Part shown: positions 1 to 64,000 of the stretch, piece after piece
Layout: each line of letters begins with the position of its first letter
Numbering within the stretch: the first letter of the stretch is position 1
DNA from: Achromobacter sp. B7
GTDB lineage: Bacteria; Pseudomonadota; Gammaproteobacteria; Burkholderiales; Burkholderiaceae_B
DNA: 64,000 bases
Direction: 5' to 3'
NCBI RefSeq assembly: GCF_003600685.1
Contig: NZ_CP032084.1
Location: forward strand, 1,116,001-1,180,000
The notes under the pieces: model-generated
What the model saw: only the letters and a program-made list of their open reading frames with translations
Database searches by the model: none
What the model was told of the DNA's origin: nothing
Translations under genes and position numbers: made by a program

Positions 1-120
1 CTGGATTCGTTCGGCCAGACGACGCGCGTGGACCTGTCGTCCATTGCCGCCAACCCCAGCCTGCCCGCCAAGGAATTCCAGTTCACCGCGCCCAAGGGCG
101 TGGACATCGTCAAGATGTAA
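1..120 (+). CDS. lolA: LolA C-terminus (outer-membrane lipoprotein carrier), 5' truncated by window edge
   Basis: The first 39 codons are open and end in TAA at 118-120. The residues (DSFGQTT near the start, [14 protein letters not shown] at the end) match the C-terminal strand of LolA, the periplasmic chaperone that carries lipoproteins from LolCDE to LolB. Only the tail is visible, so the call rests on this motif and on synteny: lolA precedes rarA and serS in Bordetella-type genomes, and both lie downstream here, although about 10.9 kb of other genes sit in between. A GC-rich hairpin-like stretch without a T-run follows the stop. Confidence 0.85.
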
Positions 121-165
121 GGCCGCGCCGCGCGCCGGCAGGCGCGTGGCCGGCGGTTCACCGCA

Positions 166-579
166 TCAAGGGCGCTTGTACGCCACGCAATCGATTTCCA
201 CCTTGGCGTCCACCATCAGGCTGGACTGCACGCAGGCGCGGGCGGGCGGATTTTCACCGAAGTATTCCTTGAACACCTTGTTGAACGACGGGAAATCGCG
301 CGCGTCGTCCAGCCATACGCCGCAGCGCACGACGTGTTCGGGGCCGTAGCCCGCTTCCTTCAAGATGGCCAGCAATTGCTGGATGGCCTTGTGGCATTGC
401 GCCACCGTGCCGCCCTCAATCACTTCCCCGTTTTCCATCGGCACCTGGCCGGATACGTGCAGCCAGCCGTCGGCGGCGACCGCGCGCGCGAACGGCATGT
501 GCGAACCGCCCTGGCCGGTGCCGCCACCGACGCCGTAGCGGGTGATGCCGTTTTGATCGGGAGTGGGAGTGTTGCTCAT
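166..579 (-). CDS. ridA: RidA/YjgF family enamine/imine deaminase
   Basis: A 137-residue RidA-type protein, close to the usual 125-140. RidA proteins hydrolyse reactive enamine/imine intermediates released by PLP-dependent amino acid deaminases, giving keto acids and ammonia. The conserved arginine that binds the substrate carboxylate is Arg114 in PPARACVQ, and the N-terminal half carries the usual HVSGQVP strand. The ATG at 577-579 is chosen over upstream in-frame codons because an AGGAGC ribosome site lies just before it. It is the last gene of a minus-strand D-amino-acid cluster, 50 bp after the deacylase, which suggests it detoxifies the imine made by the cluster's deaminase at 8649-9962. 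Confidence 0.9.
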   Translation of the reverse strand: MSNTPTPDQNGITRYGVGGGTGQGGSHMPFARAVAADGWLHVSGQVPMENGEVIEGGTVAQCHKAIQQLLAILKEAGYGPEHVVRCGVWLDDARDFPSFNKVFKEYFGENPPARACVQSSLMVDAKVEIDCVAYKRP

Positions 580-629
580 GGAGGTGCTCCTTAATTCGTA
601 GTGGGCAAGAATGATTCGGGCAAGGAAAT

Positions 630-2111
630 TCAGGCCGAGGCCGAATAGGGCGAGGCCGCCGCGAAGCTGGCGCGCAAATCGCCATTGCGCGGCAGCCAGC
701 GGCCCGCGCGTTCGCCGGTGGCCTGGCCGTGCCGGTAGGACAGCGCGCCGTTGACCCACACGGCCTCGATGCCAGCGGCCGTTTGCACCGGCTCGGCGAA
801 GGTAGCGCGGTCGATGACGGTATCGGGATTGAACAGCACCAGGTCGGCGTGATAGCCCTCGCGCACCAGGCCGCGATCAGCCAGGCCGAAGCGGGCGGCG
901 GAAAGACCGGTCATCTTGTGTACGGCCTGGATCAGCGGCAGCAAGCCCACGTCGCGGCTGTAGTGACCCAGCACGCGCGGAAACGCGCCCCACAGGCGCG
1001 GGTGCGGCATCGGGTCATTGGGCAAGCCGTCGGACCCCACCATCGTCAATGGATGCGACAGCACGCGGCGCACGTCGTCCTCGTGCATGTTGTGATACAC
1101 GGCGCCGGCCGGTTGCAGGCGGCGCGCGGCGTCCAGCAAGGACACGCCCCAGTCCGCCGCCACGTCGGCCAGCTTGCGCCGCGCCTGCTCGGGATGCGGC
1201 ACCGACCACGTGATGTCGATATCGAATTCGTCGGTCACCTGCTTCAAATCCAGCGTGGACGAGCTGGCCGAATACGGGTAGCAATCGCAGCCCACATGCT
1301 GCATGCGGCCTGCGTTTTCCAACGCGAACAGCACTTCCTTCGTGCGGCCCCAATTGCCCGCGCCCGCGCATTTCAGGTGCGACACCACCACCGGCACGCG
1401 CGCGTGCCCGGCAATGTCGAAAGCTTCCTGCATGGCATCCAGAATGGCGGCGAACTCGGAACGCAGGTGCGTGGTGTACAGCGCGCCGAATTCATCCAGG
1501 GCTTCTGCCAGCAGTTTGACTTCAGCGGTGTCGGCTTCAATGGCGGACGCGTAGGCCAGGCCGGTGCTCAGGCCGATGGCGCCGTGCGCCAGCGCATCGC
1601 GCAGCTGTTCGCGCATGGCCAGCACTTCGTCGCGCGTGGCGACGCGGTCCAGGCGGTCCATGTGGTTGCTGCGCAGGGCGGTATGGCCGACCAGCGCGGC
1701 CACGTTCACGGCGGGACGCGCCGCTTCGATGGCGCGCGTGTAGTCGCTGAACGAGGGGTAGTTGAAGTCTTCACGGCCACCCAGCAGGTTCATCGGATCC
1801 GGCGGGTCGGCGCGCAGCGACACGGGCGAGGCGCTGATGCCGCAGTTGCCCACCACCACGGTGGTCACGCCCTGCGACAGCTTGGGCAACATGCCCGGAG
1901 TGCGGATCACGTTGGTGTCGTCGTGCGTGTGCACGTCGATGAAGCCGGGCGCCAGCGCCAGGTCGGTGCCATTGATGATCTGGCGTGCCTGCGCGCCCGG
2001 CAAGGCGCCGATGGCTGCGATGCGGCCGTCGGCCAGCGCAACGCTGGCGCGGTACTCGGGGCCGCCGGTGCCGTCCAGGATACGGACGTTGCCGATAAGG
2101 GTGTCGTACAT
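630..2111 (-). CDS. N-acyl-D-amino-acid deacylase (D-aminoacylase), amidohydrolase superfamily
   Basis: A 493-residue enzyme that should release a free D-amino acid from its N-acyl form. The amidohydrolase metal site is visible: His61-x-His63 in FIDVHTHDD, the cysteine ligand typical of D-aminoacylases (Cys90 in VGNCGIS), His214 (TTHLRSE), His243 (VSHLKC) and the catalytic Asp359 (GSDGLPND). Family length is about 480-500. ATG at 2109-2111 is preferred; an in-frame TTG at 2129 would add six residues and overlap the stop of the upstream RpiR gene. It is co-directional with the regulator (14 bp gap) and a dipeptide-type importer, so the substrate probably arrives through that transporter. A D-glutamate- or D-aspartate-specific variant cannot be excluded. 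Confidence 0.9.
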   Translation of the reverse strand: MYDTLIGNVRILDGTGGPEYRASVALADGRIAAIGALPGAQARQIINGTDLALAPGFIDVHTHDDTNVIRTPGMLPKLSQGVTTVVVGNCGISASPVSLRADPPDPMNLLGGREDFNYPSFSDYTRAIEAARPAVNVAALVGHTALRSNHMDRLDRVATRDEVLAMREQLRDALAHGAIGLSTGLAYASAIEADTAEVKLLAEALDEFGALYTTHLRSEFAAILDAMQEAFDIAGHARVPVVVSHLKCAGAGNWGRTKEVLFALENAGRMQHVGCDCYPYSASSSTLDLKQVTDEFDIDITWSVPHPEQARRKLADVAADWGVSLLDAARRLQPAGAVYHNMHEDDVRRVLSHPLTMVGSDGLPNDPMPHPRLWGAFPRVLGHYSRDVGLLPLIQAVHKMTGLSAARFGLADRGLVREGYHADLVLFNPDTVIDRATFAEPVQTAAGIEAVWVNGALSYRHGQATGERAGRWLPRNGDLRASFAAASPYSASA

Positions 2112-2125
2112 CTTGGGTTCCAGGT

Positions 2126-2998
2126 TCAATCGCCCAGCGGCAAGCGGTTGGGGCCACCACGGTGTTCGTCCAGCGCCAGTTTGATGCGGCGCAGGCGTTC
2201 GCGGTTTTCCTCTTGGTTCAGCATGGCCAGTTCGGTGGACAGCAAGTCGATGGCCAGCATCATCGCGTAGCGCGATGCCGAGGGTTTGTAGATGAAGTCG
2301 GTTTCGTCCGTGCGGATGGGCAGCACCACATCGGCCAGCTTGGCCAGTTCGGACGTGGCGTCGGTGATGGCGACGATGCGGGCGCGATACTGCTTCACAA
2401 TGCGGGCCGCGCCAAGGATTTCCGGCGTCAGGCCCGACGCCGACAACACCAGCACGGCGTCGTGCTCGGTAAGCGTGGCGGCCACCATGCGCAGCAGCAC
2501 GGCATCGCTGTACACCGCGATGGGGTAGCCCAGCCGCACCAGCCGCGACTGCACTTCCTGCGCCAGCACGGCCGAGGCGCCGCCCATGCCGAACACGTAG
2601 ATCATCCGCGCGCCGTCCACGATGGATGCCGCCTGTTCGAATAGCGGTTCGGTGAACGTGGGCAGATGCGCGCGCAAGGTGCTTTCGATGTCGGCGTAGA
2701 TGCGTGCGTAAAAGGTGCTTTCCTCGGCCGGCGCGCTGGGGTCCAGAAAGCGGCTGCCCACCGTGCTGGCCTGCGCCAATTTCATTTTCAGGTCGCGCGT
2801 GTCGTCGCAGCCCACGGTGCGCGCAAAGCGCGAAATCGTGGCGATGCTGACCCCGGCCTTGGTGGCCAGCTGGTCGACGGTGGCGCTGGCGCCCCAGATG
2901 ATGTCGTCAAGAATGGCGTCGGCCACCTTGCGTTCGGTCACGCTCAATGCGTCCCGCCGACTGCGTATCTGGAAGACGATGTCGCGGATGATGTCCAT
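2126..2998 (-). CDS. RpiR-family transcriptional regulator (HTH + SIS domain)
   Basis: A 290-residue protein with an N-terminal RpiR helix-turn-helix (about residues 1-77, with SVTERKVADAILDD and a recognition helix around GVSIATISRFARTVG) and a C-terminal SIS sugar-isomerase-like sensor (about 130-265, core VFGMGGASAVLAQEV). The ATG at 2996-2998 has an AGGAAA site upstream; the longer in-frame extension into the ABC gene is rejected. It lies inside the operon, between the transporter and the deacylase, so it is the likely local regulator. SIS-domain regulators usually sense phosphosugars; in D-amino-acid clusters the ligand may be an acylated sugar or amino-acid derivative, which is inference. 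Confidence 0.9.
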   Translation of the reverse strand: MDIIRDIVFQIRSRRDALSVTERKVADAILDDIIWGASATVDQLATKAGVSIATISRFARTVGCDDTRDLKMKLAQASTVGSRFLDPSAPAEESTFYARIYADIESTLRAHLPTFTEPLFEQAASIVDGARMIYVFGMGGASAVLAQEVQSRLVRLGYPIAVYSDAVLLRMVAATLTEHDAVLVLSASGLTPEILGAARIVKQYRARIVAITDATSELAKLADVVLPIRTDETDFIYKPSASRYAMMLAIDLLSTELAMLNQEENRERLRRIKLALDEHRGGPNRLPLGD

Positions 2999-3035
2999 GT
3001 GGGGTTTCCTGGGTCTGATCGGGTCGTGCAATGCG

Positions 3036-4033
<998 letters not shown>

Positions 4034-4037
<4 letters not shown>

Positions 4038-5041
4038 ATCGGATTCACCTTGATGCAGCGCGCGCGGTGTTCCGCTTGCACCGCAACCAGTTCGGGCACG
4101 GCGGCGCGGCAATCGTCCGCCGCCAGTTCGCAGCGCGGGGCGAAGGTGCAGCCGGCGGGCAGCGACAGCACGCTGGGTACGTTGCCGGGAATGGCGCGCA
4201 GCCGTTCGCCCGAAGCCAATAGCGCGGCCGTGGGCAGGCAGGACAAGAGGCCGCGGGTGTACGGGTGCGTGGGTTTTTCGAACAGGTCGTAGACACCCGC
4301 GTCTTCCACCACGCGGCCGGCGTACATGACGGCGACGCGGTGCGCGATTTCCGCCACCACGCCCAGGTTGTGCGTGATGAACAGGATGCTCATGTTCATT
4401 TCTTTTTGCAGCCGGCGCAGCAGGTCCAGAATCTGCGCCTGCACGGTCACGTCCAACGCGGTGGTGGGCTCGTCGGCGATCAGTACCGCCGGGTTGCAGG
4501 CCAGCGCCAGGGCGATCATCACGCGTTGCCGCATGCCGCCCGACATCTGGTGCGGATATTCGTTGACGCGCCGGTCGGCGGCCGGGATCTCGACGCGTTC
4601 CAGCATTTCGCGGGCGCGGCGGATGGCCGACGCGTACGAGCCGCCTTCGTGCTGCAACACGGCTTCGGCGATCTGGTCGCCCACCGTGTACAGCGGGTTC
4701 AGGCTGGTCATGGGTTCCTGGAAGATCATGGCGATTTCGGCGCCGCGTATCTTCTGCAGGGTGGCGGACGAAGCGCGCGCCAGGTCATGCTGCACGCCCT
4801 GGCGGTCGCGAAACAGGATCTTGCCCGCTTCGATGCGGCCCGCCGGTTTGGGCAACAGCCCCATGATGGACAGGCTGGTCACGGATTTTCCGGAACCGGA
4901 TTCGCCCACGATGGCCAGCGTTTCACCGCGCGCCAGATCAAAGGTGACGCCGTCCACGGACTTGGCGATGCCGTCGCGGCTGTGGAACCAGGTCTTGAGC
5001 CCTTCCACGGACAGCACGACGTCTCGGTTGCTTGACGTCAT
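4034..5041 (-). CDS. Dipeptide/oligopeptide ABC transporter ATP-binding protein (DppD-like)
   Basis: A 335-residue ATPase: Walker A GESGSGKS (46-53), signature MSGGMRQRVMIALAL, Walker B VLIADEPTTALD, and the C-terminal GCTFAPRC cysteine cluster of the Opp/Dpp family. It forms a heterodimer with the DppF-like protein on the cytoplasmic face of the permease. ATG at 5039-5041 is chosen: it lies 2 bp after the permease stop, and residues upstream of it in frame are non-homologous readthrough of the permease gene. Confidence 0.93.
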
Positions 5042-5043
5042 GA

Positions 5044-5919
5044 TTACAGCTCCTTGCGCAGGCGCGGGTCGAGTACGTCGCGCAGCCCGTCGCCCACCAA
5101 TTGCAGCGACAGCACGGACAGCACGATGGCGATGCCGGGGAAAATCATGATCCAGTCCGCCGACCCCATGTATTGCTGGCCGGCGTTGATCATGGTGCCC
5201 CAGGTGGGGATGTCGGGCGAAACGCCCACGCCCAGGAACGACAGGCCGGCTTCGGCCAGAATCGCGTAGGCGAAGATGAACGTGCCTTGCACCAGAATGG
5301 GCGACACCAGGTTGCGCAGCACGTGCACGGTGACGATGCGCCACGTGGGCACGCCCAGCGCGCGGGCGGCTTCCACGAACGGCAATTCACGGATCACCAG
5401 CGTGGAGGCGCGCACGATGCGGGCCAGGCGGGGCGTGTAGACGATGCCCAGCGCAATCACTACGTTGATCAGCGAGGGGCCCAGCGCGGCCACCAGCGAA
5501 ATGGCCAGCAGGATGTCGGGAAACGCCATCATGGCGTCGATCAGCCGCGAGACGAATTTGTCGGCCGAGCGGAAGAAGCCGGCGATCAGCCCCAGCGCGA
5601 TGCCCAGCACGCTGGACACGATCACGACCGAAAAGCCCACCATCAGCGACAGGCGGCCGCCGTAGATGACGCGGCTGAAGACGTCGCGGCCAAAGTCGTC
5701 GGTGCCGAACCAGTGCGCGGCGCCCGGCGCCTTCAGCCGGTTCATGATGGACAGCTTGAAGGGATCGTAGGGGCTGACCCACGGCGCCAGCAGCGCGGCG
5801 GCCACCAGCACGATGATGACGATCAGACTCAAGAGCACGGTCTTGCGCGACACCAGCAGGCGCAGCACCTGCCAGCGGTCGGCGCCGCCGGCGGATTGGG
5901 GGGAAGTTGCAATAGCCAT
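5044..5919 (-). CDS. ABC transporter permease (DppC-like)
   Basis: A 291-residue inner-membrane permease. An N-terminal OppC-type segment with one membrane helix (about residues 27-49, LLSLIVIIVLVAAALLAP) is followed by the periplasmic HWFGTDDFGRDVFSR motif diagnostic of DppC/OppC, and a five-helix permease core with the EAA loop near EAARALGVPTWRIVTVHVLRN. The start ATG lies 1 bp after the stop of the DppB-like gene, so the two are coupled. Confidence 0.93.
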   Translation of the reverse strand: MAIATSPQSAGGADRWQVLRLLVSRKTVLLSLIVIIVLVAAALLAPWVSPYDPFKLSIMNRLKAPGAAHWFGTDDFGRDVFSRVIYGGRLSLMVGFSVVIVSSVLGIALGLIAGFFRSADKFVSRLIDAMMAFPDILLAISLVAALGPSLINVVIALGIVYTPRLARIVRASTLVIRELPFVEAARALGVPTWRIVTVHVLRNLVSPILVQGTFIFAYAILAEAGLSFLGVGVSPDIPTWGTMINAGQQYMGSADWIMIFPGIAIVLSVLSLQLVGDGLRDVLDPRLRKEL

Positions 5920-5920
5920 A

Positions 5921-6862
5921 TCAGTAGCGCACCCGGGGGTCGACCAGCAGGTAGAGCAGATCGATGATCAGGTTGATCAGGACGTAGATGGCCGCGATGA
6001 TCAGCAGCGCGCCCTGGATGACGGGGTAGTCGCGGCGCAGCACCGCCGACACCACCAGACTGCCCACGCCGGGCAGGCCGAACACGGTCTCGGTCACGAC
6101 GGCGCCGCTGATCAAGAGCGCGGTGGTCAGGCCCAGCACGGTCAGGATGGGAATCAGCGCGTTGCGCACGGCGTGCTTCAGGATGACCTTGCTTTCCGGC
6201 AGGCCCTTGGCACGCGCGGTGCGCACGTAATCGTCGCGCAGTACGTCCAGCATGCTGGCGCGGATAAAGCGGGTGATCAACGCCGAATTGACCAGGCCCA
6301 GCACCACGGCGGGCAGGATCAGGTGCGACAGGCGAGTGGCCAGCGAGGCGTCCGGGCCGCCATAGCCCGACACCGGCAGCCAGCCCAGCTTTACCGAGAA
6401 AATCTGCATCAGCAGCAGGCCCAGCCAGAAGCTGGGCACGCTGGAGGTAAACATCGAGAACGACAGCACCGACTGGTCCAGCGTGGTGCCGCGCTTGACC
6501 GCCGACAGGATGCCGACCGGCAGGGCGATGGCGCTGGCAATCAGCAGCGACATCAACGTCAGCAAAATAGTGGGCTCGGCACGGTCAGCCAGCGCCGACA
6601 GCACGGGCTTGTTCATGAAGATGGACTGGCCCAGGTCGCCTTGCACCAGCTTGCCCAGCCACGATACGTATTGCAGCGCCATGGGCTGGTCCAGCCCCAG
6701 TTGCGCGCGCAGCGCGGCGATGTCCTGCTGGCTGGCCTGTGGCCCAAGCATCACAGCCGCCGGATCGCCGGGTGTGACGCGAATGATGACGAACACGATG
6801 GTCGCGACGATAAACATCACGGCCACCAGCCCGACCAGCCGGTTCAAAAGATAACGCAACAC
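5921..6862 (-). CDS. ABC transporter permease (DppB-like)
   Basis: A 313-residue permease with the N-terminal helix MLRYLLNRLVGLVAVMFIV, the DppB/OppB GDPAAVMLG motif at about residue 31, the GDLGQSIF motif, and an EAA loop around VRTARAKGLPESKVILKHAVRNALIP. It forms the translocation channel with the DppC-like protein. The gene follows the periplasmic binding protein gene after about 100 bp, the usual spacing in dpp operons. Confidence 0.93.
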   Translation of the reverse strand: MLRYLLNRLVGLVAVMFIVATIVFVIIRVTPGDPAAVMLGPQASQQDIAALRAQLGLDQPMALQYVSWLGKLVQGDLGQSIFMNKPVLSALADRAEPTILLTLMSLLIASAIALPVGILSAVKRGTTLDQSVLSFSMFTSSVPSFWLGLLLMQIFSVKLGWLPVSGYGGPDASLATRLSHLILPAVVLGLVNSALITRFIRASMLDVLRDDYVRTARAKGLPESKVILKHAVRNALIPILTVLGLTTALLISGAVVTETVFGLPGVGSLVVSAVLRRDYPVIQGALLIIAAIYVLINLIIDLLYLLVDPRVRY

Positions 6863-6965
6863 GATAGAGTCCTAGAAAAGCGGCAATCAGTGCACGCGGA
6901 GCGAAAGACGGCTGGGACGCGGCAGGCGGCGGGATCATTCACCGCCTGGCCGCGCGTTTCCCTAC

Positions 6966-8525
6966 TTACTTGGCGCTTTTCCAGGCGTTCCAGAAGTACG
7001 GCCACGGAGCGGGCTGCGTGCCTTGCAACGACGGCGAGCGCGCGGCCTGGGCGTTGAAGTCGCCCACCTTCACGAAGGGGATTTCGTCATACACGGCCTG
7101 CTGCACGTCGGCCCAGCGCTTGATGCGTTCTTCCTGTGTGCGCGCCTGGTTGAAGGCGTCCATCACCTGCGCGCGGCGCGGCGTGTCCCACCAGCCGGGG
7201 GCGTCCTTGGACGGGAAATCGATCAGCGCGGGTTCGGGCAGGAACACGCTGTGGGTAATGAAGATGTCCCACACGGCGGGGTCCTGGCGGCGCTGCGTCA
7301 GCGTGGCCCAGTCCACCACCTGCATGTCCACCGTGAAGCCGGCGGCCTTCAGGTATTCCGCGGCCACCAGCGCCATCTTGTAATGGAATTCGTACTGCTG
7401 GCTGGTCAGGATGCGGATCTTCTTGTCGGCCACGTTGGCGCCGTCAAGCAGCTTCTTGGCGGCGGCGGCATCACCCTTGTTGTAGACCTTGCCGCCCAGC
7501 GACGTGGCCCACGGGTAGCCTTCCGGATACAGGTCGCCGTTCAGCTTGTAGAAGTCCTTGTTGCCGAAGGCGGCGAACAGCATGTCTTCTTCATTCAGCG
7601 CCAGCTGCACGGCCTGGCGCACCGCCAGGTTGGACATGATGCCTTGCTTGGTGTTGAGCACCAGGCGCGGCCAGCCGAAAGGCTTGAGCATCACCGGGTC
7701 GGAACGGCCACCCTTGAGCTTGGCCAGCGCTTCCACCGGCAGCGAGTCGACGTAGTCGAACTGACCGGCGGCGGCGGCTTCGGAACGCGTGTTGGCGTTG
7801 CTGACCGGCACAAAGCGGATTTCGTCCAGGTACTGCTTGCGCGCGCCGCCGTAGCCGTCGGGCTCGCCGTCGCGTTGCTTGTAGCCGTCAAAGCGCACCA
7901 ACTGGATGTACTGGTCGGGCACGCGGGCCTTCAACTGGTACGGACCCGTGCCGACGATTTCGGTCAGCACCGGCGCAATCTTGCCCTTGGGCATGATGAC
8001 GGCGGCGGCGTTGTTCATGGCCAGCAGCGCGGTCAGCGGCGCGTAGGGCTGCTTGAGCGTGATGCGGATGGTGTTGGCGTCGGGCGCCTCGATGCTGCTG
8101 ATGACCTTGGCCGCGCCCTTGCCGCGCGTGGCGGTTTCGGTCCAGCGCTTCAAGGACGCCAGCACGTCGGAGGAGTCCATCTTCGAGCCGTCATGGAACG
8201 TGATGCCCTGGCGCAGCGCAATCGTGTAGACCAGGCCGTCGGGCGTGACGTCGGGCATCTTGTCGGCCAACAGCGGGGTCAGGTTCCACTTGGCGTCGAA
8301 GGTGTAGAGCGTTTCGAAGAAATGCTGCGTCAGGATGCCGACCAGATCCGCCGTGCTGGTCATCGGGTCCAGCGTGGGCGGTTCACCGATGGTGGCGACG
8401 GAAATCGTGCCCCCCTTGACCGGCGTGGCACTCAGGGCGGGGGAGGTCATTGCGGTCAAGCCAATTGCGCCGGCCGCGAGCAGGCTGGTCAGCCCACTGC
8501 CTCGCCGGGAGGGTCGGAAGTTCAT
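6966..8525 (-). CDS. Periplasmic peptide-binding protein (SBP family 5, DppA/OppA-like)
   Basis: A 519-residue exported binding protein. The N-terminus has two arginine pairs, a hydrophobic core (LTSLLAAGAIGLTAM) and an ALSA cleavage site near residue 32. The mature part opens with GGTISVATIGEPPTLDPM, typical of family 5 peptide binders, and has the TFHDGSKMDSSDVLASLKRW segment. The ATG is preceded by GGAGAGA. It should capture the imported peptide or acyl-D-amino acid and deliver it to the DppBC-like permease. Exact ligand cannot be read from sequence. Confidence 0.93.
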   Translation of the reverse strand: MNFRPSRRGSGLTSLLAAGAIGLTAMTSPALSATPVKGGTISVATIGEPPTLDPMTSTADLVGILTQHFFETLYTFDAKWNLTPLLADKMPDVTPDGLVYTIALRQGITFHDGSKMDSSDVLASLKRWTETATRGKGAAKVISSIEAPDANTIRITLKQPYAPLTALLAMNNAAAVIMPKGKIAPVLTEIVGTGPYQLKARVPDQYIQLVRFDGYKQRDGEPDGYGGARKQYLDEIRFVPVSNANTRSEAAAAGQFDYVDSLPVEALAKLKGGRSDPVMLKPFGWPRLVLNTKQGIMSNLAVRQAVQLALNEEDMLFAAFGNKDFYKLNGDLYPEGYPWATSLGGKVYNKGDAAAAKKLLDGANVADKKIRILTSQQYEFHYKMALVAAEYLKAAGFTVDMQVVDWATLTQRRQDPAVWDIFITHSVFLPEPALIDFPSKDAPGWWDTPRRAQVMDAFNQARTQEERIKRWADVQQAVYDEIPFVKVGDFNAQAARSPSLQGTQPAPWPYFWNAWKSAK

Positions 8526-8648
8526 GATTCTCTCTCCAGAGGGTCAAAAACAAACAGGTTGTCGCGTGTGATCGGATTCGCGCCGGGATCCCGGTCGTCG
8601 TGCAGCAGCCCCCTTGGGCCAGGCGCGTTGCGGCGGGCTAGGGGGCGT

Positions 8649-9962
8649 TCAGAAGAAGGTTTCGGCTACGTCGGTGACGCGGTACTGCTCGTCCACCAAC
8701 AACACCTGGCGCCACTTGTCGAACGTCAGGCAGGGGTGGGAAATGTCGAAAGCGATCATGTCGCCGACCTGGATGTCGTCGCCGTCGGCGATCTGCATGA
8801 AGGCATGCTGGTCCATCATGGCGGTCAGCTTCCACGCCTGGGGCGCGGCGCAGGGGGCGTTTTGGCCCGGCGTGGCGTCGCCCGGCGAGGCGTCGCCCGG
8901 CCTGGCGCGGCCGGGCCGATAATGCAGCGCGGGCGTCGGCAGGCCGGCGTCGAAAGCCGCATCGCGCTTGCCCAGCGCAATAATGGCGCGGCCCGGTTCA
9001 GGCAGCGACTGCACATAGGCCCAGACTTGCAAGGCGGGCAGCAGGCCCGGTTCCATTTTTTGCGCGACGGGGTTGTGGGCGTTGATGCGTTCAGCGGCGG
9101 ACCGGTAGACGCCCACGTCGTGCGACACATAGCAGCCGGGGCGCAGGATCACTTCCAGCGGCGCGCCGATATCCAGCTGCGAGAATTCTTCGGCCACCAC
9201 ATCGAACCAGGCCGAGCCCGCGCCGGAAATAATGGCGGGGCCGTTCTTGCGCAGACGGCCGGCCGTGGCCAGCCCGCGCAGCGCATCGGTGGCGCGGCGC
9301 AGGAACGCGCGGATCGCGCCTTCTTCCTGCAACACGCCTTCATAGACTTCAATGCCCGCCAGCGCCAGGCTAGGCCAACGGCCAATTTCGTCGATCACCG
9401 CTTGCAACTGCGCATCATCGCGCACGCCGGTGCGTCCGCCCGTGGGGCCAAGCTCGATCAGCACAGGCAAAGTCAGGCTCTGTTCGGCAAAGAACTGGCC
9501 TAGCTGGGCGGCGTTGGCGGGGGAATCGACGATGCAGAAGTAGGTGAACGCCGGATCTTGCAACAGGCGCGCGATGATGGCCATGTTGGCGCGGCCCACC
9601 AATTGGTTGGCCATCAGCACGCGGCGGATGCCGTGCTGGTACGCGGCCAGCACCTGCGGCGCGGTCGCCAGCGTGATACCCCATGCGCCGTTGTCGATCT
9701 GGCGCTTGAACAGCGCCGGGCTCATGGTGGTCTTGCCGTGGGGCGCCAGCTTGACGTGGTACGCCTCCATGAACTGCTGCATCCATTGCAGGTTGTGGCG
9801 CACGCGCGCTTCGTACAACACGGCCACGGGCAGACTGACGTCTTCGTCCAGCAGGTTCCAGTTCAGGGCGGCCACACCGGCCGTCGTACAGGACTCGGGG
9901 AACGCGCCCAGGCCTTTGCCGTTCACATCCAACAGGGCTGCGGGGGAAGAGGAATGGATCAT
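8649..9962 (-). CDS. PLP-dependent amino acid deaminase, D-serine dehydratase/alanine racemase-fold III
   Basis: A 437-residue fold-type III PLP enzyme of the D-threonine aldolase/D-serine dehydratase-like family annotated as amino acid deaminase. The PLP lysine is probably Lys77 in LAPHGKTTMSP; the C-terminal half carries the metal/PLP-associated stretch around AFDISHPCLTFDKW. The start is uncertain: ATG at 9960-9962 gives a normal N-terminus, while an ATG at 10011-10013 would add 17 lysine-rich residues, has no ribosome site and falls inside a palindrome at 10008-10023. First gene of the minus-strand cluster; it should convert D-amino acids released by the deacylase into an imine/keto acid, with RidA finishing the reaction. 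Confidence 0.88.
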   Translation of the reverse strand: MIHSSSPAALLDVNGKGLGAFPESCTTAGVAALNWNLLDEDVSLPVAVLYEARVRHNLQWMQQFMEAYHVKLAPHGKTTMSPALFKRQIDNGAWGITLATAPQVLAAYQHGIRRVLMANQLVGRANMAIIARLLQDPAFTYFCIVDSPANAAQLGQFFAEQSLTLPVLIELGPTGGRTGVRDDAQLQAVIDEIGRWPSLALAGIEVYEGVLQEEGAIRAFLRRATDALRGLATAGRLRKNGPAIISGAGSAWFDVVAEEFSQLDIGAPLEVILRPGCYVSHDVGVYRSAAERINAHNPVAQKMEPGLLPALQVWAYVQSLPEPGRAIIALGKRDAAFDAGLPTPALHYRPGRARPGDASPGDATPGQNAPCAAPQAWKLTAMMDQHAFMQIADGDDIQVGDMIAFDISHPCLTFDKWRQVLLVDEQYRVTDVAETFF

Positions 9963-10007
9963 GGCGGCGCGCTCGTTATGGAAAATATTTACGTGGAAAT
10001 GCTTTTT

Positions 10008-10023
10008 TTTCATTATCGTGAAA
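10008..10023. promoter_or_regulatory. Candidate operator palindrome in the divergent promoter region
   Basis: TTTCATTATCGTGAAA is an inverted repeat (TTTCA/TGAAA arms, 6-nt centre) in the 166-bp AT-rich gap between the minus-strand D-amino-acid cluster and the plus-strand hydrolase. Known RpiR-family operators often have TGAAA/TTTCA-like half-sites, so the cluster's own regulator is the best candidate to bind here. The assignment is inference. Confidence 0.45.
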
Positions 10024-10128
10024 GAAATTTACAAAGGCAGCTAGGACTTACCCGTACGGTGCGGGCCGGCCGAGTTGGCGCGACAATAGGAAATTCGCGA
10101 AAAAAACGCGCTCCATGAAGGAATAGCC

Positions 10129-10920
10129 ATGTTGAAAGTTGCCTTGGGCCAGTTCGCCGTCAGCCGTGTCTGGGAAGAGAACGCGCAGGTCTGCATCGAC
10201 CTGATGGAGCGGGCCAGCGCGGGCGGCGCCGGTCTGCTGGTCTTGCCCGAAGGCATCCTGGCGCGCGACATCACCGACCCGCAAATCGTGCTGAAAGCCG
10301 CGCAGCCGCTGGATGGCCCGTTCATGACGCGCCTGCTGGAGGCCAGCCGGGACTCGTCGCTGGCGACCATGATGTGCGTGCACGTGCCGACCGGCGAAGG
10401 CCGGGTCTGGAACACGCTGGTCACGGTGCAAGACGGGCGCATCGTGTCGCAATACCGCAAGCTGCACCTGTACGACGCCTTCACGATGAAGGAATCCACC
10501 AACGTCACGCCGGGCACCGAGATCCCCCCGTTGCTGGACATCGCCGGCCTGCGCGTCGGCCTGATGACCTGCTATGACGTGCGCTTTCCCGAACTGGCGC
10601 GCCGCTTGGCGCTGGACGGCGCCGACCTCCTGGTGCTACCCGCCGCCTGGGTGCGCGGGCCGCTCAAGGAAATGCACTGGGAGGTGCTGGTCACGGCCCG
10701 TGCGCTGGAGAACACCTGCTACGTGGCGGCCACGGGCGAATGCGGCGAACGCAATATTGGGTGCAGCATGGTGGTGGACCCGCTGGGCGTGGTGACGGCG
10801 CGCGCGGGCGAAGCCCCGGCGCTGGTGTTTGCCGACATCGACCCCGAGCGCCTGGCGCATGCCCGCAAGGTGCTGCCGGTGCTGGCCAACCGCCGCTTCG
10901 GCCCGCCCGAACTGGCCTAG
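10129..10920 (+). CDS. Carbon-nitrogen hydrolase (nitrilase superfamily amidase)
   Basis: A 263-residue amidase of the nitrilase superfamily with the Glu-Lys-Cys triad: Glu41 (LPEGI), Lys111 (YRKLHLYD) and Cys148 (MTCYDVRFPE). Length and the CYDVRFPE motif fit the omega-amidase/deaminated-glutathione amidase branch rather than true nitrilases. ATG follows an AAGGAA site. It is transcribed divergently from the D-amino-acid cluster across a shared 166-bp region, which suggests co-regulation and a role in releasing ammonia from an amide of that pathway. Confidence 0.9.
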   Translation: MLKVALGQFAVSRVWEENAQVCIDLMERASAGGAGLLVLPEGILARDITDPQIVLKAAQPLDGPFMTRLLEASRDSSLATMMCVHVPTGEGRVWNTLVTVQDGRIVSQYRKLHLYDAFTMKESTNVTPGTEIPPLLDIAGLRVGLMTCYDVRFPELARRLALDGADLLVLPAAWVRGPLKEMHWEVLVTARALENTCYVAATGECGERNIGCSMVVDPLGVVTARAGEAPALVFADIDPERLAHARKVLPVLANRRFGPPELA

Positions 10921-10943
10921 GCGCCCCGGGGCCAGACGGTCCA

Positions 10944-10979
10944 ATGTGTGGTCCGGTGTGTGGTCCGGTGTGTGGTCCG
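10944..10979. repeat. 12-bp tandem repeat, 3 copies
   Basis: Three consecutive copies of a 12-mer (rTGTGTGGTCCG) lie 24 bp after the stop of the C-N hydrolase gene and before rarA. The last two copies are identical and the first differs by one base. Confidence 0.9.
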
Positions 10980-11057
10980 GGGGCGCCCGGAAAGGGCGCG
11001 GCGGTCATGGTGTAATGCTGACTTGATCTTCTTGCCGTCTTCCCCCATCTGCTGCCA

Positions 11058-12401
11058 ATGAGCAACGATCTCTTCGCGGCCGATCCTGCGCATCGGCCCT
11101 ATGTGCCCCTGGCCGAGCGCCTGCGCCCGCGCACGTTGTCCGACGTGGTCGGGCAGTCGCACCTGCTGGGGCCCGACAAGCCCCTGCGCGTGGCCTTTGA
11201 ATCCGGTCGCCCGCATTCCATGATTTTCTGGGGGCCGCCCGGCGTGGGTAAAACCACGCTGGCGCGCCTGATGGCCGACGGTTTCGACGCGCAATTCATC
11301 GCCATTTCGGCGGTGCTGGGCGGCGTCAAGGACATCCGCGAAGCGGTCACGGTGGCGCAAGTGGCGCAAGGCCAGGGCCGCCGCACCATCCTGTTTGTTG
11401 ATGAGGTGCACCGCTTCAACAAGGCCCAGCAGGACGCGTTTCTGCCCTATGTGGAAAGCGGGCTGTTCACCTTCATCGGCGCCACAACAGAAAACCCTTC
11501 GTTCGAAGTCAATTCGGCGCTGTTGTCCCGCGCCCGGGTGTACGTGCTGCAATCGCTGTCGCCCGAGGAATTGCAGCAGCTGGTCGACCGCGCCGTGCAC
11601 GCCCTGAACGAAGGGCTGGACGACGGCGACGCCGCCATCCGCATCGAACCCGACGCGCGCGAGCAACTGGCCGCCTGGGCCGACGGCGATGCGCGACGGC
11701 TGATCAGCGCGGTGGAAGTGGTGGCGGAATCGGCGCAGTCGGCCGGTCGCGACACGGTGGACGCCGCCTGGCTGGAAATATCCCTGTCGCAGAACCTGCG
11801 CCGTTTCGACAAGGGTGGCGACGCTTTCTACGACCAGATCAGCGCCTTGCACAAGTCGGTGCGCGGCTCAAATCCCGATGCCGCGTTGTATTGGTTCTGC
11901 CGCATGATCGACGGTGGCGCCGATCCCAAATACCTGTCGCGGCGCCTGGTTCGCATGGCGGTCGAGGACATCGGCCTGGCCGACCCGCGCGCCACCGACC
12001 TGGCCGTGAACGGCGCCGACATCTACGAACGCCTGGGCTCGCCCGAGGGCGAGCTGGCGCTGGCGCAAGCCGTGGTCTACATGGCCTGCGCGGCCAAATC
12101 CAACGCCGTCTACAACGCCTACAACCAGGCGCGCCAATTCGCGGCGGAACACGGCAGCGCGCCGGTGCCGATCCACCTGCGCAATGCGCCGACCAAGCTG
12201 ATGAAGCAACTGGGCCATGGCAAGGCCTATCGCTATGCCCACGACGAGCCACACGGCTACGCCGCGGGCGAACAATATTTCCCTGACGGACTCAAGCCTT
12301 CCTTCTACCGGCCGACCGATCGCGGCCTGGAGGCTAAAATCCAGCAAAAGTTGGCATTTCTGCGCGAGCTGGACGCGCAGGAACGCGCCAAGAACCGGTA
12401 A
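11058..12401 (+). CDS. rarA: Replication-associated recombination protein A (AAA+ ATPase)
   Basis: A 447-residue RarA/MgsA, the same length as the E. coli protein. Walker A GPPGVGKT (59-66), Walker B ILFVDEVH (111-118), sensor 1 [11 protein letters not shown], and the C-terminal tetramerisation domain (from about residue 270, including [25 protein letters not shown] in the conserved tail). It acts at stalled replication forks. The gene is followed by serS after 45 bp, an arrangement widely kept in Burkholderiales. Confidence 0.97.
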
Positions 12402-13793
<1,392 letters not shown>

Positions 13794-13830
13794 AGCGCAT
13801 TACGTCTATCGGCCATTTGGCGGATAAGAA

Positions 13831-13859
13831 AACGGAGCCTGGCGGCTCCGTTTTTTTTT
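13831..13859 (+). terminator. Rho-independent terminator of serS
   Basis: Perfect 9-bp stem AACGGAGCC / GGCTCCGTT with a 4-nt loop, followed by eight or more T residues. Confidence 0.95.
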
Positions 13860-13919
13860 ATCATAGCGACACATTGCTGTCTTTTTTACTCATTATCATC
13901 ACAGTGTGAGTGCATGAAT

Positions 13920-13949
13920 TTGATGTGAGCAATTGTGTATTTCTAATAT
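13920..13949 (+). promoter_or_regulatory. Sigma-70-type promoter for the small gene at 14024
   Basis: TTGATG (-35, 13920-13925), an 18-nt spacer and TAATAT (-10, 13944-13949). It sits in an AT-rich gap after the serS terminator and would start a leader of roughly 65 nt. Confidence 0.6.
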
Positions 13950-14023
13950 AAGGGCCGGATAGTTGCGGCACAATACACCCGCGTTCTTCACGCTTCATTC
14001 ACTTATATAACAAGGAGTTGTCC

Positions 14024-14272
14024 ATGACTTCAAGAATGATTGGAGATTTTCGTGTGAGATGCTCTGTCGCTCGCGAAGACGAGCAGGGCTACCGCGTGCA
14101 GATATGGACCCGCCGAGTCGGTGGAACCGCGCCGGAAAAATGCTGGACGGTACCCGGACAGGCGCCGTTTTCGGATTTGCACGAAGCAGAGCAGGAAAGC
14201 CGTCAGTTGTTCCAAGAAATCAATGGTGTGCGTTTTAACGGTGAGCCGGAGTTTGCCCATGCGTCCGCATAA
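14024..14272 (+). CDS. Small conserved-looking protein of unknown function
   Basis: An 82-residue cytoplasmic protein with no signal sequence or membrane helix. It contains a VRCSVAREDEQGYRVQIWTRR stretch suggestive of alternating beta strands, a WTVPGQAPF turn and an acidic helix (LHEAEQESRQLFQEI). The ATG at 14024 is well supported by AAGGAG seven bases upstream and by a good promoter, so it is probably a real gene. I do not recognise the family. Confidence 0.75.
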   Translation: MTSRMIGDFRVRCSVAREDEQGYRVQIWTRRVGGTAPEKCWTVPGQAPFSDLHEAEQESRQLFQEINGVRFNGEPEFAHASA

Positions 14273-14454
14273 TGGTTGGTGGCGCGCGTCCAGTGCGCCG
14301 CGCAGATGGATTGATCTTGTACAGGAATCGCCGCGTTGGGTGGATGGAAAGCCCGCGCCGGTATCGCAAAAATCCGCCTTGGTGGCGGAAAAACCGCTAC
14401 GAGCCCCCGCGGCTTAATAGGCATCCACCGGGACACCGGACATTGTCCCCACGG

Positions 14455-14480
14455 AAAAAAGGCCACTCATTTGAGTGGCC
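14455..14480 (-). terminator. Rho-independent terminator of the exported P/Y-rich protein gene
   Basis: Palindrome 14461-14480 (GGCCACTCAT/TTGAGTGGCC) with A6 on its left on the plus strand, so it reads as a stem plus U-tract on the minus strand, directly after the stop at 14488. Confidence 0.9.
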
Positions 14481-14487
14481 TTCGTAT

Positions 14488-14832
14488 TTATCGGCGCCAA
14501 TCTCCATGGCCCTTGCCATGGCCGTGCCCGTCACGATAATAGCCAGGGCCCGGACCGTAGTAGCGCGGGGGCGGACCGCCGCGCCAGTGGGGGCCGCCAC
14601 GGTAATAAACCGGGGCGGGGTAAACCACGGGGGGCGCCACGTAGACGGGAGGCGGACGGTAGTAAACCGGAGGCGGCGGAGCCACGTAAATGGGAGCGGG
14701 GGCAACGTATACCGGCGCGGGATACACCACACCCGGCACGCCGATGGAAATACCCACGTCCACTCGGGCCAAGGCCACGCTGGAGATCAGCAGACCTGCG
14801 GCACCCACACCAGCAATAAGCCACTTTTTCAT
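14488..14832 (-). CDS. Exported proline/tyrosine/glycine-rich protein of unknown function
   Basis: A 114-residue protein: signal peptide MKKWLIAGVGAAGLLISSVALA (cleavage near residue 22), then a run of degenerate PAPVYV / PPVYY units (about residues 34-80) and a Gly/Arg/Tyr/His tail (GGPPPRYYGPGPGYYRDGH...). The low-complexity PVY repeats resemble the periplasmic or surface P/Y-rich proteins common in Burkholderiales, whose function is unknown. The start is set by AGGTG 6 bp upstream and by the signal peptide. It has its own terminator. Confidence 0.85.
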   Translation of the reverse strand: MKKWLIAGVGAAGLLISSVALARVDVGISIGVPGVVYPAPVYVAPAPIYVAPPPPVYYRPPPVYVAPPVVYPAPVYYRGGPHWRGGPPPRYYGPGPGYYRDGHGHGKGHGDWRR

Positions 14833-15104
14833 GTTGCACCTGCCTGCTGCACGACACAGCAAAGTTATTTGACGCCCCTATTTTCGGGCTTTTCGGCCGC
14901 GTATTCGTAAGCGCCCCAAGCGCAATAGCGACAATCCGCAACCGTCCCCCGTCACAAGGCTCGGATCGTGCTGCGATGCGGGACTAGTGCTTCTGCTCTG
15001 GTAGGCCGAGATCTGAAATCGATTGAAATGAAGTGGAATGCGATGAAGTCACCGGGGGTCGTTACACCCGGTCACCATCCGCCGGGGGCGGCGTGGCGAC
15101 ATCG

Positions 15105-15602
15105 CTACAGCGTTTGGGTGCGCCGGTATTCCACGACCCAGACCCAGGGGTTGGCGGCCCAGGCATGCGAGCCATAGCGCTCACACCACATCAATGCAAA
15201 TGCTGTTTGAAGAGGAACGCCGGGCAATAACGCCGACGCTTGGTAAATCGCTTCGGTGCCTTCGGCCCGGGCGTCGGCTTCGGTCAGGGTTTGCAGGCGT
15301 TGAATGCGCACGCCTACTACCAATGCGTGAGCAAACGGGTTGCCCGCTTCGTCGCTCAAGACGATGCTTTCACCGGATTTTCCAAAGGGGCATCTGACCC
15401 AGCTGGAAGTGCGGCGTAATTCGGTGGGGTTATCGCGATCAGGGCCCATTGCAACCCAGCGCCCGGCGTCGGCCGCGTCCGCGTACCAAGCCGTTGTGAG
15501 CTTGGTGGGCTGCGGTTTCAGGATGCGTCGGCTCTGCACTTTCGTGCCCGCCAGAACGGCTTGCTTGTGCGGCTCGCTGAATTGAAGTGACTGCCTTTTC
15601 AT
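15105..15602 (-). CDS. Phage-type ASCH-like protein
   Basis: A 165-residue protein. The opening (LQFSEPHKQAVLAGTKVQSRRILKPQP) and the end (AWAANPWVWVVEYRR), with an internal ITEADARAEG-like segment (LTEADARAEGTEAI), have the pattern of ASCH-domain proteins often encoded in phage genomes. ASCH domains are RNA-binding-like folds. It is complete, has an AGGAGA ribosome site and stands alone between unrelated small genes with no other phage genes nearby, so it looks like a stranded or domesticated phage gene. Confidence 0.7.
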   Translation of the reverse strand: MKRQSLQFSEPHKQAVLAGTKVQSRRILKPQPTKLTTAWYADAADAGRWVAMGPDRDNPTELRRTSSWVRCPFGKSGESIVLSDEAGNPFAHALVVGVRIQRLQTLTEADARAEGTEAIYQASALLPGVPLQTAFALMWCERYGSHAWAANPWVWVVEYRRTQTL

Positions 15603-15767
15603 GCGCTCGCTGTTCTCCTATCTACCAACGTCCGCGGATTCCAAGTGCCGCAGCGTGACACATGCACCAGCTTATTCAGATCAGGATCACGCAGTATGAC
15701 GTGTCGTGTTCGCGCTGTCAGGCAAGCTTTGTATTAGTGTTGTCTTTTTGTCTTGTGGCGTTGTTTG

Positions 15768-15773
15768 TATACT
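15768..15773 (+). promoter_or_regulatory. -10 hexamer immediately before a start codon
   Basis: TATACT ends 6 nt before the ATG at 15780, so transcription would begin at about the start codon. No convincing -35 at ideal spacing was found (TTGTCT at 15748 is only 14 nt away). Confidence 0.4.
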
Positions 15774-15779
15774 CGAGCA

Positions 15780-15977
15780 ATGACTACTGACCTGCATAAT
15801 CTCAAGCCCGGGTACTACTGGTACACCATGGCCAATGACCCGCTGGCCGTTATCCACATCCATGAAGACGGTGGCGCATCGCTCATGGGTTCGGACTATC
15901 GCATCGGCGCCGAAGGCGTTGCCGACATGGTCCGCCAAGGCGAACGCTTTTTCTGGATCGAACCGCCGCAAGTCTGA
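15780..15977 (+). CDS. Small protein of unknown function, possibly leaderless
   Basis: A 65-residue acidic protein (MTTDLHNLKPGYYWYTMAN... ending FFWIEPPQV), soluble, without signal or membrane segment. The aromatic-rich GYYWY and RFFWIEPP segments and the regular hydrophobic pattern suggest a small beta-sheet fold. No Shine-Dalgarno is present and a -10-like TATACT ends 6 nt before the ATG. It lies 61 bp before the amidohydrolase gene and might be co-transcribed with it. Family not recognised. Confidence 0.7.
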   Translation: MTTDLHNLKPGYYWYTMANDPLAVIHIHEDGGASLMGSDYRIGAEGVADMVRQGERFFWIEPPQV

Positions 15978-16038
15978 GCATTCAGGCTGATACGGCCGGC
16001 CCCTCGGGCCGGCCGCTTTCGTTTGTCCGGGAACATCC

Positions 16039-17229
16039 ATGACCGACCTCTTGTTGAAGAACGTCCGCGTGTCGGCGGCCGAAACCGTCGACGTGCAAGT
16101 GCGCAACGGGCGCATCCTTCAGATCGGTACCGCCGTGCACTCGCCGGCCGACGTGCTGGTCGAGGAGGGCGGCGGCGCGTTGTTGTTGCCGGGGCTGATA
16201 GAAGGGCATACCCATCTGGACAAGACGACCTGGGATTCCCCCTGGTACGTCAACGAAGTTGGCCCGCTGCTGACCGACCGTATCGATAACGAACGCGCCT
16301 GGCGCGCCAGTTCGGGTCATGATGCCGCCAGCCATGCGCGCGCGCTGGCGCTGGCGTTTTTGCGTGAAGGCACCACCCGCATCCGCAGCCATGTCGATGT
16401 CGACACCGACGCGGGCCTGCGCCATCTGGACGGCGTGCATGCCACCCGCGACGAACTCGCGGGCCGCATTGAAATTCAGACCGTGGCATTTCCGCAGTCG
16501 GGTCTGCTGGTACGCCCCGGCACCGCGCAACTGCTGGATCAGGCGCTGGCGCAAGGGGCCAATGTGCTGGGCGGGCTGGACCCGTCCGCCATTGACCGCG
16601 ACCCCGCCCAATCCCTGGATGTGCTGTTCGGCCTGGCCAACAAGCATGGCAAGCCGGTAGACATCCATTTGCACGAGCCCGGCGAGTTGGGCGCGTTTAC
16701 GTTGGACCTGATCCTGGACCGCGTGCAGGCGCTGGGCATGCAGGGCAAGGTGGTGATCAGCCATGCGTTTTGCCTGGGCGGCGTGGACGCCAAGCGACTG
16801 GACGGCTTGCTGAAACGACTGGCCACGCTGGACGTTGCGCTGCTGACCACCGCGCCGCCATCGCGGCCCGTGCCGCCCGTGCGCGCTTGCCGTGAGGCGG
16901 GCGTCACGATCTTCGGCGGCAACGATGGCATCCGCGACACCTGGACGCCGTACGGCAGCCCCGACATGTTGGCGCGCGCCATGATGATCGGCCTGCGCAA
17001 CGACCTGCGGCGCGACGACGAAGTGGAATGGGCGTTTGATTGCGTCAGCGGCGCCGCCGCCCGGGCCTGTGGTTTCGAGGGCTATGGCCTGACGCCGGGC
17101 GCGCGCGCCGACCTGGTGCTGGTCGACGCCAGTTGCGTGGCCGAAGCGGTCGTCACGCGCAAGCCGCGCCGCCTCGTCATATCCGGCGGCGTCATCGTGG
17201 CGCGTAACGGCCAGGACGCCATCGCCTAG
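16039..17229 (+). CDS. Cytosine deaminase-like amidohydrolase
   Basis: A 396-residue metal-dependent hydrolase. Metal-site motifs: His57-x-His59 in IEGHTHLDKT, a later DIHLHEPGE, VISHAFCLG and the Asp-containing GGNDGIRDTWTPYGSPDML, which matches the region after the catalytic Asp of cytosine deaminase-type enzymes. Likely reaction is hydrolysis/deamination of a cyclic amide or imine ring, but the substrate is unknown. Its stop overlaps by 4 bp the stop of a convergent LysR gene. Neighbouring enolase-superfamily and Bug genes suggest a catabolic role. Confidence 0.88.
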   Translation: MTDLLLKNVRVSAAETVDVQVRNGRILQIGTAVHSPADVLVEEGGGALLLPGLIEGHTHLDKTTWDSPWYVNEVGPLLTDRIDNERAWRASSGHDAASHARALALAFLREGTTRIRSHVDVDTDAGLRHLDGVHATRDELAGRIEIQTVAFPQSGLLVRPGTAQLLDQALAQGANVLGGLDPSAIDRDPAQSLDVLFGLANKHGKPVDIHLHEPGELGAFTLDLILDRVQALGMQGKVVISHAFCLGGVDAKRLDGLLKRLATLDVALLTTAPPSRPVPPVRACREAGVTIFGGNDGIRDTWTPYGSPDMLARAMMIGLRNDLRRDDEVEWAFDCVSGAAARACGFEGYGLTPGARADLVLVDASCVAEAVVTRKPRRLVISGGVIVARNGQDAIA

Positions 17230-18110
17230 CCGCGCGTCAGGCCCAGCTGCGTTTCAGTCAACGCCGCGAAGGCCCGCATCAACTCCGACCGTACGCCGGC
17301 GCGCTGCCAGATCGCACCCACCGTGCGTACGGGGCAGGGCGCGGGCAAGGGCCAGCGCTTGACCCGCGCCACGGGCTCGCCCATCACCGCCCAATCAGGC
17401 AGCACCGCCACGCCCAAGCCCTCGGCCACCAGCTTGGCGATGGAGTCGATGCCATCCAGTTCGAACCGTACATGCGGCCGCAAATTGCGCGCGCGCAGGT
17501 AATCGTCGGCCATCTTGCCGCCCACCACGCTGCGGTCATAGCAGATGTACGGTTCGCGCGCGATCACCGCTAGCGGGTCGCGCACCTTCATGCCGGCGGG
17601 CGTCACCAGCACCAGCGGTTCGTGCCGCAGGTCGCGCCATTCGCAGGTCTTGGGCAGGGAGAACAGCGGGTGCACCAGCAGCGCGCCATCGAGTTCGCCG
17701 GACAGTACCTTGCTGTAAAGCAGGGTGGTGGGCGCAGGCTCTATGTAGATCTCGATATGCGGATGGCGCGCCACCCAGGTCCGCAGCACGGGCGGCATGA
17801 TGCCGGTTAGCGCGGTGGGCGTGGCGCCCAGACGCAAGGGGCCGGCGGGCAGTTCGGTGTCGCTGGCCGCCGAACGCAGGTCGCGCACGTCGCGCAGGAT
17901 ATGGCGGGCACGCTCAAGAATGCGCAGCCCGGCGGGCGTGGGCTTGACGGTGCGGCCCGAGCGGGCAATCAGCGCGCTGCCGACATCCCCTTCCAGCGCG
18001 CGCAAGCGCTGCTGCACGGTGGCCGGCGTCAGGCCTTGATGGCGCGCGGCCTGCGCGATGGAGCCCAGTTCCACCACATGCACATAGGTTTGTAGAAAGC
18101 GCGAGTCCAC
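17226..18110 (-). CDS. LysR-family transcriptional regulator
   Basis: A 294-residue LTTR with an N-terminal winged HTH (residues 1-60, SIAQAARHQGLTPATVQQRLRALE) and a periplasmic-binding-type effector domain from about residue 90. It starts at GTG (18108-18110), with an AAGAGGGG site about 10 nt upstream. It is divergent from the enolase-superfamily gene at 18274, so it probably controls that gene and the following Bug protein. The recognition helix has the less usual ATVQQRLR instead of SAVSRQIR. Confidence 0.9.
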   Translation of the reverse strand: MDSRFLQTYVHVVELGSIAQAARHQGLTPATVQQRLRALEGDVGSALIARSGRTVKPTPAGLRILERARHILRDVRDLRSAASDTELPAGPLRLGATPTALTGIMPPVLRTWVARHPHIEIYIEPAPTTLLYSKVLSGELDGALLVHPLFSLPKTCEWRDLRHEPLVLVTPAGMKVRDPLAVIAREPYICYDRSVVGGKMADDYLRARNLRPHVRFELDGIDSIAKLVAEGLGVAVLPDWAVMGEPVARVKRWPLPAPCPVRTVGAIWQRAGVRSELMRAFAALTETQLGLTRG

Positions 18111-18273
18111 GGCGATTGCGCCCCTCTTAAAAGATGGTTTTTCCGTATTCTAAAGATGGATGAAGATAATTGTTGTTTTCTTTGACGGCGGCAAGAATAC
18201 GTTCAACCCCAGCCGCCCGCGCGCATCAGGCCACGGCGCGGCATGTTGGAAACCCGCCATCAAGGAGCTTGCC

Positions 18274-19401
18274 GTGCCCATTATTGAATCCATCGACGTT
18301 TGCGCCGCCGCCGTGCCGCTGGACAAAGTCACGTCGTTTTCAAACCGCAGCGTATCCACCCGCCACTACGGCCTGGTCAAGGTTCGTTCCACCGACGGCG
18401 TCGAGGGCATTGGCTTTTGCTATGTGGGCAGCGCCGGCGGCGCCATCTTCGAAGCGGCCGTGCAAAGCCTGTTGGCGCCCGTGCTGCTGGGCCGCGATTC
18501 GCATGCCGTTGAAGGCCTGTGGCAGGCCATGTACCAAGAGGCGCTGCTGCAAGGCCGCCAGGGCACGGTGATGCGCGCGTTAAGCGCACTGGACATCGCG
18601 CTGTGGGACTTGAACGCCAAGACTGCCGGATTGCCGCTGCACAAGTTCCTGGGTGCCGTTGAACTGGAGACGGTGCCGGCCTACGCCAGCGGCGGCTATT
18701 ACCTGGACGGCAAGACGCCGCAGCATCTGGGCGAAGAAATGGCCAGCTATGTGGACAAGGGCTTTCGCGCCGTCAAGATGAAAACGGGCCGCCTGTCGCC
18801 GCGCGAGGAAGAGGCGCGCCTGAAGGCGGCGCGCGAGGCGGTTGGCCCGGACGTCGAACTGATGATGGATTGCAATAACGCCTGGCAGGACGTGACGCAG
18901 GCCATGCAGTACATCCGCCGCTTCGAGCAGTACGAACCGTATTTCATCGAAGAACCCTTTGGCCCCGACGATATCGACAGCCATGCCAAGCTGGCGCGGC
19001 TGACGCATCTGCCGATCGCCACGGCGGAAATCGGCTATGGCCGCTGGTACCACAAGGAACTGCTGGACAAGGGCGCGGCCGGCATCCTGCAAACCGATGC
19101 GGCCGTCTGCGGCGGCATCACCGAATGGAAGCGCATTGCCGCCACCGCCGCCAGCTACGGCGTCGTGGTGTGCCCGCATTGGTTCCACGACGTGCACGCG
19201 CCGCTGGTGGCGGCCACGCCTAACGCGCGCTACGTGGAGTTCTTCTGGGACGACCAGGTGCTGAATTTCCGCAAACTGGTCGATCGGCAGTTAACCCACA
19301 AGCAAGGCCGCGTGGTGCTGCATCAGGAACCGGGCCTGGGTTTCGGGTTTGACGAACGCATGGTGGAAAAATTTGGCAAGTGGGTCCGCGTCAGTCGCTA
19401 G
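18274..19401 (+). CDS. Mandelate racemase/muconate-lactonising enzyme family protein (enolase superfamily)
   Basis: A 375-residue enolase-superfamily enzyme. Catalytic base motif Lys168-x-Lys170 (VKMKTG), metal ligands Asp199 (MDCNNAW), Glu226 (FIEEPFG) and Glu252 (ATAEIGYG), and a C-terminal HWFHDVH segment (His302/305/308). These enzymes abstract a proton alpha to a carboxylate for racemisation, dehydration or cycloisomerisation; the KxK pattern fits the mandelate racemase/acid-sugar dehydratase branches. The GTG at 18274 is chosen because AAGGAG lies 6 nt upstream; the longer frame opening at 18160 has no ribosome site and unlike residues. Confidence 0.88.
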   Translation: MPIIESIDVCAAAVPLDKVTSFSNRSVSTRHYGLVKVRSTDGVEGIGFCYVGSAGGAIFEAAVQSLLAPVLLGRDSHAVEGLWQAMYQEALLQGRQGTVMRALSALDIALWDLNAKTAGLPLHKFLGAVELETVPAYASGGYYLDGKTPQHLGEEMASYVDKGFRAVKMKTGRLSPREEEARLKAAREAVGPDVELMMDCNNAWQDVTQAMQYIRRFEQYEPYFIEEPFGPDDIDSHAKLARLTHLPIATAEIGYGRWYHKELLDKGAAGILQTDAAVCGGITEWKRIAATAASYGVVVCPHWFHDVHAPLVAATPNARYVEFFWDDQVLNFRKLVDRQLTHKQGRVVLHQEPGLGFGFDERMVEKFGKWVRVSR

Positions 19402-19473
19402 GCGCCATCACAAGCAGGCGGCGCTTTTCCAATAAAAGCTGCCGGCCTTCGGGACCGGCGCAAGGAGACAAGA

Positions 19474-20457
19474 ATGCAACGCAGGCAATTCATGACCGGC
19501 GCCGCGGCGCTGGGGGCGGCGCTCGTGCTGCCCGTGACGGCGCGAGCGCAGCAGGACATGCCGTCCGGCCCGGTGAAAATCGTGGTGGGTTTTCCGGCCG
19601 GCGGAGGCACCGATGTGCTGGCGCGCCTGTTGGGGCAAAAGCTGGGTGTGATGTGGAACATACCCGTCATCGTCGAGAACCGGGCGGGCGCGGCCGGCGT
19701 CATCGCCGCCGAACAGGTCGCGCGCCAGCCCAATGACGGCAACACCTTGTTGATGGCGCATGTGAACAGCCACGGTATCGCGCCCGGCCTGCATCCCAAG
19801 CTTGCCTATTCGGTGGACCGCGATTTCACGCCCATCGCGCTGGTCGGCAAAACGCCCACCATCCTGATCGGCGGCGCATCGCAACCCGCCAAGACCTTGC
19901 CTGACCTGGTCAAGCTGTGCCGCGCGCAGCCGGGCAAGATTGTGTTCGGGTCCGCCGGCGCCGGCTCGGCCCAACACCTGGCGCTGGAGATCTTCAAGGC
20001 GCGTGCTGGCATCGACGTGCTGCACGTGCCCTACAAGGGATCGGCGCCGCTGATGAACGATCTGCTGGGCGGCCATGTGCAGTACTGCTTCGAAGGCATG
20101 ACCACCGCCACGCCGCTGCTGCAATCGGGCAAGGTGATCGCGCTGGCGCAGACGCTGCAACAGCGTTCCAGGAGCCAGCCGGACGTGCCCACGGTGGCCG
20201 AACAGGGCTACCCCGGTTTCGAGGCCAGCATCTGGTTCGGCATGGTGGGGCCGGGCAAGATGCCGGACGCCATGGTCCGACGCATGAATCGAGACATCGA
20301 CCAGGTGCTGGCGATGGCGGATGTGCAGGAAAAGCTGGCGCAGGTCGGCGCGGAAGACGGTGGCGGCAGCGTGCAGCGCTTTGCCGATTTCATGACGCAG
20401 GAACAGCGCAAGTACGCCAAGACGATCAAAGACGCGAAGATCGTGGTGGAAAGCTGA
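19474..20457 (+). CDS. Bug-family tripartite tricarboxylate transporter substrate-binding protein
   Basis: A 327-residue exported binding protein of the Bug/TctC family, hugely expanded in Bordetella and Achromobacter. Signal peptide about residues 1-25 with a Tat-like start (QRRQFMTGAAALGAALVLPVTARA), then PVKIVVGFPAGGGTDVLAR, the family's carboxylate-binding loop, and VENRAGAAGVIAAEQVA. Located 72 bp after the enolase-superfamily gene in the same direction, so it probably delivers or senses that enzyme's acid substrate. No TctAB permease is adjacent. Confidence 0.93.
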   Translation: MQRRQFMTGAAALGAALVLPVTARAQQDMPSGPVKIVVGFPAGGGTDVLARLLGQKLGVMWNIPVIVENRAGAAGVIAAEQVARQPNDGNTLLMAHVNSHGIAPGLHPKLAYSVDRDFTPIALVGKTPTILIGGASQPAKTLPDLVKLCRAQPGKIVFGSAGAGSAQHLALEIFKARAGIDVLHVPYKGSAPLMNDLLGGHVQYCFEGMTTATPLLQSGKVIALAQTLQQRSRSQPDVPTVAEQGYPGFEASIWFGMVGPGKMPDAMVRRMNRDIDQVLAMADVQEKLAQVGAEDGGGSVQRFADFMTQEQRKYAKTIKDAKIVVES

Positions 20458-20501
20458 CCCTGCCGGCGCGCCCCGGCATGCACCTGAGCCGGCGTCGCGC
20501 G

Positions 20502-21368
20502 TCAACCGGCGCGCGTTGCCCCAACCGGCTCTGACCCTTCCCATCCCGCCATGGCCGATATCGACCGCGCTTTTTCGCGCAGCAGCCGCGCGGTGCCGGA
20601 ATCCAGGTCGTCGTCGATGGCGCCCACCGGCCCCATCAGCGTGATGGCGGCCGTCATTTCGCCCAGCATGTCGAAGATGGGCGCGGACAGCGACGTAAAG
20701 TGCGGCAGCAGCGCGTGGCGGCAGCGGCTGATGTGGTGCTTTTGCACTTCGTCGCGTATGGCTTGCACGTCTTTCAGCGTGTAGGAATTGCCCGGCGCCC
20801 CGCCGTGGCTTTCCGGCACGGACGATGCCAGTTCCCGCTCCAGCAGGTCGCGCGTCAAGGCATCGGGCAGATGGGCCAGAAAATTGCGGCCCAGCGCGGA
20901 TGACAGCAGCGGCATCACGGTGCCCACGCGTAATTCCAGCAAGGGCCGGCTGCGGCTGCCTTCCACGCGATAGACGATGGTCGGCCCCTTGTTGCCCCAC
21001 ACGCCCAAAAACACGGTGTGCCCGGTGACGGCGGCCACTTCGGCCATGATCGGCCGCGCCGAGGTGAAGACGTCGAACTGTTCCAGCGCGGCCAGCCCCA
21101 GGCGCAACGCGTAGGGCCCCAGGCCGTAGTGCCCCGTGTCCGCATGCTGCTGCACCACGCCCACCTTCTGAAAACTGACCAGGTAGTAGTGCACGTTCGG
21201 CACGGTCAGCTCACAGGCGTCCGCGATGTCCTTCAGAGGCAAGGGCCGGCCCGTCTTGCGGATCAGGTCCAGGATGCGAAAGCCCACTTCAATGGACTGG
21301 ATGCCCCTGCGCGCCGCGGTCGGCGTCTTTTCCGTGTCCTTGTCTACCTTGCCGGCGGGCCTTGCCAT
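20502..21368 (-). CDS. IclR-family transcriptional regulator
   Basis: A 288-residue regulator with N-terminal winged HTH (about residues 22-85, PLPLKDIADACELTVPNVHYYLVSF) and a GAF-like IclR effector domain (about 100-270). ATG at 21366-21368 is preferred with GGAGG upstream; an in-frame GTG 12 nt earlier is possible. It is divergent from the MHS transporter-nitrilase-flavin reductase operon, making it the likely controller. Confidence 0.9.
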   Translation of the reverse strand: MARPAGKVDKDTEKTPTAARRGIQSIEVGFRILDLIRKTGRPLPLKDIADACELTVPNVHYYLVSFQKVGVVQQHADTGHYGLGPYALRLGLAALEQFDVFTSARPIMAEVAAVTGHTVFLGVWGNKGPTIVYRVEGSRSRPLLELRVGTVMPLLSSALGRNFLAHLPDALTRDLLERELASSVPESHGGAPGNSYTLKDVQAIRDEVQKHHISRCRHALLPHFTSLSAPIFDMLGEMTAAITLMGPVGAIDDDLDSGTARLLREKARSISAMAGWEGSEPVGATRAG

Positions 21369-21482
21369 CACTGCCTCCACTGTGTGTTTGGCGGCAGTGT
21401 AGCAGCGGCGTCCGGCCGCTTTCGAGCGGTCCCCGCGGCCCGTTCCGGGTTTCCCCCAGCTTTGTCCGCCTGGGGTTTAAGT

Positions 21483-21511
21483 TTGATAATAGTTAATGCG
21501 TACAGCAGTAT
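21483..21511 (+). promoter_or_regulatory. Candidate promoter with inverted repeat upstream of the MHS transporter
   Basis: TTGATA (21483-21488), 17-nt spacer, CAGTAT (21506-21511). The -35 TTGATA and the overlapping TATCAA at 21509-21514 also form an inverted repeat, a possible IclR site overlapping the promoter. Confidence 0.45.
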
Positions 21512-21540
21512 CAATCTAAAAAACACAGGGGAAAGCAAGC

Positions 21541-23193
21541 ATGGAAGCTAATGTGGCAATGGGGCGCGCGGCTGCGGCGCCGACGCTAAGTCGCAAAGAG
21601 GAACGCCAGGTGGTGGTGGCCTCGACCTTGGGCACGTTGTTCGAGTGGTATGACTTTTTCATCTACGGGACGCTGGCGGTTTTCATGAGCCAGGTGCTGT
21701 TCCCGCAGGACAATCCCACCGTTGCGCTGCTGGCCGCCTTGGGCGCGCTGGCGGTCGGCTTCATCATCCGGCCGCTGGGCGCGGTGATGTTCGGGTACCT
21801 GGGGGACAAGTGGGGCCGCAAGTACACCTTCCTGATCACGGTTGTGATGATGGGCGGGGCTACCGTGCTAATCGGCTGCCTGCCCACCTACGAATCGGCG
21901 GGCCACCTGTCCTGGATTCTGTTGCTGACGCTGCGCGTGGTGCAGGGCCTGGCGGTGGGCGGCGAGTACGGCGGCGCGGTGATCTACGTGGCCGAGCACT
22001 GCGAACCCAAGCGGCGCGGTCTGCTGACGGGCTGGATCCAGATCACCTCGTCGGCCGGCCTGATCCTGTCGCTGGTCGTCATCCTGTGCACCCAGGCATC
22101 CATGAGCGCCGATGATTTCCGGCAGTGGGGATGGCGCCTGCCGTTCATCCTGTCGATCGTGATGCTGGCCATTTCGATCTACGTGCGCGCCAAGCTGCAC
22201 GAATCGCCCGTGTTCACGCGGATGAAGCAGCAGAACCGCCTGTCGAAAAACCCCATCAAGGAAACGTTTGGCCAGTGGTCCAGCTTGCGCCTGGTGATCC
22301 TGGCGCTGATCGGCGTTACCGCCGGCCAGGGCGCCACGTATTTCACGGGCCAGTTCTACGTGATGATCTTCCTGCAACAGGCGGTGCAGCTGGACCAGAC
22401 CAGCGTCTACACCCTGATCCTGATCGGCTTCATCATCGGCGCGCCGACCTTTGTGCTGTTCGGCTGGCTGTCCGACCGCATCGGCCGCAAGTGGATCATG
22501 ATGGCGGGGCTGTTCATCGCCGCCCTGGGTTATCACTCGATGTTCGACGTGCTGCTCAAGGCCGGCAACCCGGCGCTGGCGCAAGCCATGCAAAGCACGC
22601 CCGTCCGCGTGCACGCCGACACCAGCGGCGGCGCGTGCGACTTCGGCTTGCAGGCCGCCATGATCGGCAGCCACGCCGATCACAAGAAGGTGTGCGTGCA
22701 GGCCAAGAAATTCCTGGTCGGCAAGGGCATCAACTTCGAATACGCCGCGCCGCTGCCCGGGCAGGAAATCGCGATGAGCGTGGGCGGCACCACCGTCAAC
22801 GGCTTTGACCGCGCCGCCTACGCCCGCGCCCTGAGCACGGCGGGCTACCCCGATCGCGCCGACCCCGCGCGCGTGGACCGCGCCACCATCATCCTGATCC
22901 TGGTGCTGATGACCGCCGTGGTCGCCATGGTGTACGGGCCGGTCGCGTCGTACCTGGTGGAATTGTTCCCGGCCCGCATCCGCTACACCGCGCTATCCTT
23001 TCCGTATCACATCGGCGCCGGCATCTTCGGCGGCATCGTGCCCTTTACCGCCACCTACCTGGCCCAGGCCAGCGGCAATATCTTTGGCGGGTTGATGTAC
23101 CCGGTTGTCGTGATGGTGGTAGTGGGCGTTATCGGCAGCCTGTTCCTGCCGAACACCCGCGCCCAAGCCATCGACGAAGACCCCATCCACTAA
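21541..23193 (+). CDS. MFS transporter, metabolite:H+ symporter (MHS) type, with large periplasmic insert
   Basis: A 550-residue permease, about 110 residues longer than usual MHS proteins. Motif A appears twice (GYLGDKWGRK and GWLSDRIGRK) and TM1 carries the family signature LFEWYDFFIYG. Extra length is at about residues 340-447, between predicted TM9 and TM10, on the periplasmic side by normal MFS topology; it holds Cys366 and Cys385, which could form a disulfide. It is first in an operon with nitrilase (16 bp gap) and flavin reductase, so it should import the nitrile or acid used by that operon. Confidence 0.9.
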   Translation: MEANVAMGRAAAAPTLSRKEERQVVVASTLGTLFEWYDFFIYGTLAVFMSQVLFPQDNPTVALLAALGALAVGFIIRPLGAVMFGYLGDKWGRKYTFLITVVMMGGATVLIGCLPTYESAGHLSWILLLTLRVVQGLAVGGEYGGAVIYVAEHCEPKRRGLLTGWIQITSSAGLILSLVVILCTQASMSADDFRQWGWRLPFILSIVMLAISIYVRAKLHESPVFTRMKQQNRLSKNPIKETFGQWSSLRLVILALIGVTAGQGATYFTGQFYVMIFLQQAVQLDQTSVYTLILIGFIIGAPTFVLFGWLSDRIGRKWIMMAGLFIAALGYHSMFDVLLKAGNPALAQAMQSTPVRVHADTSGGACDFGLQAAMIGSHADHKKVCVQAKKFLVGKGINFEYAAPLPGQEIAMSVGGTTVNGFDRAAYARALSTAGYPDRADPARVDRATIILILVLMTAVVAMVYGPVASYLVELFPARIRYTALSFPYHIGAGIFGGIVPFTATYLAQASGNIFGGLMYPVVVMVVVGVIGSLFLPNTRAQAIDEDPIH

Positions 23194-23209
23194 AAAAGCG
23201 AGGAGAAAC

Positions 23210-24166
23210 ATGTCCGTGCAAGCGAGTTTCAAGGCCGCCGTGATCCAGGCCGCGTCCATCCCCACCGACAGCGTTGCCTGCGCCAACAAGGCGGCTTCGC
23301 TGATCCGGCAGGCGGCCGAGCAGGGCGCGCGGGTGCTGGTGTTTCCCGAAGCCTTTCTGGGCGGCTATCCCAAGGGCAATTCCTTTGGCGCGCCCATCGG
23401 CATGCGCAAGCCCGAAGGCCGCGACGCGTTCGCCAGCTACCACCGGCAGGCCATCGCGCTGGATGGCGAGGAAGTGGCCATCGTGGCGCAGGCCGCAGCC
23501 GACACCGACAGCTTCGTGGTGATGGGCTGCATCGAAGCGGACGGCGGCACGCTGTATTGCACCGTGCTGTATTTCAACGGCGCCAAGGGCCTGGTCGGCA
23601 AGCATCGCAAGCTGATGCCCACGGCCGGAGAACGGCTGATCTGGGGCTTTGGCGATGGCTCGACCATGCCTGTTTTCGACACGCCTTACGGCAAGATCGG
23701 CGCTGTGATCTGCTGGGAAAACTACATGCCCATGCTGCGCATGTACATGTACAGCCAGGGCGTGGCGCTGTATTGCGCGCCCACGGCCGATGACCGCGAC
23801 AGCTGGATTCCCAGCATGCGCCACATCGCGCTGGAAGGCCGCTGCTATGTGCTGACGGCGTGCCAGCACTTGCGCCGCCAAGCCTACCCGGAAGACTTCG
23901 AATGCGCGCTGGGCGATGCGCCCGACACCGTGTTGATGCGCGGCGGCAGCGCTATCATCGACCCCCTTGGTGAAGTGCTGGCGGGGCCGGATTTCTCGGA
24001 CGAGACCATCCTGTACGCCGACATCAACCCCAACCAGATCCTGCGCGGCAAGTACGACTTCGATGTGGCCGGCCATTACGCTCGCCCCGACGTGTTCCAG
24101 TTGCAGGTCGACACCCGAGAAAAGCGGGCCGTCTCAGCGCTTGGCGCGGGCGGCCAGGAGCCCTAA
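23210..24166 (+). CDS. Nitrilase
   Basis: A 318-residue true nitrilase-type enzyme converting an organic nitrile to carboxylate and ammonia. Triad: Glu47 (FPEAFLGGYPKG), Lys134 (KHRKLMPT) and Cys168 in the diagnostic CWEN motif (VICWENYMP). GYPKG after the Glu and ERLIWGFGDG are typical of branch 1 nitrilases (aliphatic/arylaceto). Ribosome site GAGGAG lies 8 nt before the ATG. Placed between an MHS importer and a flavin reductase gene (3-bp gap), in one operon. Confidence 0.92.
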   Translation: MSVQASFKAAVIQAASIPTDSVACANKAASLIRQAAEQGARVLVFPEAFLGGYPKGNSFGAPIGMRKPEGRDAFASYHRQAIALDGEEVAIVAQAAADTDSFVVMGCIEADGGTLYCTVLYFNGAKGLVGKHRKLMPTAGERLIWGFGDGSTMPVFDTPYGKIGAVICWENYMPMLRMYMYSQGVALYCAPTADDRDSWIPSMRHIALEGRCYVLTACQHLRRQAYPEDFECALGDAPDTVLMRGGSAIIDPLGEVLAGPDFSDETILYADINPNQILRGKYDFDVAGHYARPDVFQLQVDTREKRAVSALGAGGQEP

Positions 24167-24169
24167 GCC

Positions 24170-24787
24170 ATGCATTTTGATTTCAGCGCGCTGCCTTCGC
24201 AGACGGTCTATAAGCTGCTGACCTCGACCGTCACCCCCCGGCCGATCGCGTGGGTCACCACGATATCGGCCGACGGGTGCGTCAACGCCGCGCCGTTCAG
24301 CTTCTTCAACGTCATGGGGCACCAGCCGCCCACCGTCGCCATCGGCCTGATGCGCCGGGCCAACGGCGACTTGAAGGACACCAGCGCCAACATCATCGAA
24401 AACGGCGAGTTCGTGGTGAACCTGGTGCCTGAAGCGCTGATGCAGCAGATGAACCAGACCTGCGCCGACTACCCTCCGGGCGTGGACGAGCTGGCCAAGG
24501 CCGGGCTGACCGCGCTGCCCGCCGCGCATGTTCGTCCACCGCTTATTCAGGGCAGCCCGGTGTCGCTGGAATGCGTCAGCCAGGCCACGATCGTGACCGG
24601 CCCGCACCAGGTCGTCGTCATCGGCCGCGTGCTGGGCGCGCATGTGGACGACGCCTTTGTGCAGGACGCCGAGCGCGGCTATGTGAACACGACCGAGATG
24701 GGGCTGGTGGCGCGCATGCACGGCAGCGGTTGGTACGCCCGCAGCACGGACCTGTTCCAGCTGGCGCGGCCCACCGTGACGGATTGA
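24170..24787 (+). CDS. Flavin reductase family protein (FMN-binding split barrel)
   Basis: A 205-residue protein of the flavin reductase-like split-barrel family. Seen: TPRPIAWVTTIS near residue 23 (flavin phosphate contact), a NAAPFSFFNV segment, and ENGEFVVNLV. It begins 3 bp after the nitrilase stop, so the two are translationally coupled. It may reduce flavin for a monooxygenase encoded elsewhere or bind FMN in an uncharacterised oxidoreductase role. A terminator follows. Confidence 0.88.
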   Translation: MHFDFSALPSQTVYKLLTSTVTPRPIAWVTTISADGCVNAAPFSFFNVMGHQPPTVAIGLMRRANGDLKDTSANIIENGEFVVNLVPEALMQQMNQTCADYPPGVDELAKAGLTALPAAHVRPPLIQGSPVSLECVSQATIVTGPHQVVVIGRVLGAHVDDAFVQDAERGYVNTTEMGLVARMHGSGWYARSTDLFQLARPTVTD

Positions 24788-24823
24788 CGCAACAAGGCGG
24801 CCATCACGGCCGCATCATTTTTC

Positions 24824-24859
24824 AGCGGCCGCGCATCGTGCATCGGCCGCTTTTTTTTT
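24824..24859 (+). terminator. Rho-independent terminator of the transporter-nitrilase operon
   Basis: Stem AGCGGCCG / CGGCCGCT (24824-24831 with 24844-24851), 12-nt loop, then a T8-9 run. Confidence 0.92.
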
Positions 24860-24906
24860 CGCCCTCGGCGGCGGGCGGGCGGTTACGCAAACGCGCGAGC
24901 TTGTGG

Positions 24907-24933
24907 CAAAAAGTTCTCCATTTCGCCCGATGC
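24907..24933 (+). promoter_or_regulatory. Possible flagellar sigma-28 (FliA) promoter for the chemoreceptor
   Basis: CAAA, a 15-nt spacer and CCCGATGC resemble the sigma-28 pattern TAAA-N15-GCCGATAA. The remaining bases up to the gene at 25153 show no other clear signal. Match is partial. Confidence 0.35.
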
Positions 24934-25152
24934 CGCTCAAATCCGGGCTGCTAGCATTTCCCGGACCGTCAAGAGAATCCTCGAATCCGACTTCTCCGGC
25001 GGCATTTACCTGACACAACGAACACCAATATTTTTGGGGGCGGATCATCCAGGGGCTTGCGGGCGTCTGGCTTGCGAAGGCGGCGGCATAGTCCGACGCC
25101 ATGCAGCTGCCAAAACCCGCATTCACGCGCCTGGGTGGATGCTGGAGGCAGT

Positions 25153-26757
25153 ATGAAAAACATGAAGCTTGGAACCCGTCTTGCGGGTGGCTTTTCCGTC
25201 TTGCTGGCGATGATTATCGTCATGTGCATCGTGGGGTTGGTCAGTCTGGCCAACATCAACGAATCGGTCGAAACCGTGACGCAGCGTTCGCTCATCAAGG
25301 AACGCCTGATCAGCGACTGGGGCCGCAATATCCAGACCGGCGTGACGCGCACCACCGCCATCGCCAAAAGCGCCGACGCCAGCCTGGCCGGTTTCTTCAC
25401 GGAAGAGGCGGCCGCGTCCACCCGTAATTCGTCGGCGCTGCAACAAAAGATCGAACCGCTGATCGAGACCGACGAGGAAAAGCGCCTGTGGGAAGGCATC
25501 CGCAAGTCTCGCGGCGACTACCTGCGCACGCGTGACGCCATCTTCAAAGCCAAGCAGGACGGCGACGTCGAGGCGGCCAACCGCGTCTTCACGCAGGAAT
25601 TCCTGCCGGCCACGCGCCAGTTCATCGACCAGATCAACAAGCTGTCGGACCTGCAACGCGCCGAGATCGATGCCAGCGCGGCCGACATCCAAAGCGCCTA
25701 CGGCGCCGCCAACCTGTGGATGATCGTAATCGGCTCGATTGCGCTGGTTACGGGCCTGGTACTGGCCGTGTTGCTGACACGCGGCATCACTCGCCCGCTG
25801 GCCGACGCCGTGCGCGTGGCGCGCACCGTCGCCGCCAATGACCTGACCAGCACGATCACCGTGCGTTCGCGCGACGAGATCGGCCAGCTGATGCAGGCGC
25901 TGGAATCCATGAACGCCAACCTGGCCGGCACGGTCGCCAGCATCCGCACCGGCGTGGACAGCATGGCGTCCGCGTCGGGCGAAATCGCGGCCGGCAACAC
26001 CGACCTGTCGTCCCGCACCGAACAGCAGGCGGCATCGCTGGAGGAAACGGCGGCCTCGATGGAGCAACTGTCTTCCACCGTGAAGCAGAACGCCGACAGC
26101 GCCCGCCAGGCCAACCAACTGGCCGCGGCCGCCTCCGACACGGCCTCGCGCGGTGGCGCGACGGTGTCCGAGGTCGTCAGCACGATGAACGCCATTTCGT
26201 CCAGCTCGGTCAAGATCGCCGACATCGTGTCCGTCATCGACGGCATCGCGTTCCAGACGAACATCCTGGCGCTGAACGCGGCAGTGGAAGCCGCGCGCGC
26301 GGGCGAGCAGGGCAAGGGCTTCGCGGTGGTCGCAGCGGAAGTGCGCACGCTTGCGCAACGCAGCGCACAAGCAGCCAAGGAGATCAAGACGCTGATCGAA
26401 GACACCGTCCAAAAGATCAGCCAAGGCTCGATCAGCGCCGAACGCGCCGGCACTACCATGCAGGAAATCGTCAGCTCGGTGCAGCGCGTGACCGACATCA
26501 TGGGTGAGATCGCGGCGGCCTCCGCCGAACAGGCCGACGGCATCGAACAGGTGAACCGCGCGGTATCGCAAATGGACGAAGTCACGCAGCAAAACGCCGC
26601 ACTGGTAGAAGAAGCCGCCGCGGCCGCCGGGTCGATGCAGGACCAGGCAGCCGAACTGACGCGGGCAGTCAGCGCGTTCAAGTTGCCGGGGGTTGTCGCG
26701 GTAGCGCATGCCTCGCCGCGCGTCGCCATCGGCCACGCATTGGCCCGCGCAGGGTAG
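25153..26757 (+). CDS. Methyl-accepting chemotaxis protein
   Basis: A 534-residue class I chemoreceptor. TM1 about residues 9-32, periplasmic four-helix-bundle ligand domain about 33-187, TM2 about 188-211, HAMP about 212-265, then the cytoplasmic signalling coiled coil with the hairpin tip core ([20 protein letters not shown]) near residues 358-395. The ATG has GGAGG upstream. The C-terminus (...ALARAG) lacks the NWETF-type CheR/CheB tether, so adaptation would depend on other receptors. A short GC-rich repeat runs across its stop codon. Confidence 0.95.
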
Positions 26758-26778
26758 GGCGGGGTAGGGCGGTAGGGC
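26748..26778. repeat. Imperfect GGTAGGGCG repeat across the chemoreceptor stop codon
   Basis: Three near copies of GGTAGGGCG follow one another; the first contains the TAG stop of the chemoreceptor gene (26755-26757), so slippage could shift or extend the C-terminus. Confidence 0.7.
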
Positions 26779-26829
26779 ACGGCACGGCGGGGTCACCTGA
26801 CTCTTCAGCCGTCTGCCCGCCGCACAAAG

Positions 26830-26857
26830 AAAAAAGCCCCTGATTTCTCAGGGGCTT
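26830..26857 (-). terminator. Rho-independent terminator of tRNA-Ser(CGA)
   Basis: Stem GCCCCTGA/TCAGGGGC (26836-26843 with 26848-26855) with an A-run on its plus-strand left side, hence a U-tract on the minus strand, 14 bp beyond the tRNA 3' end. Confidence 0.9.
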
Positions 26858-26869
26858 CGTTCTTGAATA

Positions 26870-26961
<92 letters not shown>

Positions 26962-26993
26962 GTGGCTGGGTTCCAAAACGGTGGTGCCTCTTG

Positions 26994-27048
26994 CTTTAAG
27001 GCTAAGACCTTTAAGGCTTAGACCTTTAAGGCTTAGACCTTTAAGACC
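26994..27048. repeat. 15-bp tandem repeat, about 3.7 copies
   Basis: Unit CTTTAAGGCTTAGAC; the first copy differs by one base (CTAAG), the next two are identical and a fourth is partial. It lies 33 bp upstream of tRNA-Ser(CGA) in the direction of tRNA transcription. Confidence 0.95.
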
Positions 27049-27291
27049 CCAGACTTCAAGTTCTTAAAAGAGGCTTCACTGAAAGATCCCTGGTCGGAAG
27101 GATCTTCGTTGTTGGAGCAGCGAAGCCCGCAATTCTACAGGAATTTTTTCTTGTGTGTAAAGGGGGTGCGAAAAAATCTTTGAAGGGAGGCATTCGACGC
27201 TTCCGGTGGTCGCGATCTTTGCCCAGAATCCTTCCATTCGCGCTGCGCGCCTTCGGCCTTCCCCCATCATCCCCAGCCGGCATCCTGTTCC

Positions 27292-28551
27292 ATGGACCTG
27301 ATCCTTATCCTTCTGCTTGCCGCCGTGTTGTGCGTGCCGATCACCCAGCGGCTGGGGCTGGGCGCCATACCGGGCTACCTGATCGCGGGCGTGCTGATCG
27401 GGCCGTCCTGCCTGAAGCTGGTGACCAACGTCGACACCATGATCAACGTGTCGCAATGGGGCGTGGTGATGATGCTGTTCATCATCGGGCTGGAACTGTC
27501 GCCCAAGCGCTTGTGGGCCATGCGCAGCGAGGTCTTTTTGCTGGGCACCTTGCAGATGCTGGTTTGCGGCCTGCTGCTGGGCCTGGTGTTTGGCGCGGCG
27601 CTGCGGCATCTGGCCGGTATGGGATGGCAGGCTGCCGTGCTGTGCGGCTTGTCGCTGGCGTTGTCGTCGACGGCGGTGGCGCTGCGGCTGCTGGATGAGC
27701 GCACGTTGACCCGCACGCCGCTGGGGCGATCGGCCCTGGGGGTGCTGCTGTTTCAGGACATGGCAGCCATTCCGATGTTGGTGGCGGCGGGGCTGCTGGG
27801 CTCCGACGGCACGTCGGCCCCGTCTTTCAAGGAAGCGCTGGTGGCCGTGGCGGTGGTGACGTTGGCGTATCGGCTGCGCCTGCTGGGCTGGGCCGCCAAG
27901 GCGCAGCTGCAAGAACTGTTCACGGCGGCCGCGCTGTTGATGGTGGTGGGCGCCGCGCAGTTGTTCGACTACGCCGGCCTGTCAGCCGGTCTGGGCGGTT
28001 TCCTGGTGGGCGTGTTGATGGCGGAATCGCGCTATCGGAACGACCTTGAAAGCGCCATCGAACCCTTCAAGGGGCTGCTGCTGGGCCTGTTCTTCCTGGC
28101 CATCGGCATGTCCGTCAACCTGAAGGTGGTGGCCGACCACTGGTCGTTCATTCTTGGCGGCGTGGCGGCTTTGCTGGTCGTCAAGGCGCTGGTCCTGTAT
28201 GGGTTCGCGCGATTTCTGGGCTTGCCGCGCTACCACCGGCTGCTGTTCGCGATGGTGCTGGCCCAAGGCGGCGAGTTCAGCTTCGCCATCTTCAACGAAG
28301 CCTGGGACAACCACCTGGTGAATCTTGAACAGCGCGATGTGCTGTCCGTGGTGGTTGCGATTTCGATGGGCGTGGTGCCGGTGCTGATCAAGCTGCTGGA
28401 GCGCGTGCCGGAGAACCGTGGCGGCATGGCGGATCTGCCGGGCCCGGTGCAGACGGCGCCTTCGCCGGAGTCGGAGCCGTTGTCCGGTTCTTCAGCTGAC
28501 ACGTCGACAACCCCCTCGGCAAACCCCGCCGACAGCCCCCCTCGCGCTTGA
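27292..28551 (+). CDS. Cation:proton antiporter (CPA2 family), without RCK domain
   Basis: A 419-residue membrane protein with about 12 hydrophobic segments; typical CPA2 sequences include RLGLGAIPGYLIAGVLIGP at the start, MLFIIGLELSPKRLW and the transport-site region GVLLFQDMAAIPML with the QD pair. It exchanges K+ or Na+ for protons. Unlike KefB/KefC it ends after the membrane domain with a Ser/Pro/Thr-rich tail (about residues 385-419) and has no TrkA-N nucleotide-binding domain. Ribosome site is weak. Confidence 0.92.
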   Translation: MDLILILLLAAVLCVPITQRLGLGAIPGYLIAGVLIGPSCLKLVTNVDTMINVSQWGVVMMLFIIGLELSPKRLWAMRSEVFLLGTLQMLVCGLLLGLVFGAALRHLAGMGWQAAVLCGLSLALSSTAVALRLLDERTLTRTPLGRSALGVLLFQDMAAIPMLVAAGLLGSDGTSAPSFKEALVAVAVVTLAYRLRLLGWAAKAQLQELFTAAALLMVVGAAQLFDYAGLSAGLGGFLVGVLMAESRYRNDLESAIEPFKGLLLGLFFLAIGMSVNLKVVADHWSFILGGVAALLVVKALVLYGFARFLGLPRYHRLLFAMVLAQGGEFSFAIFNEAWDNHLVNLEQRDVLSVVVAISMGVVPVLIKLLERVPENRGGMADLPGPVQTAPSPESEPLSGSSADTSTTPSANPADSPPRA

Positions 28552-28675
28552 CCCCGCACGGCGTGGGGTCATGGCATGATTGCCGTCTTGTTGGGCGGCT
28601 ACACTTGTCTCCGCTCTGCTTTTCGACCCCACGGTCACCCCACCGTCACCCCCGCCAGACCCCAGGAGAATGCGC

Positions 28676-29458
28676 ATGCTTAAAGGAAAAGTCGCCCTAG
28701 TCACCGGTTCCACCAGCGGCATCGGCCTGGGTATCGCCACGGCCTTCGCGCAGCAAGGCGCCGATATTGTCCTGAATGGGTTTGGCGAGGCCGCCGAGAT
28801 TGAAAAAGTGCGCGCCGGCCTGGCCGACAAGCATGGCGTGAAGGTCGTCTACGACGGCGCAGACCTGTCCAAGGGCGACGCGGTGCGCGGCTTGGTCGAG
28901 AACACGGTGCGCCAGTTGGGCCGCATCGACATCCTGGTCAACAACGCCGGCATCCAGCACACCGCGCTGATCGAGGATTTTCCCGCTGAAAAGTGGGATG
29001 CCATCCTGGCGCTGAACCTGTCCGCCGTGTTCCACGGCACCGCCGCCGCGCTGCCCCACATGAAGAAGCAGGGCTTTGGCCGCATCATCAATATCGCGTC
29101 GGCGCACGGCCTGGTCGGGTCGGCCAACAAGTCGGCCTACGTGGCGGCCAAGCATGGCGTGGTGGGCTTCACCAAAGTCACGGCGCTGGAAACGGCCGGG
29201 CAGGGCATCACCGCCAATTCCATCTGCCCGGGCTGGGTGCGCACCGCCCTGGTGGAAAAGCAGATCACCGCGCTGGCGCAAAAGAATGGCGTCGACCAGG
29301 AAGCCGCCGCGCGCGAACTGTTGGGCGAAAAGCAGCCGTCGCTGCAATTCGTGACGCCGGAGCAATTGGGCGGCACCGCCGTGTTCCTGGCCTCGGACGC
29401 CGCGGCGCAAATTACGGGCACGTCCGTTTCGGTCGATGGTGGCTGGACGGCGCGCTGA
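28676..29458 (+). CDS. bdhA: 3-hydroxybutyrate dehydrogenase (SDR family)
   Basis: A 260-residue short-chain dehydrogenase: NAD-binding GSTSGIG (residues 11-17), NNAG (89-92), catalytic Ser142, Tyr155 and Lys159 (SAYVAAKHG), and the PHB-dehydrogenase features LVEKQI in the substrate lid and the [12 protein letters not shown] end. It oxidises 3-hydroxybutyrate to acetoacetate during polyhydroxybutyrate turnover. ATG at 28676 is preferred over 28670 because AGGAG then has 7-nt spacing. It is 14 bp before yaaA and may be co-transcribed. Confidence 0.92.
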
Positions 29459-29472
29459 TAAAGGAACTACGA

Positions 29473-30249
29473 ATGTTGTTTTTGCTTTCCCCCGCCAAGA
29501 AGCTGGACTACGACTCGCCTTTGCATATCGAGACGCATACCCAGCCGCTGTTCGTGGATCAGGCCGCCGGCCTGATCAAAGTGCTTAAGACCAAGTCCGC
29601 CGAAGACATCGCCGGCCTGATGAGCCTGAGCCCGGCGCTGTCGGAACTGAACGCGCAGCGCTATGCGCACTGGAAGCGCAGCTTCACCCAGACCAACTCG
29701 CGCCAGGCCGTGCTGGCCTTTAACGGCGATGTGTACGAAGGGCTGGACGCCTCCAGCCTGTCGGCCAAGCAGCTGGACTGGGCGCAAGACCACGTGGCCA
29801 TCCTCAGCGGCCTGTACGGCGTGTTGCGACCGCTGGATCTGATGCAACCGTATCGCCTGGAAATGGGCACGCGGCTGGAAACGCCCAAGGGCAAGAACCT
29901 GTACGAGTACTGGGGTTCGACCATTGCGGACTATTTGAACGAGCGCCTGGAAGGCAAGAAGGCGCCGGTCATCGTGAACCTGGCGTCCGAGGAATATTTC
30001 AAGTCAGTTGACTTGAAGACGCTGAAGGCGCGCGTGGTGCAGTGCGTGTTCCAGGACTGGAAGAACGGCGCCTGGAAGATCATCAGCTTTCACGCCAAGC
30101 GGGCGCGTGGGTTGATGGCGCGCTACGCGATTCAGCACAAGGTGACCAAGCCCGAAGGCTTGCAAGGCTTTGACCTGGAAGGCTACGCCTACGACGCCTC
30201 GGCATCGACGGACGACAAGCTGGTGTTTCGCCGCAAGCTGGCGGATTGA
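29473..30249 (+). CDS. yaaA: Peroxide stress protein YaaA (DUF328)
   Basis: A 258-residue YaaA homologue, full length for the family. Starts with [18 protein letters not shown] and has [34 protein letters not shown] and [10 protein letters not shown], the conserved blocks of DUF328. In E. coli YaaA lowers intracellular free iron under hydrogen peroxide. AAGGAACT precedes the ATG. Its TGA stop is part of a 9-bp tandem repeat. Confidence 0.95.
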
Positions 30250-30279
30250 TGCGGTGATGCGGTGATGCGGTGATGCGTG
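30247..30279. repeat. 9-bp tandem repeat, about 3.7 copies, containing the yaaA stop
   Basis: Unit TGATGCGGT repeated from 30247; the first TGA is the stop codon of yaaA. Nine is a multiple of three, so copy-number change would leave the stop in place. Confidence 0.93.
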
Positions 30280-30397
30280 GACGGCGTGGTGCGTTGACGC
30301 CGTCATCAGTCGACGCGGTAAGCGCGCGGTTGACGTGAGTACTGTTCCACGTCTTCGCGCGCTTTGCCCGTCTTGCGGGTTACCGATACCTTCGCCT

Positions 30398-32698
30398 TCA
30401 GGCCGCCGCCGCCAGCGGCGGTGCGTGCGTCGGGTCGGCCAGCGCCTGCAATTCCTGGCGAATCATGTGCGAGGCCTTCAGCATCTGTTTCAGCGGATAG
30501 GCCAACGCCGCCTGCTCTCCGGATGTGTCGAACTGCGTGGGCAGGGTGGTGGCGATCTGCGGGCGCTTTTCGTCCAGCAGGTCGACCATGCCGTTCATGG
30601 CAAGCTGCACCGCCTCGGGCGTTTTGGGCAGCGCGGCCAGGATGGGAATCGCCGCCGTGATCTGTGATGCCAGCACGTGGTTCTGGATCAGCAGGTTATT
30701 CAATTCCGGCACGCTTTGCTGGTGCGACTTTGGCTCGCTCATCATTCGATAGAACGCTTCGGCGAAGTTGCTGAACGCAATGTGCACGTTCTTGCGCGCC
30801 AGCCGCCAGGCCAGGTCGGCGTCGATGACGGCGGGCGTGTCGGCCGCGGATGTGGCAGTGGGGCTGGCGGCGGGGGATGCAGGGGGTGTGCCGGCAGTCG
30901 TGGCGGCATTCGTGGCGGTAGCTGTGGCCGCGTTTGACGGCGCGCCATGCGCCTGCATGGCTTCCACGTAGCGCAGGCCCGCAACCAGGTACTCGCGGTT
31001 GGCGCGCGTGGCGGCGGCCGCCAGCGGCTTCAGGTAGCGCGCTTCCCACCACGGCAGGATGTAGCTGCATATCAGCGCCAGCGCGCAACCCAGCAGCGTG
31101 TCGATGGCGCGTTCGCCAATCACCGACATCGACACGGTGCCCGGCGACACGAAGTGGAACACCAGCACCACGAAGAGCGTGTTGAATATGGCGCTGGCCA
31201 TGTAGTTCAGCTGCACCAGGCTGTTGCCCATGATGCAGGCGCCCAGCAGCACGGCGAACAGGATCTCGGGGCTGTCGGTCAGGTTGAACAGCAGCAGGGC
31301 GCAGATGCAGCCGATCAGGGTGCCGCCCAGGCGCCAGCCGTTGCGCTGCCGCGTCAGCGCGAAGCCGGGCTTCATGATGATGACGATGGTCAGCATGATC
31401 CAGTAGTTGTGCGCGGAAAACTCCGGCGACAACCAGCGGCTGGCCAGCGTCATGGCAATGGCGGCGGCGGCCGTCACGCGCAGCGCATAGCGAAAATGCG
31501 GGGAATCCAGCCGCAGGTTGCTGGTCAGGAGCCCAAAGCGGAATTCCTGCCGCGAGATGAATCGCGTCAACGACTTGTTGATGCGCAAGACGTCGGTGGG
31601 CTTGGCGTCGGGCGATGCCGCCGTGTGGTCCGCCAGGCGGTCCACGATGCGGGCCGAATTGCGCAGGCGGCGCAGCACCTGGATGATCAGCGCCAGCATC
31701 TCGGGTTCGCGTTCGCCCAAGCCTTGCTGTTTCAGCTGTTCGATTTCGTATTCGATGGCGCGCAGCTCGGCCTTGGCGCTGCTGCGGTATTGCACCGGGC
31801 GGCCGCGCGACACGTCCAGCGCGATGCGATTCAATTCCAGCGACATCTTGACCAGCGCGTCACGCATGAACATCAGGCAGTCGTTGCCGGCCAGCGTGCG
31901 GCGCAGCGACGCGTAGTCGGTATGCGTGGCAACCAGCGTGTCCAGCAATTGCAGCATGTCCACGAACATGTTCCAGATCATCACGCGCTGGCGGTCACCC
32001 ACGCCCTTGCCGCGTGGCAGCGCGCGCAGCACCATGTCGCGCGCGGCCTGGTGCTTTTCCGTCATGATCGACTGGCGCTGGATCAGTGCGCGGTAGGCCT
32101 CGTCCAGGTCGGCCGTTTCGTCGTAGAAAGCGGCGCGAGCCGCCACATAGTCGGCGGTGGCGAACAGCGCCACCGACATGGCCTGCTGTTCTTCGCGCAG
32201 CCAGAACAGGCGCGAAAAGCCCAGGCTGAAGACCACGTAGAACAACGCGCCGCCCAGCGTCGCGGCGGCATGCGCCAGCACTTGGTGCGGCTCCAGCGGC
32301 GAATGCATGGTCAACGTCATCAGCAACAGGCCGGCAAAGCCGATCAGCCCGCCGCGCTTGCCGAACACCGTGAACATCGAATAGACAAAGCACTGCGCAA
32401 TCACCACCAACCAGATCAGGACGGGGTTGCTGGAGGCCAGGCCGGTAATGATGACGGTAAGCGTACCCAGCGCCGCGCCGCCCAGCATTTCGTTGGTGCG
32501 ATGGCGCTGCGGCCCGCCCGGCTGGTCGATGATGGCCAGGCACTGCGCGCCAAACGTGGCGACCAGCCCGGTGGTGTAGTTGCCGAACAGCCCACCCAGC
32601 ACCAGCACGGGCAACAGCATGCCAACCCCCTGGCGCACCCCCCCGAAGAAGTAGTGGCTGTAAAGGAAGCGTCGGATGCTGGCGATGCGCAAATCCAT
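30398..32698 (-). CDS. FUSC-family inner-membrane protein (YccS/AaeB-like)
   Basis: A 766-residue protein with two blocks of transmembrane helices (about residues 20-175 and 420-560), each followed by a soluble helical domain, as in YccS/YhfK and aromatic-acid efflux AaeB proteins. N-terminal block: GVRQGVGMLLPVLVLGGLFG; C-terminal FUSC_2 block: RYALRVTAAAAIAMTLASRWL and NYWIMLTIVIIMKPGF. An Ala/Thr/Pro-rich insert (about 605-640) looks like a flexible linker. ATG at 32696-32698; readthrough to 32965 is rejected because it runs through the intergenic repeats. No MFP partner gene is adjacent. Confidence 0.92.
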   Translation of the reverse strand: MDLRIASIRRFLYSHYFFGGVRQGVGMLLPVLVLGGLFGNYTTGLVATFGAQCLAIIDQPGGPQRHRTNEMLGGAALGTLTVIITGLASSNPVLIWLVVIAQCFVYSMFTVFGKRGGLIGFAGLLLMTLTMHSPLEPHQVLAHAAATLGGALFYVVFSLGFSRLFWLREEQQAMSVALFATADYVAARAAFYDETADLDEAYRALIQRQSIMTEKHQAARDMVLRALPRGKGVGDRQRVMIWNMFVDMLQLLDTLVATHTDYASLRRTLAGNDCLMFMRDALVKMSLELNRIALDVSRGRPVQYRSSAKAELRAIEYEIEQLKQQGLGEREPEMLALIIQVLRRLRNSARIVDRLADHTAASPDAKPTDVLRINKSLTRFISRQEFRFGLLTSNLRLDSPHFRYALRVTAAAAIAMTLASRWLSPEFSAHNYWIMLTIVIIMKPGFALTRQRNGWRLGGTLIGCICALLLFNLTDSPEILFAVLLGACIMGNSLVQLNYMASAIFNTLFVVLVFHFVSPGTVSMSVIGERAIDTLLGCALALICSYILPWWEARYLKPLAAAATRANREYLVAGLRYVEAMQAHGAPSNAATATATNAATTAGTPPASPAASPTATSAADTPAVIDADLAWRLARKNVHIAFSNFAEAFYRMMSEPKSHQQSVPELNNLLIQNHVLASQITAAIPILAALPKTPEAVQLAMNGMVDLLDEKRPQIATTLPTQFDTSGEQAALAYPLKQMLKASHMIRQELQALADPTHAPPLAAAA

Positions 32699-32769
32699 GG
32701 GGGCGGGGCCTAATTCTCGCGATGCGGCAAGTATATAGATGCGCCCGCGAGTTAGGGCCTTTCTCCGCC

Positions 32770-32879
32770 GGGCCGCCCCAAGGGGAAAGCTGCCCCCTTT
32801 GGGGGCAGAGAGCGCACGAAGGGCGCGAAGCGTGGGGGCCCCTTTTTCCGCTGGGCCGCCCCAAGGGGAAAGCTGCCCC
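32770..32879. repeat. Two identical 27-bp direct repeats (dispersed-type), 83 bp apart
   Basis: GGGCCGCCCCAAGGGGAAAG followed by CTGCCCC occurs at 32770-32796 and again, identical, at 32853-32879. Each copy contains GCCCC/GGGG complementary blocks and could fold as a hairpin. They sit upstream of both the FUSC gene and the ilv operon. Confidence 0.93.
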
Positions 32880-33336
32880 GCTGGGCGGGCATATATTTTG
32901 GGGTTGGATGATTGCCGGACTGTCCCGCAATTCGCCTTGCATCGCGCGTGCAACGGTCGCTTCACGCCGATTTGCTACCTTTGACGCAACGCGGTAAATT
33001 CCATCTCTTGCGCCGGTCTGCCTATCCGATACCGGTGCGTTGAGGCGGATGGTAACGGGTCACCTCCCCAGTCATCCCGCCGCAGTGATACTTGCTGTTG
33101 GCCGCGCCACAAGCGTGTGTTGCCAAAGCTTCCATTTCGACCTCCAGCGTCCCCCAGGGGCGTTTGCACTGCGTTCTGTCGAGCGTGTGCCGGGTCGGCA
33201 GGGTGTCCGGGTGGCGTGGCTCCGTGAGCCGCTAAGCGCCGGATCATGTTGTCGTAGCCGGTATGGGTTCCGTTGCCGCCGTATCCGGGCGAGCAGCAGT
33301 CAGGGTTGCAGGGCCGGTACTGAAAGGAAATACAAC
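32880..33336 (+). promoter_or_regulatory. Long leader/promoter region of the ilvBHC operon
   Basis: More than 450 bp without a supported gene. Possible promoter TTGCTA (32972-32977), 18-nt spacer, TAAATT (32996-33001), leaving a leader of about 330 nt. A hairpin with CCCC/GGGG arms (about 33143-33160) is followed by TTT. No leader peptide rich in Ile/Val/Leu with its own stop was found. The long leader suggests transcript-level control, but the mechanism is not readable by eye. Confidence 0.4.
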
Positions 33337-35052
33337 ATGGAAATGAATGGCGCCGATATCGTCGTGCGCTGCCTGGCCGATGAGGGCGTGGAACACGTTT
33401 TCGGCTATCCCGGCGGCGCAGTGCTTTACATCTACGACGCGATCTTCAAGCAAGACAAATTTCAGCATATCCTGGTTCGTCACGAGCAAGCCGCCGTGCA
33501 CGCCGCCGATGCCTATTCGCGCTCGTCGCAAAAGGTTGGCGTCTGCCTCGTGACCAGCGGCCCGGGCGTGACCAATGCCGTCACCGGCATCGCCACTGCC
33601 TATATGGATTCCATCCCCATGGTCATCATCAGCGGGCAAGTGCCCACTGCGGCCATCGGCGAAGATGCGTTCCAGGAATGCGACACCGTCGGCATCACGC
33701 GTCCCTGCGTCAAGCACAACTTCCTGGTGCGTGACGTCAAGGACCTGGCCGAAACCATGCGCCGCGCGTTCTATATCGCGCGCACGGGCCGCCCCGGCCC
33801 GGTGCTGGTCGATATCCCCAAGGACATCACCGTCGCGCAGTGCAAATACACGCCGCCCAAGGGCGAGATCTCGATGCGTTCCTACGCGCCCGTCAACAAG
33901 GGCCACCAGGGGCAAATCAAGAAAGCCGTGCAGATGCTGCTGGCCGCCGAACGGCCGATGATCTACACGGGTGGCGGCGTCATCCTGTCGAACGCCGCGC
34001 CTGAGCTCAACAAGCTGGTGTCGCAACTGGGCGCGCCTTGCACCAGCACCCTGATGGGTCTGGGTGGGTACCCGGCCAGCAGCGGCCAGTTCGTGGGCAT
34101 GCCCGGCATGCACGGCACGTACGAAGCCAATATGGCGATGCAGCACTGCGACGTGCTGCTGGCCATCGGCGCGCGTTTCGATGACCGCGTGATCGGCAAC
34201 CCCAAGCACTTTGCGCAAAACGCCCGCAAGATCATCCATATCGATATCGATCCGTCGTCGATCTCCAAGCGCGTGCGCGTGGACGTCCCGATCGTCGGCA
34301 ACGTCAAGGATGTGCTGGCCGACCTGTCCGCCCAATTCGAAGTGGCGGCCGCCGAGCACAAGCCCGCGTCCATCACCAAGTGGTGGGAGCAGGTGGAAAC
34401 GTGGCGCGGCAAGGAATGCCTGAAGTTCGCCAACTCGGACGAAGTCATCAAGCCGCAGTACGTGGTGGAAAAGCTGTGGGAAGTGACGGGCGGCGACGCC
34501 TTCGTCACGTCCGACGTGGGCCAGCACCAGATGTGGGCGGCCCAGTACTACAAGTTCGACAAGCCGCGCCGCTGGATCAACTCCGGCGGCCTGGGCACCA
34601 TGGGTGTGGGGCTGCCGTACGCGATGGGCGTGCAGATGGCCAACCCTGGGCACGACGTTGCCGTCATTACCGGCGAAGCGTCGATCCAGATGAACATCCA
34701 GGAACTGTCGACCTGCCATCAATACCGCCTGACGCCCAAGATCGTCTGCCTGAACAACCGTTTCTTGGGCATGGTCCGGCAATGGCAGCAGATCGATTAC
34801 GGCTCGCGCTATTCCGAGTCCTACATGGATTCGCTGCCCGACTTCGTCAAGGTGGCCGAGGCCTATGGCCACGTGGGTCTGCGCATCGAGCGTCCGGCGG
34901 ATGTCGAACCCGCGCTGCGCGAAGCCTTTGGCAAGCACAAGGAACGCCTGGTCTTTCTGGACTTCATCACCGACCGCACCGAAAACGTGTGGCCGATGGT
35001 CAAGGCCGGCCGTGGGCTGACCGAAATGCTGCTTGGCTCTGAAGACCTGTAA
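33337..35052 (+). CDS. ilvB: Acetolactate synthase large (catalytic) subunit
   Basis: A 571-residue TPP enzyme, first step of valine/leucine/isoleucine synthesis. Catalytic Glu50 (RHEQAAVHAADAY), central FAD-domain segments and C-terminal TPP/Mg region. The usual GDGS at the Mg motif reads GEAS here (residues 446-449), while the downstream NN (CLNNRFLGMVRQW) is kept. ATG at 33337 has AAAGGA upstream; the frame is also open for 99 codons before it but those residues do not look like protein. Directly followed by ilvH (10-bp gap) and ilvC. Confidence 0.97.
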   Translation: MEMNGADIVVRCLADEGVEHVFGYPGGAVLYIYDAIFKQDKFQHILVRHEQAAVHAADAYSRSSQKVGVCLVTSGPGVTNAVTGIATAYMDSIPMVIISGQVPTAAIGEDAFQECDTVGITRPCVKHNFLVRDVKDLAETMRRAFYIARTGRPGPVLVDIPKDITVAQCKYTPPKGEISMRSYAPVNKGHQGQIKKAVQMLLAAERPMIYTGGGVILSNAAPELNKLVSQLGAPCTSTLMGLGGYPASSGQFVGMPGMHGTYEANMAMQHCDVLLAIGARFDDRVIGNPKHFAQNARKIIHIDIDPSSISKRVRVDVPIVGNVKDVLADLSAQFEVAAAEHKPASITKWWEQVETWRGKECLKFANSDEVIKPQYVVEKLWEVTGGDAFVTSDVGQHQMWAAQYYKFDKPRRWINSGGLGTMGVGLPYAMGVQMANPGHDVAVITGEASIQMNIQELSTCHQYRLTPKIVCLNNRFLGMVRQWQQIDYGSRYSESYMDSLPDFVKVAEAYGHVGLRIERPADVEPALREAFGKHKERLVFLDFITDRTENVWPMVKAGRGLTEMLLGSEDL

Positions 35053-35062
35053 GGAGGCCACC

Positions 35063-35554
35063 ATGAAGCACGTGATTTCCGTCCTCCTCGAAAACGAACC
35101 CGGCGCGCTGTCGCGCGTGGTGGGGCTGTTTTCCGCGCGGGGCTACAACATCGAAACCCTGACCGTGGCGCCCACCGAGGATTCCACGCTGTCGCGCATG
35201 ACGATCGTGACGACCGGTTCCGATGAAGTCATCGAACAGATCACCAAGCACCTGAACCGCCTGGTGGATGTCGTTAAAGTGGTGGACCTGACCGAAGGCG
35301 CCCACATCGAGCGCGAGCTGATGCTGGTGAAGGTGCGCGCCGTTGGCAAGGAACGCGAAGAGATGAAGCGCATGGCGGACATTTTCCGTGGCCGCATCAT
35401 CGACGTGACCGACAAGTCCTACACCATCGAATTGACCGGGGTGCAGGAAAAAGTACAGGCCTTCCTGGAAGCCCTGGACCGCAGTGCCATCCTTGAAACC
35501 GTACGCACCGGCGTGTCCGGCATCGGACGCGGTGAACGGATTTTGAAGATTTGA
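35063..35554 (+). CDS. ilvH: Acetolactate synthase small (regulatory) subunit
   Basis: A 163-residue regulatory subunit. N-terminal ACT domain (MKHVISVLLENEPGALSRVVGLFSARGYNI) binds valine for feedback inhibition; the C-terminal ALS_ss_C domain starts at about residue 85. Length is standard (160-165). AAGGAGG lies 6 nt before the ATG. The gene sits between the catalytic subunit and ilvC. Confidence 0.98.
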   Translation: MKHVISVLLENEPGALSRVVGLFSARGYNIETLTVAPTEDSTLSRMTIVTTGSDEVIEQITKHLNRLVDVVKVVDLTEGAHIERELMLVKVRAVGKEREEMKRMADIFRGRIIDVTDKSYTIELTGVQEKVQAFLEALDRSAILETVRTGVSGIGRGERILKI

Positions 35555-35594
35555 CCGGCCTTCCAGGCCACGCCACACCCTACATCTGAATTAA

Positions 35595-36647
<1,053 letters not shown>

Positions 36648-36690
36648 TCGACGTCCGGTGCGGGGCTGGCCCCGCGCCCCGTCCTCAAAG

Positions 36691-36723
36691 ACGGCATGCT
36701 CGCAAGGGCGTGCCGTTTTTTTT
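36691..36723 (+). terminator. Rho-independent terminator of ilvBHC
   Basis: Stem ACGGCATGC / GCGTGCCGT (one G-U pair), loop about 9 nt, then T8. Confidence 0.92.
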
Positions 36724-36815
36724 ATGGCCTTTTCGTCAGGCACGGCTCTTGCTCTATCCCGCAAGCGGGGCCATATGAGTTAACCTTTCACAGTCCGTTG
36801 TAAGTTATTGAGACT

Positions 36816-37592
36816 ATGCCCAATTTTTCCATGCGCGATTCCGAGAACCGCCACCGAAGCATCTACTTGCTGCCCAACGCATTCACCACCGCGGCGCTGT
36901 TCGCGGGGTTCTATGCCGTCGTGCAGGCCATGAATGATCGCTTCGAAGTCGCCGCCATCGCCATTTTCGTGGCGATGGTGCTTGATGGCATGGATGGCCG
37001 CGTCGCCCGGTTGACCAATACGCAGTCTGCCTTCGGCGAGCAATATGATTCGCTGTCGGATATGACGTCGTTTGGCGTTGCGCCCGCGCTGGTCATGTAC
37101 GAATGGATCTTGAACGACCTGGGCCGCTGGGGTTGGCTTGCCGCCTTCGTCTATGTCGCCGGCGCCGCGCTGCGCCTGGCACGCTTCAATACCAATATCG
37201 CCGTCGTCGACAAACGCTATTTCCAAGGCTTGCCCAGCCCGGCGGCCGCCGCCTTGGTTGCCGGCTTCGTCTGGCTGGCTGTCGATAACAAGCTGCCGAT
37301 CCATGACAGCCTGATGGCCTGGGTGGCCTTTACGCTGACCATGTACGCCGGCATCACCATGGTGTCGAACGCGCCGTTCTTCAGCGGCAAGAGCTTTGCG
37401 CTGGGCCGCAGCGTGCCGTTCTGGGGCATCTTGTTGGTGGTGGCCGTGTTCGTGTTCGTGTCCAGCGATCCCCCGGTGGTGCTGTTCGGCCTGTTCGTGC
37501 TGTATGGTCTTTCGGGCTGGGTCATGTGGGCGTGGCGCTGGAACAAGGCGCGCCGCCTGACGCAAGAGCGTCGCGGGCAGTCATCCTCCTGA
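36816..37592 (+). CDS. pssA: CDP-diacylglycerol--serine O-phosphatidyltransferase
   Basis: A 258-residue integral-membrane phospholipid enzyme making phosphatidylserine. The CDP-alcohol phosphotransferase motif is complete: Asp57-Gly-x-Asp60-Gly61-x-x-Ala64-Arg65, then Gly74, Asp78 and Asp82. About seven hydrophobic segments follow. Many Burkholderiales have a phosphatidylserine decarboxylase gene between ilvC and pssA; none is present here. Confidence 0.95.
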   Translation: MPNFSMRDSENRHRSIYLLPNAFTTAALFAGFYAVVQAMNDRFEVAAIAIFVAMVLDGMDGRVARLTNTQSAFGEQYDSLSDMTSFGVAPALVMYEWILNDLGRWGWLAAFVYVAGAALRLARFNTNIAVVDKRYFQGLPSPAAAALVAGFVWLAVDNKLPIHDSLMAWVAFTLTMYAGITMVSNAPFFSGKSFALGRSVPFWGILLVVAVFVFVSSDPPVVLFGLFVLYGLSGWVMWAWRWNKARRLTQERRGQSSS

Positions 37593-37621
37593 CCGCTGTC
37601 GGTATTACTTACCGCTCACAC

Positions 37622-37649
37622 AAAACCCGCCAGTCGGCGGGTTTTGTAT
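37622..37649. terminator. Bidirectional rho-independent terminator between pssA and a convergent lipoprotein gene
   Basis: AAAACCCGCC / GGCGGGTTTT, 4-nt loop. A-run on the left and T-run on the right allow termination from both sides. Confidence 0.92.
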
Positions 37650-37660
37650 TTCATCTTTGA

Positions 37661-37702
37661 CGTTGGACGTTGGACGTTGGACGCTTGACGTTTGGCGTCG
37701 GG
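37661..37702. repeat. 7-bp tandem repeat (CGTTGGA), 3 perfect and 3 degenerate units
   Basis: Three perfect CGTTGGA copies are followed by CGCTTGA, CGTTTGG and CGTCGGG. It lies between the terminator and the 3' end of the convergent lipoprotein gene. Confidence 0.88.
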
Positions 37703-37721
37703 CGATTATTGCCCGGACACC

Positions 37722-38240
37722 TTAGCGCCACATGAACCTTTCATCGTCATACATCGGGTCCGGGCCAGGATGGAAGTGCGTCAGCTTGCTGCCGTCGCGG
37801 CTCATGTAGACGTACATCAGCGAATTCCAGACGCCGTTTTCCTTGTAGCGATACGACCACACGACTTCGCGCTTTTCGCCCAGCCCTGCCTCTTCGATGC
37901 GGGCGGGCGGACCAAATTCACAGCGCACCCGGTCCGGCCCCCAATCGCCGACTTCCAGCACCTTGAAGTGCGCGTCCGTCAGCAAAGGCACGACAGGACC
38001 CACGCGCCCATCGGTGCCCACGTTGGTGCCCCAGGCAAATTGCCCCATCGGCTGCTGGGTCCAGATGACGCGTTGCCCGCCGCCCGCTTGCGGGCAGGTG
38101 TAGTTGGGCTTGCCAAACTGGGTCAACACATCGGCGTAAGGCGTGCCGGGCGGCACCTGGGCCAGGTTCGCGCAGGCGGCCAGGCCGGTCAGGGCCAGGG
38201 AGGCGAGGGTGATGCGGGCTGTTCTGTAATATTTAGACAT
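37722..38240 (-). CDS. Outer-membrane-type lipoprotein, SmpA/OmlA-like
   Basis: A 172-residue lipoprotein: signal peptide with lipobox LTGLAAC (lipidated Cys near residue 23), then a PPGTPYADVLTQFGKPN segment resembling the BamE/OmlA fold start, and a mixed region with WSYRYKENGVWNSLMYVYMSRDG. AGAGGAG precedes the ATG. The function is unknown; the SmpA_OmlA similarity suggests an envelope-scaffold role. It is convergent with pssA. Confidence 0.8.
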   Translation of the reverse strand: MSKYYRTARITLASLALTGLAACANLAQVPPGTPYADVLTQFGKPNYTCPQAGGGQRVIWTQQPMGQFAWGTNVGTDGRVGPVVPLLTDAHFKVLEVGDWGPDRVRCEFGPPARIEEAGLGEKREVVWSYRYKENGVWNSLMYVYMSRDGSKLTHFHPGPDPMYDDERFMWR

Positions 38241-38325
38241 CTATTGCTCCTCTAGGCGCCGTGGGCGCTTGCCGGCCTCTGCCGAACAGGCGAAACCGTC
38301 TCTGGGGTAATTCTAGCGTTTCAGC

Positions 38326-38534
38326 TATAATCACCGAGCTTTATCAAACGTATTGATTGATTTTGCAAGATGCTTTGCGCCGGCAGTCCGGCTGCACGGT
38401 AGCCGAAAGCGGCCACTTTGCAGCTATTGAAGCAGCAGTGAGAAAGCAAAAACGCTTATCGCCGGGTCTTACGCAAATTTTTCCCAACCACGTCAGGGCA
38501 CCTCGGCCCTGTCGCATGTCCGAAGAGGTCATCA
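38326..38534 (+). promoter_or_regulatory. rpsO promoter -10 and long structured leader
   Basis: TATAAT at 38326-38331 is a consensus -10; the -35 is weak. The transcript would have a leader of about 195 nt, ending with a CAGGGC/GCCCTG hairpin (38494-38511) just before the GAAGAGG ribosome site at 38521. S15 commonly represses its own translation through leader structures near the start, so this is a candidate autoregulatory element. Confidence 0.5.
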
Positions 38535-38804
38535 ATGTCTGTAGCTGACATCAAGAAATCCGATATCGTTGCGCAGTTCCAACGCGCTCAAGGCGATACC
38601 GGCTCCCCCGAAGTTCAGGTGGCTCTGCTCACCGCCCGTATCAACGAACTGACCGGTCACTTCAAAGAACACATGAAGGACCATCACTCGCGCCGCGGTC
38701 TGCTGCGTATGGTCAGCCGTCGCCGCAAGCTGCTCGACTATCTCAAGGGCCGCAATCCCGATTCGTACCGCGCTCTGATCGAAAAACTCGGTCTGCGCAA
38801 GTGA
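38535..38804 (+). CDS. rpsO: 30S ribosomal protein S15
   Basis: An 89-residue S15 with the family hallmarks [24 protein letters not shown] and HHSRRGLL. Binds 16S rRNA early in 30S assembly. Starts at ATG with GAAGAGG upstream. The gene is followed by pnp, the near-universal rpsO-pnp pair in proteobacteria. Confidence 0.99.
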
Positions 38805-38830
38805 TCGACGGGGCTGGCTCCCCATGACGC

Positions 38831-38874
38831 AACCGTGGTCGGTGCGACGTATTGTCGCAGCGGCCACGGTTTTT
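38831..38874 (+). terminator. rpsO-pnp intergenic hairpin (attenuator/RNase III-type)
   Basis: Two-tier stem: AACCGTGG with CCACGGTT (outer) and GCGAC with GTCGC (inner), then TTTT. It resembles the rpsO terminator and pnp processing hairpin of enterobacteria and lies 22 bp before the pnp start. Confidence 0.8.
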
Positions 38875-38895
38875 CATTTGTAAGGAATAATCGTC

Positions 38896-41058
38896 ATGTT
38901 CAACAAAGTGACAAAATCGTTCCAGTACGGCCAGCACACGGTCGTCCTGGAAACTGGCGAGATCGCTCGCCAGGCCTCCGGCGCCGTTGTGGTGTCGATT
39001 GAGGACACCGTTGTCCTGGCTACTGTCGTAGCTTCCAAGAAGGCCAAGCCGGGTCAAACGTTTTTCCCGCTGACCGTCGACTACATCGAAAAGACCTACG
39101 CCGCCGGCCGTATTCCGGGTGGGTTCTTCAAGCGCGAAGGCAAGCCGTCCGAAAAGGAAACGCTGACCTCGCGCCTGATCGATCGTCCGCTGCGTCCGCT
39201 GTTCCCCGAAGACTTCTACAACGAAGTCCAGGTGGTCATCCACACGCTGTCGGTCAATCCCGAGATTGATCCCGACATCGCCGCCATGATCGGCGCCTCG
39301 GCCGCTCTGGCCATTTCGGGCATCCCGTTCAACGGCCCGATCGGCGCCGCTCGCGTGGGCTACATCGACGGCCAATACGCGCTGAACCCGACCGCCACGC
39401 AGCTGAAGTCCTCGAAGCTGGACCTGGTGGTTGCCGGTACGGAAAACGCCGTGCTGATGGTGGAATCGGAAGCCCAACAGCTGTCCGAAGAAATCATGCT
39501 GGGCGGTGTGGTGTTCGGCCACGAGCAAATGCAGGCCGTCATCAACGCCATTCACGAATTGGTGAAGGACGCCGGCAAGCCCGAGTGGGACTGGCAAGCG
39601 CCCGCCAAGGACGAAGCCCTGATCGCCGCCGTGACCGCGGCTGCCCAGGAAGGCTTGAACGCCGCCTACCAGATCCGCGAAAAGCAGGCCCGTACGGCCA
39701 AGCTGCGCGAAGTGTCGGCCGACGTGTCGGCCAAGCTGGCTGCCGCCGCTGCTGAAAAGGGCGAGCCCGCGCCTGACGCCGTCACCGTCGACAACATCAT
39801 GTTCTCGCTGGAATCGGCCATCGTTCGCGGTCAGATCCTGAACGGCGAACCGCGTATCGACGGTCGCGACACCCGCACCGTTCGCCCCATCAGCGTGCGT
39901 CTGGGCGTGCTGCCCCGCGCACACGGCAGCGCGCTGTTCACCCGTGGTGAAACGCAAGCGCTGGTCGTGGCCACGCTGGGCACCAAGCAAGACGAACAGA
40001 TCATCGACGCGCTCATGGGTGAATACCGCGACCGCTTCATGATGCACTACAACATGCCTCCGTTCGCCACCGGCGAAACGGGCCGCATCGGTGTGCCCAA
40101 GCGCCGCGAAATCGGTCACGGCCGTCTCGCCAAGCGTTCGCTGATCCCGCTGCTGCCGGCTCCGGAAGACTTCCAATACACGATCCGCATCGTGTCGGAA
40201 ATCACCGAGTCCAACGGCTCGTCGTCGATGGCTTCGGTCTGCGGCGGCTCGCTGGCCATGATGGACGCCGGCGTGCCGGTCAAGGATCACGTGGCCGGTG
40301 TGGCCATGGGCCTGATCCTGGACGGCGGCAAGTTCGCCGTGCTGACCGACATTCTGGGTGACGAAGATCACCTGGGCGACATGGACTTCAAGGTTGCGGG
40401 CACCGAAAACGGCGTCACCGCACTGCAGATGGACATCAAGATCCAGGGCATCACGAAGGAAATCATGCAAGTGGCGCTGGCGCAAGCCCGCGAAGGCCGC
40501 CTGCACATCCTGACCAAGATGAAGGAAGCGCTGGACGGTTCGCGCGGCGAGCTCTCGGCTTTTGCCCCGCGCATGCTGACCATCAAGATCAACCCCGAGA
40601 AGATCCGCGACGTGATCGGCAAGGGCGGCGCCACCATCCGTGCGCTGACCGAAGAAACCGGCACGCAGATCGACATCTCCGACGACGGCACGATCGTGAT
40701 CGCCAGCGTCGACGAAGCGCAGGCCAAAGAAGCCCAGCGCCGCATCGTCGAACTGACGGCCGATGTCGAAGTGGGCCAGATGTACGAAGGTTCGGTCCTG
40801 CGTCTGCTGGACTTCGGCGCCATCGTGCAAGTGCTGCCGGGCCGTGACGGCCTGCTGCACATCTCGGAAATCGCCAACTACCGCATCGCCAACATCAACG
40901 ATGTGCTGAAGGTCGGCCAGCAAGTCCGCGTCAAGGTCATCGAGGCCGACGACAAGGGCCGTCTGCGCCTGTCCATCAAGGCAATCGGCGGTATCGAAGC
41001 GCAGCAACCCGCTGCCGCTCCCGATGCAGCCCCCCAATCGGAACCGCAAGCTGAATAA
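38896..41058 (+). CDS. pnp: Polyribonucleotide nucleotidyltransferase (PNPase)
   Basis: A 720-residue 3'-5' exoribonuclease. Two RNase PH-like domains (about residues 10-215 and 310-545), a KH domain ([19 protein letters not shown], about 555-615) and an S1 domain ([21 protein letters not shown], about 625-690), ending in an Ala/Pro/Gln-rich tail. Works in RNA decay and in the degradosome. AAGGAATAA precedes the ATG; a strong terminator follows. Confidence 0.99.
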
Positions 41059-41080
41059 GCTGGCAGGCTGATTGAACAAA

Positions 41081-41107
41081 AACGGCGCCGCAAGGCGCCG
41101 TTTTTTA
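41081..41107 (+). terminator. Rho-independent terminator of pnp
   Basis: Stem AACGGCGCC / GGCGCCGTT, GCAA loop, T6. Confidence 0.95.
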
Positions 41108-41238
41108 TTGCGGCGCCACAAACCGCGACTGACGCGCTGATTCATCTTCTTGCGACTTCACCCCGCTGTCGTCCCCCAACTTCGCCGACCTTGCTGTAAA
41201 GTCGTGCGCGAGAAAAGGGGGAATCGGATGATCCAAGC

Positions 41239-41973
41239 ATGACCAGATGGCCTGCCGCCGCGGGCGCGGTGCTGTGTGGCGCGCTGTCCGCCGCAATGCT
41301 GACCGGCTGCATGAGCAGTCCGGGCCCGGGGCAGCGCGGCCCCAACAGCGAAGCCATGTCGGCCGACCAATTCGGCCAGACGGATTTCAATCGCACCGTC
41401 ACGCTGGAAGTGCGCGACAACCTCACCAGCCTGTATTCGCTGCTGGACAAGCTCTACCGGCGCAATCCGCGCGAATGGCGCAAGACCGGCGTGGCCGATC
41501 AAAAAGCCGCCGTGAACCGGGTCAAACACGCCATCGAAGTACGCATCCCGCCCAGCGACCTGGCCGGCCTGCGAGACATCCAGATCCTGGCCGTGTCGCT
41601 GGACCCGAACTACTCCGGCGACCGCGTCGGCGCGTTCATCTACGGCATGGCCGACACCATCATCGCCGCGCACAACGGCAAGACCCGCCTGTATGCCACC
41701 GACGCGCTGGACGGCCAGCGGGTCTACAATGCCGCACGGAACGTCGAGGCTGCCGCCTGGCTGCTGGCCTCGCGCCGCAACAATCAGGGCGAGCTGCTTT
41801 TGCTGGCCAATGAAATGTCTCCCAATGCCACGAACCTGAGCTTCGAACGCGAGTTCGGCGCCATCATCGGCAGGCTGGACCTGATCGCCAACCTGCTTGG
41901 CGAGAATTCCCGCCGCATCGGGATCAACTATGCGCAAGGCCTCTTGCTGTTCAATTTTCTGCCTGTGCGTTAA
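41239..41973 (+). CDS. Predicted lipoprotein of unknown function
   Basis: A 244-residue lipoprotein with signal peptide and lipobox LTGC (Cys near residue 23: AMLTGCMSS). The mature part is helical, with a NLTSLYSLLDKLYRRNPREWRK segment and a later region of small hydrophobic helices (YGMADTIIAAHNGKTRLYATDALDGQRVYNAARNVE in the middle). Sixteen bp separate it from the threonine dehydratase gene. The family occurs in Burkholderiales but has no function I know of. Confidence 0.82.
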   Translation: MTRWPAAAGAVLCGALSAAMLTGCMSSPGPGQRGPNSEAMSADQFGQTDFNRTVTLEVRDNLTSLYSLLDKLYRRNPREWRKTGVADQKAAVNRVKHAIEVRIPPSDLAGLRDIQILAVSLDPNYSGDRVGAFIYGMADTIIAAHNGKTRLYATDALDGQRVYNAARNVEAAAWLLASRRNNQGELLLLANEMSPNATNLSFEREFGAIIGRLDLIANLLGENSRRIGINYAQGLLLFNFLPVR

Positions 41974-41988
41974 CAGGACCCACCCATC

Positions 41989-43206
41989 GTGATCGATATC
42001 GCTTCCATCCAGACCGCCCGCGAACACTTGCGCGGCCAGGTCTTGAAGACCCCGTTTACCTTGTCCCGCACGCTGTCCGACATCTTCGGCGCCGAGATCT
42101 GGCTGAAGTTCGAGAACCTGCAATTCACGGCGTCGTTCAAGGAACGCGGCGCGTTGAACCGCATGCTCAGCTTGTCGGACGAGGAGCGCGCCAAGGGGGT
42201 TATCGCGGTGTCCGCCGGCAACCATGCGCAAGGCGTGGCCTACCATGCGCAGCGCATGGGCGTACCGGCCGTGATCGTGATGCCGCGCTTCACGCCCACC
42301 GTCAAGGTGGCCAACACGCGCCGCTTTGGCGCCGAGGTGGTGTTGGCGGGCGATACGTTCGACGATGCGAAGGCGCACGGCTACGAGCTGGCGCAGGCGC
42401 GCGGGCTGATCATGATCCACCCCTACGACGACGAAGCCGTCATTTCGGGGCAGGGCACCGTAGCGCTGGAAATGCTGGAAGACCAGCCGCGGCTGGACAT
42501 GATGGTCATCGCCATCGGCGGCGGCGGGCTGATTTCAGGCGTGGCCACGGCGGCCAAGGCCTTAAAGCCGGACATCGAGATCGTGGGCGTGCAGACCGAG
42601 CGCTTCCCGTCGATGTACGCGGCGGTCAAGGGCGTGGACATGCCGCAGGGGCAATACACCATTGCGGAAGGCATCGCCGTGAAGTCGCCCGGCGCGCTGA
42701 CGCAGCCCATCGTCGCCAAGCTGGTCGATCACATTGAACTGGTCAGCGAAAGCGACATCGAACACGCCATTGTCGTGCTGCTGGAAATTGAAAAGACCGT
42801 GGTCGAAGGCGCCGGCGCGGCGGGCCTGGCAGCCCTGCTGCGCGCGCAGGAAGCGGGCAGCGACCGCTACAAGGGCAAGCGCATCGGCCTGGTTCTGACG
42901 GGGGGCAACATTGACCCGCTGATGCTGGGCGAGCTGATCGAACGCGGCATGGTGCGCGCCGGCCGCCTTGCCCGTATCCGCGTGGACTTGCGCGACCTGC
43001 CGGGTGCGCTGGCGCATGCCACCAAACTCATTGCCGACGCGCAGGCGAATATCACCGAGGTGCATCACCAACGCGCTTTCACGTCATTGCCGGTGCGCAA
43101 TGTCGAAGTGGATTTTGTCTTGCAGACCCGTGGTCCGGACCACATCCTGGAAGTCATCGACGTGCTGAACGCCGCGGGCTTCGCGGCCAGCAACCACGAC
43201 CACTGA
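41989..43206 (+). CDS. ilvA: Threonine ammonia-lyase (threonine dehydratase) with C-terminal ACT domain
   Basis: A 405-residue PLP fold-type II enzyme making 2-oxobutyrate from threonine. PLP lysine Lys51 (FTASFKERGALN), phosphate loop AIGGGGLISG, and a single ACT-like domain (about residues 325-400). This is the short form (about 400 residues) rather than the 514-residue biosynthetic IlvA with two ACT-like domains. GTG start at 41989; AGGA upstream has rather long spacing. It may feed isoleucine synthesis together with ilvBHC nearby. A tdcB-type catabolic role is possible. Confidence 0.93.
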   Translation: MIDIASIQTAREHLRGQVLKTPFTLSRTLSDIFGAEIWLKFENLQFTASFKERGALNRMLSLSDEERAKGVIAVSAGNHAQGVAYHAQRMGVPAVIVMPRFTPTVKVANTRRFGAEVVLAGDTFDDAKAHGYELAQARGLIMIHPYDDEAVISGQGTVALEMLEDQPRLDMMVIAIGGGGLISGVATAAKALKPDIEIVGVQTERFPSMYAAVKGVDMPQGQYTIAEGIAVKSPGALTQPIVAKLVDHIELVSESDIEHAIVVLLEIEKTVVEGAGAAGLAALLRAQEAGSDRYKGKRIGLVLTGGNIDPLMLGELIERGMVRAGRLARIRVDLRDLPGALAHATKLIADAQANITEVHHQRAFTSLPVRNVEVDFVLQTRGPDHILEVIDVLNAAGFAASNHDH

Positions 43207-43264
43207 CCAGGGCGGCGGCACCGGCTTGAGGCCGCCTTCACCCGACACCGAATCCACCTCACGG

Positions 43265-43295
43265 ACGCCCGCAACTTGCGGGCGTTTTTGTTTTC
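43265..43295 (+). terminator. Rho-independent terminator of ilvA
   Basis: Stem ACGCCCGC / GCGGGCGT around an AACTT loop, followed by TTTTTGTTTT. Confidence 0.93.
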
Positions 43296-43670
43296 GCGCG
43301 CACGCTTGAAGTCGGACGTTGTTGCAAAAAAAGTTGCGCAGCGCAGTCACTGCGAAAATTTTTTCACGTCACCCCTGGAACTTTTTCGTCCTTGGCCAAC
43401 ATCCTTGCAGTGCCTGCGTTGAAAGCAAAGTGAAGGGTGTTTGTAAGCCGCCATCACGGCCAGACAGGTGAAAAATGTCCACTATTTGACTCAGGGATAT
43501 CCCCAAAAAAGTCATGGTTCTTACGGATGTTCGATATGTCGGCATGCGATTTAGGATCTCCCACTTCGCTTTTCTGCCTGTCGTTCGCGACGGTGCCGCA
43601 AGGCGTTGAGATAAGCACGCGCCGTTGTTTTCAGTGATGGTTCGGCGCGTCAGACAAGGGAGACCGCAGC
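43296..43670. other. 375-bp intergenic region upstream of tctBA
   Basis: AT-richer than its neighbours with A7 and T6 tracts near 43326-43362, which may bend DNA. No gene, repeat or convincing promoter could be assigned. It should contain the tctBA promoter. Confidence 0.5.
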
Positions 43671-44129
43671 TTGATTAGAAACAGACAGGACTTTTGGTCC
43701 GGAGCCATGTTCATTGCTTTGGGAGGGGCCTTTTCCGCGCAGGCCACCGAATATTCCATGGGAAGCGCGGCACGTATGGGACCGGGATATTTCCCTTTCT
43801 GGCTGGGCATCGTCCTGGCGCTGATGGGCGCCGTCGTGCTGATCAGCGCGCTGGCCAAGAACGCCCAGACGACCACCATCAGCCGCTACGACTTCCGCAT
43901 TCTTTTCCTGGTGGTCGGGTCGGTGGTGTTGTACGGTTTCGCGCTTTCGCACCTGGGGCTTTACCTTTCAGTTTTTCTGCTGGTGCTCATCAGCAGCCTT
44001 GCCAGCCACGAATTCAATTGGAAAGTCGCCGTTGCCAACGGCCTGTTCCTCGTGGCGTTCTCCTACCTTGCGTTCATCCGCGGCCTGGGCTTGATATTTC
44101 CCCTGTGGCCCAGCGCATTCGCCAACTAG
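43671..44129 (+). CDS. tctB: Tripartite tricarboxylate transporter small membrane subunit TctB
   Basis: A 152-residue protein with four predicted membrane helices (about residues 11-29, 43-62, 78-95 and a split hydrophobic stretch from 100), matching TctB. It starts with RNRQDFWSGAMFIALGGAF, typical of the family. TTG at 43671 is the best start, with AAGGGAG 9 nt upstream. It is followed 9 bp later by tctA. No tctC gene accompanies the pair. Confidence 0.92.
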   Translation: MIRNRQDFWSGAMFIALGGAFSAQATEYSMGSAARMGPGYFPFWLGIVLALMGAVVLISALAKNAQTTTISRYDFRILFLVVGSVVLYGFALSHLGLYLSVFLLVLISSLASHEFNWKVAVANGLFLVAFSYLAFIRGLGLIFPLWPSAFAN

Positions 44130-44138
44130 GAGACGGCC

Positions 44139-45644
44139 ATGGAACTACTGCAAAACCTGATGCTGGGTTTCTCCGTGGCGTTCACGCCGGAAAACCTCAG
44201 CTACGCATTCCTGGGCTGCCTGTTGGGCACGTTGGTGGGCGTATTGCCGGGCCTGGGTCCGGTGCCCACCATCGCGATGCTGCTTCCCATCACGTATGTG
44301 TTGCCGCCCACGGCCGGCCTCATCATGCTGGCGGGCATTTACTACGGCACCCAGTATGGCGGCTCGACGACGGCCATTCTGGTGAACCTGCCGGGCGAAA
44401 CGTCCGCCGTGGTGACGGTGCTGGATGGTCACCAGATGGCGCGCAACGGACGGGCCGGCGCGGCCTTGTCGCTTGCTGCCATCGGGTCCTTCTTCGCGGG
44501 TAGCGTCGCCACGGTGTTGATCGCGGCCTTCGCGCCGCCCCTGGCGGAAGTGGCGTTTGCCTTCGGACCCGCCGAGTACTTTTCCTTGATGGCCCTGGGT
44601 CTTATCGGCGCGGTGGTGCTGGCGTCGGGGTCGCTGCCCAAGGCGATTTGCATGATCCTGCTGGGCTTGCTGCTGGGCATGGTCGGCACCGATGTCAATT
44701 CGGGCGTCGCCCGCTACGATTTCAGCATCCCGGAATTGCAGGACGGTATCGACTTCGCCATCGTCGCGATGGGCGTTTTCGGGCTGTCCGAGATCATGGC
44801 CAACCTGGAGCAGAAAGAGAATCGGGTCGAGATCACCGACAAGGTGGGTTCGCTGTATCCCAGCCGGCAAGAGTTCCGCGAAGCCGCGCCCGCCATCGTC
44901 CGGGGCACTGCCCTGGGTTCCGCACTGGGCATCTTGCCGGGCGGCGGTTCTGTCTTGTCGGCGTTTGCCTCGTACACGCTTGAGAAGAAGCTGTCGAAAC
45001 AGCCCGAGCGTTTCGGCAAGGGGCATCCGGCCGGCTTGGCAGGTCCGGAATCCGCTAACAACGCGGGCGCGCAAACCTCGTTCATCCCGCTGCTGACGTT
45101 GGGTATTCCGGGCAACGCGGTCATGGCCTTGATGGTGGGCGCGATGACCATCCACAACATCCAGCCCGGCCCGCAAGTGATGACGAGCCACCCCGAGCTG
45201 TTCTGGGGCCTGATTGCGTCCATGTGGATCGGCAACCTGATGCTTGTCATCCTGAACCTGCCGTTGATCGGCATCTGGGTGAAGCTGTTGCGGGTTCCCT
45301 ACCGCATGCTGTTCCCGGCAATCCTGGTGTTCTGCACGATCGGCGTGTATTCGCTGAACTACAACGTGTTCGACATCTTCATGTTCGCCATCTTCGGCGT
45401 CATCGGGTATGTCTGGAGCAAGCTGGGCTGCGAGGGTGCGCCGCTGTTGCTGGGCCTGGTGCTGGGTCCGATGATGGAAGAAAACTTCCGTCGGGCGCTG
45501 CTGCTGTCGCGAGGTGAATTCAGCACCTTCGTCACGCGTCCGCTGTCCGCCACATTGCTGGCGCTGGCCGCCATTTTGCTGGTGCTGGTGATGCTGCCGG
45601 CGCTGCGAAAGAAGCGCGAGGAAACGTTCGTCGAGGTCGACTGA
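44139..45644 (+). CDS. tctA: Tripartite tricarboxylate transporter large membrane subunit TctA
   Basis: A 501-residue permease with about 12 helices and TctA hallmarks: GTLVGVLPGLGPVPTIAMLLP, YYGTQYGGSTTAILVNLPGE and PGGGSVLSAFASY. Forms the citrate/tricarboxylate-type channel with TctB and is fed by a periplasmic Bug/TctC protein. GGAGAC precedes the ATG. Binding proteins at 19474, 51036 or 60252 or elsewhere in the genome could serve it. Confidence 0.95.
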   Translation: MELLQNLMLGFSVAFTPENLSYAFLGCLLGTLVGVLPGLGPVPTIAMLLPITYVLPPTAGLIMLAGIYYGTQYGGSTTAILVNLPGETSAVVTVLDGHQMARNGRAGAALSLAAIGSFFAGSVATVLIAAFAPPLAEVAFAFGPAEYFSLMALGLIGAVVLASGSLPKAICMILLGLLLGMVGTDVNSGVARYDFSIPELQDGIDFAIVAMGVFGLSEIMANLEQKENRVEITDKVGSLYPSRQEFREAAPAIVRGTALGSALGILPGGGSVLSAFASYTLEKKLSKQPERFGKGHPAGLAGPESANNAGAQTSFIPLLTLGIPGNAVMALMVGAMTIHNIQPGPQVMTSHPELFWGLIASMWIGNLMLVILNLPLIGIWVKLLRVPYRMLFPAILVFCTIGVYSLNYNVFDIFMFAIFGVIGYVWSKLGCEGAPLLLGLVLGPMMEENFRRALLLSRGEFSTFVTRPLSATLLALAAILLVLVMLPALRKKREETFVEVD

Positions 45645-45735
45645 CCACGGGGAACACGCTTGGCTCCGGGCCTGGTGCGGCGCAAGCTGGCCAGGCCCTT
45701 TTTTTGCCCTCTTGTCGCCCTGCAAGGCGGCCCCT

Positions 45736-45783
45736 GCAGGCGTCTTAGCAGGCGTCTTAGCAGGCGCCTCAGCAGTCGTTTCA
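45736..45783. repeat. 12-bp tandem repeat, 4 copies
   Basis: Units GCAGGCGTCTTA (twice), GCAGGCGCCTCA and GCAGTCGTTTCA. It lies between tctA and the end of the PIN-domain gene (stop at 45801). Confidence 0.92.
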
Positions 45784-45800
45784 GAAGCCGCCCCGCCTTT

Positions 45801-46451
45801 TCACCCCGCGTCGCGCGCCACCAGGCTCTTCAAGCCATACAAGCGTTCGCGATGCAGCGTCGTGGCCAAGGGTTCGGGCTCGCGGCCCAGCGCGACGTAG
45901 TCGTCGGGAATCTGCGCAATGGCCGCGCGCATGGCGCTCGCGTCCGCCTGCCACCATTGCACCAGCATGCGATCGGGGTTGTAGACATCCAGCCCCTGGC
46001 GCCGCAATTCCGACCGGTTGAAATCCTTCAGGTTCCAGGTCAGCACCTGCACCACGGGCGGCTGCTGCCAGCCACAACGCGCGCGGCGCGCCAGGCCGGC
46101 GGCAATCACGTGGAAGTCCTTGGGGTCGCTGTAGCGCAACGAGGCCTCATACACCTGGGTGTCGGCTTCATTGGCGTCGGGAAAGCGCGCGTTCATCTCG
46201 GCCCAGAACTCGGCCAATACCTCGGGCGGAATATCCCAGATGCGCGACGCGTTGCGGCGCCATTCCTCGCCAATGCGTTCGGTCCACACCGGCGTGTACA
46301 CGCCGGCATCCGCCAGACGCAACAGCAACCGCCGCAAGATGCCGGACATCAGGACGCAGGCGTCCAGGACGATGAAAGGGGGGCGGGCGGCGGGGGCGTT
46401 CAAGACGACAGGAAGAAAGGGAAAACCGGGGAAAGCGCAGGGCAGGCGCAA
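45801..46451 (-). CDS. PIN-domain protein (putative RNase), no antitoxin seen
   Basis: Up to 216 residues. The PIN fold is suggested by FIVLDACVLM (first Asp of the acidic site), LRYSDPKDFHVIAAGL (Asp/His block) and a third acidic region at WNLKDFNRSELR. PIN proteins are metal-dependent RNases; VapC toxins cut tRNA or rRNA. The start is unclear: TTG at 46451 and a TTG about 17 codons later both lack a ribosome site. It is 41 bp downstream of the tRNA-Leu(UAA) gene on the same strand, and no antitoxin gene fits between. Confidence 0.75.
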   Translation of the reverse strand: MRLPCAFPGFPFLPVVLNAPAARPPFIVLDACVLMSGILRRLLLRLADAGVYTPVWTERIGEEWRRNASRIWDIPPEVLAEFWAEMNARFPDANEADTQVYEASLRYSDPKDFHVIAAGLARRARCGWQQPPVVQVLTWNLKDFNRSELRRQGLDVYNPDRMLVQWWQADASAMRAAIAQIPDDYVALGREPEPLATTLHRERLYGLKSLVARDAG

Positions 46452-46492
46452 GACAGGCGACCCGAAAGGCCGATGCCTTTCGATCGCAAAAG

Positions 46493-46804
46493 TGGTGCCC
46501 GAGACCGGAATCGAACCGGTACGACCTTGCGGTCGAGGGATTTTCTTACCACTTCGGCTTTCGCCGCCAGCGCGGGTGCGCTGTTCGTGGTCTGGAGCAC
46601 GCCTTCACCATAGCCTTGCGGCCTTAGGTGCCCGCCGTCTGCTCTCTACACCTTCCCCGATTTTTCAATCGGGGCTTGGCTCGGCGTTGGCTCGGAACAA
46701 GTCCAGGGCATTCGCCGAGTTTGACGGGCTACACCTTTGAAGTTTCCTCCAAAGGGCTCAAATTTTTTCAAGTCCCTTGTGTCTACCAATTTCACCACTC
46801 GGGC
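46493..46804 (-). tRNA. tRNA-Leu(UAA) interrupted by a group I intron
   Basis: The 5' exon is 46770-46804 (35 nt) and the 3' exon 46493-46544 (52 nt, with encoded CCA). Joined, they give a perfect class II tRNA: acceptor GCCCGAG/CTCGGGC, anticodon stem AGGGA/TCCCT with loop CTTAAAA (anticodon TAA), variable stem CGACC/GGTCG, T arm ACCGG/CCGGT with TTCGATT. The D arm is GTGGTGAAATTGGTAGAC. The break falls between U34 and A35. A -10-like TATAGT lies upstream (plus-strand 46842-46847). A hairpin CGAAAGGC/GCCTTTCG follows the 3' end. Confidence 0.95.
46545..46769 (-). ncRNA. Group I self-splicing intron (IC3-like) in tRNA-Leu(UAA)
   Basis: A 225-nt intron with no ORF. P1: 5' exon AAGGGACTT pairs with guide GAG-CCCTT (one bulged A) and gives the required U-G wobble at the splice site. 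P2 is CCTTTG...CAAAGG capped by GAAA. Core: AGGTGTAGAGAGCAGACGG (R, plus 46635-46656) and GAAGGCGTGCTCCAG (S, plus 46592-46606), with P7 pairing GAGCA/TGCTC. A P9-type hairpin has a GAAA loop. The last intron base is the obligatory G (46545). As remembered, the core closely resembles the Azoarcus tRNA-Ile intron, with compensatory changes in P7. Confidence 0.93.
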
Positions 46805-46870
46805 GATGCGCGGCCCTTTGCAAGGGTCGGCAGCGGGCGTGACTATAACATCCCGCCGCGCGCGTTCCGG

Positions 46871-48406
46871 CTACTTGCGGCCGAACAGCCGTCCCAGGAA
46901 GCCGGCGGGTTTGGCGGCGGCCGCTTCCGCTTCCAGCGCGTTCTTCATCGACAGCTCCTGAAAATACGGCTTGCCGTTTTGCTGGTAGGACGAGGAGGCC
47001 TGGCGGTAGGCCACGGCCGATTCCGCGTGGCGCTTCATCTGGCCGTAGATCCGGCCGCGCGCGAACAGCGCCCAACTGCGGTAGTCGGGGTCCAGCGCCA
47101 GCAGCCGGTCGCAAGCGGCCAGCCCTTCGTCATTGCGTTTGGCGGCGATCAGCGCGTTGATGCGCTCGGCGTGCAGCGGGCCGCTGTCAGGCCAACGTTC
47201 CAGGGCGGTGTCGGCGTAGGCCACGGCCTCGTCGGCGCGGTTCAAATGCGTCAGCGCTTCGATGCGGACGCGACGCCATTTCAGCCAGTCCGGGTCCAGC
47301 GAAATGGCCACCTCGGCCAGCGGCAGCGCTTCGTCGTAGCGTTCCAGGTAGTTCAGCATGTCGGCCGCGTTGCCGGGCAGGAAGTCGTCGCTGGGGGCGA
47401 GCTCATAGCCTTTCAGGTAGTACGCCAGCGCGGCTTCCCAATTGCGCTGGTCGCGCTGGGCGTTGCCCGCCACGAACAGCAGCTGCGCGTCGCCGCTGTC
47501 AAGCGGGTCCAGGCCGATCAGCGCTTCTTCGGCAAGTTTCGGTTCGCGGCTGCGCACGTATTCGCGCGCTTGTTCCTTGCGGCCCTCCCAGCCGGTGTCG
47601 GACAGCGTATCCAGATGGCGCCACAAGGGCACGGCTTCGTCCGCGCGACCCAGCCGGTGCAGCGACCGCGCCTTGCCTTCCAGCGGCCAGTCCCAGTCGG
47701 GCTCGCGTCGCAGCAGGCTGGTCCATTCCTCGATGGCGTCGGCGTGGCGTTCCATGGCTTGCAGGCAGGACGCGCGGTTGTGCTGGATAGCGTTTTGTTC
47801 GCCCAGGATGGCGCGGGCGCGGTCGAACATGGCGATGGCGTTTTGCAGGTCGCCCAGGCGCCGGTAGTTATTGCCGGCATCGTACAAAAAGCCGCCGTTG
47901 TTGGGCGCCAGCGCGACGGCACGCTGGTGGTAGGGCAGGGCCTCGGTATAGCGACCGGCGTTGTGCAGGTTTGATCCGATATAGCAGTGCGGCGCGGCGG
48001 CGGCCGAACGCACTTGAGAGGCGCGGGTCCAGCTGGCAATGGCGTCTTCCAGGCGGCGGTCGTTGATCAGCAGGTAGCCTTCGGCCATCAGCAGGCCAAA
48101 GTGCGAAGGCGCGCGTTGGCGGGCATCGCGCAATTCACGCCACGCCTGCTGCTTGTCGCCGTCGTCGTATTGCACCACCGCCTGCACGGCGATGGCGTCG
48201 CTGCATTGCGGGTCCAGCGCCAGCGCGCGCGCCAGATCGGCATCACGCTGGACATAGGCTTTGCGTTGCGCGTGGCAGCGGGCACGCAAGGCCCACGCGG
48301 TGGCCGATGCCGGCTGTTCGCGCACGGCCTGGTCGCACAGCGACAGCATTTTTGGCAAGTCGCTGCCGTCTTCGGCGCGGTGGATGGCTTCGATCAAGGC
48401 GGACAT
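46871..48406 (-). CDS. TPR-repeat protein
   Basis: A 511-residue soluble protein made of about ten tetratricopeptide-type helical pairs. Clear units include NLHNAGRYTEALPYHQRAVALAP, NNYRRLGDLQNAIAMFDRARAI and ADMLNYLERYDEALPLAEVAISL. No signal peptide or membrane helix, and the C-terminus is GFLGRLFGRK. TPR proteins act as scaffolds; the partner is unknown, but the adjacent RDD/zinc-ribbon membrane protein (57 bp upstream in the same direction) is a candidate. Confidence 0.88.
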   Translation of the reverse strand: MSALIEAIHRAEDGSDLPKMLSLCDQAVREQPASATAWALRARCHAQRKAYVQRDADLARALALDPQCSDAIAVQAVVQYDDGDKQQAWRELRDARQRAPSHFGLLMAEGYLLINDRRLEDAIASWTRASQVRSAAAAPHCYIGSNLHNAGRYTEALPYHQRAVALAPNNGGFLYDAGNNYRRLGDLQNAIAMFDRARAILGEQNAIQHNRASCLQAMERHADAIEEWTSLLRREPDWDWPLEGKARSLHRLGRADEAVPLWRHLDTLSDTGWEGRKEQAREYVRSREPKLAEEALIGLDPLDSGDAQLLFVAGNAQRDQRNWEAALAYYLKGYELAPSDDFLPGNAADMLNYLERYDEALPLAEVAISLDPDWLKWRRVRIEALTHLNRADEAVAYADTALERWPDSGPLHAERINALIAAKRNDEGLAACDRLLALDPDYRSWALFARGRIYGQMKRHAESAVAYRQASSSYQQNGKPYFQELSMKNALEAEAAAAKPAGFLGRLFGRK

Positions 48407-48463
48407 GCGTGGGTTCCGTCGTTACGTCGGTTGCTTGGCGGGTGCTGAGAATGGCCGGGTGGC

Positions 48464-49603
48464 CTAGCGCGAGAAGGCGCTGGCGTCGTGGCGGCAACTG
48501 TAGGTACGGTCGCTGGCGGGGATGTCGTCGCTGCCGCATTGCCACCGGCGCACGCCGCCGCCTTTGCGTTCGGCGCGCAGTTCCGGCACGTAGACCAGAT
48601 GCTTGCCCGCCAGGCTGGGCGTGCCGTCGGTGCTGGGCGTGCCGGCAATGGTGAAGCGCAATACGCCGTTGACCGGGTTCATCTCCACCTTGGAAAAGCC
48701 GCTGTCTTGCATGGACTGCTGGCTGATGCCCAGGTCGTCCAGGCTGGCCGGAAACTTCTGCGTGCGCCGATAGTGGTTTTCCGCCAGGCGGCGCACCGGG
48801 TCGGACACCAGGTCGTAGCGGTTGATATCCGCATGCAGCGGGTTGTCGCTGTTGCGATCGCCGGTGGCGTTCACGCCAATGACGATGCCCACCACCACCA
48901 GGACCAGGGTGCCGAAAACAAAAAACAGGAACTTGCCCGCGCCGGTGACGGACGGGGCGCGCGCCACGGCCGCCTGCATCGCGTGCGGGTTCGCATCGCG
49001 TGTGATCACGTGCGTGCCGGCCAAGGCGTTGTGCATGGCGCGTTCGCCAAAGATCATTTGCTGCAAGTGGTGAAACAGGCCCGGCAGCAGCATGTTCACC
49101 GTGTACTTCAACGTGTGCCGCCACATCGACCGCACCAGGCCCGGCGCCTTGCCTTTGCGATTGACCACGCGCAGTTTCACCGCGCGCTTGCCCGGCGACC
49201 CGTTGCCCCACGCGTCCATGATGGCGGGCAGGAACCAGCCAATCAATCCGGCGATCAAGGCAATCCAGAAGGGCGCCTTGTCACCGGTCAAGCCCTCGTA
49301 GGTCAGCTGGGACGCCAGGATCAAGACGGTCATCCCCACTGCCATCACCACGGCGTCTATTGCGCTTGCACCCAGCCGTGGCCAGATGCTGGGGAACACT
49401 AGCGCGTTGCCTTGTCCGGCGGGGGCAGAACGGGCGGCGGCTTTAGGCGCGGAGGCCTTGGCGGGTTTTGTTTTCTTCTTGCCCGTGGCGAATGCGCCGG
49501 CGGGTTGGGCGGCCGACGAAGCCGGGACAGGCAGCGGCGCCTGGCAACTGAAGCATTGCGTATTCGAGGCGGGGTTCTGCCAATTGCAGCGAGGGCATTG
49601 CAT
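48464..49603 (-). CDS. RDD-family membrane protein with N-terminal zinc ribbon
   Basis: A 379-residue multi-domain protein. Residues 1-20 form a zinc ribbon (Cys3-x2-Cys6 ... Cys17-x2-Cys20), followed by an Ala/Lys/Pro linker to about 65, an RDD domain with membrane helices (about 70-190, SIWPRLGASAIDAVV and GSPGKRAVKLRVV), a further helix (about 230-250) and a C-terminal soluble region resembling a type IV pilin-like fold (KFPASLDDLGI...). The ATG at 49601-49603 is chosen because the zinc ribbon begins there. Function unknown. It may pair with the downstream TPR protein. Confidence 0.82.
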   Translation of the reverse strand: MQCPRCNWQNPASNTQCFSCQAPLPVPASSAAQPAGAFATGKKKTKPAKASAPKAAARSAPAGQGNALVFPSIWPRLGASAIDAVVMAVGMTVLILASQLTYEGLTGDKAPFWIALIAGLIGWFLPAIMDAWGNGSPGKRAVKLRVVNRKGKAPGLVRSMWRHTLKYTVNMLLPGLFHHLQQMIFGERAMHNALAGTHVITRDANPHAMQAAVARAPSVTGAGKFLFFVFGTLVLVVVGIVIGVNATGDRNSDNPLHADINRYDLVSDPVRRLAENHYRRTQKFPASLDDLGISQQSMQDSGFSKVEMNPVNGVLRFTIAGTPSTDGTPSLAGKHLVYVPELRAERKGGGVRRWQCGSDDIPASDRTYSCRHDASAFSR

Positions 49604-49807
49604 GGAAACTGAGATCCTGGAGGCGCCTGGGGCCGTACAACAACGACCGGAGCGCGGATGATACTCAAGTCTTGCGCTAGGGAAAACCCGGATCACCGCG
49701 TGTGCGAACAGCCGCCACTGAAACAGACGTGGGGCGCGGGCCTCCGCGGTGTCGCAAGGTTCCGTCGCGATGCCGGGCGTGGATCCGGGCCCGGCGCCGG
49801 CCCATGG

Positions 49808-50992
49808 TTATGCGCCCGTGGCCTCGCGCAGGGCAAGAATGAAAGCGTTCAGTGCTGCATCGCGGTCTGGCTCGTTGGGGCTCGCGTAGCGCGGCTCGGG
49901 ATAGGCGGCAAGCTGCACCACCGCCAGCTGTGCGCGCGTATCGATGAAGATGCGCTGACCGGAATGGCCCATGGCCATCATCGCGCCGTCCTCGCGCAGC
50001 CACCAGCTGTAGCCGTACGCCGCGAGGCCCAGCGCCTCTCGATGCGCGGCGTGCTGGTCGGCCGGGATCTGGAATGCCGGGGTGCCGGACCGTGCGACCC
50101 AGCCTTCGGGCAGGATGCGCTCGCCGCCCGCCACGCCATCGTCCAGCACGAACTGTGCGAAGCGGCCGATGTCGCGTAGCGTCATGCCCGCGCGGCTGCC
50201 TCCGATCTCCTGCCCATCGTCAGATTCCAGCGTGTAGAACCCGTCGAATTCCATGCCGCACGGCTGCCAGATTCGCCGTGACATATAGTCGGCCAGCGTC
50301 CCGCCGGTGGCGGCGCTGAGTACCGCGCCCAGCAGATACGTATCCCCGGTGTTGTAGTGCCATACCCGGCCGGCGTCGTGGGCGCGATGGCAGGCGCGCA
50401 GCAAGCCCAGCACGCCACCCGGCACCTTGTCGGCCAGCGATTTGCTATAGCGATTCACATCCGAGGACTTGTCGGTGTAGTTTTCTTCCCAGGCGATACC
50501 TGATGACATTGTCAGCAGGTGGCGCACCGTCACGGCATCGTAGGCGCAGCCGGCCAGCGCCGGTACATAGGCCGTCACCGGGTCGTCCAGGCTCGCAATC
50601 GAGCCGTCGTGCAAGGCCGCGCCCGTCAGCATGGCCGTCATGGACTTGACCGTGGACATGGTCGACCAGCGCTCATGCGCTTGGAAACCCAGGCCATAGC
50701 GTTCCAGAACAATGTGGCCGCGATGGATCGCGATCAGGCCGGCAACGTTGTTGCGGTCCATCAGATCGGCCACACCCAGCTGTTCATCGCCCTGCGTGAA
50801 GCGCACGTCGATTTCGGGAGCGCGCGGCAAGGGGCGTGGCTGCGAGCCACGGCGGATGGCGCGGGTGGCGAACAGGCGATCGACAATGCGATAGCCATAC
50901 GACTGCAGGCAGGGCGGCCACAGCAGGAAGTCTTCACCGCGCGGCAGGTGTTCAACGGGCTCGGCCAACCGCGGGGAGGGGATAGCGTTCAT
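49808..50992 (-). CDS. Serine hydrolase, beta-lactamase class C/6-aminohexanoate-dimer hydrolase-like
   Basis: A 394-residue SxxK enzyme. Ser113-x-x-Lys116 (MSTVKSM), Tyr213 in HYNTGDTY, and a C-terminal GHSGQRIFI in place of KTG. The arrangement and numbering are very close to NylB-type 6-aminohexanoate-dimer hydrolase (Ser112/Lys115/Tyr215) and EstB-type esterases, so amide or ester hydrolysis is more likely than beta-lactam resistance. No signal peptide, hence cytoplasmic. GAGGTATCC precedes the ATG. It lies 43 bp after a Bug binding-protein gene in one operon, divergent from a LysR gene. Confidence 0.88.
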   Translation of the reverse strand: MNAIPSPRLAEPVEHLPRGEDFLLWPPCLQSYGYRIVDRLFATRAIRRGSQPRPLPRAPEIDVRFTQGDEQLGVADLMDRNNVAGLIAIHRGHIVLERYGLGFQAHERWSTMSTVKSMTAMLTGAALHDGSIASLDDPVTAYVPALAGCAYDAVTVRHLLTMSSGIAWEENYTDKSSDVNRYSKSLADKVPGGVLGLLRACHRAHDAGRVWHYNTGDTYLLGAVLSAATGGTLADYMSRRIWQPCGMEFDGFYTLESDDGQEIGGSRAGMTLRDIGRFAQFVLDDGVAGGERILPEGWVARSGTPAFQIPADQHAAHREALGLAAYGYSWWLREDGAMMAMGHSGQRIFIDTRAQLAVVQLAAYPEPRYASPNEPDRDAALNAFILALREATGA

Positions 50993-51035
50993 GGATACCT
51001 CAATAAAAAGCCGGGCGCGCGGGGCCCGGCACAAA

Positions 51036-52052
51036 TCAGTCGTTGCGCACGCCCAGGCGTTTCACGATCGGGCCCCACACATCGGCCTCGGTTTTCATCG
51101 ACTCCGCCACCGAGGCGGGTCCAAGCTCCTTGGGCGGCGTCATGTAGATGTCGGCCATTTGCTTGCGCACCGCCGGATCAGCCCAGAACTTGCGCGTGGC
51201 CTCGGTAAGCCGAGTCACGATCTCGGGGGGCGTGCCCTTGGGCGCCATCAAGCCGTACCAGGCGTCGCCGGGAAAGCCCTGCACGCCGACCTCCGCAATC
51301 GTGGGCACATCGGGAAGTTGCGCGACGCGGTCTGCGCCGAAGATCACCAGCGGTACCGCCTTGCCGGTCTTGACCTGCGGCACCGCGCCGGTAAGCGCGT
51401 CCGCGGTCAGGTCGATTTGTCCGCCAATCAAATCCATCATTGCCGGCGCTGCGCCCTTGTACGGTACGTGCGACATCTCGATCTTGAAGTGCTCGGCCAG
51501 AAATGCCACGTTCAGGTGTGTGGAATTGCCGATACCGGCCGAGCCGTAGTTCAGATGACCGGGGCTGGCCTTGGCCTTCTTCACCAGGTCATCCACCGAC
51601 CGGATGCCGGTGGCGGGATTGGCCACCAGCACCTGTGAGGTGCCGGCGATCTTCGTGACCGGGTCGAAGTCGCGCGTGGGGTTGTAGGCCAGCTGCGAGT
51701 AGGTGAATGGGTTTACCGACATGTTGGACGTGCTGCCGAACAGCAGCGCATAGCCGTCGGCCGGCTGCTTGGCCACATAGGCGGCCGCGATGCTGCCATT
51801 GGCGCCGGGCTTGTTTTCCACCACCACGGTGCCGCCGATCTCTTTGCCGGCGTAGGCGGCCCAGGCACGCGCCAGCGCGTCGGCCGCGCCGCCGGCAGCC
51901 ACGGGAACAAATACCGAGACCGGGCGGGCCGGCCAGTCGGCGGCGCTAGCTGGCGCGGCGCAAGCCATGGCCAGCGTGCCGGCTGCGGCCAGGCCTATCA
52001 GGCGTTGAAAACGGGAAGAAGCCGACTGCGGAAAGCGCGAACCGAGGGCCAT
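51036..52052 (-). CDS. Bug-family substrate-binding protein
   Basis: A 338-residue Bug/TctC protein. Signal peptide about residues 1-37 (AAGTLAMACAAPASA), binding loop PVSVFVPVAAGGAADALARAWA and VVENKPGANGSIAAAYVA. First gene of a two-gene unit with the serine hydrolase; divergent from the LysR gene at 52175 across 122 bp containing a direct repeat. Likely captures the hydrolase substrate for uptake or signalling. No membrane subunits nearby. Confidence 0.93.
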   Translation of the reverse strand: MALGSRFPQSASSRFQRLIGLAAAGTLAMACAAPASAADWPARPVSVFVPVAAGGAADALARAWAAYAGKEIGGTVVVENKPGANGSIAAAYVAKQPADGYALLFGSTSNMSVNPFTYSQLAYNPTRDFDPVTKIAGTSQVLVANPATGIRSVDDLVKKAKASPGHLNYGSAGIGNSTHLNVAFLAEHFKIEMSHVPYKGAAPAMMDLIGGQIDLTADALTGAVPQVKTGKAVPLVIFGADRVAQLPDVPTIAEVGVQGFPGDAWYGLMAPKGTPPEIVTRLTEATRKFWADPAVRKQMADIYMTPPKELGPASVAESMKTEADVWGPIVKRLGVRND

Positions 52053-52121
52053 GGCCTGTTGCTCCAGTTGAATTCGGATGGTGAACCCGCATTCTGGAAG
52101 TCCCGATTCATTACGTCCAAT

Positions 52122-52149
52122 GCATAATTAATCATCAAAGCATAATTAA
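52122..52149. promoter_or_regulatory. Candidate LysR operator: 10-bp direct repeat 18 bp apart
   Basis: GCATAATTAA occurs at 52122-52131 and 52140-52149 in the AT-rich gap between the Bug gene and the LysR gene. The ATAATTAAT-type partial dyads fit LTTR sites, which often cluster in divergent promoters. Confidence 0.5.
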
Positions 52150-52174
52150 GAAGTAATAAAACCACGGGGTCCGC

Positions 52175-53089
52175 ATGAACTTGCAGCAGCTGGAACACTT
52201 TCTTGTGTTGGTGGAGACTCGATCTTTCAGCCGTGCAGCCGTCAAACTGCACCTGACACAGCCCGCCCTCAGCCGCAGTATCCAGGCGCTTGAAGAAACG
52301 CTGGGCGGCCGCTTGCTTGAACGCGACAAAGAGAAAACGCTGACAGCGCTGGGCGAGTTGGCCATCGTGCGCGCGCGGCGCATCCGGGTCGAACTGTCCG
52401 AGCTGCGTCGCAGCGCCAGTCTGTTGGCCGACTACGCGGGCGGCACGCTGCGGCTGGGCCTCGGCCCCACGCCCACCGCGATTCTTTCGGTGCCGCTGCT
52501 GCGCGAGATGAAGGAGCGCTATCCGGCAATCAAGCTGCTGCTAAGCGGCGGTGCACCCGAGATGCAGGTGCAAGAGCTGCGCGAGGGGGCGGTCGACGCG
52601 CTGGTGGTTCACCGCAATCACATCCCGGCCGACGCGGATCTGCATCTGATGTTCTTTCCCCGCACGCCGCTGGGCTTCGTGGTTCGGACCGGGCATCCAC
52701 TGGCCGGCCGGACCGATCTCGATTTTCAGGCCTTGCGTCGTTTCGGCGTAGCCGCCAGCGGCCGAGCCATGAGCGACGAGGTGATGCACCGACTGAATGC
52801 CTATTTCGGCCCAACAGCGCATTTCATCGAAGCGATCCAGTACCAATCGAACGACATCCACCCGCTGGTCGATTTGGTCCGAACCAGCGATACGGTGTTC
52901 TTTGGCGTGCTGCGCGTGGCGCAGCCTGGAATCGCCCATGGCGAGTTGGTGCACTTGGATATCCGACCGGCATTGGAGTTGTCGTCCCAGTTTGTGTTTG
53001 TGACTCTGGAAGGCAAAACACTGCCACCCGCGCTATTGCGGCTCAGGGAACTGTGCACGCGCTACATGTCGGGAGAGGATGCCCCGTGA
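52175..53089 (+). CDS. LysR-family transcriptional regulator
   Basis: A 304-residue LTTR. HTH at residues 1-60 (QQLEHFLVLVETRSFSRAAVKLHLTQPALSRSIQALE), linker helix with EALRRSASLLADYAGG, and effector domain from about residue 90 (LRLGLGPTPTAIL). Divergent from the Bug-serine hydrolase operon, so it most likely controls that operon. Ribosome site is weak. Confidence 0.93.
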   Translation: MNLQQLEHFLVLVETRSFSRAAVKLHLTQPALSRSIQALEETLGGRLLERDKEKTLTALGELAIVRARRIRVELSELRRSASLLADYAGGTLRLGLGPTPTAILSVPLLREMKERYPAIKLLLSGGAPEMQVQELREGAVDALVVHRNHIPADADLHLMFFPRTPLGFVVRTGHPLAGRTDLDFQALRRFGVAASGRAMSDEVMHRLNAYFGPTAHFIEAIQYQSNDIHPLVDLVRTSDTVFFGVLRVAQPGIAHGELVHLDIRPALELSSQFVFVTLEGKTLPPALLRLRELCTRYMSGEDAP

Positions 53090-53234
53090 CGCGACGGGAA
53101 GCCGGTGTCTTTGCGTGGCACCTGCCGATATAGCGCGCGGGCGCCGGGGCCAAGGCCGTATTTCGGGCCGGTCTGCAACACGGGTAGGGGAACGCAGCCG
53201 CGCCGCAAAGGCGCGTGGGCTGCTGTCGAGGGTC

Positions 53235-53322
53235 TGGCGGAAGCGGTGAGATTCGAACTCACGAACGGTTGCCCGTTGCCGGTTTTCAAGACCGGTGCAA
53301 TCGACCACTCTGCCACGCTTCC
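53235..53322 (-). tRNA. tRNA-Ser(UGA)
   Basis: Eighty-eight nt with encoded CCA. Acceptor GGAAGCG/CGCTTCC, discriminator G, anticodon stem CCGGT/ACCGG with loop CTTGAAA (anticodon TGA), long variable arm, T-loop GTTCGAAT. The rest of the 373-bp gap between the LysR gene and the oxidoreductase gene shows no other gene. Confidence 0.97.
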
Positions 53323-53462
53323 GGGGTGATGCCGCGCCGCGCGTCGGGTCGCGGCGTTACGGTTTGGGGATTCGGCCGTCAGGCAAACATTCTGTCCGAA
53401 CGATCCCGCGAGATGCCGTAAAGGGCGCAATAATAATCTATTTGCTGCAAAGGAGGCACGCG

Positions 53463-54440
53463 ATGCACGCTGTAGAAATCTCCCGCCCCGGCGGCCCCGA
53501 GGTCCTGGTCCCCGTAGAACGCCCCACGCCCGAACCCGGCGCGGGTGAAGTCCTGATCAAAGTCAGCGCCGCGGGCATCAATCGCCCCGACGTTTTCCAG
53601 CGCAAGGGCAACTATGCCCCGCCGCGTGGCGTGTCCGACCTGCCGGGCCTGGAAGTGGCCGGTGAGATCGTGGGCGGTGACGTTGCCGACAGCGGTTTTG
53701 CCATCGGCGACAAGGTCTGCGCCCTGGTGGCCGGCGGTGGTTACGCCGAATATTGCGTGGCGCCCGTGGCGCAATGCCTGCCCATTCCCAAGGGCTTGTC
53801 AGACGTTGAAGCGGCCGGTTTGCCCGAGACCTATTTCACGGTCTGGAGCAACGTGTTCGATCGCGGCCGCCTGTCCGAAGGCGAGATCCTGCTGGTGCAC
53901 GGCGGCGCCAGCGGCATCGGCACCACGGCGATCCAGTTGGCGCGCGCCATGGGCAACCGCGTGTTCGCCACGGTCGGCAGCGATGACCGCGCCCGTGCCG
54001 TCGAGGCACTGGGTGCTGAAAAAGGCATCAACTACAAAACCCAGGATTTCGTAAAGGAAGTCATGGACGCGACCGATGGGCGCGGCGTGGACGTCATCCT
54101 GGACATGGTGGCCGGCGACTACATCGCCCGCGACATGCAGTGCCTGGCCGATGATGGCCGCATCGTCATCATTGCGCAACTGGGCGGTTCGCGCGCCGAC
54201 GTGGACACCTCGCAAGTCATGCGCCGCCGCCTGACCATCACGGGCTCCACCCTGCGTCCCCGTCCCGTCGCCTTCAAGGGCGCCATCGCCCGCGCCCTGC
54301 GCGAACAGGCTTGGCCCTTGCTGGAAAAAGGGGCCATCAAGCCCATCGTTCACGCCACCTTCCCGCTGGCCGAGGCCTCCAAGGCGCACGCCATGATGGA
54401 AGGCGGTGAAAACATCGGCAAAATCATCCTGACAATGTAA
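53463..54440 (+). CDS. NAD(P)H-quinone oxidoreductase (zeta-crystallin-like MDR)
   Basis: A 325-residue medium-chain reductase. N-terminal GroES-like domain (MHAVEISRPGGPEVLVP..., GINRPDVFQRKGNYAPP) and NAD(P) Rossmann domain with VHGGASGIGTTAIQLARAMG (about residues 140-160). No catalytic zinc cysteines are seen, as expected for quinone oxidoreductases. AAAGGAGG lies 7-8 nt before the ATG. Precedes tpiA and secG in the conserved order. Confidence 0.93.
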   Translation: MHAVEISRPGGPEVLVPVERPTPEPGAGEVLIKVSAAGINRPDVFQRKGNYAPPRGVSDLPGLEVAGEIVGGDVADSGFAIGDKVCALVAGGGYAEYCVAPVAQCLPIPKGLSDVEAAGLPETYFTVWSNVFDRGRLSEGEILLVHGGASGIGTTAIQLARAMGNRVFATVGSDDRARAVEALGAEKGINYKTQDFVKEVMDATDGRGVDVILDMVAGDYIARDMQCLADDGRIVIIAQLGGSRADVDTSQVMRRRLTITGSTLRPRPVAFKGAIARALREQAWPLLEKGAIKPIVHATFPLAEASKAHAMMEGGENIGKIILTM

Positions 54441-54446
54441 GAATCG

Positions 54447-54514
54447 CGCGGCGATCGGCGTATCGCCGCGCAACAGGATACAATCTTGGGTTTCGCCTGG
54501 AATTTTTTCCAGGC
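54447..54514 (+). promoter_or_regulatory. Two perfect hairpins in the tpiA upstream region
   Basis: Hairpin 1 at 54447-54472: GCGCGGCGAT/ATCGCCGCGC, 6-nt loop, no T-run. Hairpin 2 at 54495-54514: GCCTGGAA/TTCCAGGC with a TTTT loop. A -10-like TACAAT lies between them (54480-54485). Hairpin 1 could end the upstream transcript weakly; hairpin 2 would sit in the tpiA leader. Confidence 0.45.
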
Positions 54515-54570
54515 AGGCCCGTGGGCGGTTGCATCATTGCCCGGGGCTCACCCCCACTCTGACACCTGCC

Positions 54571-55317
54571 ATGACTTCAGTCGACAATCGCGCCCGCCTT
54601 GTGCTGGGCAACTGGAAGATGCACGGCAACCTGGCCGAGAACGCCGCGTTGCTGACCGAGCTGCGCGCCGCGGATGCCGCGAGCCACTGCGAGATCGGCA
54701 TCTGTGTTCCGTTTCCCTATCTGGCGCAAGCCGGCTCGGCCCTGACCGGAAGCAGCGTGTCGTGGGGCGCGCAAGACGTCAGCGCACACGAAAAAGGCGC
54801 CTACACCGGTGAAGTGTCCGGTGCAATGCTGAAAGAATTCGGTTGCCGCTGGGCATTGGCCGGCCACTCCGAGCGCCGCGTGCTGCACGGTGAAACCGAC
54901 GAAATCGTTGCCGCCAAGGCGCAAGCCGCGCTGGCCGCAGGCCTGACCCCGGTGGTCTGCGTCGGTGAATCGCTGGCGGATCGCGAAGCGGGCAACACAC
55001 TGGCCGTCATCGAGCGCCAGTTGAAGCCCGTGCTGGCCCTGGGCGCCGAATCGGTGGCGCGCATGGTCCTGGCTTATGAGCCCGTCTGGGCCATCGGCAC
55101 CGGCCGCACCGCCAGCCCGGAGCAAGCGCAGGAAGTTCACGGCGCCATCCGCGCCGCCCTGCGCACGCTGGGCGCGGCGCAAGTACAAGTTTTATACGGC
55201 GGTAGCGTCAAAGCTGCCAACGCCGCCAGTTTGTTCGCCATGACTGATATCGACGGGGCCCTGGTCGGCGGCGCGTCGCTAGTGGCTGAAGAATTTTTGC
55301 GTATTGCCGCCATCTAA
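54571..55317 (+). CDS. tpiA: Triosephosphate isomerase
   Basis: A 248-residue TIM barrel of glycolysis/gluconeogenesis. Active-site residues Asn14 and Lys16 (GNWKMHGN), His99 (LAGHSERR) and Glu170 (AYEPVWAIGTG), plus the phosphate-binding YGGSVKAAN. ATG at 54571 is set by the conserved N-terminus; no strong Shine-Dalgarno is present. secG starts 21 bp after the stop. Confidence 0.98.
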   Translation: MTSVDNRARLVLGNWKMHGNLAENAALLTELRAADAASHCEIGICVPFPYLAQAGSALTGSSVSWGAQDVSAHEKGAYTGEVSGAMLKEFGCRWALAGHSERRVLHGETDEIVAAKAQAALAAGLTPVVCVGESLADREAGNTLAVIERQLKPVLALGAESVARMVLAYEPVWAIGTGRTASPEQAQEVHGAIRAALRTLGAAQVQVLYGGSVKAANAASLFAMTDIDGALVGGASLVAEEFLRIAAI

Positions 55318-55338
55318 GTTTCCGTTCCGGAGTCTGTA

Positions 55339-55806
55339 ATGCCCTTGATGCTTAAACTTTTGCTGGCCGTCCAAGTACTTTCGGCGCTGGCTATCATCGT
55401 CCTGGTCCTGCTGCAGCAGGGCAAGGGTGCCGACATGGGGTCCGCTTTCGGTAGCGGCTCGTCCGGCAGCCTGTTCGGTGCCACTGGCGCTGCCAACTTC
55501 CTGTCGCGCGCGACGAAGTGGGCCGCCGTGGTCTTCTTTGCGTCCACCGCCGGCCTGGCCTACGTCAGCCACAAGGGCACCAGCGGCCCGGCCGTTGACT
55601 CCGGCGTGATGCAAAGCTTCCCGGCCGACCGCTCCGTGCCGCAAGTGCCGGGCGCAGCCCCCGCTGCTCCCGCAGCCGGTGGTTCTTCGGTTCCGGGTGC
55701 CGCTTCGGTTCCGGCGGCGCCTGCCGCGCCGGCCAAGCCCGATGCCTCGGTGCCCACTGCCCCGGCCGCTCCGGCCACCAAGCCGGCTGAAACGCCCGCC
55801 AAGTAA
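55339..55806 (+). CDS. secG: SecG, preprotein translocase subunit, with extended Ala/Pro tail
   Basis: A 155-residue SecG: TM1 about residues 3-22 (LLLAVQVLSALAIIVLVLLQQGKGADMG), the SGSLFGATGAANFLSRATKWAA motif, and TM2 about 53-70. The family usually ends near 110 residues; here a low-complexity Ala/Pro/Val tail of about 55 residues (AAPAAPAAGG...) follows, probably cytoplasmic or periplasmic linker without function. Part of the SecYEG channel. Confidence 0.96.
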   Translation: MPLMLKLLLAVQVLSALAIIVLVLLQQGKGADMGSAFGSGSSGSLFGATGAANFLSRATKWAAVVFFASTAGLAYVSHKGTSGPAVDSGVMQSFPADRSVPQVPGAAPAAPAAGGSSVPGAASVPAAPAAPAKPDASVPTAPAAPATKPAETPAK

Positions 55807-55823
55807 GATCGGGCAAGGTTGAA

Positions 55824-55855
55824 AAAGCCGGCGTGCGCGCCGGCTTTTTTATTTT
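55824..55855 (+). terminator. Rho-independent terminator of secG
   Basis: Stem AAAGCCGGCG / CGCCGGCTTT with a TGCG loop and T6. Confidence 0.94.
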
Positions 55856-55970
55856 GCGCCATTGGGATCGGAGCCCGAAATCTGCTTCATTCCGGGTTCT
55901 ACTAAATCCATGCTAGAATGCTCGACTTTCTGGCCTTGCCTATCGGTAGGGTTACAGAAATCTGGTGAAT

Positions 55971-56055
55971 GCCGACGTGGTGAAATTGGTAGACACGCTA
56001 TCTTGAGGGGGTAGTGGCGAAAGCTGTGCGAGTTCGAGTCTCGCCGTCGGCACCA
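55971..56055 (+). tRNA. tRNA-Leu(GAG)
   Basis: Eighty-five nt with encoded CCA. Acceptor GCCGACG/CGTCGGC, anticodon stem CTATC/GGTAG around loop TTGAGGG (anticodon GAG), variable arm, T arm GCGAG/CTCGC with TTCGAGT. No intron. A TAGAAT at about 55914 may be the -10. Confidence 0.97.
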
Positions 56056-56067
56056 AGAATTCCTCGC

Positions 56068-56107
56068 AAAAAAGCCCGCTGAAACGCTACGTTTCAGCGG
56101 GCTTTTT
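56068..56107. terminator. Bidirectional rho-independent terminator after tRNA-Leu(GAG)
   Basis: Perfect 16-bp stem (56071-56086 with 56090-56105), CTA loop, A-run on the left and T5 on the right. It can serve both the tRNA and the convergent small membrane protein gene. Confidence 0.95.
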
Positions 56108-56133
56108 GCTTTGCGTTTGCGTTTGCGTTTGCC
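56105..56133. repeat. TTTGCG hexamer tandem repeat
   Basis: Three perfect TTTGCG units at 56110-56127, flanked by TTTGCT-like and TTTGCC variants. Directly abuts the preceding terminator. Confidence 0.85.
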
Positions 56134-56164
56134 TTTGGCCTTGGACACATGGCCATTGAATGCC

Positions 56165-56470
56165 TCAATGCAAGTTCCCGCCAAACGCCACCACCGCCAC
56201 CACGAATGTCGTGAGCCCGACCGCCGCCAATCGATACGCCCGCTTCGCGGCATGCGCGTTGTTTCGGCTTAGCCCGATCAGCGTCGCCACCGTCGACCAC
56301 AATCCCGTGAACGCCAGCAGCGACAGCGTGTACACCCAATCCGACAGGTCATAGCCGCCACCCCCAATCGATACAGGCGCCGACGTCCGTGGCCACAGCA
56401 ACGCAATCAGTGTGCCGGCCACCACGGCAAAGACGGCAAGCCAGGCCAGAAATGCGCGGTCCTTCAGCAT
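56165..56470 (-). CDS. Small integral membrane protein of unknown function
   Basis: A 101-residue protein with three predicted membrane helices (about residues 8-26, 46-65 and 82-98) and short polar loops (WPRTSAPVSIGGGGYDLSD; SRNNAHAAKRAYR). Clear start at 56468-56470 with TAGGA upstream. No family recognised. Confidence 0.75.
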   Translation of the reverse strand: MLKDRAFLAWLAVFAVVAGTLIALLWPRTSAPVSIGGGGYDLSDWVYTLSLLAFTGLWSTVATLIGLSRNNAHAAKRAYRLAAVGLTTFVVAVVAFGGNLH

Positions 56471-56584
56471 GGTTTCGATCCTAGGGTTTCAGTTAGGGGA
56501 TGTAATGCGCACGCCCATGCACGCCAAAACAGTGATGCGGCACTGTTATAAAGGGCGTTGTAGATTCAACGGTAGGGCAAGCTT

Positions 56585-56818
56585 ATGTCGATTCAACAGT
56601 TGATCCGTTGCGGTGCGGCAGCGTCGCTAATCGCGATGGGTGCAGGATGTTCCATGGTTGGCTTGGGAGACTCCCGCAGCAGCGAGTGCCAGTGGTATCG
56701 CAGCAGCTGCATGCACGAGGGCTCATACGACCCCGGCGAAGAAGACTACGCCGAAGAAGAGGCAAAGCGCTTGAACAAGCAGTCTTCCGATCGGCTGCGC
56801 CGCAGCTCGGGCAACTGA
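56585..56818 (+). CDS. Small predicted lipoprotein
   Basis: A 77-residue protein with signal peptide and lipobox AMGAGC (Cys near residue 22). The mature part is polar and acidic (GSYDPGEEDYAEEEAKR) with three more cysteines-like positions limited to SECQWYRSSCMHE, where a Cys pair could form a disulfide. The stop codon is immediately followed by, and overlaps, a 9-bp tandem repeat. Function unknown. Confidence 0.78.
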   Translation: MSIQQLIRCGAAASLIAMGAGCSMVGLGDSRSSECQWYRSSCMHEGSYDPGEEDYAEEEAKRLNKQSSDRLRRSSGN

Positions 56819-56866
56819 AGCAACTGAAGTAGCTGAAGTAGCTGAAGCGGCTGAAGTAGCTGAACC
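56813..56866. repeat. 9-bp tandem repeat, 6 copies, starting inside the lipoprotein stop region
   Basis: Units AACTGAAGC, AACTGAAGT, AGCTGAAGT, AGCTGAAGC, GGCTGAAGT and AGCTGAACC. The TGA of the first unit is the stop codon of the small lipoprotein gene. Confidence 0.93.
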
Positions 56867-56902
56867 CGCCGAAGCCATTGAATCTCGCCCGCGCGGCAAG
56901 AT

Positions 56903-57694
56903 TCAGGCTTCCAGGTAATGATTGCGCAAGACGTCGGCGTCTATCTTCAGCGCGTCTGTCAGATACCGGTCCATGCTGCCGTATTCCTGCTTGATGGCTT
57001 GCACCGACGCGTCCAGGTACGCGGGCGCCACTTCCAGCAGCGGCATCATCACGTCGTCCTTGATGCCGCTGGCGCCGGACTTTGCCAGGATGTCCTCAAA
57101 GAACCGGGCGTTGCAGTGATTCGATTCCAGATAATTCGACAGGATATCGTCCTGCGCCACGCCCAGCGCCGATAGCAGCAACAGCGATGCGAAGCCGGTG
57201 CGGTCCTTGCCCGCCGTGCAATGAAAGAGCAGGGTCTTGCCCGTCATCGCCGTGTTCATGAAACCGCCAAACGCGGCCTGGTAGCGCGACGGAAATTCTC
57301 GGTAGATCTCGACCATCATGGTCGTCGCGAATGCCGGGCTGGCGTCGCGCAGGCGCGGCAGCAGGGATGCCATGGCCATATTGCCGTCCAGCACGGGCGA
57401 TGCAATCCAGTGAAAGCGTTGGCCGAAGTGCGCCTCGTCGTGGGCCTTTTCCGGTTCAGCGCGAAAGTCGATGACGGCTTCCAAACCCAGCGCGCCCAGC
57501 CGTTCCAGGTCGGCGGCGCTGGCGCGGCCCGGGTTGCCGCTGCGAAACAGTTTGCCCCGCCGCACGCGCCGGCCGTCGATCCCGGCCAGCCCGCCCAGGT
57601 CGCGCGCATTGTGCACGTTCTCAAGCTCCAGGCGGCGCTGCATGGCTTCGGGCGTTGGCATGAATGGGTCTTGCTGGCGCATGGGGGTCGGCAT
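56903..57694 (-). CDS. Tyrosine-protein phosphatase (DSP/PTP-like, Y_phosphatase3 type)
   Basis: A 263-residue phosphatase. The P-loop HCTAGKDRTG has Cys159 and Arg165 (CX5R); the N-terminal block VHNARDLGGL and SGNPGRASAADLERL are typical of bacterial atypical tyrosine/lipid phosphatases such as MptpB-like enzymes. No signal peptide. ATG at 57692-57694 chosen with AAGGA upstream. Could act on phosphotyrosine or phosphoinositides; role in this organism unknown. Confidence 0.88.
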   Translation of the reverse strand: MPTPMRQQDPFMPTPEAMQRRLELENVHNARDLGGLAGIDGRRVRRGKLFRSGNPGRASAADLERLGALGLEAVIDFRAEPEKAHDEAHFGQRFHWIASPVLDGNMAMASLLPRLRDASPAFATTMMVEIYREFPSRYQAAFGGFMNTAMTGKTLLFHCTAGKDRTGFASLLLLSALGVAQDDILSNYLESNHCNARFFEDILAKSGASGIKDDVMMPLLEVAPAYLDASVQAIKQEYGSMDRYLTDALKIDADVLRNHYLEA

Positions 57695-57811
57695 GGGTTC
57701 CTTCACGTGTAAACGGGTCGGTGGATCGTAGCACCACGGGCGCGCTCGCAGCGGCCATGCCGCCCTTGTGGGGGGGGCGCCGGCGCTCGTTTGGGCAATA
57801 GCCGCCCGGGC

Positions 57812-58306
57812 CTAAGCCCCCAGCTTGCCCAGCAATTCAATCAGCTGCCGCTTTTCCGCCGCACCCAGTTCCTGGCTGATCCGCGCGTCATGCGCCTGCA
57901 CGGCCTCTGTAATGTCGGCCAGCACGGCGCGGCCGGCGTCGGTGGCTGCCAGGGAATAGGCGCGCTTATCGTGCTCGGCGTCCTGCCGTTCCACATAGCC
58001 CAGCGCCTGCAACTGGTTCACGATCTGCACGGCGCCCGACCGCGCAATGCCCTGGATGCGAGCCAGGTCCGTTAGTTTCAGGTGAGTATTCGCCGCAATC
58101 AATGTCAGCGCCGAAAACCGCTGGGGCGTGATGTCCCACGGCGCCAACGCGGCCAGGAAGTCCTCATAGATAACGATCTGCGCGCGTCGGATGGCGTAAC
58201 CGACCAGACCGTCCAGTGCGCCGTACCGGACGCCGGGGACGTGGGGCTGAAACTGCTCGCCTCGCGCGCCGGGGCGGCGGGGGCGTTGGGATGCGGCTCG
58301 TGACAT
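57812..58306 (-). CDS. MarR-family transcriptional regulator
   Basis: A 164-residue MarR protein: dimer helices at both ends and a winged HTH (about residues 62-125, LKLTDLARIQGIARSGAVQIVNQLQALGYVERQ, followed by the wing DAEHDKRAYSLAATDAG). It is divergent from the flavin monooxygenase gene, and a perfect palindrome in the shared region is its probable operator. An aromatic acid ligand is likely by analogy with MarR regulators of monooxygenases. Confidence 0.93.
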   Translation of the reverse strand: MSRAASQRPRRPGARGEQFQPHVPGVRYGALDGLVGYAIRRAQIVIYEDFLAALAPWDITPQRFSALTLIAANTHLKLTDLARIQGIARSGAVQIVNQLQALGYVERQDAEHDKRAYSLAATDAGRAVLADITEAVQAHDARISQELGAAEKRQLIELLGKLGA

Positions 58307-58415
58307 GGTGGTGGCGCGGGGCAGGGTCCTGGTGTCAGGGGGCTCAACACTAATGCAGTCATGCGCGCCGCGCTACCGGATTACGGGAAATCCCCGGTGC
58401 GGAATCGGCGGCAAT

Positions 58416-58436
58416 TTTGTTATGTTGCATAACAAA
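58416..58436. promoter_or_regulatory. Perfect palindromic operator (MarR-type)
   Basis: TTTGTTATG-TTG-CATAACAAA: 9-bp perfect arms with 3-bp centre, ending 17 bp before the monooxygenase ATG and within the 147-bp gap to marR. Size and symmetry fit MarR dimers. Confidence 0.85.
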
Positions 58437-58453
58437 TAAGACCAGGAGTGGAC

Positions 58454-59719
58454 ATGCAAATCGTCATCGCCGGCGCCGGCATCGGCGGGCTGACGCTCGC
58501 GCTGATGCTGCATCGGCGCGGCATCGAATGCCGCGTATATGAAAGCGCCCAGGAACTGAGACCGCTGGGCGTGGGCATCAACCTGCTGCCGCACGCGGTC
58601 AGCGAGCTGGAACAGCTGGGCCTGATGCCCGCGCTGGCCGAGCGCGCCATCGAAACGTCGCAGCTGCACTACTACAACAAGTTCGGCCAGCCCATCTGGC
58701 GCGAGCCGCGTGGCGTTCAAGCGGGTTATCCGCTGCCGCAATTCTCGGTGCACCGGGGCGAATTCCAGATGCTGCTGGCGCAAGCGGTGCGAGACCGTTT
58801 GGGCAACGATGCCATTGTGACGGGCATGGCGCTGGAATCCGCCGAGCAGGACGCGGACGGCGCCACGGCAGTGTTCCGGCGGCGCGCGGACGGATCGTTG
58901 CACCGCGTGCGCGGCGATATCCTGGTGGGCGCCGACGGCATCCATTCCGCGTTGCGCCGCCAACTGCATCCGGTGGGCGACGAACCCCGCTTCTCTGGCC
59001 GCATGCTGTGGCGTGCGGTCACCGAGGCCCTGCCCTACCTGGACGGGCGCAGCATGTTCATGGCCGGTCATCAGGACCAGAAGTTCGTCTGCTACCCGAT
59101 CTCTGAACCGCTGCGCCGCGAAGGGCGTTCGCTGATCAACTGGATTGCCGAACTTTCCGTGCCGGGCGCCGAACTGCCGGCCACCGACTGGAACCGCCAG
59201 GTGAACAAGTCGGTGTTTGCGGACAAGTTCGCCAACTGGCGCTGGGACTGGATCGACATTCCCGCGATCATCGACGGCGCAGAAGCCATCTACGAATTTC
59301 CCTTGGTGGACCGCGACCCGCTGCCGCGCTGGACGCGGGGGCGCGTGACGCTGTTGGGCGACGCCGCGCATCCCATGTACCCCATTGGTTCGAACGGATC
59401 GGCGCAAGCCATTCTGGACGCGCGCTGTCTGTCGGATTGGCTGGCGCAGGCGGCCGGCGGTCGCGTGCGCACGCCGGAAATCGCATTGTTGGAATATGAG
59501 GCCGAGCGCCTGCCGCGCACGGCCGGCATCGTGCTGCGCAACCGCTTGAATGGCCCCGAACAGGTCATGCAGATGGCCGAAGAACGCGCGCCGCAAGGTT
59601 TCACCGACATCCACGATGTGATGGCGCACGAGGAATTGGCGGCGGTATCGCTGCGCTACAAACAACTGGCGGGATTCGATCCCGCCGCCTTGAAGAAAAG
59701 CCGGGAAGCCACGCCATGA
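58454..59719 (+). CDS. FAD-dependent monooxygenase (PhzS/salicylate hydroxylase-like)
   Basis: A 421-residue single-component flavin hydroxylase. FAD Rossmann GAGIGG near residue 8, the GVGINLLPHAVSELEQLGL block, GADGIHSALRR (DG motif) and GDAAHPMYPIGSNGSAQAI (GD motif). The pattern resembles PhzS and related aromatic-ring hydroxylases. ATG at 58454 is preferred over GTG at 58448, since AGGAG would overlap the latter. Overlaps DUF3237 by ATGA; under probable MarR control. Confidence 0.93.
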   Translation: MQIVIAGAGIGGLTLALMLHRRGIECRVYESAQELRPLGVGINLLPHAVSELEQLGLMPALAERAIETSQLHYYNKFGQPIWREPRGVQAGYPLPQFSVHRGEFQMLLAQAVRDRLGNDAIVTGMALESAEQDADGATAVFRRRADGSLHRVRGDILVGADGIHSALRRQLHPVGDEPRFSGRMLWRAVTEALPYLDGRSMFMAGHQDQKFVCYPISEPLRREGRSLINWIAELSVPGAELPATDWNRQVNKSVFADKFANWRWDWIDIPAIIDGAEAIYEFPLVDRDPLPRWTRGRVTLLGDAAHPMYPIGSNGSAQAILDARCLSDWLAQAAGGRVRTPEIALLEYEAERLPRTAGIVLRNRLNGPEQVMQMAEERAPQGFTDIHDVMAHEELAAVSLRYKQLAGFDPAALKKSREATP

Positions 59720-60201
59720 GCGCCATCGATGCATTGACCGACCCGGAAGCCCCCCGGCTCGAACACGTCACCACCGTTATCGTCCAGGTTGGCGCACCGC
59801 AGGAAGTGGGCGACACGCCGCAAGGCCGCCGCCGCGTCATCCCGATTTCGGGCGGCACCGCGCAAGGCCCACGCCTGACAGGCAAGGTGCTGCCGGGCGG
59901 CGCCGATTTTCAGGTGATCCGCTCGGCCACGTACACCGACATTCACGCGCGCTACGTCATCGAAACGCCCGAGGGCGATCGCGTCTACGTCGAGAACACC
60001 GGCATCCGCACCGGGCACGCGGACGACATCGCCCGGTTGGTGCGCGGCGAACCCGTGGACCCCGCCAGGATTTATTTCCGCAGCTATCCGCGCTTTGAAA
60101 CGGCGGCGCCCGCACTGGGCTGGATGAACGAAAGCCTGTTCATCGGCACGGGCGCACGCTATCCCGACCGGGTCGAACTGCGCTTCTACCGCATTTGCTG
60201 A
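59716..60201 (+). CDS. DUF3237 domain protein
   Basis: A 161-residue DUF3237 protein: PISGGTAQGPRLTGKVLPGGADFQ and TDIHARYVIETPEGDRVYVENTGIR and the C-terminal ARYPDRVELRFYRIC are conserved features, predicted all-beta barrel. Start overlaps the monooxygenase stop (ATGA), so expression is coupled. DUF3237 genes commonly accompany aromatic catabolic enzymes; no reaction is established that I know of. Confidence 0.92.
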   Translation: MSAIDALTDPEAPRLEHVTTVIVQVGAPQEVGDTPQGRRRVIPISGGTAQGPRLTGKVLPGGADFQVIRSATYTDIHARYVIETPEGDRVYVENTGIRTGHADDIARLVRGEPVDPARIYFRSYPRFETAAPALGWMNESLFIGTGARYPDRVELRFYRIC

Positions 60202-60251
60202 ACCCGCGGCATCCGCCGTGGCATGACGATAAAAACGACTCGGAGACAACC

Positions 60252-61217
60252 ATGACTTCAATGCTGTGCCGCCTGTTGGGCGGCTTCCTGCTGTGCGTGC
60301 CGCTTGCCGCGATGGCGCAATTTCCCAATGGGCCGGTGCGGCTGAACGTGGGGTTTCCGCCCGGCACCGGGCCCGACATCGTGGCGCGCACGCTGTCGCA
60401 ACACATGGGGCCGTTGCTAGGCCAAAGCGTGGTCGTGGAAAACAAGGTGGGCGCGGGCGGGCAGATCGCCGCGCAGACCGTGGCGCGCAGCCCGGCCGAT
60501 GGCCAGACGATTCTGCTGGGCGAAGTCGGCTCCATCAGCATCTCGCCCGCCACCTACCGCAACCTGAATTACGATCCGCCGCGCGATTTTGCGCCGATCT
60601 CTGAAGTGGTGCGCGCCGACTTCGTGCTAGTCGTGCCGGCCGATTCCCCGTATCAGGACCTGACGGCGTTTATCGACGGCGCGAAGAAGGCGTCCGATCG
60701 TATCAACTTCGCCACCTTCGGGGCGGGTACGCCGGGCCACTTTGGCGCCGAGTTGTTTGCGCGCGAAGCGGGCATGAAGATCGAGGCCATCCACTACCGC
60801 TCAACGGGCGACGCGGTGTCCGGCCTGGTGTCCGGCGCGGTGCAGGCCGCGTTCGTGACAACGGCGCTGGCCGTGCCGCAAGTGCAGGGCGGCAAGCTGC
60901 GCGCCTTGGCCATCACCGGCGCGCAGCGCTCGCCCGCGCTGTCGGCGGTGCCGACCTTTGCCGAACGCAGCCTGCCCGCCGTGAACTTCGGCGCGTGGTT
61001 CGCGCTGTTCGCGCCCGCCGGCACGCCGGATGCGGTACTGGACCGCCTGCAAAAAGACAGCGCCGCTGCGCTGCGCCAGCCCGCTGCCGTACGCAGCCTG
61101 GCCGAGGCCGGCTTCGTGGTGGTGGGATCCGACCGCCAGACGCTGCAAGCGTTGTTGACCAGCGAATCCAAGCGCTGGAGCGATGTGGTGAAGGCCACGG
61201 GGTTCCGCGCCGACTGA
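60252..61217 (+). CDS. Bug-family substrate-binding protein
   Basis: A 321-residue Bug protein: signal peptide MTSMLCRLLGGFLLCVPLAAMA, then GPVRLNVGFPPGTGPDIVARTLS (binding loop) and VVENKVGAGGQIAAQTVA. CGGAGA precedes the ATG. It is third in the MarR-controlled unit (50 bp after DUF3237) and should bind the acidic substrate hydroxylated by the monooxygenase. No TctAB is adjacent. Confidence 0.93.
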   Translation: MTSMLCRLLGGFLLCVPLAAMAQFPNGPVRLNVGFPPGTGPDIVARTLSQHMGPLLGQSVVVENKVGAGGQIAAQTVARSPADGQTILLGEVGSISISPATYRNLNYDPPRDFAPISEVVRADFVLVVPADSPYQDLTAFIDGAKKASDRINFATFGAGTPGHFGAELFAREAGMKIEAIHYRSTGDAVSGLVSGAVQAAFVTTALAVPQVQGGKLRALAITGAQRSPALSAVPTFAERSLPAVNFGAWFALFAPAGTPDAVLDRLQKDSAAALRQPAAVRSLAEAGFVVVGSDRQTLQALLTSESKRWSDVVKATGFRAD

Positions 61218-61250
61218 TCGTTGCCGGCCCTCCCGTTTGCCGGCGTCCAC

Positions 61251-61284
61251 GTTGCGGGCATCCCGTTGCGGGCATCCCGTTGCG
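61251..61284. repeat. 14-bp tandem repeat, about 2.4 copies
   Basis: GTTGCGGGCATCCC twice, then GTTGCG, in the short gap between the Bug gene and the convergent aminotransferase gene. Confidence 0.9.
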
Positions 61285-61297
61285 TGGCCGCAAGCCA

Positions 61298-62116
61298 TCA
61301 CGGCGCCATCAGCGCTTCGGCCTGATAGGCGTCGTGCAGCAATGTCATGAACGCGGGCGCGTCCGGCATCGCGGTGTCGCCGATACGCCTCACCGCGACG
61401 CCCGGCGTCCAGGAGTTCATCACGGCGGCCCCCGCCATGGCCGGCAGGTCGGCCAACGTCACGGGCTGCACCCGCTGCGGTATCTGCCTGTCGCGCAGCT
61501 GCCGCTGCACGATGCCCATCGTCGTGCCGGTCAGCATTTGGGCATCGGGCCACACCACGGCCTGCCCATCCCAGAACGCAAGGTTCCAGATGGACGCCTC
61601 GCTCAAACGACCCTGCCGGTCGACGAAGGCTGCGTCGTCGGCGCCTTGCCGGGCCGCCTGCCGCAACAGATACGTCTTGGCGACTTCGCCCACATGCTTC
61701 ACGGCCGGCAGCATCCGCTCGTGCTGCATCGCCGCCAACGACAGGGGCCCGGCCGGGCCATTTGACGGCGGCCCGGTCCGTACCAGGATGTCCAGCGGGG
61801 TATCGCCTTGGGCAACGGTGAATTCGCCGGCTGGGGAATAGACGGTGGCGACCAGGGATAAGTCCTCGGGGCTGGCGCGGATGGCTGAACGCAGCGCATC
61901 CACGATGGCGGTATCGGGCAGCGCCTGCCCGAACATCGTCAGCGAGGCCGCGCGCAAACGTGCCAGGTGCAGGTCCAGGCCCCGGACCCGTCCGCCGCGT
62001 ACCTGCATCGCGGTGAAGTGGGCGTAGCCGGCAAACGCCAGCGGGGCCAGGTCGGCGGCGGTGGCGGGCAGGCCGTTGCGCTGCGTGACATAGGGAAAGC
62101 TTTCCAAGGCGGGCAT
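61298..62116 (-). CDS. Class IV aminotransferase (BCAT/ADC lyase fold)
   Basis: A 272-residue PLP fold-type IV enzyme. The PLP lysine is probably Lys140 (LPAVKHVGEVAKTYLL), judged by its 21-residue spacing to ADDAAFVDRQGRLSEAS, which aligns with the E-motif block of BCAT/PabC. Ends with a TGTTMGIVQRQL turn typical of the family. Could be a D-amino-acid aminotransferase, BCAT-like or ADC-lyase-like; sequence alone does not settle this. Divergent from the LysR gene at 62221 across 104 bp. Confidence 0.88.
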   Translation of the reverse strand: MPALESFPYVTQRNGLPATAADLAPLAFAGYAHFTAMQVRGGRVRGLDLHLARLRAASLTMFGQALPDTAIVDALRSAIRASPEDLSLVATVYSPAGEFTVAQGDTPLDILVRTGPPSNGPAGPLSLAAMQHERMLPAVKHVGEVAKTYLLRQAARQGADDAAFVDRQGRLSEASIWNLAFWDGQAVVWPDAQMLTGTTMGIVQRQLRDRQIPQRVQPVTLADLPAMAGAAVMNSWTPGVAVRRIGDTAMPDAPAFMTLLHDAYQAEALMAP

Positions 62117-62220
62117 GAAGGATATCCGGGCTGATCATCAAGTTTCGCCACTATCCTGCATTGCCTTTACCTGGGGAAACGAGTTATTTTCACGCCATTA
62201 TCAAATTTGGCTTGAAGATC

Positions 62221-63177
62221 ATGAATCGCCTGCTGCCCGGCACCCGTGCCTTGCGTACCTTGGAAGCGGCAGCGCGTCACCTGAACTTCACGCGCGCTGC
62301 CGACGAACTTGGGCTGACGCCGGCAGCCGTCAGCTATCAAATCAAAGAGATCGAAGAACAACTGGGCGTGGTGCTATTCACGCGCACCAGCCGCAGCATT
62401 CAATTGACGCCTGCCGGCACGGTGCTGTTCGACGCCGCTGCCGACGCGTTGCACACGTTGCAGCAGGCGGTGTCCAAGGCGCGACGGCTGACGCGGGGCG
62501 ATGCCCAACTGCGGCTGTCAGTGGGCGCGCGCTTTGCCACGCACTGGCTGTTGCCGCGCCTGCCTCAGTTTCAGGCCGAACACCCCGGCTTGGCATTGAC
62601 GTTCGACATCAGCGATGCCGTGCGCGACTTTGCCGCTGACGATGTGGACGCGGCCATCCGATTCGGCGCGGGTGATTACCCCGGCGCGGTGTCCCATCGG
62701 CTATTTCATACCGTCGTCGTTCCCGTGTGCAGCCCGGCGCTGTTGCAATCTGGCCGCCCGTTGGGTCGCCCGCAGGACTTGTTCAACCACACGTTGTGCT
62801 ACGTAGACTGCCGGCCCGGCGGCATTGTCTGGCCGAACTGGCCGATGTGGATGGCGGCGGCGGGCGTTGATGGCTTCGACGATAGCCGTAGCGTCGCCTT
62901 CGCGGAATCCAGCCACGTGGTGCAAGCCGTGATGGACGGCGCGGCAGTGGGCTTGGTGGAATGGGAACTGGTCGAACGCGACGTGCAAGCCGGCCGCCTG
63001 GTCCGGCTGTTCGATGTTGGGGTTCGGGTGGCGCCGGAATACGCCTATCACTTGGTGTATCCGGCGGCCAGCGCGTCCGACCGCCGGATATGCGCATTGC
63101 GGGATTGGATGCTGCGAACCGTCAGCGCCGCGGATGCCGTCAAACAGCACTATCAACCCGGCTCGTTCCACGAATAG
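62221..63177 (+). CDS. LysR-family regulator, GcvA-like
   Basis: A 318-residue LTTR of the GcvA type: starts MNRLLPGTRALRTLEAAARHLNFTRAADELGLTPAAVSYQI, and the effector domain begins with LRLSVGARFATHWLLPRLPQFQAEHPGL, a GcvA-family hallmark. ATG at 62221 has only a weak ribosome site (AAGAT). Divergent partner is the class IV aminotransferase gene, its likely target. Confidence 0.93.
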   Translation: MNRLLPGTRALRTLEAAARHLNFTRAADELGLTPAAVSYQIKEIEEQLGVVLFTRTSRSIQLTPAGTVLFDAAADALHTLQQAVSKARRLTRGDAQLRLSVGARFATHWLLPRLPQFQAEHPGLALTFDISDAVRDFAADDVDAAIRFGAGDYPGAVSHRLFHTVVVPVCSPALLQSGRPLGRPQDLFNHTLCYVDCRPGGIVWPNWPMWMAAAGVDGFDDSRSVAFAESSHVVQAVMDGAAVGLVEWELVERDVQAGRLVRLFDVGVRVAPEYAYHLVYPAASASDRRICALRDWMLRTVSAADAVKQHYQPGSFHE

Positions 63178-63298
63178 AACAGTTTGTTCCGTCCAAAATC
63201 GGCCGCTTTGGCCCTGCCGCTAGTGCGCGTGTCACGGTTCGACCGTTAGAATTCGTTCCCATACCACCCCCTATCTACCAGTCGAAAGGTCAAGTCCC

Positions 63299-63898
63299 AT
63301 GAGCAACGCTTATCTCGAGGCACTCAAGAAGCGCCGTACGCAGTATTCGCTGGGCCGTAATGTGTCGGCCTCCAAAGAAGAACTGGCCAGCCTGATCCAG
63401 GAAGCCATCAAGCACAGCCCTTCGTCGTTCAACTCGCAAAGCTCGCGCGCTGTCATCCTGTTTGGCGATGAAAGCGTGAAGCTGTGGGATCTGGCCATCG
63501 AAGAAGTGCGCAAGGTTGCGCCGGCCGAAGGTTTCGACAAGACCGAAGCCAAGCTCAAGAGCTTCGCCGCCGGCGTGGGCACCGTGCTGTTCTTCGAAGA
63601 CCAGGACGTGGTGCGCAGCTTGCAGGAAAAATTCGCGCTGTATGCCGACAACTTCCCGGTGTGGTCCGAGCAGTCGGGCGGCATGGCTCAATTGTCCACC
63701 TGGGCAGCCCTGGCCAACGCCAACGTCGGCGCCAGCTTGCAGCATTACAACCCGCTGATCGACGGCGTGGTCGCGCGTGAATGGAACGTGCCGGCCTCGT
63801 GGAAGCTGCGCGCGCAAATGCCGTTCGGCTCCAACGAAAACGGTTTTGGCGACAAGCCTTTCATGGACGATGCCGAGCGTTTCCGCGTGGTTGGCTGA
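63299..63898 (+). CDS. Nitroreductase family protein (HBN1/YdgI-like)
   Basis: A 199-residue FMN-dependent nitroreductase. RRTQYSLGRNV (FMN phosphate contact), HSPSSFNSQSSRAVIL (FMN loop) and the C-terminal QMPFGSNENGFGDKPFMD are typical of the fatty acid repression/HBN1-like branch. Monocistronic, with weak ribosome site AAAGGTC. A TGACG tandem repeat and a terminator follow. Confidence 0.93.
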   Translation: MSNAYLEALKKRRTQYSLGRNVSASKEELASLIQEAIKHSPSSFNSQSSRAVILFGDESVKLWDLAIEEVRKVAPAEGFDKTEAKLKSFAAGVGTVLFFEDQDVVRSLQEKFALYADNFPVWSEQSGGMAQLSTWAALANANVGASLQHYNPLIDGVVAREWNVPASWKLRAQMPFGSNENGFGDKPFMDDAERFRVVG

Positions 63899-63904
63899 AT
63901 GCCC

Positions 63905-63929
63905 TGACGTGACGTGACGTGACGTGACG
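63905..63929. repeat. TGACG pentamer tandem repeat, 5 copies
   Basis: Five perfect TGACG units begin 6 bp after the nitroreductase stop codon. Confidence 0.95.
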
Positions 63930-63963
63930 CAGGCGCCGGTCGCCTGATCAAAAACGCCATGCA

Positions 63964-64000
63964 AGCCCGCACTTCCGACACAGGAAGCGCGGGCTTTTTC
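63964..64000 (+). terminator. Rho-independent terminator of the nitroreductase gene
   Basis: AGCCCGC and CTTCC pair with GGAAG and GCGGGCT across an A/C mismatch, followed by TTTTTC at the window edge. Confidence 0.85.

Follow-up and report, generated by a model that had tools for sequence, protein, structure and literature searches.

The locus and its detection

The window, by which we mean the whole 64-kb stretch of DNA that was analysed, carries on its minus strand a complete tRNA-Leu(UAA) gene (46804-46493) made of a 35-nt 5' exon, a 225-nt intron and a 52-nt 3' exon that includes the CCA (Table 1). Run in intron mode on positions 46400-46900, ARAGORN returned one gene, a tRNA-Leu with anticodon taa at complement 46493-46804, and placed the 225-nt intron after tRNA position 35, which is U34. 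The acceptor stem (GCCCGAG/CTCGGGC, 7 bp) is perfect, the anticodon stem reads AGGGA/TCCCT, the loop obtained by joining has 7 nt and the CCA is encoded. The sequence and the intron-mode call confirm the starting point of the original prediction, namely two minus-strand tRNA halves with matching acceptor stems, 225 nt apart, that give a 7-nt loop with a UAA anticodon when joined. A simple scan returned no sigma-70-like promoter for the gene. Directly downstream, the minus strand encodes a PIN-domain-like protein (45801-46451; PF13470, 24.2 bits, below the cut-off of 27).

It had also been anticipated that default tools would pass over the gene, and they did: without intron mode ARAGORN reported nothing at 46493-46804 and found only three other tRNAs in the 64-kb window, and Rfam at its gathering threshold returned the same three tRNAs for the window, neither the split tRNA nor the intron. 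The Rfam group I model (RF00028, Intron_gpI), originally proposed as a check, matched positions 46592-46779 of the minus strand when given a stretch of 461 bases (42.7 bits, E 1.1e-9); the score stays under the curated cut-off of 50 bits. Given the whole Achromobacter genome, the same model returned nothing at E up to 1, and given the 3.3-kb window locus (one of 15 loci) it found no match at E up to 0.01, so that the match on 461 bases depends on little sequence being supplied. At a lax threshold RF00028 was found in 11 of the 15 loci, with scores between 29.2 and 50.2 bits; the four without a match include the window locus. Because 18 of 20 related loci fall below the Rfam threshold, which was reached only by a cyanobacterial (91.3 bits) and a viral intron (50.2 bits), this cut-off appears too strict for these introns. 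As a control, the model matched in 8 of 14 control genomes, in two of them above the cut-off. Since RF00028 was silent on the intron's own genome even at E up to 1, we made our own core model of 140 positions, termed R1.

The folding of the 316-nt precursor lies 4.5 sd under that of 100 dinucleotide shuffles, none of which (0/100) is as low. Given this fold, the recurrence of the arrangement in all 43 genomes of the genus and the covariation over 34 sequences described below, the split tRNA-Leu(UAA) gene is not a chance arrangement.

Table 1. Exons, intron and predicted intron elements of the tRNA-Leu(UAA) gene, in window positions.
Feature	Position	Strand	Basis or remark
5' exon of tRNA-Leu(UAA), last base U34	46770..46804	-	ARAGORN intron mode; sequence
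Group I intron, 225 nt, IC3 type by motifs	46545..46769	-	Rfam, ARAGORN intron mode, alignment/structure
3' exon of tRNA-Leu(UAA), first base A35, CCA encoded	46493..46544	-	sequence; ARAGORN intron mode
P1	46757..46772	-	C32 U33 U34 pair with GAG (46759-46757) of the internal guide sequence
P10 strand UUU	46760..46762	-	pairs with A35-A37 of the 3' exon (46544-46542); follows the 3' exon in relatives
P2 hairpin, GAAA loop	46734..46755	-	alignment and structure
P3, 5' strand CCCGUC	46723..46728	-	alignment and structure
P4-P5 domain	46680..46719	-	alignment and structure
P6a hairpin CCCCGAUU/AAUCGGGG	46655..46674	-	alignment and structure
P7, 5' strand GAGCA	46640..46644	-	pairs with UGCUC; compensatory changes in relatives
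P3, 3' strand GGCGGG	46631..46636	-	alignment and structure
P8 with CCUAAG...UAUGG	46606..46630	-	alignment and structure
P7, 3' strand UGCUC	46595..46599	-	alignment and structure
P9.0, P9a and P9	46548..46591	-	alignment and structure
Terminal guanosine of the intron	46545	-	ARAGORN intron mode; G also in family loci

Intron fold and splice sites

The 90 intron loci accepted in the family (see below) were reduced by similarity to 47 representatives, 34 of which entered an alignment that included a short stretch of exon on either side (19 Leu(UAA), 9 Leu(CAA), 4 Ser(UGA), 1 Ile(CAU) and 1 Thr(UGU)). RNAalifold alone recovered P1, P2, P3, P4, P5, P6, P8 and P9, with at least one double-change sequence in 47 of 68 pairs; P7 and P9.0 were put in by hand, giving a structure of 75 pairs. 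Over the 34 sequences 94.4% of its cells are paired and 332 cells are double changes, against a shuffled mean of 78.2 (0/500 shuffles as high) and at most 81 in slid controls, a structure derived partly from the same 34 sequences being favoured over its slid versions. The interlocked P3/P7 core is present, with 99.5% of P3 and 100% of P7 cells paired and double changes in 4 of 6 and 3 of 5 pairs, respectively. In P7 the Leu rows have GAGCA/UGCUC, the Ser rows GACUU/AAGUC, and the Ile and Thr rows GACUA/UAGUC. P10 varies with the 3' exon: most Leu rows have UUU/AAA, the Ser rows UC/GA and the Thr row UAC/GUA; its first two pairs hold in 34/34 rows and the third fails in 6/34. The group I intron that had been proposed between U34 and A35 is thus supported both by ARAGORN and by this covariation.

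At the 5' splice site, P1 ends in the wobble pair U34.G46759 and is extended by GAA/UUU. The same U34.G pair is found in the window and in 25 of the 34 aligned rows, the other nine, all Leu(CAA), having C34-G. Among the family loci, which come partly from the same genome and are not independent counts, the 5' exon ends in CUU in 60/60 Leu(UAA) and in CUC in 22/22 Leu(CAA) loci, and the GAG guide and the terminal G occur in all of both sets (60/60 and 22/22). Among the R1-confirmed pattern matches listed, 128/129 end in G and 128/129 have a guide of the form GRG near the start. The window intron has a small core without P5abc, GAAA loops L2 and L9, and in P8 the sequence CCUAAG...UAUGG, an 11-nt receptor motif; these are traits of subgroup IC3, and by them the intron is provisionally assigned to a group I architecture of the IC3 type.

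Decoding of UUA

It is well established that the codon UUA can be read only by a UAA tRNA. The genome contains 56 other tRNA matches, all read by ARAGORN, in which the Leu anticodons are TAG, CAA, CAG (three times) and GAG; a TAA anticodon is absent from them, in keeping with the suggestion that the split gene may be the only UUA decoder. The intron is present in all 43 genomes of the genus examined (two of which are 57% and 78% complete). A pattern for the intact gene, with one mismatch allowed, gave 44 matches in these 43 genomes, all of them tRNA-Leu(CAA); an uninterrupted Leu(UAA) was not found within this distance of the pattern, which more divergent copies would escape. Outside the genus the intron-bearing Leu(UAA) is not always the sole copy: one genome (G136) has it together with a Leu(UAA)-like site that is uninterrupted and departs from the pattern by one mismatch. 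UUA makes up 7 of the 1754 Leu codons in 47 window ORFs picked by a GC3 rule and occurs in 6 of the 47, so that any essentiality of tRNA-Leu(UAA) would rest on few codons.

Proposed splicing of the tRNA and alternatives to it

We are highly confident that this locus is a chromosomal tRNA-Leu(UAA) gene of Achromobacter, split between U34 and A35 by a group I intron, probably of IC3 type, whose predicted splicing would give a UAA anticodon. After transcription, the intron RNA would fold into a P3-P9 core with the guanosine site in P7, the GAG of its guide sequence would pair with C32-U33-U34, and a guanosine cofactor would cut after U34. The 3'-OH of U34, kept beside A35 by P10 (UUU/AAA) and the anticodon stem, would then attack after the terminal G, joining the exons and forming the UAA anticodon, and the spliced product would be the sole tRNA found in the genome able to read UUA. 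We infer that the gene is transcribed, that splicing is catalysed and that tRNA-Leu(UAA) is essential.

It could be argued that the group I fold is real but that splicing needs a host protein, the bare RNA not being self-splicing. We consider this improbable: the full core is conserved with P1, P10, P7 and the terminal G, and the Azoarcus tRNA-Ile intron, which also counts against this possibility, self-splices. According to the part of the literature consulted, the Anabaena tRNA-Leu intron likewise self-splices (PMC2729099), whereas proteins are required by some group I introns (PMC3984707). Far less likely still, the gene could be a dead tRNA relic and UUA be read by other means; the rarity of the codon would suit such a relic, but not the perfect acceptor and anticodon stems, the encoded CCA, the covarying intron, the presence of the gene in 43/43 genomes of the genus and the failure to find another UAA tRNA. 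A chance neighbourhood of two unrelated tRNA fragments 225 nt apart, such as an attachment-site relic, deserves virtually no credence, for although the genome contains one lone 3' half of a tRNA-Leu (G000:C1:5546940-5546989, where ARAGORN found no tRNA), the halves at the split gene complement each other perfectly and their spacer is a group I intron whose position is conserved in relatives. Both the chance and the relic readings were rejected on the ARAGORN intron call, the 43/43 genomes, the introns of relatives and the covariation over 34 sequences.

The lone 3' half (L079) lies about 17 kb from the tRNA-Leu(CAA) at 5529908 and might be a remnant of an island inserted at that tRNA.

Distribution of related introns

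A query of 240 bases (the intron plus 15 exon bases, E 1e-5) matched 81 of 268 genomes and 20 of 43 genera of the family, part of these matches being introns in other tRNAs. At E 0.001 the R1 core model matched 63/399 genomes from the order and 61/369 from the class, some of the matches being weak. An intron-mode scan of 95 loci gave 90 accepted introns, four uninterrupted Leu(UAA) genes and one locus without a call; a 469-nt tRNA-Pro in L039 was false and was removed before counting. Loci L202 and L242, called Pro and Gln, read better as Ile(CAU), and shifting the boundary by one base in the sole Thr locus (L169, Thr(UGU)) places it at U34/G35. In a second set of 55 loci, 34 were called Leu(UAA) with intron, 3 Ser(UGA), 2 Leu(CAA) and 2 Arg(CCU); four Met calls were read as Ile(CAU) and two others were reassigned to Ile, which left 6 ambiguous loci and 2 without a call. 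In one locus (L083, G044:C2) a related intron of 285 nt was called at U33/C34 of a tRNA-Met/Ile(CAU), a third position in that tRNA loop.

Among the matches listed in a pattern scan of named genomes, R1 confirmed 100 of 119 stretches, and 17 of the 19 unconfirmed ones were marked as intact genes, a second motif lying downstream of them. The confirmed matches among those listed come from Achromobacter, Variovorax, Cupriavidus, Pseudomonas jinjuensis, Stutzerimonas, Lysobacter, Rhodanobacter and Thioploca, and also from Caulobacter, Brevundimonas, Sphingomonas, Bradyrhizobium, Bacteroidota, one Blastocatellia genome and cyanobacteria. Related introns thus sit in the Leu(UAA) of beta-, gamma- and alphaproteobacteria, Bacteroidota, one Blastocatellia genome, cyanobacteria and viral contigs. 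R1 confirmed 29 of 38 viral pattern stretches, several of them near-copies judging by equal scores. Eight of 13 viral loci examined were called Leu(taa) with an intron, and six of these eight have three or more other tRNAs nearby (contigs L362, L367, L368, L374, L375 and L398). In five contigs filed as viral (L370, L371, L383, L394 and L396) the tRNA and intron score like those of Achromobacter (145.7 to 155.1 bits); these are possibly prophages with host flank.

Copies were also found on plasmids and in phages. An Escherichia coli plasmid (L176:2995-3327, LR890662.1) carries an intron-bearing tRNA between mph(A) and aac(3)-IId; this locus and a second plasmid locus, L177, were called tRNA-Stop(tta), yet their flanks read as Leu(UAA). 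Of 72,556 plasmid records, 1317 contain DNA like L176, and 1255 of them carry 80% or more of it; among 5426 complete E. coli genomes the corresponding counts are 645 and 621. At the ten E. coli places listed there is no annotated feature under this DNA. In the tree of 82 introns (see below) the L176 intron falls together with those of Caulobacterales/Devosia (support 95, starred), a hint that its flank came from an alphaproteobacterium. On a plasmid of Cupriavidus sp. KK10 (L182:1501-1713) the 5' exon and much of the intron are copied with no recognisable 3' exon, and ARAGORN found no tRNA; this copy is probably a relic.

In Gordonia phage Daredevil (L178:1340-1651) a tRNA called Lys(ttt) contains a related intron of 238 nt (106.5 bits), near integrase and HNH genes and with no annotated feature under the match. 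In a 595-kb uncultured phage (L179:440-1062, LR756511.1) an ORF overlaps a related intron core (49 bits), and after this core comes a 3' exon resembling that of tRNA-Leu; no tRNA was called there by ARAGORN. The ORF presumably carries an HNH-like motif, and a homing endonuclease in a tRNA intron is possible.

Relationships and lateral transfer

Trees were built from hand-chosen rows, 100 in the first tree, 61 of these for the core and 82 of these for full introns. In the quick tree of 82 introns the clade of the window intron, which was named for testing only after the first tree had been seen, consists of 26 rows (21 beta- and gammaproteobacterial Leu(UAA) and 5 Leu(CAA); SH-aLRT 96, starred). 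The five cyanobacterial rows and the four Ile(CAU) rows each form a clade of their own, and a Thioploca Leu(UAA) intron falls outside the window clade; this tree has 79 inner branches, 14 starred and 47 drawn open. A union of the window clade and the cyanobacterial introns was not rejected (p 0.605 with 61 rows, p 0.819 with 82), nor was its union with Ile(CAU) (p 0.925, 82 rows), and the likelihoods of these joined trees lie above those of the quick trees (61 and 82 rows for the cyanobacterial, 82 for the Ile(CAU) clade). A single clade of all Leu introns had p 0.032 on the core (61 rows) and p 0.581, not rejected, on the full introns (82 rows).

Leu(CAA) introns stand in two places in the tree of 100 rows; their union in one clade was not rejected with 61 rows (p 0.902) and was found with support 78 with 82 rows. 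They sit inside the Leu(UAA) clade, which suggests that the intron jumped from the UAA to the CAA tRNA. Since the six gammaproteobacterial members of the window clade as one clade were not rejected (p 0.502, 61 rows), a single transfer between beta- and gammaproteobacteria would suffice. Two Stutzerimonas species have introns that share 90.2% (L347) and 92.7% (L291) identity with that of the window (exons 93.1% and 88.5%, respectively); for Achromobacter pulmonis the figure is 89.8%. A gammaproteobacterial intron as close as that of a congener suggests lateral transfer, perhaps of the whole gene, although strong constraint on the intron could keep these sequences alike instead. The lineage to which the window intron belongs is thus one of beta- and gammaproteobacteria; tRNA-Leu(CAA) is a second home of it, and it may be able to move between species.

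We advance a broader reading tentatively, leaning slightly to the doubtful side because of the possible constraint on the intron and the unrejected single gammaproteobacterial clade: rather than an inheritance from cyanobacteria, Leu(UAA) introns would be a widespread mobile family. It would have spread by lateral transfer among Pseudomonadota, Bacteroidota, plasmids and phage tRNA arrays and, in Burkholderiales, have jumped from the UAA to the CAA tRNA. The jump would keep the guide sequence, with C-G replacing U.G, and the cyanobacterial and plastid intron would be one branch of the family, which annotation would miss because the RNA model and the tRNA finders do not see it.

Comparison with known tRNA introns

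The intron is of a known kind, in a genus for which we found no literature record, and in a position that looks essential. Among the top-ranked results of open-access full-text searches there was no report of Leu(UAA) introns in betaproteobacteria. In the parts consulted, reviews record group I introns of bacterial tRNAs from cyanobacteria and from a small number of alpha- and betaproteobacteria (PMC4033280, PMC11408192), every phage intron observed up to 2014 is placed within a protein-coding gene (PMC3984707), and a 2025 database is described that has 42,459 group I introns (PMC11835236). The sole UUA decoder found for the genus, invisible to the default tools used, fills a gap in its tRNA set, and the distribution of Leu(UAA) introns in bacteria emerges as under-recognised. 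The related loci provide new lineages for comparison with the textbook ancient intron of cyanobacteria and plastids, the Leu(CAA) introns, whose 5' splice site has C-G, offer a natural way to test the U.G rule, and the phage and plasmid copies are plausible vehicles of spread.

The Stutzerimonas introns, of which the literature consulted makes no mention, have gammaproteobacterial hosts, whereas Achromobacter is a betaproteobacterium. The original prediction had listed the known proteobacterial tRNA group I introns as those in Ile(CAU) and Arg(CCU); for Leu-TAA there is a proteobacterial precedent in print: the part of PMC4853749 consulted reports interrupted tRNA-Leu-TAA and tRNA-Arg-TCT in Thiomargarita and, from earlier work, in BOGUAY. 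As in the window, a putative group I intron lies there in a proteobacterial tRNA-Leu-TAA, but the hosts are gammaproteobacteria and, in that part of the source, the intron type is not determined. The novelty of the locus is therefore smaller, and its context larger, than first held.

Group I introns in tRNA-Ile(CAU), such as that of Azoarcus, resemble the window intron by a similar small core that can be aligned with it and by their occurrence in the same bacterial group, the betaproteobacteria; they differ in being inserted after U36, in another P7, in a shorter P9 region and in forming their own clade. The description of the window core as Azoarcus-like therefore fits loosely: the introns can be aligned and a joint clade is compatible with the data (p 0.925), but the window intron belongs to a beta/gamma Leu clade of its own. 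In the text consulted, tRNAscan-SE 2.0 is described as not built for finding group I introns in bacterial tRNAs, and tRNA-Ile2 introns are reported from Acidovorax and Burkholderia (PMC8450103). With the cyanobacterial intron, for which general statements are found in the accessible parts of PMC4476775 and PMC2729099, the window intron shares the tRNA and the site, and the cyanobacterial loci found match the R1 core model. The site had been called the cyanobacterial one; it is indeed the same U34/A35 junction, but it is not peculiar to cyanobacteria, being occupied in other phyla too. RF00028 scores one cyanobacterial intron at 91.3 bits against 42.7 for that of the window, and the two kinds form separate clades in the trees, though a joint clade is compatible with both row sets tested (p 0.605 and 0.819).
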